Origin: Actinobacteria bacterium casp-actino8 | GTDB lineage: Bacteria; Actinomycetota; Acidimicrobiia; Acidimicrobiales; Ilumatobacteraceae | Assembly (NCBI GenBank): GCA_001510455.1 | Contig: LFFH01000006.1 | Coordinates: 1-29,314, forward strand | Direction of reading: 5' to 3' | Length of the DNA: 29,314 nt | Shown here: piece by piece, positions 1 through 29,314 of the stretch | Position numbering within the stretch: position 1 is the stretch's first letter | Layout of the letters: each line of letters opens with the position of its first letter | Translations under genes and position numbers: made by a program | Notes under the pieces: generated by a model | What the model was told of the DNA's origin: nothing | The model's database searches: none | Seen by the model: only the letters and a program-made list of their open reading frames with translations

Positions 1-588
1 GGTGAGGTCGGAGATCTGTTCCGCAGCTTCTTCGGCGATTTCCAGTTCGACGGGATCGAGCTCCGACTTCCGACGCGAACCTTCGATGGCCGACTCGACA
101 TCGAGGTCGGGGGCCGAGTGATCGAACTGGTCGAAGTCGGTCCGGCCCACACGGCCGGTGACGTGATCGCCGTGGTTCCCGAGGCGCGGACCGTCTACAC
201 CGGCGACATCTTGTTCATCGGCGGAACGCCGATCGTGTGGGCGGGTCCGCTGTCGAACTGGGTGGCGGCCTGCGACTACATCCTCGGACTCGATGTCGAC
301 ACGATCGTGCCGGGACACGGTCCCTTGACCGACAAGAAGGGCGTTGCCGAGGTGCGCGATTACCTGTCCTTCGTGGACCGGGAAGCCACGGCTCGTCACG
401 CAGCGGGGGTCGATGCCTTCGACGCGGCTCGCGACATCGCCCATCAGCTCGGCGATTTCTCGCAGTGGGGAGAGTTCGGGCGAGTGAGTGTCAACGTCGA
501 AACCGTCTATCGCAGCCTCGACAGCGCACACGAGTCTCCCGATGTCGTCGAACAGTTCCGACGGATGTCAGTGATCGAGCGGGGTTGA
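1..588 (+). CDS. Metallo-beta-lactamase-fold hydrolase, 5' end outside the window
   Basis: The frame is open from the first base to a TGA at 586-588, so the gene begins upstream and only about 195 C-terminal residues are visible. The visible part has the second half of the metallo-beta-lactamase metal site: GPAHTAGD (His at visible residue 50), TGDILF (Asp about 69) and PGHGPL (His about 106). The HxHxDH motif must lie before the window. These are the zinc or iron ligands of MBL-fold hydrolases, a superfamily covering thioesterase, glyoxalase, lactonase and other activities, so the substrate cannot be named. The last 21 bases overlap the convergent SURF1-like gene. An internal GTG at 118 would leave out conserved sequence and is not the true start. 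Confidence 0.85.
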   Translation, partial: GEVGDLFRSFFGDFQFDGIELRLPTRTFDGRLDIEVGGRVIELVEVGPAHTAGDVIAVVPEARTVYTGDILFIGGTPIVWAGPLSNWVAACDYILGLDVDTIVPGHGPLTDKKGVAEVRDYLSFVDREATARHAAGVDAFDAARDIAHQLGDFSQWGEFGRVSVNVETVYRSLDSAHESPDVVEQFRRMSVIERG

Positions 589-1314
589 GCGCGCTCGAGT
601 GATCGAGCGTCGTACGGCAAGCACCCAGCCGATCACCACGCATGCCGCGAAGATCAGCCATTGGATCGCGTAGGAGAGATGCGATCCTTCGCTGAGAGCC
701 GGTGGCGCGATCGGGCGCAGTATCGGATCGTCGGCAGGACGTGACGAATTCATGGCGAGTGAGACCGGGAGCAACTCACCTTCGATCTGTGGGGCCAGTC
801 GATCGAGATCGAGGCGGAAGAGTTCGTCGACGACGCCGTCGGGCTCGGTGGGTTGTCCAGCGCGCCGTTTCTCGCTCGCGCGGAGGATCCCCGCCACGGT
901 GACGTCTCCCGACGGCGGTTCCGGTGCGGTCTGATCGAGTCCGATGAATCCGCGGGTCACGGCGATGATTCGCCCATCAGACAGCCGAAGTGGTGTCACG
1001 ACGTTCGTTCCGGCGCGACCATCCTGGCTGCGGTTGACCACCAGAACCTGTTCGTCGGCGAGATAGGTGCCGGTCGCGACGACGGCGCGCCACTCCAGAT
1101 CGTTCGTGTCGTCTCCGACGCTCGCATCGGACATGTCAAGGGACGTGAGGTCGACCAGTGGCGCTTGGGCGCGAGCTCGAACGTCGCTGTTGAAGTCCTT
1201 TCGCACGGCGAGCCGGTCCCACTGCCAGAACGAGAGCGAGATCATGCCCAGCACGGCGACGAGGCACAGAAGATGGAATGCGATCCATCGGGGGCGCAGC
1301 AGAAACCGGTACAC
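568..1314 (-). CDS. SURF1 family protein (cytochrome oxidase assembly)
   Basis: The protein has about 248 residues. An N-terminal membrane segment follows YRFLLRPRW and contains the SURF1-like FWQWDRL motif. A long extracytoplasmic domain follows, then a second membrane segment near the C terminus (IQWLIFAACVVIGWVLA) with a basic tail. This two-helix layout is typical of SURF1/Shy1 proteins, which help assemble haem a into cytochrome c oxidase; no cox genes are visible nearby. I chose the GTG at 1314 because actinobacterial relatives usually begin at the YRFLL stretch and a TAGCGT hexamer lies ten bases upstream. The GTG at 1326, four codons earlier, is possible but overlaps that hexamer. The 3' end overlaps the convergent MBL gene. 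Confidence 0.85.
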   Translation of the reverse strand: MYRFLLRPRWIAFHLLCLVAVLGMISLSFWQWDRLAVRKDFNSDVRARAQAPLVDLTSLDMSDASVGDDTNDLEWRAVVATGTYLADEQVLVVNRSQDGRAGTNVVTPLRLSDGRIIAVTRGFIGLDQTAPEPPSGDVTVAGILRASEKRRAGQPTEPDGVVDELFRLDLDRLAPQIEGELLPVSLAMNSSRPADDPILRPIAPPALSEGSHLSYAIQWLIFAACVVIGWVLAVRRSITRARSTPLDH

Positions 1315-1365
1315 GTCGGTGAACACGCTAGGAGTTCCGGGGAGAAATCATCGTCGGTCGTGTGC

Positions 1366-1371
1366 CACGCT
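1366..1371 (+). promoter_or_regulatory. Leaderless-type -10 hexamer for the DUF4262 gene
   Basis: CACGCT ends five bases before the ATG at 1377. It fits the spacing seen at many starts in this window and favours 1377 over the GTG at 1362. No convincing -35 element or ribosome-binding site is seen. Confidence 0.4.
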
Positions 1372-1376
1372 GTGAC

Positions 1377-1871
1377 ATGGCCGACGCGCCGATGCCCGAC
1401 TTCCACATTCCACACGCCGAGAAGATCGAGTGGATGATCGAGACCAAGGGCTGGGCCATCGAACCGGTTGGTTCCCGCGCTGACGTCGATCCACCCCGTC
1501 CCGGTTACGCCTACACGATCGGTCTTCCCGAGCGCTTCGGTTTTCCCGAGATCGTGGTGTTCGGACTGACGCCGGTGGCGGCGAGCGGTCTCGTGGACCT
1601 GGTCGCCCAACAGCTGGAGGGAGGGGTGGAGATTCCGTGTGACGTCCCCCTGCAAGGTCTTCTCGACAACGACCTGCGATGTGTCTTCTCCACGGTCGAC
1701 GTGGAGGCGTGGCAGGGATACTTCTCGACCGGCTGGGCGTGGCATCGGGGCTCGTTCGACGTGGTGCAGCTGCTCTGGCCCGATCGGATGGGGTGGCTTC
1801 CCTACGAAGACGGATTCGATCACCGCCTCACGGTCGCCCAGCCGATGCTCGGCGTTTCCCCGCCGATGTGA
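1377..1871 (+). CDS. DUF4262 domain protein
   Basis: The protein has about 164 residues with no signal peptide or membrane segment. The sequence resembles DUF4262: an N-terminal motif with GYAYTIGLPE, then FPEIVVFGL, then a C-terminal part rich in tryptophan and aromatic residues (YFSTGWAWHRG, VVQLLWPD). The molecular role of this family is not established, so I give no function. The gene stands alone between the SURF1-like gene, which it diverges from, and the DUF393 gene. The ATG at 1377 is preceded by a -10-like hexamer. In-frame alternatives are the GTG at 1362 and the ATG at 1392. Confidence 0.75.
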   Translation: MADAPMPDFHIPHAEKIEWMIETKGWAIEPVGSRADVDPPRPGYAYTIGLPERFGFPEIVVFGLTPVAASGLVDLVAQQLEGGVEIPCDVPLQGLLDNDLRCVFSTVDVEAWQGYFSTGWAWHRGSFDVVQLLWPDRMGWLPYEDGFDHRLTVAQPMLGVSPPM

Positions 1872-1925
1872 CGCCTTCGGGCTGGTTCGTCACGGTTCGT
1901 GGTGGCCGTGGTGATCCGTCGCTGG

Positions 1926-1931
1926 CACACT
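1926..1931 (+). promoter_or_regulatory. Leaderless-type -10 hexamer for the DUF393 gene
   Basis: CACACT ends six bases before the ATG at 1938, and no Shine-Dalgarno sequence lies between. This supports 1938 over the GTG at 1899. Confidence 0.4.
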
Positions 1932-1937
1932 GGGGTC

Positions 1938-2321
1938 ATGGAAGGCCCCCTTCTCGTCTTCGACGGTGATTGCGCCTTTTGCACGCGCAGTGTCCGATTC
2001 GTCGAGAAGAGAATTCGTCGCCACCCCGAGGTTCGCTCCTGGCAGTCACTCGACCTCGACGCCCTCGGTCTCACCCAGGCCGAATGCGAGGAGGCCGTCC
2101 AGTGGGTGGGGGCCGACGGTCAACGGGCTTCGGCGCACGTGGCTGTGGCCCGAACCCTGATTCATGGGGGCAGAGGCTGGGCGGTCCTCGGTCGGGTCGT
2201 TCTCCTGCCGGGAATTCGATCCCTGGCCGGAGTGGTGTATCGCTGGATCGCGCGCAATCGGCATCGCATGCCCGGCGGGACGGCTGAGTGCAATCTTCCC
2301 GCGTCGGAGCGGACACAATGA
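1938..2321 (+). CDS. DUF393 / DCC-family thiol-disulfide oxidoreductase-like protein
   Basis: The protein has about 127 residues. It opens with the family hallmark FDGDCAFC, a CxxC with cysteines at residues 12 and 15, then an RWxxWQSLD-like region, a DGQRASAHVAVARTL stretch and a C-terminal part with WIARNRHRMPGG. DCC proteins (DUF393) have a predicted thioredoxin-like redox motif, but their partners are poorly known. The stop codon overlaps the ATG of the mutase large subunit in an ATGA arrangement at 2318-2321, so the two are probably co-transcribed and translationally coupled. No functional link between them is evident. Confidence 0.82.
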   Translation: MEGPLLVFDGDCAFCTRSVRFVEKRIRRHPEVRSWQSLDLDALGLTQAECEEAVQWVGADGQRASAHVAVARTLIHGGRGWAVLGRVVLLPGIRSLAGVVYRWIARNRHRMPGGTAECNLPASERTQ

Positions 2322-3973
2322 ATGGTATGAATTCCCCCTTCCCGAACCCCCGAGCTGCATGGAAGAGCGCTTACGACGAGTCGCGCATTCGTGCGGACCG
2401 TTTCCAGACGATGTCGGGGATTCCTCTCGAACCGGTGTACGGCCCCGAGGACGGCGAGTATCCGGGTCAGTACCCGTACACGCGGGGACCGTATGCATCG
2501 ATGTACCGATCGAAACTCTGGACGATGCGCATGTTCGCCGGCTTCGGAACGGCGATCGACACCAACCAGCGTTTCAAGGAGATCATCAAGGCGGGTGGAG
2601 ACGGCCTGTCGACGGCGTTCGACATGCCGACCCTGCTCGGACTCGACTCCGACGATCCGATGTCGCTCGGTGAGGTGGGTCGCTGTGGCGTGGCCATCGA
2701 CACCTTGGCCGACATGCGCGACCTGTTCGCCGACATCGATCTCGGTGACATCACCACGTCGATGACCATCAATTCTCCGGCGGCGGTGGTGTTGGCGATG
2801 TTCGTCGCCCAGGCCGAGTCGGCGGGCGTTCCACGCGCGCGTTTGGGTGGAACTCTTCAGAACGACATCTTGAAGGAGTATCAGGCTCAGAAGGAATTCG
2901 TCTTCCCACCGCGCCAGTCGATGCGCCTCGTGCGCGACACGATGGGTTTCACAGCCACCGAGATGCCACGTTGGCACTCGATTTCGATCTCGGGCTACCA
3001 CATTCGCGAAGCCGGTGCGACAGCAGCCGAAGAGCTGGCTTTCACACTGGGCAACGGATTCGCCTACGTCGAACTGGCTCGCCAAGCGGGACTGCCGGTC
3101 GATGCCTTCGCGCCACGGCTGTCGTTCTTCTTCAATGCCCACATCGATTTCTTCGAGGAGATCGCGAAATATCGTGCTGCTCGCCGCATTTGGGCCCGCT
3201 GGATGAAGGAGCGCTACGGCGCCGAGAGCGAGCGGTCGATGCAGTTGCGTTTCCACACGCAGACGGCCGGCGTGTCACTCACGGCTCAGCAGCCCGAGGT
3301 GAACATCGTTCGCACGGCCATCGAAGCGCTGGCCGGGGTGCTCGGAGGCACTCAGTCCCTTCACACCAATTCGATGGACGAGGCTCTGGCCCTTCCCACC
3401 GAAAAGGCGGCGCGAATCGCACTCCGCACACAACAGGTGCTCGCCTACGAGACGAACGTGGCTCATGTGGCCGATCCCCTCGGGGGTTCGTATTTCGTCG
3501 AAGAACTCACCGACGAGATGGAGCGCCGAGCCGAAGAGATCTTCGCCCGAATCGACGAGATGGGACGAGGTTCGATGCTCGAAGGCTGCATCACCGGTAT
3601 CGAGGAGAACTGGTTCCAGGGTCGAATCGCCGACTCGGCTTACGAACTCGAGCGCGCGTTCAACGCCGGAGAGCGCGTGGTGGTCGGAGTCAATCGCTTC
3701 CTCGAAGGCAACGACGACGACAACCTCGAGATTTTGCGCATCACCAACGAAGACGAGAAGAAGCAGCGTGATCGTCTGGCTCGCGTGAAGCAGGATCGCG
3801 ACGACACTGCGGTGGCCGATGCTCTCGACCGACTGGCCAAGGAGGCCATCGAACCCGAGGTCAATCTGATGCCGGCCCTGATCGACGCGTCACATGCCTA
3901 CGCGACCGTCGGCGAGATGATGAACACCATGGCGGGAGTCTTCGGTCGCCACGTCGAAGTTCCGACGATCTAG
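2318..3973 (+). CDS. icmA: Acyl-CoA mutase large subunit, isobutyryl-CoA mutase type
   Basis: A protein of about 551 residues that forms the catalytic TIM-barrel subunit of a split adenosylcobalamin-dependent acyl-CoA mutase. Family landmarks are TRGPYASMY, LWTMRMFAGFG, STAFDMPT, NDILKEY, SISISGYHIREAG, FAPRLSFFF, GGTQSLHTNS and DPLGGSYFVE. Two positions that set substrate choice are informative. Where methylmalonyl-CoA mutase has Tyr89 and Arg207 (the Arg binds the free carboxylate), this protein has Phe73 and Gln191, the pair described for isobutyryl-CoA mutase; hydroxyisobutyryl-CoA mutase has Ile at the first site. I therefore infer interconversion of isobutyryl-CoA and butyryl-CoA. The ATG at 2318 is preceded by GGAG at 2306-2309 and overlaps the DUF393 stop. 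The B12-binding subunit follows 17 bases downstream. No G-protein chaperone (MeaB/IcmF type) is in the window. Confidence 0.85.
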   Translation: MNGMNSPFPNPRAAWKSAYDESRIRADRFQTMSGIPLEPVYGPEDGEYPGQYPYTRGPYASMYRSKLWTMRMFAGFGTAIDTNQRFKEIIKAGGDGLSTAFDMPTLLGLDSDDPMSLGEVGRCGVAIDTLADMRDLFADIDLGDITTSMTINSPAAVVLAMFVAQAESAGVPRARLGGTLQNDILKEYQAQKEFVFPPRQSMRLVRDTMGFTATEMPRWHSISISGYHIREAGATAAEELAFTLGNGFAYVELARQAGLPVDAFAPRLSFFFNAHIDFFEEIAKYRAARRIWARWMKERYGAESERSMQLRFHTQTAGVSLTAQQPEVNIVRTAIEALAGVLGGTQSLHTNSMDEALALPTEKAARIALRTQQVLAYETNVAHVADPLGGSYFVEELTDEMERRAEEIFARIDEMGRGSMLEGCITGIEENWFQGRIADSAYELERAFNAGERVVVGVNRFLEGNDDDNLEILRITNEDEKKQRDRLARVKQDRDDTAVADALDRLAKEAIEPEVNLMPALIDASHAYATVGEMMNTMAGVFGRHVEVPTI

Positions 3974-3990
3974 GAACGGGAGAGAACCAC

Positions 3991-4413
3991 ATGACCGCAA
4001 CACGCGTGCTGGTTGCCAAGGTCGGCCTCGACGGTCACGATCGGGGCGTCAAGGTCGTGGCCCGGCTCCTTCGTGATGCCGGTTTCGAGGTCATCTACAC
4101 GGGTCTTTTTCAGACTCCCGACACCGTGGCCGCGGCGGCCGTCGACGAGGACGTCGACGTGATCGGTCTCTCGATGCTGTCGGGAGCTCACATGACGTTG
4201 GCTCCACTCGTCGTCGAAGCACTTCGGGCGCGAGGTTGCGACACACCGGTCGTCGTGGGTGGAATCGTCCCACCCCAGGACGTCGACGAACTCGAAGCGG
4301 CGGGTATCGCTGCCGTTCTCGGGCCTGGCGCCTCGGCCGACGAGGTGGTCGAGACGATCGCTACTGCAGCCCGTGGAGAGCGCCCCCGTCGAGAGGCAGC
4401 GCCACACCGGTGA
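3991..4413 (+). CDS. icmB: Acyl-CoA mutase small (B12-binding) subunit
   Basis: A protein of 140 residues comprising a single cobalamin-binding Rossmann domain. It has the base-off, His-on signature DGHDRG at residues 14-19, where His16 would be the lower cobalt ligand. Further signature motifs are GLSMLSGAH and the VVGGIVPPQD loop that holds the nucleotide tail. It pairs with the upstream large subunit to make a heteromeric mutase. GGGAGA at 3978-3983 lies eight bases before the ATG, and the 17-base gap indicates one operon. The final 53 bases overlap the 3' end of the convergent SDR gene. Whether the holoenzyme acts on isobutyryl-CoA depends on the large subunit. Confidence 0.9.
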   Translation: MTATRVLVAKVGLDGHDRGVKVVARLLRDAGFEVIYTGLFQTPDTVAAAAVDEDVDVIGLSMLSGAHMTLAPLVVEALRARGCDTPVVVGGIVPPQDVDELEAAGIAAVLGPGASADEVVETIATAARGERPRREAAPHR

Positions 4414-5116
4414 CGAACTTCGTGTGTTCCGAACACATGAAGGCCGCCACCTGACCGAAATCGTCGGGGTCGCCGAGGGCTCGCGCCGGTATGGCCGAGG
4501 CCACCGCATCGAGATCCGGATAGAGGGATGTCAAACGGTCGGTTGCATGTAGGCCGGGTTGCAACGAGTTCACGGTGACTCCGTGGGGAGCGACTTCACG
4601 GGCGACGGTCTTCAGGAATCCGGTCACGCCGGCGCGTGCAGTGTTGGAGAGAATCAGTCGGTCGATCGGTTCGCGAACCGATGACGACGTGATCGCGACC
4701 ACCCGACCCCACCGACGTTCGATCATGGCCGGAATCGCGGCTCTGCACAGAGCAACGGTCGAGAGGAGATTGAGTCGGAGGGCGGCGTCGTAGGCCGCGA
4801 AGTCGGTGGAGGCGAAGTTTCCCGGTGGCGGACCTCCGGCGTTGGCGATGAGGATGTCGACCCCGCCGAGAATGCGACCGGCTTCCGTGACGAGTTCAGT
4901 TGCGGCATCGGCATCGCTCACGTCGGCCGGTATCACGTGAACTGTCGCGCCATCTACCGGTGCAATCGTTGCCGCAGCCGCTTCGAGTCGATCGAGGGAA
5001 CGAGACGAGATCACGACCGAGACACCGTTGGCGGCCAGAGCACGTGCCGTCGACAGGCCGAGCCCTCTCGAGGCACCCGTCACGAGCGCGCGGCGACCGC
5101 TGATTCCGAGGTCCAT
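4361..5116 (-). CDS. SDR family oxidoreductase with atypical catalytic site
   Basis: A protein of 251 residues with a Rossmann fold. The cofactor motif TGASRGLG is at residues 13-20, an NAGG motif starts at 92, and the C terminus has LPLDGGA. It looks like a FabG-type reductase, but the usual YxxxK is not visible. At the expected place the sequence reads LILSNTARAG, putting Ser157 and Arg161 where Tyr and Lys normally sit, while the preceding serine run (ITSSS) is kept. I recall a subfamily with this SNTxRA pattern but cannot assign it a substrate. The start at 5116 lies one base after the stop of the Dabb gene (TGA-C-ATG), so the pair is one operon. An upstream in-frame start at 5176 lies inside the Dabb gene and is rejected. 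Confidence 0.82.
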   Translation of the reverse strand: MDLGISGRRALVTGASRGLGLSTARALAANGVSVVISSRSLDRLEAAAATIAPVDGATVHVIPADVSDADAATELVTEAGRILGGVDILIANAGGPPPGNFASTDFAAYDAALRLNLLSTVALCRAAIPAMIERRWGRVVAITSSSVREPIDRLILSNTARAGVTGFLKTVAREVAPHGVTVNSLQPGLHATDRLTSLYPDLDAVASAIPARALGDPDDFGQVAAFMCSEHTKFVTGVALPLDGGALHGLQ

Positions 5117-5117
5117 G

Positions 5118-5417
5118 TCAGAACTCCATCTGGAGCGCGGCGCGCTCGGCGACGAAATCGGCGGTGTAGTTCGCAATGAATTCCTTGTGGTCCGGATGAT
5201 CGCGATACTCGAGGTAGCCGGCGACGTCGTCGAACTCGGCGATCACCGCGTAATCGAAGGTGGCCGGGTTGATGCCAAGGTTGCGTCCGAAACGGTACGA
5301 CCGGATACAAGTGACTTTCTCAGGTAGTTCGGCGAGTGCTGCTTCGGCGGCTTCGACGTGCTGTGGGGTGACGTCGGATTTCCAGCGGAACAGAACGACG
5401 TGACGGACTCGTGGCAT
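5118..5417 (-). CDS. Dabb (stress-responsive alpha/beta barrel) domain protein
   Basis: A small protein of 99 residues filling one Dabb domain: an N-terminal strand VRHVVLFRWK, a helix with AEAALAELPEKV, the central FGRNLGINPATFDYAVIAEFDD and the C-terminal YRDHPDHKEFI. Dabb proteins form dimeric ferredoxin-like barrels. Some are enzymes such as polyketide cyclases; many have no known role. It is the first gene of a two-gene unit with the SDR. The ATG at 5417 has a -10-like hexamer six bases upstream and no ribosome-binding site, suggesting a leaderless mRNA. Confidence 0.88.
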   Translation of the reverse strand: MPRVRHVVLFRWKSDVTPQHVEAAEAALAELPEKVTCIRSYRFGRNLGINPATFDYAVIAEFDDVAGYLEYRDHPDHKEFIANYTADFVAERAALQMEF

Positions 5418-5423
5418 GTGACG

Positions 5424-5429
5424 AGCGTA
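5424..5429 (-). promoter_or_regulatory. Leaderless-type -10 hexamer for the Dabb-SDR operon
   Basis: On the minus strand TACGCT ends six bases before the ATG at 5417. It is the only promoter-like element seen for this two-gene unit. Confidence 0.45.
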
Positions 5430-5450
5430 GACCTCGGGTCAGGGGTGGGT

Positions 5451-6383
5451 TCAGTTGGTGGGGGACGTGAGCGACGCCAACCGTGAGTCGGGGAGAGGTC
5501 GGGCTCCGATGTGCTCGATGACCCACGCCGACACTCGGGTGGCGAAGCGAGCGGCAGCGACCGGCGATCGGTGCACGAGGTGATGAGCGAGAAATGCTCC
5601 GGCGAAGGAGTCGCCAGCCCCCGTGGCGTCGACCAGTTTGTTGGTGGCCGGAGGAATGTGGGTGACGGAGTCGCCGTCGAGAACGAGAGCCCCATCGGCA
5701 TCGAGCTTCAGGACCACCAGTGCGCTCGGAAAGATCTTGGCGACGTCCCGGGCGATGTCGTGGGGGTCGTCGCAGCCGGTGAGTACCTGCCCTTCTTCTT
5801 TGTTGGGTAGGACGATGTCGACGTCGAGATCGGCACAGGTGGCGAGGAAATGATCGACCCCCATTTCCTGGATCATCTGGAACGAACCGGGATCGAACGA
5901 GACTGTCGATCCCGATTGTTGGGCCAGCCGGGCCGCTCGTCGGGCTGCCGAACGCGGTGGGTCGGTGAAGAACGACCAGGCGGTCAGATGCAGATGATCG
6001 CTTCCGGTGATCACCCCTACTGGCACTTCGGATGGCATGAGATAGAAGTCGGCGCCATGTCCCGAGACCATGGAACGTTGACCGGTGTGATCGACGAACA
6101 CGGCAACGGAGCCGGTGGGGTGAACATCGGTCTCGACGAAGTATGCGTGGACACCTTCACGTCGAAGATCCTCATCGGCGAGCTGGCCGAATCGGTCGCG
6201 TCCGATCTTGCCGACGAAACTTGTGTCGAGTCCGCAGCGACGAGCCCACACCGCAACGTTGGCGGCGCTCCCTCCCGGAGTCAGCATGACTTCGCCGAAG
6301 GTGTCGCCGCCACGCAGGAGTTCGCTGTTGGTCCGGATGAGAACGTCCCACGCGAAATCGCCGAGCACGCACAGTCGTGTCAC
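5451..6383 (-). CDS. PfkB family carbohydrate kinase
   Basis: A protein of about 310 residues with the ribokinase fold. It shows the N-terminal substrate-binding glycine motif GGSAANVAVWA, the mid-protein PNKEEGQVLTG, and the second PfkB signature DATGAGDSFAGAF, whose Asp (about residue 258) is the catalytic base and whose glycines form the anion hole. PfkB kinases phosphorylate sugars or nucleosides with ATP; the substrate cannot be read from sequence. I chose the GTG at 6383 because the protein then begins TRLCVLGDF, as in relatives, and a TACCGT hexamer sits seven bases upstream. A GTG at 6419 would add twelve unconserved-looking residues and leave only 24 bases to the divergent gene at 6444. 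Confidence 0.88.
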   Translation of the reverse strand: MTRLCVLGDFAWDVLIRTNSELLRGGDTFGEVMLTPGGSAANVAVWARRCGLDTSFVGKIGRDRFGQLADEDLRREGVHAYFVETDVHPTGSVAVFVDHTGQRSMVSGHGADFYLMPSEVPVGVITGSDHLHLTAWSFFTDPPRSAARRAARLAQQSGSTVSFDPGSFQMIQEMGVDHFLATCADLDVDIVLPNKEEGQVLTGCDDPHDIARDVAKIFPSALVVLKLDADGALVLDGDSVTHIPPATNKLVDATGAGDSFAGAFLAHHLVHRSPVAAARFATRVSAWVIEHIGARPLPDSRLASLTSPTN

Positions 6384-6390
6384 ATGACGA

Positions 6391-6396
6391 ACGGTA
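6391..6396 (-). promoter_or_regulatory. Leaderless-type -10 hexamer for the PfkB gene
   Basis: On the minus strand TACCGT ends seven bases before the GTG at 6383, favouring that start over 6419. It is back to back with the selenoprotein promoter candidate at 6432-6437. Confidence 0.42.
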
Positions 6397-6431
6397 CCGG
6401 TGTCCGACCTGACTGCCACGTCGGAACTCGT

Positions 6432-6437
6432 TAAGGT
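6432..6437 (+). promoter_or_regulatory. Leaderless-type -10 hexamer for the selenoprotein candidate
   Basis: TAAGGT ends exactly six bases before the GTG at 6444, the commonest spacing in this window. It suggests that the gene with the in-frame TGA has its own promoter. The AAGGTGA around it could also act as a weak ribosome-binding site. Confidence 0.45.
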
Positions 6438-6443
6438 GACGTC

Positions 6444-6923
6444 GTGCGTATTCGCGGGACCCTGTTCGCTCTGACATGTGCCCTGACGGGCGCTCTGATC
6501 GTCTCGTCGTGCGGAACTGATCCGTCATCGGATTCATCGGCTGCCGGAGCACGGGCATCCGCACTGTTGGTGTCGGAGCTCCCTGAGATATCGGGCCCCA
6601 CGGTTCTGTGGTTCTGGGCGCCCGGTTGAGGTTCGTGCAATCTGGAAGCCCCCTCGGTCGAGGAGGCACGAGCGAGATATGAGGGCCGAGTGTCCTTCGT
6701 CGGTGTGGCCTGGGCGGGTTCCACCGAGTCGATGATCGATTTCATCGCGACGCACGAACTCACGTTTCCGTCGGTCGAGGATCCAGGCGGCGATGTGTTC
6801 GCCTCGTTCGGAGTCACCGGTCAGCCCGCGTGGGTCTTTCTCGACGAATCCGGCGACAGCACGAGAGTGTCGGGTTCTCTCGGCTCTGATCAGCTCGATG
6901 TGTTGATCGCCGAGATCGCCTGA
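6444..6923 (+). CDS. Candidate selenoprotein: DsbE/TlpA-like thioredoxin-fold lipoprotein, Sec encoded by TGA at 6627-6629
   Basis: Read through the TGA, this is one 159-residue protein. It has a lipoprotein signal peptide (lipobox VSSC, lipidated Cys23), a spacer rich in Ser and Ala, then a thioredoxin fold: VLWFWAPGUGSCNLEAP, a VSFVGVAW strand, and the cis-proline loop GQPAWVF (Pro128). U62 falls exactly on the nucleophilic first cysteine of the CxxC; Cys65 is the second. The pattern closely resembles mycobacterial DsbE/DsbF proteins (FWTPWCPFCNAEAP, from memory), which are extracytoplasmic thiol oxidoreductases. The frame continues intact for 97 residues after the TGA, and a SECIS-like hairpin follows at once. 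TGA is an ordinary stop for many genes here, so recoding would be local. The Trp usually before the first Cys is Gly61. A simple caller would split this into a 61-residue fragment and a second frame from 6690. The last 34 bases overlap the convergent LLM gene. A nonsense mutation from TGC is the main alternative. Confidence 0.8.
6632..6672 (+). promoter_or_regulatory. SECIS-like hairpin just downstream of the in-frame TGA
   Basis: The upper stem pairs 6648-6655 with 6660-6667: eight positions with one C-A mismatch at 6651/6664, closing a four-base loop GGUC at 6656-6659. A lower stem pairs 6632-6636 with 6668-6672 and leaves an unpaired 5' bulge. The loop begins 27 bases after the TGA. Bacterial SECIS elements are described as a short stem with a G near the start of the apical loop, roughly 16-37 bases after the UGA. 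E. coli fdhF also has GGUC in its loop. All of this lies inside the coding frame, as in other bacterial selenoprotein genes. Folding was done by eye. Confidence 0.65.
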
Positions 6924-7903
6924 ATCACCGAAGCGAAACGCGCATCGTCGCTCGGATCGGATGGTGGTTGGACGAGCACACCATCGGTGAGGCCAGAGAA
7001 CCACTGGTCGATGACCGCGGGTAAGTCGTCCCACGTGGCCGACGGGACGAGCGCATCGAGATGTTCATCGGTGAGGACATCGGCCAGTCGGTCCCATTCA
7101 CCCTTGCGTGTGAGTTCTTGCAATCGAGCACCGACGTCTTCCCAGCCGAACAACTCGAGAGTCCGTCGATAGGCCGGAGTCGAGTACAAGAAAGCGAGCA
7201 CCGCTCGTTGGGCACCTCGGCTGGCATCGACGTCTGCGGCTGTGGCTCCGGTGATGAATGGAGACGCCGTGGAGATCTCGACGTCTCGGCCGGCCGCGCC
7301 AACGACGGGGCGCAGTCGTTCCCGAAGGAAGCGGGGGTGCGAGTTGGTGGGGTGGGTCACCAGCCCGTCGGCGACATCGGCCGCGAGTTCGATGGCTCGA
7401 TCGTTGATGCCCCCGAGCCAGAGTCGAGGGCCGGAGTGAGGTAGGGGCCCGGGGTTGAAGAAAGGTTGCAGTCGAGTGACCGAGTAATTCGGGTTCTCGA
7501 CACGAAGGGCTTCGCCGGTCGAGAACGAATGCCATGCGGCCCGAACGACGGCGACGTAGTCGCGCATCCACGGGATGGGGCGACGCCACGGCACTCCGAA
7601 ACGACCTTCGACGTTCTGTCGAATCTGTGAGCCGAGTCCGAGGTGGAAGCGTCCACCCGACATGCGTGACAGGTCCCAGGCCTGCAACGCCACGAGCATC
7701 GGGCTGCGCGGAAACGCAAGGGTCAGGCTGGTCTGAACCCGTAGCTCGCTCGTGTGCTCGAGCGCGAGCAAGGCGACACTGAACGAGTCGTGGATGGTTT
7801 CGGGCACGTGGAGGACGTCGAAGCCGAGTGCCTCGACCCGTCGTGCGTAAGCGCCCGTCTCTTCGAGAGGGAGACGATCACTCATGCCAGCGATGACTTT
7901 CAC
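6890..7903 (-). CDS. LLM-class (luciferase-like) F420-dependent oxidoreductase
   Basis: A protein of 337 residues. It starts KVIAGMSDRLPLEETGAYARRVEALGFD and carries the TIM-barrel landmarks of luciferase-like oxidoreductases: LTLAFPRSPM, LSRMSGGRFHLGLGSQ and GPRLWLGGINDRAIELAADVADGLVTH. Relatives in Actinobacteria generally use coenzyme F420; the substrate cannot be told. The GTG at 7903 has a TACCCT hexamer six bases upstream. It diverges from the Rieske oxygenase gene across an 87-base gap that may hold both promoters. Its 3' end overlaps the selenoprotein candidate by 34 bases tail to tail. Confidence 0.87.
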   Translation of the reverse strand: MKVIAGMSDRLPLEETGAYARRVEALGFDVLHVPETIHDSFSVALLALEHTSELRVQTSLTLAFPRSPMLVALQAWDLSRMSGGRFHLGLGSQIRQNVEGRFGVPWRRPIPWMRDYVAVVRAAWHSFSTGEALRVENPNYSVTRLQPFFNPGPLPHSGPRLWLGGINDRAIELAADVADGLVTHPTNSHPRFLRERLRPVVGAAGRDVEISTASPFITGATAADVDASRGAQRAVLAFLYSTPAYRRTLELFGWEDVGARLQELTRKGEWDRLADVLTDEHLDALVPSATWDDLPAVIDQWFSGLTDGVLVQPPSDPSDDARFASVIQAISAINTSS

Positions 7904-7909
7904 GTCGAC

Positions 7910-7915
7910 AGGGTA
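7910..7915 (-). promoter_or_regulatory. Leaderless-type -10 hexamer for the LLM gene
   Basis: On the minus strand TACCCT ends six bases before the GTG at 7903; no ribosome-binding site is seen. Confidence 0.42.
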
Positions 7916-7977
7916 GTGAACCGAGTCGGGTGCTCATCCATTCGAACATTGCGATCGTCGGACATTGACACGTGGTC

Positions 7978-7983
7978 TAGAGT
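7978..7983 (+). promoter_or_regulatory. Leaderless-type -10 hexamer for the Rieske oxygenase gene
   Basis: TAGAGT ends seven bases before the ATG at 7991. A TTGACA at 7965-7970 is only seven bases upstream, too close to be its -35 element. Confidence 0.42.
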
Positions 7984-7990
7984 TCGCCGC

Positions 7991-9145
7991 ATGACCGAGT
8001 CGACGGTTCATGTGGCTCGCCGAGGAGATCTACCTCAACGGGCGGGAGTTGGAATTCCGACGACACCGGGTTACGGCCCGTCGGTGATGGACGCGAGTGT
8101 GTATCGGGACCCCGCACGATTCGAGCGGGAGCGTGAGAACGTGTTGGCGACTCACTGGCTGATCGCCGGCCGGGTCGAGCAAGTTCCGAGTGCGGGAGAT
8201 TGGCTGACCTACGAGGGGCACGGGGAGTCGGTCGTGGTCGTACGGCAGACCGACGGCTCGTTCGCCGCGTTTCACAACGTCTGCCGTCACCGCGGGCCGG
8301 CATTCGTCGGAGATCGAAACGGGTGTGGTGCGCGTCGCTTCACGTGCCCGTATCACGGGTGGGTGTACGACACGAAAGGGCGCCTCGTCGGAGTTCCCGA
8401 ACGTGAGGATTTTGACCCGGTCCATCTCGATACCGGAGCCGTCCCCGTGGCTGTCGACGTGTGGGGTGGCTGGATTTGGATCAACATGTCGGGTCCGGAT
8501 GTCGCCGGTGGGTTGATCGAAGCGATCGGGCCTGAGATCACCGCCGATCTCGGCGCTTTCAAGATGGAGGACATGGTCGTTCACGAAGTCGTGGAATACG
8601 ACGTGCCCGTGAGCTACAAGGCCATCGTCGACGGATTCAACGAGATCTACCACGTGACCGAATTGCACCATGTTCCGCCCGAGTTCACCAAGGCCGCTCG
8701 TTCGGCAACGTTCCACCTCGTCGGCGACAACTACATGTGCTTCGTGCCCCGTGTCGAACACGTCGACAAGCTGGCGAGCGAGGACTACGACCATCACCGA
8801 TTTGCGATCTGTCATTACGTGGTGTTTCCGAACACGGTGTTCAACTGCAATCCCGAGCACATTCAGGTTTTTCAGCCGATTCCCGTCGGTGTCGATCGAA
8901 CTCGTTTCCTGTGCTGGGAAATCATCTACCCCGGTGATCTTGGTGACCCCGAATACCGCCGTTACTTCGACAAGACCATGGCTCACTGGACCGAACTGAA
9001 GCGCGTGGTGGGTGAGGACATCGCTATTTACGACCAGATGGAGCGCACGAAGAACTCGCGGGCATTCACGCAGCAGATCCTGTCGTCGCGCGAGTTCAAG
9101 ATCGCTCACTATCACGAACAGATGGCGCGCAAGACCGACATCTGA
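7991..9145 (+). CDS. Rieske non-haem iron oxygenase, alpha subunit
   Basis: A protein of 384 residues with the two domains of ring-hydroxylating oxygenase alpha subunits. The Rieske [2Fe-2S] motif is C98-R-H100 and C119-P-Y-H122. The catalytic domain has the mononuclear iron motif GFNEIYHVTELHH, with His221 and His226 as likely ligands; the third, acidic ligand is probably in GEDIAIYDQME near residue 350. Such enzymes hydroxylate or demethylate aromatic or other hydrophobic substrates using electrons from a separate reductase. No beta subunit, ferredoxin or reductase gene is adjacent, so partners must be elsewhere. The ATG at 7991 follows a -10-like hexamer. A longer frame back to 7754 runs antisense through the LLM gene and is rejected. 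Confidence 0.9.
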   Translation: MTESTVHVARRGDLPQRAGVGIPTTPGYGPSVMDASVYRDPARFERERENVLATHWLIAGRVEQVPSAGDWLTYEGHGESVVVVRQTDGSFAAFHNVCRHRGPAFVGDRNGCGARRFTCPYHGWVYDTKGRLVGVPEREDFDPVHLDTGAVPVAVDVWGGWIWINMSGPDVAGGLIEAIGPEITADLGAFKMEDMVVHEVVEYDVPVSYKAIVDGFNEIYHVTELHHVPPEFTKAARSATFHLVGDNYMCFVPRVEHVDKLASEDYDHHRFAICHYVVFPNTVFNCNPEHIQVFQPIPVGVDRTRFLCWEIIYPGDLGDPEYRRYFDKTMAHWTELKRVVGEDIAIYDQMERTKNSRAFTQQILSSREFKIAHYHEQMARKTDI

Positions 9146-9211
9146 CCAGGTCAGAGCCGAATTGTCGGCATCTTCTCAAGTGTTGCGGGGTTCCAATCGA
9201 TACCCATCCCC

Positions 9212-10321
9212 ATGAAGACGCTGACCAATCATCTGAAGCGAACGATCCTGGCCTCGTTGTGTGCCGCCACCGTTCTCGGCGTCGTGGGAGTGCCCGGTGC
9301 CAGTGCTCGATCGTCGCAACAGGTCGCCGGAACCTACGTCGTGAAGCCCGGTGAGTGGCTGTCGCGTATTGCAGCGAAGAACGGCGTTCGCTACGCAGAT
9401 CTGTTGGCGGTGAATGGTTTCACGATGTCGACGGTGATTCATCCGGGGCAGACGATCACGTTGCCGGGTGCTGCGTCGTCGCAGTCAGCGAATTCGTCAT
9501 CGGTGTCGCAGTCGTCGTCGGTGTCGCGGTCGGTTGCGGCTGGTGGTTCGTACACGGTGAAGTCGGGTGACTTCTTCTCTCGTATCGCGTCGCGAAACGG
9601 TGTGTCGGTTCGGGATCTGTTGGCGGTCAACGGTTTCTCGGCGTCGACGGTGATTCTTCCGGGGCAGACGATCAAGTTGCCGGCCTCGGCTGCGTCGTCA
9701 TCGGTGTCGCAGCCGTCGTCGCAGTCGTCGCCGGTGTCGCGGTCGGTTGCGGCTGGTGGTTCGTACACCGTGAAGTCGGGTGACTTCTTCTCTCGTATCG
9801 CGTCGCGAAACGGTGTGTCGGTCCGGGATCTCTTGGCGGTGAATGGTTTCACGATGTCGACGGTCATCTACCCGGGACAGACGATCACGTTGCCGGCCTC
9901 GGCAACGTCGGTGTCGACGACACCCGTCCTGTCGGCCGCAGCGATCAAGGTCAACAAGGTTCTCGATTTCGCCAAGGCGCAGCTGGGCAAGCCCTACGAG
10001 TTCGGTGCCGTTGGGCCCGACTCTTACGACTGCTCCGGTCTGGTGCGGGCAGCCTTTCGTCAGGTCGGCATCTCGTTGCCTCACAGCAGCTATTGGCAGT
10101 CGTTCCGAGGTGCCGCCGTCGATTGGCGTAGCGAGGCGATCCGGCCGGGTGACCTCGTCTTCACCTTCTCGTCGCTGAATCGGACCCAGATCAGCCACGT
10201 GGGCATCGCCATCAGCGATAGTCAGTGGATCGAGGCCCCCTACACCGGGGCCAACGTGCGGATCGCTCGGATGCCGAGCGACTCTCGGATCCAAGAAGTA
10301 CGTCGAATCATCGCTGACTGA
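9212..10321 (+). CDS. Secreted peptidoglycan hydrolase with three LysM domains and NlpC/P60 domain
   Basis: A protein of 369 residues. It has a Sec signal peptide (basic start, hydrophobic core, GASA cleavage site near residue 32), then LysM domains at about 41-85, 113-157 and 184-228 joined by Ser/Val-rich linkers. The C-terminal NlpC/P60 domain spans about 246-369. The catalytic Cys is C274 in YDCSG and the His is H329 in SHVGIA. E341 in IEAP occupies the third position, which is Glu in mycobacterial RipA. LysM binds N-acetylglucosamine polymers and NlpC/P60 cuts peptide stems, so this is probably a cell-wall endopeptidase active outside the membrane. LysM2 and LysM3 are close copies at DNA level. 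The gene appears to stand alone; no clear promoter hexamer or ribosome-binding site precedes the ATG. Confidence 0.92.
   Translation: MKTLTNHLKRTILASLCAATVLGVVGVPGASARSSQQVAGTYVVKPGEWLSRIAAKNGVRYADLLAVNGFTMSTVIHPGQTITLPGAASSQSANSSSVSQSSSVSRSVAAGGSYTVKSGDFFSRIASRNGVSVRDLLAVNGFSASTVILPGQTIKLPASAASSSVSQPSSQSSPVSRSVAAGGSYTVKSGDFFSRIASRNGVSVRDLLAVNGFTMSTVIYPGQTITLPASATSVSTTPVLSAAAIKVNKVLDFAKAQLGKPYEFGAVGPDSYDCSGLVRAAFRQVGISLPHSSYWQSFRGAAVDWRSEAIRPGDLVFTFSSLNRTQISHVGIAISDSQWIEAPYTGANVRIARMPSDSRIQEVRRIIAD
9521..9690 (+). repeat. Direct repeat copy 1 (LysM2 plus linker)
   Basis: This stretch recurs 213 bases downstream at 9734-9903. The first hundred or so bases differ at very few positions by eye, with more divergence towards the end. 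It encodes the linker and LysM2 domain of the NlpC/P60 protein. Confidence 0.8.
9734..9903 (+). repeat. Direct repeat copy 2 (LysM3 plus linker)
   Basis: This is the second copy of the intragenic repeat at 9521-9690. Near-identity at DNA level, including synonymous positions, implies recent duplication or gene conversion. Confidence 0.8.
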
Positions 10322-10373
10322 TCGCTGCTGATCCTCCTCGAGGGGGCTTGTCGAACGACCTCACGGAGTGTGA

Positions 10374-10379
10374 CACGCT
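10374..10379 (+). promoter_or_regulatory. Leaderless-type -10 hexamer for the enoyl-CoA hydratase gene
   Basis: CACGCT ends six bases before the GTG at 10386. It may drive the four-gene run up to the TetR gene, although a second promoter-like site lies at 12162. Confidence 0.38.
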
Positions 10380-10385
10380 GTCGGA

Positions 10386-11162
10386 GTGCCGAGCTTTGAG
10401 AACCTGCGAGTCGACGAGTCCGGATCGATCGCCACGATCTCGTTGCATCGTCCACATCGCCTGAACGCCCTTTCCCGCGACCTTCTCGGCGAGATCGTCG
10501 ATGTGGCTGCGTGGCTTCACGATCGCAACGACCTTCGGGTGGTGATCGTTCGCGGATCGAATGGAAACTTCTCGGCCGGATTCGATCTGGACGACTTCGT
10601 CGCCGACGCTCCGTCGACGTCTCCGCGCGAGTCAGCCGACCTCGGGCGGCGGGCGACCGAAGCATTAGCGCGTGTTCCACAGATCACGATCGCCGCTGTC
10701 GACGGGCACTGCATCGGTGGGGGACTCGTCTTGGTCAGTGCATGCGATCTTCGATACGCGTCCGAGACGGCGCGCTTTCGAATACCCGAAGTCGATCTCG
10801 GCATTCCGCTCGCCTGGGGAGGAATTCCGCGACTCGTACGTGAGATCGGCCCGGCGCTCACCAAGGAGTTGGTTCTGACCTGTCGTCTGTTCGACGCGCT
10901 CGAAGCAATGTCCATCGGATTCCTGAACGGTGTCGTCCAGGCGGAAGATTTGACGAACCACGTCGAGGCAGTGGCTCAGTCCCTCGCGTCGAAACCGCTG
11001 TATGCATTGCGTACGACCAAGAACCAGGTCGAGGCGGTGATGGACGAAATCGCTTCGACGGCCCACAGCACGACTGATGCCGATGTGCTGGCCTATGCAC
11101 TTCGAGATCCCGAGAGCCGTGAGGTGTCCAAGCGATACCTCGCCGAGAGGAGAAACACATGA
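10386..11162 (+). CDS. Enoyl-CoA hydratase/isomerase family protein
   Basis: A protein of 258 residues with the crotonase fold. The first oxyanion-hole region is NFSAGFDLDDF and the second is HCIGGGLVLVSACDLRYA. The later motif RIPEVDLGIPLAWGGIPRLVREIG carries a Glu-Val-Asp at the usual substrate-binding stretch. Crotonases hydrate, isomerise, cleave or dehalogenate acyl-CoA esters; the exact reaction cannot be chosen from sequence. The stop overlaps the ATG of the next gene by four bases (ATGA at 11159-11162), implying coupled expression with the SnoaL-like protein. Confidence 0.85.
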   Translation: MPSFENLRVDESGSIATISLHRPHRLNALSRDLLGEIVDVAAWLHDRNDLRVVIVRGSNGNFSAGFDLDDFVADAPSTSPRESADLGRRATEALARVPQITIAAVDGHCIGGGLVLVSACDLRYASETARFRIPEVDLGIPLAWGGIPRLVREIGPALTKELVLTCRLFDALEAMSIGFLNGVVQAEDLTNHVEAVAQSLASKPLYALRTTKNQVEAVMDEIASTAHSTTDADVLAYALRDPESREVSKRYLAERRNT

Positions 11163-12118
11163 CTCATCGCGTCGACGAATTCGTCAGTCGGTTCGTGTCA
11201 TCGATGGACGACGTGAATTCGATCCATCGTTCAGTGACTCAGTCGTGTGGTCTGTCGCCGCACGAGATGCACGAGGCTCTCACTCACGCTCGCTTCTCTG
11301 ACGATCGCGCCTATGGCATCCAGCTGATGGCTGACTTCATGAATCCTGATGATTCGCGGTACTTCGATGCGATCTACGGTTCGTTCTACGGGCAGGCCGA
11401 CATTCGCGCCTGGCTCGTCCCCACGATGTCGTCGATCGATTTCATCGATTTTCGCCCGTTGGGAGACGTCGTGTTCCTCGACGACGGGGTCGGAACGACC
11501 ACGGTCGACGAATGGCAAATGTTCATGGGTGATATTCCGTTGTCGAAAGGTGTCTCGGTGCGCCGATTCCGGGACGGGTGGATCACGTGGGCTTGCGATG
11601 TGTACGACACATCGCTGTTCAGAGCGCCCGGTCCAGATGGCGAGACTGCTCCCTTGCCGGCCCCTCCGTCGCCTGGAGAATGGACGATGGACCCATCAGC
11701 TCCGGTGGTGGCGGCCAAGGACGTCGATTTCGATGCCGACTCCGATCAGTTCCACGAGACGGATTCGGTGTACGTCGATCCCATTTTCGGAGAGTTCCGT
11801 GGTCGAGAAGAGATTCGCGCCTGGATGGTCGACGTCATGGGGAAAGTCGGGAACATCGAATTCGTGCCGGTCGGCCCGGAACTGAACGATGGTTCGACCT
11901 ACCTGCAGGAATGGGTTCAGATGGCGGTGACTCCTGATGGAGGACGAGTTCCGATGACTCGAGGAACGAGTGTCCGTCGGTACCGAGACGGATGGACCGT
12001 GCACGCGGCCGACTACTTCGACACCGCCACGATCCTGGCGCCCGAGGTGATCGCCGCCAGTGTGGCGTGCGGTTCGACACTCACCGCCGACGACATCGCC
12101 CGCTACCGCAACCGCTGA
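11159..12118 (+). CDS. Tandem SnoaL-like (NTF2-fold) protein
   Basis: A protein of 319 residues that appears to contain two homologous NTF2/SnoaL-type units. The first half has FYGQADIRAWLVPTM, later KGVSVRRFRDGWITWACDVYDTS. The second half has FRGREEIRAWMVDVM and RGTSVRRYRDGWTVHAADYFDTA. The matching order of motifs shows an internal duplication. SnoaL-like domains occur in cyclases, isomerases and small-molecule binding proteins, so no reaction is proposed. It sits one ATGA overlap after the crotonase gene and may act on the same pathway. There is no signal peptide. Confidence 0.75.
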   Translation: MTHRVDEFVSRFVSSMDDVNSIHRSVTQSCGLSPHEMHEALTHARFSDDRAYGIQLMADFMNPDDSRYFDAIYGSFYGQADIRAWLVPTMSSIDFIDFRPLGDVVFLDDGVGTTTVDEWQMFMGDIPLSKGVSVRRFRDGWITWACDVYDTSLFRAPGPDGETAPLPAPPSPGEWTMDPSAPVVAAKDVDFDADSDQFHETDSVYVDPIFGEFRGREEIRAWMVDVMGKVGNIEFVPVGPELNDGSTYLQEWVQMAVTPDGGRVPMTRGTSVRRYRDGWTVHAADYFDTATILAPEVIAASVACGSTLTADDIARYRNR

Positions 12119-12161
12119 GATTCGACCCGACTCGAGGCGATTCGGAGACGTCCCGTCGGGT

Positions 12162-12167
12162 TACTCT
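12162..12167 (+). promoter_or_regulatory. Possible -10 hexamer upstream of the amidohydrolase gene
   Basis: TACTCT lies 24 bases before the ATG at 12192. It would give a short leader that includes the ribosome-binding site AGGGGGA at 12182-12188. Confidence 0.3.
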
Positions 12168-12191
12168 GGGGCCGAGTGCCAAGGGGGAAAC

Positions 12192-13874
12192 ATGGCTCAT
12201 GAACTCGTCATTCGTCACGGCTCGGTGATCGACGGAACTGGTGCTGCGCCGCTGCGCGCTGACGTGGCCGTGGACGGGGATCGCATCACGGCGATCGGCG
12301 ACTTGTCCGGGGTGGAGGCGTCTCGTGAGATCGACGCCACGGGTCACGTCGTCACACCCGGATTCGTCGATCTGCACACCCACCTCGACGCACAGATCGC
12401 GTGGGATCCGATGATGACCTCGTCGTCGTGGCACGGAGTGACCACGGTGCTCATGGGTAACTGTGGTGTCACGTTCGCACCAGTCGCCCCCGAATCGCGC
12501 GGATACCTGGCCGAGCTGATGGAGAGCGTGGAAGACATTCCGCGGGAAGCGATCCTCGGCGGCCTGCCGTGGGACTGGGAGACGTTTCCGCAGTATCTCG
12601 ATTCGGTGCAGAAGTTGGGTCCAGCTCTGAACGTGGTGGGAATGGTGGGGCATTGCGCCGTCCGCTACCACGTGATGGGTGAGCGGTCGATGGCCGAAGA
12701 CGCCGTGGCGACGCCCGATGAACTGGCGCGCATGCGCGACATCGTTGCTGAATCGGTGGCCGGGGGCGCAGTCGGATTCTCGACGTCGCGAATTCTTCTC
12801 CACACGGTGCCCGACGGCCGCAAGGTGCCGGGCACCTTCGCGTCCATCGAAGAATACGAAGCGATCGCCGACGGAATGAACGACGGTGGAGGTGGACTGT
12901 TTCAAGCCGTGCTCGACTTCGAGACCAAGTTCCAGCACGAAATCGAGTTGCTGCGCGCCATGGCCCGACGAGGCGGCGACGTGTTGTTCTCGGCCGGTGT
13001 GGGCAACGGAACGTCCGACGCCGCCGGATTCTGGGAATCGATGTTCGCCGACATGCGGGCCAACGACGGAAACGTGTCGGCCATCGCCATGACTCGTCCG
13101 AGTGGAAGTCTGATGGGGTTGCATCAGGTTCCGCCGGTGGCGAGCGCCGCTTGGCGTCGATTGATGGCACTACCCAACCTCGACGAGCGTCTGGCCGTGC
13201 TGTCCGACGCCTCGTCGCGACGCGAATTGATCGACGAAGGAAAAGAGCGCGGCACGTGGTACGACCCGGCCTTGATCTACCCGCTGGGCAGTGGAAGCGT
13301 TCCTGAGTATCACGTCGAAGACGACGACTCGCTGGCGGTTCTCGCCGAGCGTGCGGGTCAACACCCGGTGGAATGGATCGTCGATCGACTGCTCGAGTCC
13401 GAAGGTCGGGAATTCTTCAACGTGTGGTTCTTCAACCGCAATCGAGCCAACATCGGCAAGTTCTTGAATCTCGACGCCGTGTGCCCGGGTCTCGGTGACG
13501 CCGGAGCCCACGCCGGACAGATCTGCGATGCCGATGCCCCCACTCACTATCTCTCGTACTGGTGTCGGGACCGTGGCATCACCGATCTGCCCGACGCCAT
13601 CCGCCGTCTGTCGTCGAAACCGGCCGCCGTTCTCGGACTGAAGGATCGAGGAACCTTGGCCGTCGGCGCCTTCGCCGATCTCAACGTGTTCGACCCGCAG
13701 GGGCTGCAGTTCGGATATCCCGAGTACGTCAACGATTTCCCGAACGGTAAGGGTCGCCTTCGGGTCGGAGCGTCCGGTTACGCGGTCACCTTGGTGAACG
13801 GTGAGGTCGTCACCGAACAGGGACGTAACACAGGACGTCGCCCGGGTCGGGTGATTCGGGAGTTCGCTCGGTGA
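12192..13874 (+). CDS. N-acyl-D-amino-acid deacylase-like amidohydrolase
   Basis: A protein of 560 residues of the amidohydrolase superfamily (amidohydrolase 3 / D-aminoacylase type). The N-terminal beta-sandwich carries IRHGSVIDGTGAAP. The metal-binding HxH is in VDLHTHLDAQ (His62, His64), followed by GNCGVTFAP. A late GDAGAHAGQICD provides the catalytic Asp region, and the C terminus returns to the sandwich with GTLAVGAFADLNVFDP and VTLVNGEVV. Family members remove N-acyl groups from D-amino acids or act on related amides. The ATG at 12192 has a strong AGGGGGA site four bases upstream. The stop overlaps the start of the TetR gene (GTGA at 13871-13874). Confidence 0.88.
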   Translation: MAHELVIRHGSVIDGTGAAPLRADVAVDGDRITAIGDLSGVEASREIDATGHVVTPGFVDLHTHLDAQIAWDPMMTSSSWHGVTTVLMGNCGVTFAPVAPESRGYLAELMESVEDIPREAILGGLPWDWETFPQYLDSVQKLGPALNVVGMVGHCAVRYHVMGERSMAEDAVATPDELARMRDIVAESVAGGAVGFSTSRILLHTVPDGRKVPGTFASIEEYEAIADGMNDGGGGLFQAVLDFETKFQHEIELLRAMARRGGDVLFSAGVGNGTSDAAGFWESMFADMRANDGNVSAIAMTRPSGSLMGLHQVPPVASAAWRRLMALPNLDERLAVLSDASSRRELIDEGKERGTWYDPALIYPLGSGSVPEYHVEDDDSLAVLAERAGQHPVEWIVDRLLESEGREFFNVWFFNRNRANIGKFLNLDAVCPGLGDAGAHAGQICDADAPTHYLSYWCRDRGITDLPDAIRRLSSKPAAVLGLKDRGTLAVGAFADLNVFDPQGLQFGYPEYVNDFPNGKGRLRVGASGYAVTLVNGEVVTEQGRNTGRRPGRVIREFAR

Positions 13875-14512
13875 CCGTCGCCGAGGGCTCCGTGTCTCGG
13901 CGCCGCTCAGCCGCCGAGACGAAGCGCATCGTTCTCGATGCAGCACGTCGTCGTATCGAGAACGAGGGCGCCGTGAGTCTCAAGATTTCCGACATCGTGC
14001 GCGACACGAAGATCGCCGACGTGATCATCTATCGCCATTTCGGAGATCGCCGAGGGGTCATCATCGAAGCTCTGTGCGAGTTCTGGCTCGAATTCACGCG
14101 AGCCAATCTGGACGAGGCGCGTCGAGTGGTGCATCAGGCGCCACCTCGGGGCGTGACGGGGTCCTTGATGGCGCCTCTTATGGTTCGCCCCGAAGATCCT
14201 GTGTACCGGCGTCGCCGATGGTTGCGCATCCAGACACTGGCCGCGGCTCAGGAGTTTCCCGAGTTGTTGGAACGAATCGCTGTGGAGCAACGGTTGGCGA
14301 ACGACGAACTCGAGGACCTTCTGGAGGAGATCCGAATCAAGAACGGTCGGGGGCCTCTACCGGCGCCGGTGGAGTCGATTCGTGCCGCAATGTTGGGTTC
14401 CACCATCGGATACGTCCTCGACGACGCGGCCGGACCGTCGTTGACCGACGAGATGCAGATCAGGTTTTGGTCACACTTCTTCGTGAGCATGGGTCTGGCT
14501 GTTCCCGACTGA
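13871..14512 (+). CDS. TetR/AcrR family transcriptional regulator
   Basis: A protein of 213 residues. The N-terminal helix-turn-helix spans about 15-65: KRIVLDAARRRIENEGAVSLKISDIV, then IIYRHFGDRRGVI, the usual TetR recognition-helix region. The C-terminal two thirds is a helical ligand-binding and dimerisation domain of unknown ligand. It is translationally coupled to the amidohydrolase (four-base overlap) and probably belongs to the same transcript as the crotonase-SnoaL-amidohydrolase run. It may be a local regulator, but I did not find a clear operator palindrome to support that. Confidence 0.88.
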   Translation: MTVAEGSVSRRRSAAETKRIVLDAARRRIENEGAVSLKISDIVRDTKIADVIIYRHFGDRRGVIIEALCEFWLEFTRANLDEARRVVHQAPPRGVTGSLMAPLMVRPEDPVYRRRRWLRIQTLAAAQEFPELLERIAVEQRLANDELEDLLEEIRIKNGRGPLPAPVESIRAAMLGSTIGYVLDDAAGPSLTDEMQIRFWSHFFVSMGLAVPD

Positions 14513-14589
14513 GTCGCGGCACTGTGGGGCGATATCTCGGGGTCGGTTGACATGTGTCGTGGTTGACGCCCAGAGGTTTCAGCGATCGC

Positions 14590-15495
14590 TCACGGCAACG
14601 TCGTTGTGCCTCCGGGAGTGGGCCGCGGCAATGTGGTGGTTGCACCGGCTCGAGGTCTCGTTGTCGTCGTCGCCTTGATCGTCGTCGTTGTGGTCGTCGT
14701 GCTGGGCGCCGTCGTGGTCGTTGGTGCAAGTGTGGTGGTTCTGCTCGGTGAGCCCGAGGTTCCGGAGCGAACGGTCGTGGTGGGCTGCGCGAGCGGCGTG
14801 TCGGAGTCCGTCATTGTCGTGGTCGACATGGCGGTCGACATGGTGGTTGGCGGCGCGCAGGGGATGTTCTGATCGAACTTGCGACGGATGAACAAGAGAG
14901 CCTTCGATGCGCTCGCCCAGCTGTCCGACTGGCTGAACGCGGTCGCTTGGCTCTGGACATCCCCGCCGGCCAAGACGATGAGCAACGCGAAGGGGCTGAG
15001 GCCAGCCAGCCCGAAGTACGCGGTCGACATTCCCTGCATGAATCCTTGGCCGGTCCCGTCGCAAGTGGTCGGCATGGTCAGATCAGTGAAGTTGTCCGTC
15101 GTGCACTTTCGGAAACCGTCCTCGACGACTTCAGCGCCCTTGTCGGACTTGACTCCCCCGTAGGAACGTTCGGACACCTCGAGACACAGTTCGATGGCGG
15201 TGCCGACATCGGTTGCCGTGAGCCGGTTCACCGTGGCTGTGATGTCGGCCGAGTCGACGCCGGAGGGGAGAGCCTTGTCGGGGATCTCGACCGAGATCGA
15301 GGAGCTCCCCTCGGAGAGAACCGTGAGCCCTTCTCGGCGATCGGCCGAGAGGGTGAACGAATCCGAGCGGAGGTCGACGGTCGCGACCGTCGACGACGGT
15401 GTCGAGGTGGGAGTCGAGTCCGAGGATCCGCACGCCACAGCAGTCGTGGCGGTCGAGAGGGCGAGGATCAGGGCGAGTGGGGCGCGTCTGCTCAT
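14590..15495 (-). CDS. Putative lipoprotein with Thr-rich low-complexity tail
   Basis: A protein of 301 residues that I do not recognise. It has a lipoprotein signal peptide with lipobox AVAC (Cys22), a Ser/Thr-rich stretch, and a folded-looking middle region of about 40-200. A hydrophobic segment, LSPFALLIVLAGG, lies near residues 165-180. From about residue 215 the protein is almost entirely Thr, Ser, Pro and Ala, with runs of up to eight Thr. Such tails are common as wall-spanning or glycosylated linkers, but here the tail is at the C terminus. The repeated ACG/ACC codons make the DNA low in complexity at about 14600-14760. The gene is convergent with the TetR gene. A weak CACTGT hexamer lies nine bases upstream of the ATG. 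Confidence 0.75.
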   Translation of the reverse strand: MSRRAPLALILALSTATTAVACGSSDSTPTSTPSSTVATVDLRSDSFTLSADRREGLTVLSEGSSSISVEIPDKALPSGVDSADITATVNRLTATDVGTAIELCLEVSERSYGGVKSDKGAEVVEDGFRKCTTDNFTDLTMPTTCDGTGQGFMQGMSTAYFGLAGLSPFALLIVLAGGDVQSQATAFSQSDSWASASKALLFIRRKFDQNIPCAPPTTMSTAMSTTTMTDSDTPLAQPTTTVRSGTSGSPSRTTTLAPTTTTAPSTTTTTTTIKATTTTRPRAGATTTLPRPTPGGTTTLP

Positions 15496-15727
15496 ACACC
15501 GAAAACAGTGGAGTAGCAGCCGATATTTGCGCCTTCTTCCAATTCGGACTCATCGCGCCAGGACACTGGGCGGAAAAGTCATGCCACCATGACGAGAGCT
15601 GGAGCACTCGAAGAAAACCTTGACAGATGTGAAGTGAATCGTGAAATGTAGTGCACGGTTTGGCGTGTTGCCTCGGAGTGCAGGAACCTGGTCTCGTCCC
15701 CCTCTCCCCGGTAATGAACGAGTCATC
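15496..15727. other. Intergenic region between divergent lipoprotein genes
   Basis: This is 232 bases with no convincing gene. A TTGACA at 15620-15625 could be a -35 element for the rightward gene, but no good -10 follows at 16-18 bases. An in-frame GTG at 15641 extends the downstream CDS upstream but gives a poor signal peptide. Confidence 0.4.
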
Positions 15728-16510
15728 ATGATCAACAAATTGATCGGCGGAATGACCGCCCTCGAGGGCGGTCGTTTCGCGTGGCGGTCCGGTCGAGGCC
15801 GCCGGATCGTCGCGGCTAGTTGGCTGTACCTGTCGATCCCAACTTTCGTGTTGATCGGAGGCTGCGCTGGGGGGACTTCCTCCGTGGTCGATGCGCCGAC
15901 AACGGTCACGCAGCTGTCGGCACCAGAAGACACCCCGTCGTCCGCATCGAACGAGTCGACTCCGAGTACGTCGTCGGCGGCGATCGCCACCACGACACTC
16001 ACTGCGTCGAGCGAACCCCCGATTCGACCCGTGGACGTCTTGTTCGAAGTTTCTCGGGATGGGATCGTCGATTGGTTCGTGCAGAACGACACGGTGATGG
16101 GAGGGGTGTCGAGCAGTTCGGTGGTAGTCGACGGGCCCGACATGGTGTTCTCCGGCAATGTGTCCCTCGACAACAACGGTGGTTTCGCCTCGCTGCGGGG
16201 ACCGATCATCGACCTTCGTTCCGAACGGAGAGGAAATGCCCTGTCGATCGATGCGACGGGGGACGGTCGGGTCTACCTGATCCAACTCCGCACTCCGACC
16301 GATGCGTACATCATGCGTTACGTTCCGGGCGATGGTCCGGTGACGTTGCCCCTCTCCGACTTCACCGCCGCCAGTTGGCGCCTCGATCCCATCCCGGCAA
16401 TTACGCCACTGACTCCGGGTTCGATCGGTCAGATCGCGATCTACGTGCTCGACAAACAAGTCGGAGAGTTCGTCTTGCGGGTGCGTTCGATTTCGCTCGT
16501 CGAAGACTGA
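15728..16510 (+). CDS. CIA30-domain-like putative lipoprotein
   Basis: A protein of about 260 residues. It has a basic N terminus, a hydrophobic segment and a lipobox-like IGGC (Cys46), a Thr/Ser-rich linker to about residue 100, then a beta-rich domain. That domain includes DWFVQNDTVMGGVSSSSV, FSGNVSLDNNGGFASLR and DFTAASWRLDP, a pattern typical of CIA30 (complex I intermediate-associated protein 30) domains, which have a galactose-binding-like fold. Bacterial CIA30 proteins have no agreed function. The start is uncertain: ATG 15728 gives MINKLIGG, ATG 15752 lies just before a perfect palindrome, and GTG 15641 is less likely. Inverted repeats overlap the start region. A hairpin follows the stop at 16542-16569. 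Confidence 0.72.
   Translation: MINKLIGGMTALEGGRFAWRSGRGRRIVAASWLYLSIPTFVLIGGCAGGTSSVVDAPTTVTQLSAPEDTPSSASNESTPSTSSAAIATTTLTASSEPPIRPVDVLFEVSRDGIVDWFVQNDTVMGGVSSSSVVVDGPDMVFSGNVSLDNNGGFASLRGPIIDLRSERRGNALSIDATGDGRVYLIQLRTPTDAYIMRYVPGDGPVTLPLSDFTAASWRLDPIPAITPLTPGSIGQIAIYVLDKQVGEFVLRVRSISLVED
15730..15773 (+). repeat. Two consecutive inverted repeats over the CIA30 gene start
   Basis: GATCAA (15730-15735) pairs with TTGATC (15740-15745) around a CAAA loop. A perfect 20-base palindrome with core CGCCCTCGAGGGCG then runs from 15754 to 15773. Both lie within the first 46 bases after ATG 15728 and could shape translation start or transcript ends. Confidence 0.55.
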
Positions 16511-16602
16511 CGGGAGCCGTCGCTGCGCACGGGATGAAAATGAACGACCGCCCTCGCGGGCGGCCGTTCGGTGCGAGCGGGTGACGGGAGCCGTCGCTGC
16601 GC
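16508..16602 (+). repeat. 21-base direct repeat flanking the hairpin
   Basis: The string TGACGGGAGCCGTCGCTGCGC starting at 16508, which includes the CIA30 stop codon, recurs exactly at 16582-16602. A 15-base string ending the second region (16575-16589) also recurs at 16644-16658, within the 3' end of the tRNA-Gly gene. Confidence 0.75.
16542..16569. terminator. Hairpin between the CIA30 gene and tRNA-Gly, likely terminator
   Basis: Twelve-position arms (16542-16553 with 16558-16569) have one mismatch and a TCGC loop. On the minus strand the stem is followed by ATTTTCAT, so it best serves leftward transcription from tRNA-Gly. On the plus strand no T-run follows, so termination of the CIA30 mRNA would be weaker. 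Confidence 0.55.
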
Positions 16603-16641
16603 TCCTCCCGATTCGCTCGACCGAGGGAGCGCCTGCGGCGC

Positions 16642-16716
<75 letters not shown>

Positions 16717-16764
16717 AAGGGACCCTCAGGCTAGCGATCGAGCGGGGCGATCGGCACGGTTCGA

Positions 16765-17244
16765 TCAGTGCTGGTGGCGAGTGATGGCAGCCGTGATCTC
16801 GGCCTCGGCAGCCGCAGCGTCGGCCCAGGCGCCGACGGTCGACTCCTTGCCCGGTTCGATCAGCTTGTAGACCTCGAAGAAGTTGGCGATCTCAGCGAGC
16901 AGGAAATCAGGGGCGTCGCCGAGGTCGCGGTAGTGCTCGTAGCGAGCGTCGCGTGACGGAACGCAGAGAACCTTGGCATCGGGACCCTTTTCATCGCGCA
17001 TCCAGAACACCCCGATCGGGCGGGCCCACACGTGACAACCGGGGAAGGTGGCCTGGGGGAGAAGGATCAGGGCGTCGAGAGGGTCGCCGTCCTCGCCGAG
17101 CGTGTTCGGAAAGAATCCGTAATCGAGGGGATACTGGGTCGCGGTGAACAAGGTTCGGTCGAGCCAGATCTCTCCCGTCTCATGATCCATCTCGTACTTG
17201 TTCCGGGATCCCTGAGGGATCTCCACGATCATCTCGATTTCCAC
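16765..17244 (-). CDS. ppa: Inorganic pyrophosphatase
   Basis: A protein of 159 residues, a normal length for bacterial family I soluble pyrophosphatase. Motifs are EIPQGSRNKYE at the N terminus, QYPLDYGFFPNT, and the metal-binding signature EDGDPLDALILLP (Asp52, Asp54, Asp57). It hydrolyses pyrophosphate released by biosynthesis, driving those reactions forward in the cytoplasm. A GGAGGTGA site in the 3' end of the DedA gene precedes the GTG at 17244 by seven bases. A second in-frame GTG at 17250 is too close to that site, and an ATG at 17232 is also possible. The start sits beside the DedA stop, so the two are coupled. Confidence 0.93.
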   Translation of the reverse strand: MEIEMIVEIPQGSRNKYEMDHETGEIWLDRTLFTATQYPLDYGFFPNTLGEDGDPLDALILLPQATFPGCHVWARPIGVFWMRDEKGPDAKVLCVPSRDARYEHYRDLGDAPDFLLAEIANFFEVYKLIEPGKESTVGAWADAAAAEAEITAAITRHQH

Positions 17245-17246
17245 TG

Positions 17247-17873
17247 TCACCTCACCTCCGAGTTCGTCGACGAGGTCGACGTGCGTCGAGCCCTCACGAT
17301 CACGGCGATCAGTGCGATGGCGATGAGGACGACGGCTCCGTACTGGATGTAGTCCCCCCAACTTCCGGCCTTCTTCCACTGGTCGCCGAGTCCCCACCCG
17401 ACAGCGATCCAGATCGCGTTCCAGACCAACGAGCCGAGAGCGGTCAGTACGGAGAAACGAACGAGAGGCATCTTCTCGGCGCCGGCTGGGATCGACACCA
17501 CCGACCGAACGACGGGAATCAAGCGTCCGAACAGAACCACGGCCGAGCCATGTCGCTCGAACCATTGGAAACCCTTGTGCACGTCGGACTTCTTCAACCC
17601 GACGATCCGACCGACTCCAGCGAGGAATGCTTCGAGTCTCTCCTCGCTCAGGAGTCGTCCGATGCCGTACAAGAAATAGGCGCCGACGACCGATCCGATG
17701 GTTGCGAAGACCACCGCTCCCACGTAGCCGAATCGGGTCTCGCTCACGTTGAAACCCGTCAGAAGAAGTACGAGCTCCGAGGGAATGGGTGGGAAGACGT
17801 TCTCGAGAGCGACGAGGGCAGCGACTCCGAGAAGGCCGATCGCATCGATGAAGTCCGCGGCCCAATCGATCAC
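17247..17873 (-). CDS. DedA family integral membrane protein
   Basis: A protein of 208 residues with several hydrophobic segments. It has the DedA hallmarks ENVFPPIPSELVLLL near the N terminus and FGRLIPVVRSVVSIPAGAEKM in the middle. The latter holds the conserved Arg-Pro-Arg region that folds back into the membrane. DedA proteins act in envelope homeostasis, and some flip polyprenyl phosphate or phosphatidylethanolamine; the substrate here is unknown. The GTG at 17873 has a TAGGCT hexamer seven bases upstream, implying its own promoter inside a leftward run of genes. The stop overlaps the region of the pyrophosphatase start. Confidence 0.92.
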   Translation of the reverse strand: MIDWAADFIDAIGLLGVAALVALENVFPPIPSELVLLLTGFNVSETRFGYVGAVVFATIGSVVGAYFLYGIGRLLSEERLEAFLAGVGRIVGLKKSDVHKGFQWFERHGSAVVLFGRLIPVVRSVVSIPAGAEKMPLVRFSVLTALGSLVWNAIWIAVGWGLGDQWKKAGSWGDYIQYGAVVLIAIALIAVIVRARRTSTSSTNSEVR

Positions 17874-17880
17874 TCGCCCG

Positions 17881-17886
17881 AGCCTA
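17881..17886 (-). promoter_or_regulatory. Leaderless-type -10 hexamer for DedA-ppa
   Basis: On the minus strand TAGGCT ends seven bases before the GTG at 17873. It lies in the short gap after the 2OG oxygenase gene. Confidence 0.42.
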
Positions 17887-17900
17887 GACGTGGAGGTGCG

Positions 17901-18833
17901 TCAGTAGGTGTTCACGGTCGAGCGGAACTTGTTCATGAGATGCGGACCGGCTTCGATCGGCGCGTAGTTCGCGCCGTTGCCGCGACACGGTTCGAGACAC
18001 TCGATCACTGCGTCCCAGTTGGCGTTGTGGAAGAAAGCGATCGATTGTCGACGGTGCGCTGGAACCTGCACTCGGTGCATTGTCGACCGCCAGAGATCGT
18101 TCGTCCATCGCTCCATGGCATCGCCGAGGTTCACGACGAGAGCACCGGGTGGCGCCATGACGGGAATCCACGAGCCGTCCAGTTCTTGTACTTCCAATCC
18201 TGGCTCGATCGGGTCGACTTCCAGGATGGTCAGGGTGCCGTAGTCGGTGTGTGCGCTCGCTCCGAGTTCTTCCGACTGATTCGTGAATTCGTCGCGACCT
18301 GGATAGTCGAGTGCTCTCATGGCGCTCGTGTGTCGATCGATCAAGGCATCGAAGTGTCGTTCGTCGAGTTCGAGTGAGTCGGCCATGAGGGCGAGAAGTC
18401 GAGCGGCCAGGTCGCTCATGGCACGGTAGCGAGCCGACCACGTCTGTCGTAGCGACGATGGTGACTCGGGCCAGAGATTCGGTGACCATGCGAATTCTTC
18501 GTCGGCGTCGGCGAAACGATGGGTCGGGGGATCGACCGGTCCGATCGCCAGACTTTGTTTGCGGTCGGGTCGAGCGGCCTGACCCTGAGACCGAGCCAGC
18601 GTCTCGCCTCGGATGGGCGAATAACCGTATGGATAGCCCGGGGTCGGCATGGCGACTCGCATCTTGGTTTCGAGGGGCTGGTCGAAGAAGCGACGGGCGT
18701 CTGACCACGCGGCTTCGAGAAGGTCGAGGTCGACGCCGTGGCCGACGATCGACAGAAACCCGTATTCCTCACACGCGCGCGCCACGAGGTGGGCCGCACC
18801 CGGAGTCGAAATGTCGACGATCGGGATGCTCAT
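17901..18833 (-). CDS. Isopenicillin N synthase-like 2-oxoglutarate/Fe(II) oxygenase
   Basis: A protein of 310 residues. The N-terminal DIOX_N part (IPIVDIS, YGFLSIVGHGVD, RRFFDQPLETK) is followed by the double-stranded beta-helix core. Iron ligands are His195 and Asp197 in AHTDYGTLTIL and His253 in STMHRV. The 2-oxoglutarate-binding RxS is R262-Q-S264 in RRQSIAFF. These fit a non-haem Fe(II)/2OG dioxygenase; bacterial members hydroxylate or desaturate diverse small molecules. The ATG at 18833 overlaps the SDR stop by four bases, so the two are coupled. The upstream start at 18860 lies within the SDR gene and is rejected. Confidence 0.9.
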   Translation of the reverse strand: MSIPIVDISTPGAAHLVARACEEYGFLSIVGHGVDLDLLEAAWSDARRFFDQPLETKMRVAMPTPGYPYGYSPIRGETLARSQGQAARPDRKQSLAIGPVDPPTHRFADADEEFAWSPNLWPESPSSLRQTWSARYRAMSDLAARLLALMADSLELDERHFDALIDRHTSAMRALDYPGRDEFTNQSEELGASAHTDYGTLTILEVDPIEPGLEVQELDGSWIPVMAPPGALVVNLGDAMERWTNDLWRSTMHRVQVPAHRRQSIAFFHNANWDAVIECLEPCRGNGANYAPIEAGPHLMNKFRSTVNTY

Positions 18834-19615
18834 GAACGAGGTCCGAGGTCGGGGGCCCACGCCGAACCATTGACATGGCTCCCGCCGTCGACGAACAGCG
18901 TGTTCCCCGTCAGATATCGGCAGTCATCCGAGGCGAGAAACGAGACCACAGGAGCGATGTCGAGATAGGGGTCACCGATTCGACCCATGGGGTTGCCCAT
19001 GTCGGCTGCCGCCTCCAACTCGGGATGTTGACCCATGACCCGACGAAAGGTCGCACTCTTGGCGGCCGGACAGACGGCATTCACCACGATCCCGGTGTCG
19101 GCCCACTCGCGGGCGGCCGTGCGGGTGAGGGTACGGACTGACTCCTTGCCGACGTTGTACTCGAGAGTTCCCATGTGTGCATTCACACCGTTCAGAGAGC
19201 ACATGTTGATCACACGTCCCCAACCATTGCCGGACATGTGCGGAAAGCATTCGCGCATGGCCCAGAAGGCCGCGAAGAATGCCATGTCGAGACCGTGTCG
19301 AAGGAGTTCGTTCGACTTGTTCTCGACACGACCCATGGCGCCGCCACCCCAGGCGTTGTTGACCAACACGTCGACACCTCCGTAGGTGGAACGTGTCGTC
19401 TCGACCATCCGACGGACGTCGTCCTCGAGAGTGACGTCGGCTTGACAGAACGTGGCCTGTCCTCCGTGAGCCTCCGCGCTCCGAGCGCCGGCCTCGGCGT
19501 CGATGTCGACCGACATCACGAGAAGTCCGTCTTCGACGAGACGCCGCACGACGGCGGCTCCGATTCCATCGGCGCCACCCGTCACGAGGGCGACGCGCCG
19601 GGTGGTCGACGTCAT
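18830..19615 (-). CDS. Short-chain dehydrogenase/reductase (canonical SDR)
   Basis: A protein of 261 residues of classical SDR type. The nucleotide-binding TGGADGIG starts at residue 12, Asp37 at the end of strand beta-2 (VDID) suggests an NAD(H) preference, NNA starts at residue 86, and the catalytic residues are Ser140, Tyr153 and Lys157 (YNVGK). The C terminus has GNTLFVDGGSHV. It oxidises or reduces a hydroxyl or keto group of unknown substrate. It starts one base after the GPx stop (TGA-C-ATG) and overlaps the next gene by four bases, so it is the middle gene of a three-gene unit. Confidence 0.92.
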   Translation of the reverse strand: MTSTTRRVALVTGGADGIGAAVVRRLVEDGLLVMSVDIDAEAGARSAEAHGGQATFCQADVTLEDDVRRMVETTRSTYGGVDVLVNNAWGGGAMGRVENKSNELLRHGLDMAFFAAFWAMRECFPHMSGNGWGRVINMCSLNGVNAHMGTLEYNVGKESVRTLTRTAAREWADTGIVVNAVCPAAKSATFRRVMGQHPELEAAADMGNPMGRIGDPYLDIAPVVSFLASDDCRYLTGNTLFVDGGSHVNGSAWAPDLGPRS

Positions 19616-19616
19616 G

Positions 19617-20105
19617 TCAGGCGAGAGCGGATTCGATCGCCGCGACGAGAGCGGGATCTTCAGGGGACACCATCGGGCTGAATCGGGCGATCACTGATCC
19701 GTCGCGACCCACCAGGAACTTCTCGAAGTTCCACCGGATGTCGCCTGTCGTACCGTCGGCGTCGGCAGTCCGAGTGAGTTCGTCGTAAATCGGATGGCGA
19801 CCATCGCCGTTGACGTCGATTTTCTCGGTCATGGGAAAGGTCACCCCGTAATTCGTGGAGCAAAAAGTGGCGATCTCATCGGGTGAACCAGGTTCTTGCG
19901 CGCCGAACTGGTTGCACGGGACGCCCACGACGGAGAATCCACGATCGGCGTACTTCTCGTGCAATGCCTCGAGGCCGGTGTACTGGGGCGTCAGCCCGCA
20001 CTTGCTCGCCACGTTGACGACGAGGCAGACCTTGCCCGACGCCATGCTGGAAAGGGACGACGACTGACCGTCCAATGTGTTGATCGACTGATCCAGAATG
20101 CTCAT
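19617..20105 (-). CDS. Glutathione peroxidase-family thiol peroxidase (Cys form)
   Basis: A protein of 162 residues with the thioredoxin-like GPx fold. Active-site motifs are NVASKCGLTPQY (peroxidatic Cys36), NQFGAQEPG (Gln70) and RWNFEKF (Trp125, Asn126). Cys82 in FCSTNYGVTFPM is a likely resolving cysteine, as in thioredoxin-dependent bacterial GPx. Position 36 is a true TGC cysteine, not TGA. It removes hydroperoxides in the cytoplasm and leads an operon with the SDR and 2OG oxygenase. The ATG at 20105 has a CACAAT hexamer six bases upstream. Confidence 0.93.
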   Translation of the reverse strand: MSILDQSINTLDGQSSSLSSMASGKVCLVVNVASKCGLTPQYTGLEALHEKYADRGFSVVGVPCNQFGAQEPGSPDEIATFCSTNYGVTFPMTEKIDVNGDGRHPIYDELTRTADADGTTGDIRWNFEKFLVGRDGSVIARFSPMVSPEDPALVAAIESALA

Positions 20106-20111
20106 GCCGTC

Positions 20112-20117
20112 ATTGTG
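20112..20117 (-). promoter_or_regulatory. Leaderless-type -10 hexamer for the GPx-SDR-2OG operon
   Basis: On the minus strand CACAAT ends six bases before the ATG at 20105; no ribosome-binding site lies between. Confidence 0.4.
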
Positions 20118-20157
20118 TCACCAGAACGCTGATGACTCGACACCGCAAGGGTCGCCG

Positions 20158-20229
20158 TCGGGGAGGGGGGATTTGAACCCCCGACCGCCTGCTCCCAAAG
20201 CAGGAACGCTACCACTGCGCCACTCCCCG
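20158..20229 (-). tRNA. tRNA-Pro (anticodon TGG)
   Basis: On the minus strand the acceptor stem CGGGGAG pairs with CTCCCCG. The anticodon loop holds TTTGGGA (anticodon TGG), and the T arm is GGGGGTTCAAATCCCCC. The discriminator base is A and no CCA is encoded, unlike the tRNA-Gly in this window. It lies upstream of the GPx operon in the same direction. Confidence 0.95.
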
Positions 20230-20257
20230 GTCCCTAAGATGCTACCGCGGGGTGCTT

Positions 20258-20263
20258 TACGAT
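20258..20263 (+). promoter_or_regulatory. Leaderless-type -10 hexamer for the histidine kinase operon
   Basis: TACGAT, preceded by TT, ends seven bases before the GTG at 20271. A CGGAG at 20264-20268 could alternatively act as a very close ribosome-binding site. Confidence 0.4.
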
Positions 20264-20270
20264 CGGAGTC

Positions 20271-21884
20271 GTGATCGTCGTCGTTCTTCTCGTCATCGGA
20301 TGGGTGGCAACGACGATCGTCCTGGCCGCAATTCTTCGTCGTCGTATCGTCCGACAGCGTCGGGCGTCCGCCTCGTCACTCCGGGCAGTGCTCGCCACGA
20401 CGAGCGACACGGCGTTGTTCTTCGATTCCCGTCGGCGCGTCATCGCCGGCAACGAGGCGCTCACACGTTCCACAGGGCGCGATGGGTCCGGTCGCCTGGT
20501 GACCGAGGTACTCGGGCGGGCTGACGGTGCCGTCTCCGGGCCGATACTCGACGAGGTGATGACTCGTGCTCTCGCCGGGGAGATCGCCACTGCCGAGTTG
20601 TCCGACGACGGTGACGACGGAACCATGCGGATCATCGAAGTCGAAGCGAGACCGGTGTCGTCGGAATCCGGTGACGGCATGGGATATCTCCGACTCGTCG
20701 ATGCAACCGAACGGCGCGGATTGGCCATGCGATCGGCTCAGTCCGAACGTATGGAAGCGTTGGGGGCTCTGGCGGGTGGCCTGGCACACGACTTCAACAA
20801 CCTGTTGTTCGTCACCCTCGGGAATCTGCAGCTGATGGCCATGAACGACGTTGTGGCGAACGACGAGAAGTTGTCGAAGTTCGTCGCTCGGTCCATGTCG
20901 GCGGTCGAACGAGGTGCCGAGATCACCAAGTCGTTGTTGGCCGTGGCGCGATCGCAGCCTCTGGAGGAATCCGACGTGGCGGTCAACGATCTCGTGAAAG
21001 GGGTCCTGCCACTCATTCGCCAGGCACTCGGGGCCGGACGAACCGTCGAGTTCGAGGTGAACCCGGACGAACTTCATCTCTTGGTGGACGCCGGCCGTCT
21101 GTCGAGTTGTCTGCTCAATCTGGCCTTCAATTCCCGTGACGCAATGGGACCCACGGGAACACTTCGGATCTCGGTACGGCACATCGACTCGACCGAGGCA
21201 CGAGGCGCCGGGATCGAGCCAGCCGACGACGGGCCGGCACCGGAGTTCTTGGCCTTGAGCGTGTCCGACGATGGGTCGGGGATGCCCGATGACGTGGCAG
21301 CGCGCGCGTTCGAACCGTTCTTCACCACCAAGAGAGCCGGCTCGGGCACCGGACTCGGGTTGGCGACCGTCTACGCATTCGCTCGCCAGTCGGGAGGAAC
21401 CGCCCGACTCGAGAGCCGGCTCGGTGAGGGAACGACGGTGACCCTCGTTCTTCCGGTGCACGATCAGTCCTCACCCGAAGTCACGGCAACGACTCATCGA
21501 CGGGCCGGACGACGGGTCGTGGTGGCTGACGACGAGCAGTCACTCGCCGAGATGGTGGCCGCATGGTTGATCGACGCCGGAATCGACGCCCGATTCGCGG
21601 TCACGCCGAAGACGGCTCTCGAACTCGTCGAGGAATTCCGACCTGACGTTCTCGTGTCCGATGCCAACTTCGGCGAAGAAGTCGACGGAATCGAATTGGC
21701 GAAGTTGGCCACGGCGATCGAGCCCGACCTCGTCGTCGTCTTCATGACCGGCTACAGCGCAAGTATGCGAACACTGATGGAGTTGGGAGAACGGACTCTC
21801 GCCAAACCGTTCTCACGCGACGACCTCTATCAGGCTCTTGCTCCGTATCTCGCCGATGACCGAGAAGCTCCCGAGACACGCTGA
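20271..21884 (+). CDS. Hybrid sensor histidine kinase with C-terminal receiver domain
   Basis: A protein of 537 residues. It has one N-terminal membrane helix (about 2-22) with almost no external loop, a PAS-like region (about 35-148), then HisKA with GGLAHDFNNLL and phospho-acceptor His173. The ATPase domain has the N box NLAFNSRDAM, G1 VSDDGSGMPDD and G2 GSGTGLGLATV. The receiver spans about 415-530, with VVADDEQ acidic residues, acceptor Asp464 (VSDANF), MTGYS and Lys in LAKPFS. The HDFNN box and fused receiver resemble NtrB-like hybrid kinases. Signal sensing is probably intracellular through the PAS region. It starts with GTG and its TGA overlaps the next ATG (TGATG at 21882-21886), so it is a pair with the EAL protein. 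Confidence 0.9.
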   Translation: MIVVVLLVIGWVATTIVLAAILRRRIVRQRRASASSLRAVLATTSDTALFFDSRRRVIAGNEALTRSTGRDGSGRLVTEVLGRADGAVSGPILDEVMTRALAGEIATAELSDDGDDGTMRIIEVEARPVSSESGDGMGYLRLVDATERRGLAMRSAQSERMEALGALAGGLAHDFNNLLFVTLGNLQLMAMNDVVANDEKLSKFVARSMSAVERGAEITKSLLAVARSQPLEESDVAVNDLVKGVLPLIRQALGAGRTVEFEVNPDELHLLVDAGRLSSCLLNLAFNSRDAMGPTGTLRISVRHIDSTEARGAGIEPADDGPAPEFLALSVSDDGSGMPDDVAARAFEPFFTTKRAGSGTGLGLATVYAFARQSGGTARLESRLGEGTTVTLVLPVHDQSSPEVTATTHRRAGRRVVVADDEQSLAEMVAAWLIDAGIDARFAVTPKTALELVEEFRPDVLVSDANFGEEVDGIELAKLATAIEPDLVVVFMTGYSASMRTLMELGERTLAKPFSRDDLYQALAPYLADDREAPETR

Positions 21885-23077
21885 TGTCACGAGTCCTGGT
21901 GATCGATGACGAGCCGTCGGTGTGTGAGCTGATCGAGTCGGTCGCGGAATCGATCGGTTTCGAAGCGTTCTCCGCCCGCAACCGCGACGAGATCGAGGTT
22001 GCACTCGGAGGTCGGTTCGATCTGGTGGTTCTCGATCTGTCGCTCGGAGACCTCGACGGCATCGAGATCATGGGGAGGTTGGCCTCGGTTCGAAAAGGGC
22101 TTCCCGTCGTGCTCGTGAGCGGTGCCGACACGGCGCTACTCGCCAGTGCGAAGAAGATTGCCGAGATGCAGAAGCTTCGGGTGGTCGCCACTTTGGCGAA
22201 GCCCTTCGGTATCGACTCCCTGGGGAGTGCGCTCTCGGAAGCGGGTCGCCTCGCACAGCAGATGGTCGATCCGACCGGTCCGCGGCTGCTCATCGATGAT
22301 GAACAGCTCTTCGATCCCGAGTTCTTGCAGCTGGCCTATCAGCCGAAGGTTTCCGCAGTCACGGGAGATGTCATGGGCGTCGAGGCCCTCGTTCGATGGC
22401 GACATCCCGAGCGAGGTCCGGTGGTGCCGTCGATGTACGTGGCTCTGGTCGAGGAGCGCGGCCGGACCGCCGATCTGCTCGACGCCGTGATGTCGATGGC
22501 GTCTCACGATCGCTCTCGGCATCGTGGCCTTGCGTCGATGCCGAACGTTTCTCTCAACGTGTCGGTTCTCGATCTCGATGACGACGAACTGCCGCGTCGG
22601 GCATCGCGAATCCTGACCGCCAGTGCGCCAGCCGAGGGTTGGACGTTCGAGATCACTGAAACCGCCCCGATTTCCGACATCGCGCCCGCCGTCGCCATTC
22701 TCACCCGCTTGCGGCTCGCTGGATTCAAACTGGCGGTCGACGACTTCGGAACCGGCACGAGTAATTATGAACGTCTCCTCGTCGCTCCCTTCACCGAACT
22801 GAAGATCGACCGGGCGATGGTCGACCGACTCGATCCCGGAGCCGTGGAGCCCGATCCGATGGTCACGTCGGGAATCGAGGTCGGCCACTCACTCGACATG
22901 ACGGTCGTGGCCGAGGGAGTCGAGACCGTGGAGCAGTTCACCCTCCTTCGACGATTGGGGTGCGACGGAATTCAGGGCTACCTCGTCGGTCGTCCCGTCT
23001 CGCCCGACCACTTGGAAGGGGTTCTCGACGAGTGGGCCGATCGTTCGGTCGCCCTCGGACTCGTCGACGAGGATTAG
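21884..23077 (+). CDS. Response regulator with EAL domain (c-di-GMP phosphodiesterase)
   Basis: A protein of 397 residues: a receiver domain (1-125; acidic pair at residues 8-9, acceptor Asp51, Lys106 in LAKPFG), then an EAL domain (about 145-385). The EAL metal and catalytic residues are all visible: E167 in VEALVRW, N225, E259 in EITET, D286-D287 in AVDDFGTG, K307 in LKIDR, E344 in VAEGVET and Q364 in GIQGYL. It is therefore predicted to be active in hydrolysing c-di-GMP, under control of phosphorylation by the overlapping kinase. No GGDEF domain is present. The stop overlaps the convergent TetR gene by four bases. Confidence 0.92.
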   Translation: MSRVLVIDDEPSVCELIESVAESIGFEAFSARNRDEIEVALGGRFDLVVLDLSLGDLDGIEIMGRLASVRKGLPVVLVSGADTALLASAKKIAEMQKLRVVATLAKPFGIDSLGSALSEAGRLAQQMVDPTGPRLLIDDEQLFDPEFLQLAYQPKVSAVTGDVMGVEALVRWRHPERGPVVPSMYVALVEERGRTADLLDAVMSMASHDRSRHRGLASMPNVSLNVSVLDLDDDELPRRASRILTASAPAEGWTFEITETAPISDIAPAVAILTRLRLAGFKLAVDDFGTGTSNYERLLVAPFTELKIDRAMVDRLDPGAVEPDPMVTSGIEVGHSLDMTVVAEGVETVEQFTLLRRLGCDGIQGYLVGRPVSPDHLEGVLDEWADRSVALGLVDED

Positions 23078-23655
23078 TGCTCGCCGAGAATCCCGCGCAG
23101 CGTCGTCTCGACGGTGTGACGAAGAGTTGCACGTGAGTACTGATCGGCGAGGTATAGAAAAGTCTCGAGACTGAGGGCCATGTCGGCCGCTCGAGCCACG
23201 TGGGGCCGGTCGGCGATTTCGGGAGCGAACTGGCGGGCGACTTGCTTGCGCAGGATTTTCCGACGCAGATCGGAGGCCGTCCGAATGACCTCGGAGCGAT
23301 GTTCGCGAACCGAACTCGCCGTCATGACGCCGCGCACGGCATCGAAGAGGCGCAGACGATGTTCGAGGATGGCGGTCAGTCGCTCGTCGAAGGAACCCGT
23401 GTCGTCCAAGCCGTCGTAGAGGTGTTTGACGCGTTCCCACTGGAGCGTCATGGCGGTGGAATCGAGATTGTCCTTGTCGAGGAAGTAGCGAAAGACCGAG
23501 CGCTCCGACACCCCCGCCACTTCGGCGACGCGAGCGGCCGAGGGTTCGATCTCGCCGGCATCGAACAGAGACAAGAGAGCGAGAACGACGGCCTCTTTGT
23601 TGCGTTCACCGCGCAGCCGACGGCCATCGGGTCGGGAATCGGTGACGACGTCCAC
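23074..23655 (-). CDS. TetR/AcrR family transcriptional regulator
   Basis: A protein of 193 residues. The N-terminal helix-turn-helix of about 15-62 contains EPSAARVAEVAGVSERSVFRYFLDKDNL, a clear TetR DNA-binding motif; the rest is a helical effector domain. The target is unknown. The GTG at 23655 has a TAGAGT hexamer six bases upstream. It is convergent with the EAL gene and tandem with the small gene at 23713, whose stop lies 57 bases upstream of this start. Confidence 0.9.
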   Translation of the reverse strand: MDVVTDSRPDGRRLRGERNKEAVVLALLSLFDAGEIEPSAARVAEVAGVSERSVFRYFLDKDNLDSTAMTLQWERVKHLYDGLDDTGSFDERLTAILEHRLRLFDAVRGVMTASSVREHRSEVIRTASDLRRKILRKQVARQFAPEIADRPHVARAADMALSLETFLYLADQYSRATLRHTVETTLRGILGEH

Positions 23656-23661
23656 GACACG

Positions 23662-23667
23662 ACTCTA
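23662..23667 (-). promoter_or_regulatory. Leaderless-type -10 hexamer for the second TetR gene
   Basis: On the minus strand TAGAGT ends six bases before the GTG at 23655. Confidence 0.42.
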
Positions 23668-23712
23668 CGTGGCGTGTCCGATCGACCGGGGATCGACGTG
23701 AGACTGGTCCGG

Positions 23713-23979
23713 TCAGGCGCGACGGGCGGCCTTGGCCAGCCGTTTGGCGGCTCGGCCGATGGGCGCGATGTGGCGGCCGTCGAGATCCCCGACCTCGACG
23801 CCGTTCGCGAATTGCACGCGGTAGCGAAGCCAGTTGAACCCATTGGCCAGTAGCACCCGGCCCTCGGTGCCGTTCGGCACGTCGGGTAGATCGACTGTGG
23901 AGACGACCATGTCTCGAACTCGCAGGTCGAGTTGATCACTATGAGGCTTCGCAAGGGCGTGAGGCTTCCACGTCGGCAT
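23713..23979 (-). CDS. Small protein of unknown function
   Basis: A protein of 88 residues, with no signal peptide or membrane segment. The core VPNGTEGRVLLANGFNWLRYRVQFANGVEVGDLDGRHI looks like a small beta-barrel of the kind seen in short actinobacterial proteins, and the tail is basic (RAAKRLAKAARRA). I recall similar proteins next to trigger factor in related genomes but cannot name a family. It diverges from tig over 64 bases. The ATG at 23979 has a TAGTGT hexamer six bases upstream, which supports it as a real gene. Confidence 0.75.
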   Translation of the reverse strand: MPTWKPHALAKPHSDQLDLRVRDMVVSTVDLPDVPNGTEGRVLLANGFNWLRYRVQFANGVEVGDLDGRHIAPIGRAAKRLAKAARRA

Positions 23980-23985
23980 GGGATC

Positions 23986-23991
23986 ACACTA
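23986..23991 (-). promoter_or_regulatory. Leaderless-type -10 hexamer for the small protein gene
   Basis: On the minus strand TAGTGT ends six bases before the ATG at 23979. Confidence 0.42.
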
Positions 23992-24028
23992 GGTCGCCGG
24001 GCCCCGGGGACGCACGTTTCGCCGCCGG

Positions 24029-24034
24029 TACACT
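24029..24034 (+). promoter_or_regulatory. -10 hexamer for tig
   Basis: TACACT ends nine bases before the GTG at 24044. The leader would be absent or only a few bases long, and no ribosome-binding site is seen. Confidence 0.42.
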
Positions 24035-24043
24035 CAATGCTCT

Positions 24044-25465
24044 GTGAAAACGACATGTGAAGCCCTCGACGGCAACAAGGTCCGGCTGTCGGTCGAGATC
24101 GACGAATCCGACTTCGACCGAGACATCGATGCCGCATTCGCCAAGATCGCCCGAGAAGTTCGTCTCCCTGGCTTTCGTCAGGGCAAGGCACCCCGACGCG
24201 TGCTCGAGGCTCGGATCGGTCTCGAAGCGGCTCGAAGCCAAGCACTGAACGACAGCATCCCGTCCTATCTGGCGCGAGCCGTTCGTGAGAACGACGTCGA
24301 CATCATCGCCACCCCTGACATCGAGATCACCGGCGGACAGGAGACGGGCTCGGTGTCGTTCACGGCGACGTGTGAAGTTCGTCCGACGGTGTCGGTTCCC
24401 GGATATGCCGGTCTTCGCGTCGAGATCGACGTTGTCGAGGTCGCCGATACCGACATCGACGAAGTCGTGACGGCCGAACGACGTCGGCTCGGGACGCTGG
24501 TCGACGTCGATCGCCCGGCGACCACGGGTGACTTCGTGACCGTGGATCTGGTCGGAACCCGCGATGGCGAGCCAGTCGTGGGGTTGGCGGTCGACGACTG
24601 GTCGTACGAGATCGGGAAGAACTGGGTGTGCCCCACCTTCGACGAGCAGCTGATCGGAGCGGTCGCCGGAGCGCAACTCTCGTTCACCGACACTCCGAAC
24701 GGCACCGAAGAGGCGGCCGATTTCTCGGTGGCAGTGACTGCGGTCCAAGAGCTCTCCCTGCCGGAAGCCGATGACGCGTGGGTCGCCACCAATGTCGACG
24801 GATTCGACACTCTCGACGCCTGGCGCGAGGCGGTGCGGGCCCGCATGAATCAGGCTCGCTGGGATCAGGTGCGTCAGAACCTGGTCGAAAAGGTCACCGA
24901 TCAGCTCGCGGAACTGGTGGAGGTGGATCCGCCCGAGTCGATGGTGTCGGCTGATCTCCAGCGGCGTGTGCAGAACGTGGTCCAGCAGTTCAGTGCGCAG
25001 GGTATGAACCTCGAGCAGTGGCTCCAGGCCACCGGTCAGGAAGCGGCCGACTTCGTCGAGTCCTTCCGTCCGCAGTCGGTGAAGGCGGCCAAGGTCGACT
25101 TGGCCCTGCGAGCGGTGGTCGCGGCCGAGGAGTTGTCGGCTTCCGAGGACGACGTCGAGCGAGAGTTGGTGGGGATCGCCCAACGCACCAACGAAAACGC
25201 CATCCGTCAGCAGATGATGTCGGGTTCGAAGAAGAAGCCCCGACTGGTATCGGTCGATCAGGTACGGGCCGCCTATGTGGCCAATGACGCATTGGTGGAG
25301 TTGGCGGCCGAGATCGGGAAGTCGAAGGCTCTCGATTGGCTCGTTCATCACGTGGAGTACGTCGATGCGAGCGGCAACGCTCTCGACTCCGATACGGTCG
25401 TGGGACACTCGGAAGCCGATCATCATGACCATGATCACCACGACCACGACGGAGAGTCTGCATGA
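24044..25465 (+). CDS. tig: Trigger factor
   Basis: A protein of 473 residues: the ribosome-associated chaperone that meets nascent chains and has peptidyl-prolyl isomerase activity. The N-terminal ribosome-binding domain holds the signature [19 protein letters not shown] (from residue 41). A PPIase-like domain spans about 150-245, and the C-terminal helical chaperone domain about 255-440. The PPIase part looks diverged from the E. coli form ([13 protein letters not shown], then YEIGKNW). The final 20 residues are strongly His/Asp rich ([11 protein letters not shown]). The stop overlaps the clpP ATG (ATGA at 25462-25465), the usual tig-clpP-clpX order. The GTG at 24044 is preceded by a -10-like hexamer. 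Confidence 0.95.
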
Positions 25466-26094
25466 ACCTCGAGGCCTACAACTATTTCGTCCCCACGGTC
25501 GTCGAGCAGACCAACCGCGGTGAACGGGCCTACGACCTTTACAGCCGACTGCTGAAGGAGAACATTCTCTTTCTCGGCACGCCGATCGACGACACGATCG
25601 CCAACCTCGTGTGTGCCCAGCTCATCCACCTGGAGAGCGAGAACCCCGACAAGGACATCAACATCTACATCAACAGTCCGGGAGGCGACATCACTGCGTT
25701 GTTCGCCATCTACGACACGATGCAGTTCATCAAGAACGACATCGCGACCATCTGCCTCGGCCAGGCGGCGAGTGCAGCGGCCGTCCTTCTGGCCGCCGGC
25801 ACCAAGGGAAAGCGACTGGCGCTGCCGCACAGCCGAGTCCTGCTCCATCAGCCCTATGGGCAGGTCGGCTACGGCCAGGTCACCGATCTCGAAATCGCCG
25901 CCAAGGAGATCATGCGCATGCGCGATCTCCTGGAGGAGATCCTGGCCAGCCACACCGGCCAGCCGATCGACCGGATCCACGCCGACACCGACCGTGACTT
26001 CGTCATGGAGGCCGACGAGGCATTGGCCTACGGGATCATCGATGACGTGATCTCCTCCCGTGGCGTGGTCGACCGTACCGGCCCCATTCGCTGA
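25462..26094 (+). CDS. clpP: ATP-dependent Clp protease proteolytic subunit
   Basis: A protein of 210 residues with the ClpP fold. The catalytic triad is Ser104 (GQAASAA), His129 (LLHQP) and probably Asp175 (HADTDRD). Other motifs are INSPGGDI and the [16 protein letters not shown] start that contacts the ATPase. With ClpX it forms the chambered protease that degrades tagged proteins. A GGAGAG site at 25451-25456 precedes the ATG, which overlaps the tig stop. Only one clpP is present, whereas many actinobacteria carry two in tandem at this locus. Confidence 0.96.
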
Positions 26095-26221
26095 CCAGGG
26101 TCTTTGATCGATCCTCTCAAGGTCTTGACACAAATCGCCGACAACGTCGGTTGTCATCAGTCAGACTGAGACACGCTCATCGAGAGCGCAGTCGAGATCA
26201 CGAGCGGAGAGGAGGTCGGAC
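26095..26221 (+). promoter_or_regulatory. clpP-clpX intergenic region with inverted repeat
   Basis: This 127-base gap holds a TTGACA at 26125-26130 and, just after it, the inverted repeat GACAAC-GTCG-GTTGTC at 26140-26155, placed where a repressor or activator could bind. No perfect -10 follows; TGTCAT at 26152 is 21 bases away. A GGAGG site lies upstream of the clpX GTG. Confidence 0.45.
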
Positions 26222-27505
<1,284 letters not shown>

Positions 27506-27533
27506 CCAGACCCTGGTTCATGGACATCCACCG

Positions 27534-28823
27534 ATGAACTACGACCAGGCCCTCGCGTACCTCGATTCCCATGCGTCCTATGAGAAGACGGGACGTATCG
27601 ACGCGCCGTCGCTCGACGTGATCCAACGTCTGTGCTCGGCGATGGGGGATCCCCAACACGCCGCTCCGGTGATCCACATCACCGGGACCAACGGCAAGGG
27701 TTCCACCGCCCAGATGGTGACGCGCCTGTTGATGGCATCGGGACTGAAAGTGGGTACGTACACGAGTCCGCATCTCGAGCGAGTGAACGAAAGGCTGGCC
27801 ATCGATGCCGTAGCCATCTCGGACGAGGCGTTCGGGGAGCAGGTCGGTGCGGTGGCCGATCTCGAGATCGTCGCCGGTGTTCGGCCCGGTTATTTCGATG
27901 CCTGCACGGCGGCTGCATTCCGATGGTTTGCCGATGAGGCGGTCGACGTCGGGGTCGTCGAGGTCGGACTTCTCGGTCGCTGGGACGCGACCAATGTCGT
28001 CGATGCTCAGGTGGCGGTGATCACCAACATCGGTCTCGATCACACCGAATTCGCCGGACCGACACGAGCTCACATCGCGCGCGAGAAATCCGGAATCGTG
28101 ACGCCGACGTCGGCTCTGGTGACGGGGGAGACCGACCCGGAAATGCTGGCCGTCTTTCGTGACGCGAACCCCGCCGTGATGCTCGTGCAAGATGCCGACT
28201 TCGGTGTCGGATCGAACGAACTCGCTCTCGGTGGTCGATTCGTCGAATTGCGCACCCCGACCACGATCTACCCCGAAGTTCTCGTCCCACTTCATGGCCA
28301 CCATCAGGCCACGAATGCCGCCGTGGCGCTCACCACGGTCGAAACGTTCTTCGCACGCCCACTCGAGGAGTCGGTCGTGTCGGAAGGATTCGCCGGTGTC
28401 GAGATGCCCGGCCGCTTCGAGATTCTCGACCACCAACCGCTCGTCATCGTGGACGGTGCCCACAACCCGGCCGGGGCCGACGTCTGCGCCTCGGTGTTCT
28501 TCCACGACTTCGATCCGGCGGGCCGCCGCGTCCTGGTGGTCGGCTGTCTACGTGGTCGTGATCCGGGTGAGATGCTCGCTGCGCTCCGTGCCGACGAGTT
28601 CGATCAGGTCGTGTGCTGCACGGCCCCGTCGCCGCGGGGTCTTCCGGCATCCGAGGTCGCGCGGGCAGCTCGAGAACTCGGGTGCGACGAGGTACGTGAG
28701 ATCGGTGACGTCGAGGGTGCCCTCGAACACGTTCTCGCGTTCATGTCGGCCGACGATGCGGTTCTCGTGACCGGCTCGCTGTACGTGGTGGGAGCCGCCC
28801 GCGCTCGGCTACGACGCCGGTAG
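27534..28823 (+). CDS. folC: Bifunctional folylpolyglutamate synthase / dihydrofolate synthase
   Basis: A protein of 429 residues of the Mur-ligase-like FolC family, which joins glutamate to dihydropteroate or to folate in the cytoplasm. Motifs are the P-loop HITGTNGKGST (about 48-58), TSPHLERVNER, VEVGLLGRWDATNV, NIGLDHTEFAG, the carbamylated-Lys region AREKSGIV and IVDGAHNPAG in the C-terminal domain. In many actinobacteria valS lies between clpX and folC; here folC follows clpX directly. No ribosome-binding site is obvious before the ATG at 27534, so readthrough from clpX is likely. Confidence 0.94.
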   Translation: MNYDQALAYLDSHASYEKTGRIDAPSLDVIQRLCSAMGDPQHAAPVIHITGTNGKGSTAQMVTRLLMASGLKVGTYTSPHLERVNERLAIDAVAISDEAFGEQVGAVADLEIVAGVRPGYFDACTAAAFRWFADEAVDVGVVEVGLLGRWDATNVVDAQVAVITNIGLDHTEFAGPTRAHIAREKSGIVTPTSALVTGETDPEMLAVFRDANPAVMLVQDADFGVGSNELALGGRFVELRTPTTIYPEVLVPLHGHHQATNAAVALTTVETFFARPLEESVVSEGFAGVEMPGRFEILDHQPLVIVDGAHNPAGADVCASVFFHDFDPAGRRVLVVGCLRGRDPGEMLAALRADEFDQVVCCTAPSPRGLPASEVARAARELGCDEVREIGDVEGALEHVLAFMSADDAVLVTGSLYVVGAARARLRRR

Positions 28824-28826
28824 CGT
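28821..28826 (+). promoter_or_regulatory. -10 hexamer for ndk overlapping the folC stop
   Basis: TAGCGT, whose TAG is also the folC stop codon, ends eight bases before the ndk ATG at 28835. Confidence 0.38.
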
Positions 28827-28834
28827 TCCCGCCC

Positions 28835-29245
28835 ATGTCCGATCGCACCCTTGTCCTCTTGAAGCCCGATGCCGTCGAGCGTGGTCTCGTCGGCCAGATC
28901 CTCGGTCGTTTCGAAGCCAAGGGGCTCCGTCTGGTCGCCCTCGACCTCCGAAGTCTCGATGCCGACACCCTCGCTCGCCACTACGAAGAGCACGTGGGGA
29001 AGGGGTTCTACGCCGATCTCGTCGAGTTCATGTCGCGCGGCCCGGTCGTGGCCCTCGTGCTCGAAGGACCGGAGAACACGTGGGAAGTCGTGCGCACCAT
29101 GATGGGCACCACCAATCCCCGCGCCGCTGCGCCGGGAACCATCCGAGGTGACCTGGGGATTCTTTTCACCGAGAACCTCGTCCACGGGTCGGATTCCCTG
29201 GCCTCGGCCGAGCGGGAGATCGGGATTTTCTTCCCCAATCTGTAA
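28835..29245 (+). CDS. ndk: Nucleoside diphosphate kinase
   Basis: A protein of 136 residues, the standard length. It shows LVLLKPDAVERGLVG at the N terminus, GPVVALVLEG, the GTTNPRAAAPGTIRGD loop and the active-site His117 in NLVHGSDS. It transfers phosphate between nucleoside triphosphates and diphosphates by a phospho-His intermediate. It lies 11 bases after folC and 11 bases before mreB. Confidence 0.97.
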   Translation: MSDRTLVLLKPDAVERGLVGQILGRFEAKGLRLVALDLRSLDADTLARHYEEHVGKGFYADLVEFMSRGPVVALVLEGPENTWEVVRTMMGTTNPRAAAPGTIRGDLGILFTENLVHGSDSLASAEREIGIFFPNL

Positions 29246-29247
29246 CA
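29242..29247 (+). promoter_or_regulatory. -10 hexamer for mreB
   Basis: TAACAT, overlapping the ndk stop codon TAA, ends nine bases before the ATG at 29257. Confidence 0.4.
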
Positions 29248-29256
29248 TTTCGGCCC

Positions 29257-29314
29257 ATGGCCAGGAACAATCCGCTGGCCCTCGGCCGTGACATTGCGAT
29301 CGACCTCGGGACGG
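29257..29314 (+). CDS. mreB: Rod shape-determining protein MreB, 5' end only
   Basis: Only the first 19 codons are in the window: MARNNPLALGRDIAIDLGT. The GRDIAIDLGT segment is the start of the actin-like phosphate-1 motif of MreB, and the position after ndk fits, but the call rests on very little sequence. If correct, the gene encodes the actin homologue that guides lateral wall synthesis. Confidence 0.7.
   Translation, partial: MARNNPLALGRDIAIDLGT

Follow-up and report, generated by a model that had tools for sequence, protein, structure and literature searches.

In the stretch of DNA analysed here (29,314 nucleotides, hereafter the window), a reading frame that opens with GTG at position 6444 meets a TGA at codon 62 and continues in the same frame for 97 codons (63-159) before its terminal stop, a second TGA at 6921-6923. 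Is the first TGA a stop, or is it read as selenocysteine (Sec)? Re-reading of the sequence confirmed the observation of an earlier note that the TGA stands at the place of the first Cys of the CxxC of a thioredoxin-fold lipoprotein, within the motif FWAPG-U-GSC followed by NLEAPSVEEA. The promoter-like hexamer that was also reported ahead of the GTG start was not recovered: a sigma-70 scan of positions 6250-7000, to which other promoter types are out of reach, returned no sigma-70-type promoter, and the sequence found there instead resembles a ribosome-binding site, adjoined by an in-frame TAA (6432-6434). The features of the locus are as follows.

6433..6438, + strand: AAGGTG, possible ribosome-binding site, 5 nt 5' of the GTG start (read in the sequence)
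6444..6923, + strand: putative selenoprotein gene, GTG start, 159 residues, Sec at 62 (read directly, and from homologues)
6444..6512, + strand: predicted lipoprotein signal peptide with lipobox VSSC; Cys23 (6510-6512) is the predicted acylation site (alignment A2 and pattern)
6627..6629, + strand: in-frame TGA, putative Sec codon 62 (TGA in 37 of 38 related loci)
6636..6638, + strand: Cys65, the Cys of UxxC and predicted resolving residue (invariant column of A2)
6648..6667, + strand: putative SECIS hairpin GCC-C-CCTC-GGTC-GAGG-A-GGC (pairing, silent sites and folding)
6822..6827, + strand: Gln127-Pro128 (invariant columns of A2)

Conservation of the TGA in related loci

An open frame around a TGA is little proof when taken alone, since the window, counted over its six frames, has 51 TGAs that are preceded by at least 55 and followed by at least 90 stop-free codons. 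Whether this TGA is more than chance is therefore decided by its conservation in relatives. A scan of representative genomes yielded 38 related loci. Read with a pattern that allowed any codon at the Sec position, 37 of them show TGA there and none shows a codon for Cys, the 38th (L038) having no matching motif. The 37 TGA loci come from 36 metagenome-assembled genomes, mostly labelled Actinomycetota, Acidimicrobiia or Ilumatobacteraceae, and in their best-matching segments they share 36-60% identity with the window, both halves being conserved as one thioredoxin domain. Position 62 of the homologues thus reads TGA and not TGC, in support of the proposal that Sec occupies the nucleophilic position. 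Three of these loci (L008, L010 and L020) are labelled Bifidobacterium breve or Acidobacteria yet fall inside the Sec family in the tree described below; they probably belong to mislabelled bins.

The prediction that the protein is an exported lipoprotein was likewise supported. The predicted product begins with MRIRG and reaches VSSC-G at the lipobox. A lipobox with a usable start was found, by a permissive pattern, in all 38 genes (the window and the 37 loci), and every one of the 31 rows of alignment A2 has Cys23.

Protein databases give a different picture of the same family. The read-through sequence matched 13 proteins, of which two (P0002 and P0013) are full-length Cys forms and 11 are only 95-98 residues long, with a first residue that lies 1-5 positions past the Sec; judged from the protein sequences, gene callers seem to have missed the upstream half. 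The databases thus appear to store relatives as broken fragments because a Sec codon normally means stop, and since such fragment-like entries carry the names peroxiredoxin or hypothetical protein, ordinary annotation hides the family. When the family alignment was used as query, 248 proteins were matched, most of them full-length among the 120 of 248 matches listed, and six that were inspected comprised four Cys forms and two fragments of the 95-98-residue kind. Close Cys forms of the Sec lipoprotein are P0002, P0015, P0016 and a paralogue at locus L016 (Ilumatobacteraceae), where a tandem Cys copy (5281, TGC) lies beside the Sec copy (6031, TGA). The existence of these Cys forms, together with the predominance of full-length proteins among the listed relatives, indicates that Sec is not indispensable.

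Among plasmids, 16 records matched with 30-46% identity, each over less than 80% of the query, and in viral contigs 28 stretches fitted the pattern with none confirmed.

The hairpin behind the TGA and the Sec-decoding machinery

A hairpin starts 18 nt after the TGA, with its apical loop GGTC (6656-6659) 26 nt after it. The family consensus is GCC-C-CCUC-GGUC-GAGG-N-GGC. Pairing was counted over 41 aligned hairpins (40 distinct sequences, 7 pairs, 280 cells; L004, L037, L057, L063, L065, L068, L069, L071 and the repeat genes were left out), and all 280 cells hold standard pairs. Five pairs are invariant, one occurs also in a G-U form, and one accounts for all four double compensatory changes, from C-G to U-A three times and to G-C once. 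The numbers of paired cells and of double-changed cells and the covariation score were each reached by none of 500 shuffles, whereas the number of double-changed pairs and the number of further pair types were reached by 118 of 500. In two loci outside the count, L063 and L068, the outer stem is mismatched.

Because a structure derived from the sequences on which it is tested favours itself, more weight is given to the silent sites. The S-V-E codons under the loop are TCG, GTC and GAG in 44 of 44 members (near copies L004, L006, L030 and L037 having been dropped), and the preceding Pro is CCC in 43 of 44, whereas at other conserved Gly, Ala, Val, Pro and Leu positions of these genes codon choice varies roughly as much as the background predicts. 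The string CCC TCG GTC GAG recurred in all ten profile-found loci that had not been selected by the EAPSVEEA pattern, and L071, which the 44-member test missed, reads ACC TCG GTC GAG. The Cys paralogue in L016 lacks the hairpin codons and has GAG GCG TCT ACC GTC CAG at that place. Seven more distant Sec loci retain GGTC after the TGA in six cases, the exception being L080.

Compared with the SECIS of E. coli fdhF, the hairpin shares the apical GGUC (within AGGUCU in fdhF) and a stem just after the UGA; it differs in stem sequence and in the distance from UGA to GGUC (26 nt, against 18 in fdhF).

Section 5 of the review PMC13188914 describes a bacterial SECIS model with a loop of 3-9 nt, a G among its first two bases, a spacing of 16-37 nt and a minimum free energy of at most -7.5 kcal/mol. 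The hairpin fits this model, with a spacing of 26 nt, the loop GGUC and -10.1 kcal/mol for the isolated 20-mer; its 4-bp upper stem is at the lower limit that the section gives. When the window's 54 nt were folded in isolation, the apical stem had a probability of 0.07, because a longer rival stem takes its first bases, and it rose to 0.99 once the first 9-12 nt were hidden, as they would be by a ribosome on the UGA. It exceeded 0.5 without hiding in 36 of 41 sequences, the lower ones being the window, L017, L020, L032 and L037; in L032 it stayed at 0.2-0.4 whether bases were hidden or not.

The 12-nt hairpin core, with one mismatch allowed, occurs four times in the window against 0.81 expected (four were reached in 2 of 100 shuffles), and no copy at this stringency stands behind the terminal TGA of the gene. 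A one-mismatch copy, CGTCGGTCGAGG, lies further down the gene (6769-6780).

The earlier note had held that a genome lacking selA, selB, selC and selD would count against Sec. Relatives' genomes do carry tRNA-Sec, selA, selB and selD. A clear tRNA-Sec (62-68 bits, 92-94 nt) was found in 30 of the 36 carrier genomes; 31 had a match over the cut-off, and that of G005 (71 nt, 47.7 bits) was set aside because control genomes also match at that level (all 14 controls matched at E <= 0.001, five of them over the cut-off and two at E <= 1e-10). SelB was over the cut-off in 27 of the 36 carriers, and SelA and SelD were present in 33 and 35, respectively, of the 40 genomes searched. Among the six carriers without a clear tRNA-Sec (G005, G009, G021, G026, G028 and G034), SelB occurs in four and SelA in G028; in G034, a 1.0 Mb bin, tRNA-Sec, SelA and SelB were not found over the cut-offs, nor SelD at 1e-20. 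The genome nearest to the window among 15 compared by trigger factor (G105, 78% identity) has tRNA-Sec, SelA, SelB beside SelA, and SelD, and its own family gene (L070) also has the UGSC motif, shows 57% identity across 122 columns and groups with the window in the tree (support 99/92).

In a sample of 296 genomes from the class of G006, taken to be Acidimicrobiia, tRNA-Sec was detected in 191. It was present in 72 of 79 genomes with a TGA form among the matches listed versus 119 of the 217 others, which include genomes with unlisted matches (Fisher p 1.3e-9, uncorrected for kinship). The genomes that have tRNA-Sec and no family match at E <= 1e-15 include ones of about 1 Mb, such as G041, G046 and G052, and presumably make other selenoproteins. 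Seven of the 35 genomes whose SelD passed the cut-off have a TGA inside the SelD frame as well (L091-L097), and the sequence behind that TGA takes other folds, with GGTC in one of seven.

These data bear directly on the other ways of reading the TGA. Were it an ordinary stop, it would end a short peptide, and the downstream half would be a second ORF or the gene a pseudogene. Open frames past a TGA are indeed common in this GC-rich window (the 51 places mentioned above), and databases keep the downstream halves as separate proteins; the recurrence of the same TGA in 37 of 38 loci that are only 36-60% identical, with both halves forming one thioredoxin domain, a lipobox in 38 of 38 genes and a hairpin with frozen silent sites nevertheless leave this reading a slender chance. 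A changed genetic code, in which TGA would stand for Trp, Gly, Cys or some such ordinary amino acid throughout the lineage, would also explain why codon 62 is read through, but TGA is still the terminal stop of 18 of the 23 window ORFs picked as genes, of the selenoprotein gene itself and of 25 out of 36 family genes that could be read to their end, while Trp is written TGG in the gene (codons 56, 58, 90 and 130) and there are 99 TGG codons in the 23 ORFs. A general reassignment is thus very unlikely and we give it hardly any credence. A sequencing or assembly error for TGC, which the earlier note had named and for which a single base change would suffice, is refuted by the TGA of the relatives, present in 36 metagenome-assembled genomes and on multi-megabase contigs (G038, G062 and G191) that count against assembly error, and its probability is negligible.

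Taken together, these results make it very probable that the gene encodes a Sec-containing, membrane-anchored, extracytoplasmic thiol-disulfide oxidoreductase of the DsbF/MPT53/ResA type, whose UGA at codon 62 would be decoded via the hairpin. The identification of a selenoprotein gene appears about as strong as sequence evidence alone can make it, the Sec site, the hairpin, the decoding machinery in relatives, the lipobox and the fold each being supported.

Fold, kinship and possible function

With Cys written for Sec, the protein matched four Pfam families over their curated cut-offs: AhpC-TSA (7.5e-10), Redoxin (1.6e-08), Thioredoxin_8 (1.4e-06) and Thioredoxin (1.8e-06). A structure model with Cys at 62 had a pLDDT of 84 and a helix at 63-78. 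Its best fold match in the PDB was DsbF (3ios, rank 1, TM 0.66/0.78, rmsd 1.4), with MPT53 (1lu4) next and then ResA, and sequence profiles likewise ranked these two proteins of Mycobacterium tuberculosis best (DsbF 3ios, 3.9e-39; MPT53/DsbE 1lu4, 7.8e-36), which bears out the kinship to mycobacterial DsbE/DsbF that the earlier note had suggested. DsbF and MPT53 share with the window protein an exported CxxC-type thioredoxin fold, WFWAP/WFWTP and QPA; they differ in having Cys, not Sec, in their active sites and in lying outside the core Sec clade. The Gln127-Pro128 pair presumably forms the cis-Pro loop facing the active site, as we would expect of thioredoxin-fold enzymes. ResA, StoA and CcmG are alike in fold (ResA 1st9 at rank 3, StoA 3erw at rank 20, CcmG 1kng at rank 29), and are Cys-based with weak NCBIfam matches far below the cut-offs (P0001 scored 41.4 against ResA, where 170 is required). 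The window protein is not a plain two-Cys DsbF/MPT53 member, the first codon of the pair being TGA; we regard it as a probable Sec variant of that type, in which Sec should work like Cys.

In a 61-row tree (built without L004, L006, L028, L030, L037, the repeat genes, P0015 and P0016), 44 Sec rows and two Cys rows form one clade of 46 (100/98). The rows outside this core clade are DsbF/MPT53, six more with Cys and seven more with Sec; these seven Sec rows are more distant Sec redoxins with motifs such as WAPWUPTC and WAPGULTC (L073, L074, L075, L080, L081, L083 and L084). The Sec/Cys label requires four changes on the tree, three of them forced by well-supported branches. The positions of P0002 and the L016 paralogue in the tree suggest that these two have reverted from Sec to Cys.

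The following course of events may be proposed. SelB with Sec-tRNA-Sec would read the UGA at codon 62 as Sec because the hairpin stands ahead of the ribosome, while the terminal UGA, with no hairpin core behind it, would stop translation. We infer that the protein is then exported, that cleavage at the lipobox and acylation of Cys23 follow and leave the thioredoxin domain facing outward, and that in its chemistry Sec62 attacks and Cys65 resolves via a selenenyl-sulfide.

As to catalytic direction and partner, which we likewise infer, the likeliest role of the lipoprotein would be to reduce disulfides or oxidised thiols at the envelope, with a MauE-type membrane protein supplying the electrons. 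Among 15 genomes, some of them drafts, MauE was found in 14, DsbD_TM in four and VKOR in one, the absences of VKOR and DsbD_TM thus resting partly on draft genomes. By analogy with MauD/MauE, a TlpA-like protein may receive electrons from MauE, and on this analogy we give the reductase reading about an even chance.

A serious but less probable alternative is that the Sec machinery decodes the UGA as proposed and that the protein is mainly an oxidase (disulfide donor) or a peroxide-reducing enzyme. DsbF and MPT53/DsbE, its closest structural matches, both belong to the exported disulfide oxidoreductases, and the AhpC-TSA and Redoxin matches also point this way. In addition, passages of PMC3792642 and PMC12421883 describe a DsbA-VKOR oxidative pathway in the organism of DsbF and MPT53, the function of DsbF and MPT53/DsbE themselves being listed as unknown in one of these passages. 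Against an oxidase or peroxidase speaks the occurrence of VKOR in one genome of 15 with MauE in 14, so that the usual actinobacterial oxidising partner seems to be missing.

A broader and rather improbable conjecture would make selenium a main currency of envelope thiol chemistry in Acidimicrobiia. Lineage-wide and often multi-copy surface-anchored Sec oxidoreductases would then work without VKOR and CcdA/DsbD partners (VKOR is missing from 14 and DsbD_TM from 11 of the 15 genomes), the Sec being recycled either with the help of a MauE-type protein or by direct reaction with small oxidants and thiols.

Gene neighbours were also considered. Those of the window recur mainly in L001-L007. In another branch (L009-L036) a lipoamide-dehydrogenase-like gene is found close by, upstream on the other strand, in 19 of 34 loci and an E2-like gene in 14, the window being counted among the 34 and both names being our reading of the sequences; no function was drawn from either set of neighbours. 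Elsewhere in the window, a homologue of glutathione peroxidase is encoded at 19617-20105 on the - strand (Pfam GSHPx 1.1e-38); its VASKCGLT motif holds a Cys, not a Sec.

Occurrence in the class and relation to described families

A profile search of the class sample matched 197 of the 296 genomes at E <= 1e-15. Of 30 loci taken from these matches, 25 have TGA at the first CxxC position and five have Cys, seven or so of the 30 being genes already seen. By these searches, annotation greatly understates how widespread the Sec lipoprotein family is in its class.

Whether the family had been described was addressed by comparison with NCBIfam 20.0 and with the literature. No NCBIfam family scored over its cut-off for any of the ten family proteins scanned. 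Two models are alike by name, a thioredoxin fold with Sec or Cys: to NF041054 (WAxxUGC_long) P0001 scored 21.7 against a cut-off of 300, and to NF053656 (redoxin_TUGYCR) P0001 had no match at E <= 0.01, the best score being that of P0002 (20.5 against a cut-off of 100). The relation to the selenoprotein family named after UGSC, about which the earlier note had wondered, did not appear: NF041046, the UGSC-containing family that also figures in the table of PMC13188914, was absent from the matches of the ten members at E <= 0.01.

The suggestion that a Sec form of a DsbE/TlpA-type lipoprotein may be undescribed agrees with the lack of an NCBIfam model over the cut-off, but catalogues do list Sec redoxin/TlpA-like UxxC proteins by domain. 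The catalogue in PMC13188914 enters UxxC selenoproteins under PF00578, PF08534 and cd02966, crediting the last two to marine metagenome papers; Sec redoxins are therefore already known, and the present genes may partly fall under those names. Two entries of its Table 1, the 'Redoxin family protein' (PF08534, UxxC, HEU0032618.1) and the 'Thiol-disulfide isomerase-like protein' (cd02966, UxxC), are alike in domain and motif, as compared by description. A second Redoxin representative in the catalogues is MBA3499694.1. The string Actinobacter- is absent from the main text of PMC13188914, and a term search of PMC12013277 found neither it nor Acidimicrob-; Sec use is known in other Actinobacteria according to Table 2 of PMC5029168. 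Listings of open-licence literature on selenoproteins of Acidimicrobiia, Ilumatobacter, Actinomarin- and freshwater actinobacteria and on TlpA lipoproteins yielded no description of the Sec lipoprotein family. As far as this literature and NCBIfam reach, the family would be new, though of a kind already known.

A small exported protein of uncultured actinobacteria almost certainly carries Sec in its active site, which points to a whole actinobacterial class using genetically encoded selenocysteine in exported lipoproteins. According to section 10 of PMC13188914 (a 2026 review), aerobic bacteria rarely keep selenoproteins, whereas 40.4% of Sec users are counted as aerobic in PMC5029168; we assume that the carrier bacteria are aerobic. 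What selenium contributes outside the cell could be probed with the Sec and Cys forms, which match closely and in one genome are neighbours, and the frozen hairpin offers a clean substrate for tests of SelB recognition in Actinobacteria.

Several TGA-bearing matches per genome were observed, among the matches listed, in G305, G222, G191, G171 and G178. G305 has at least four, one of which contains two in-frame TGAs.
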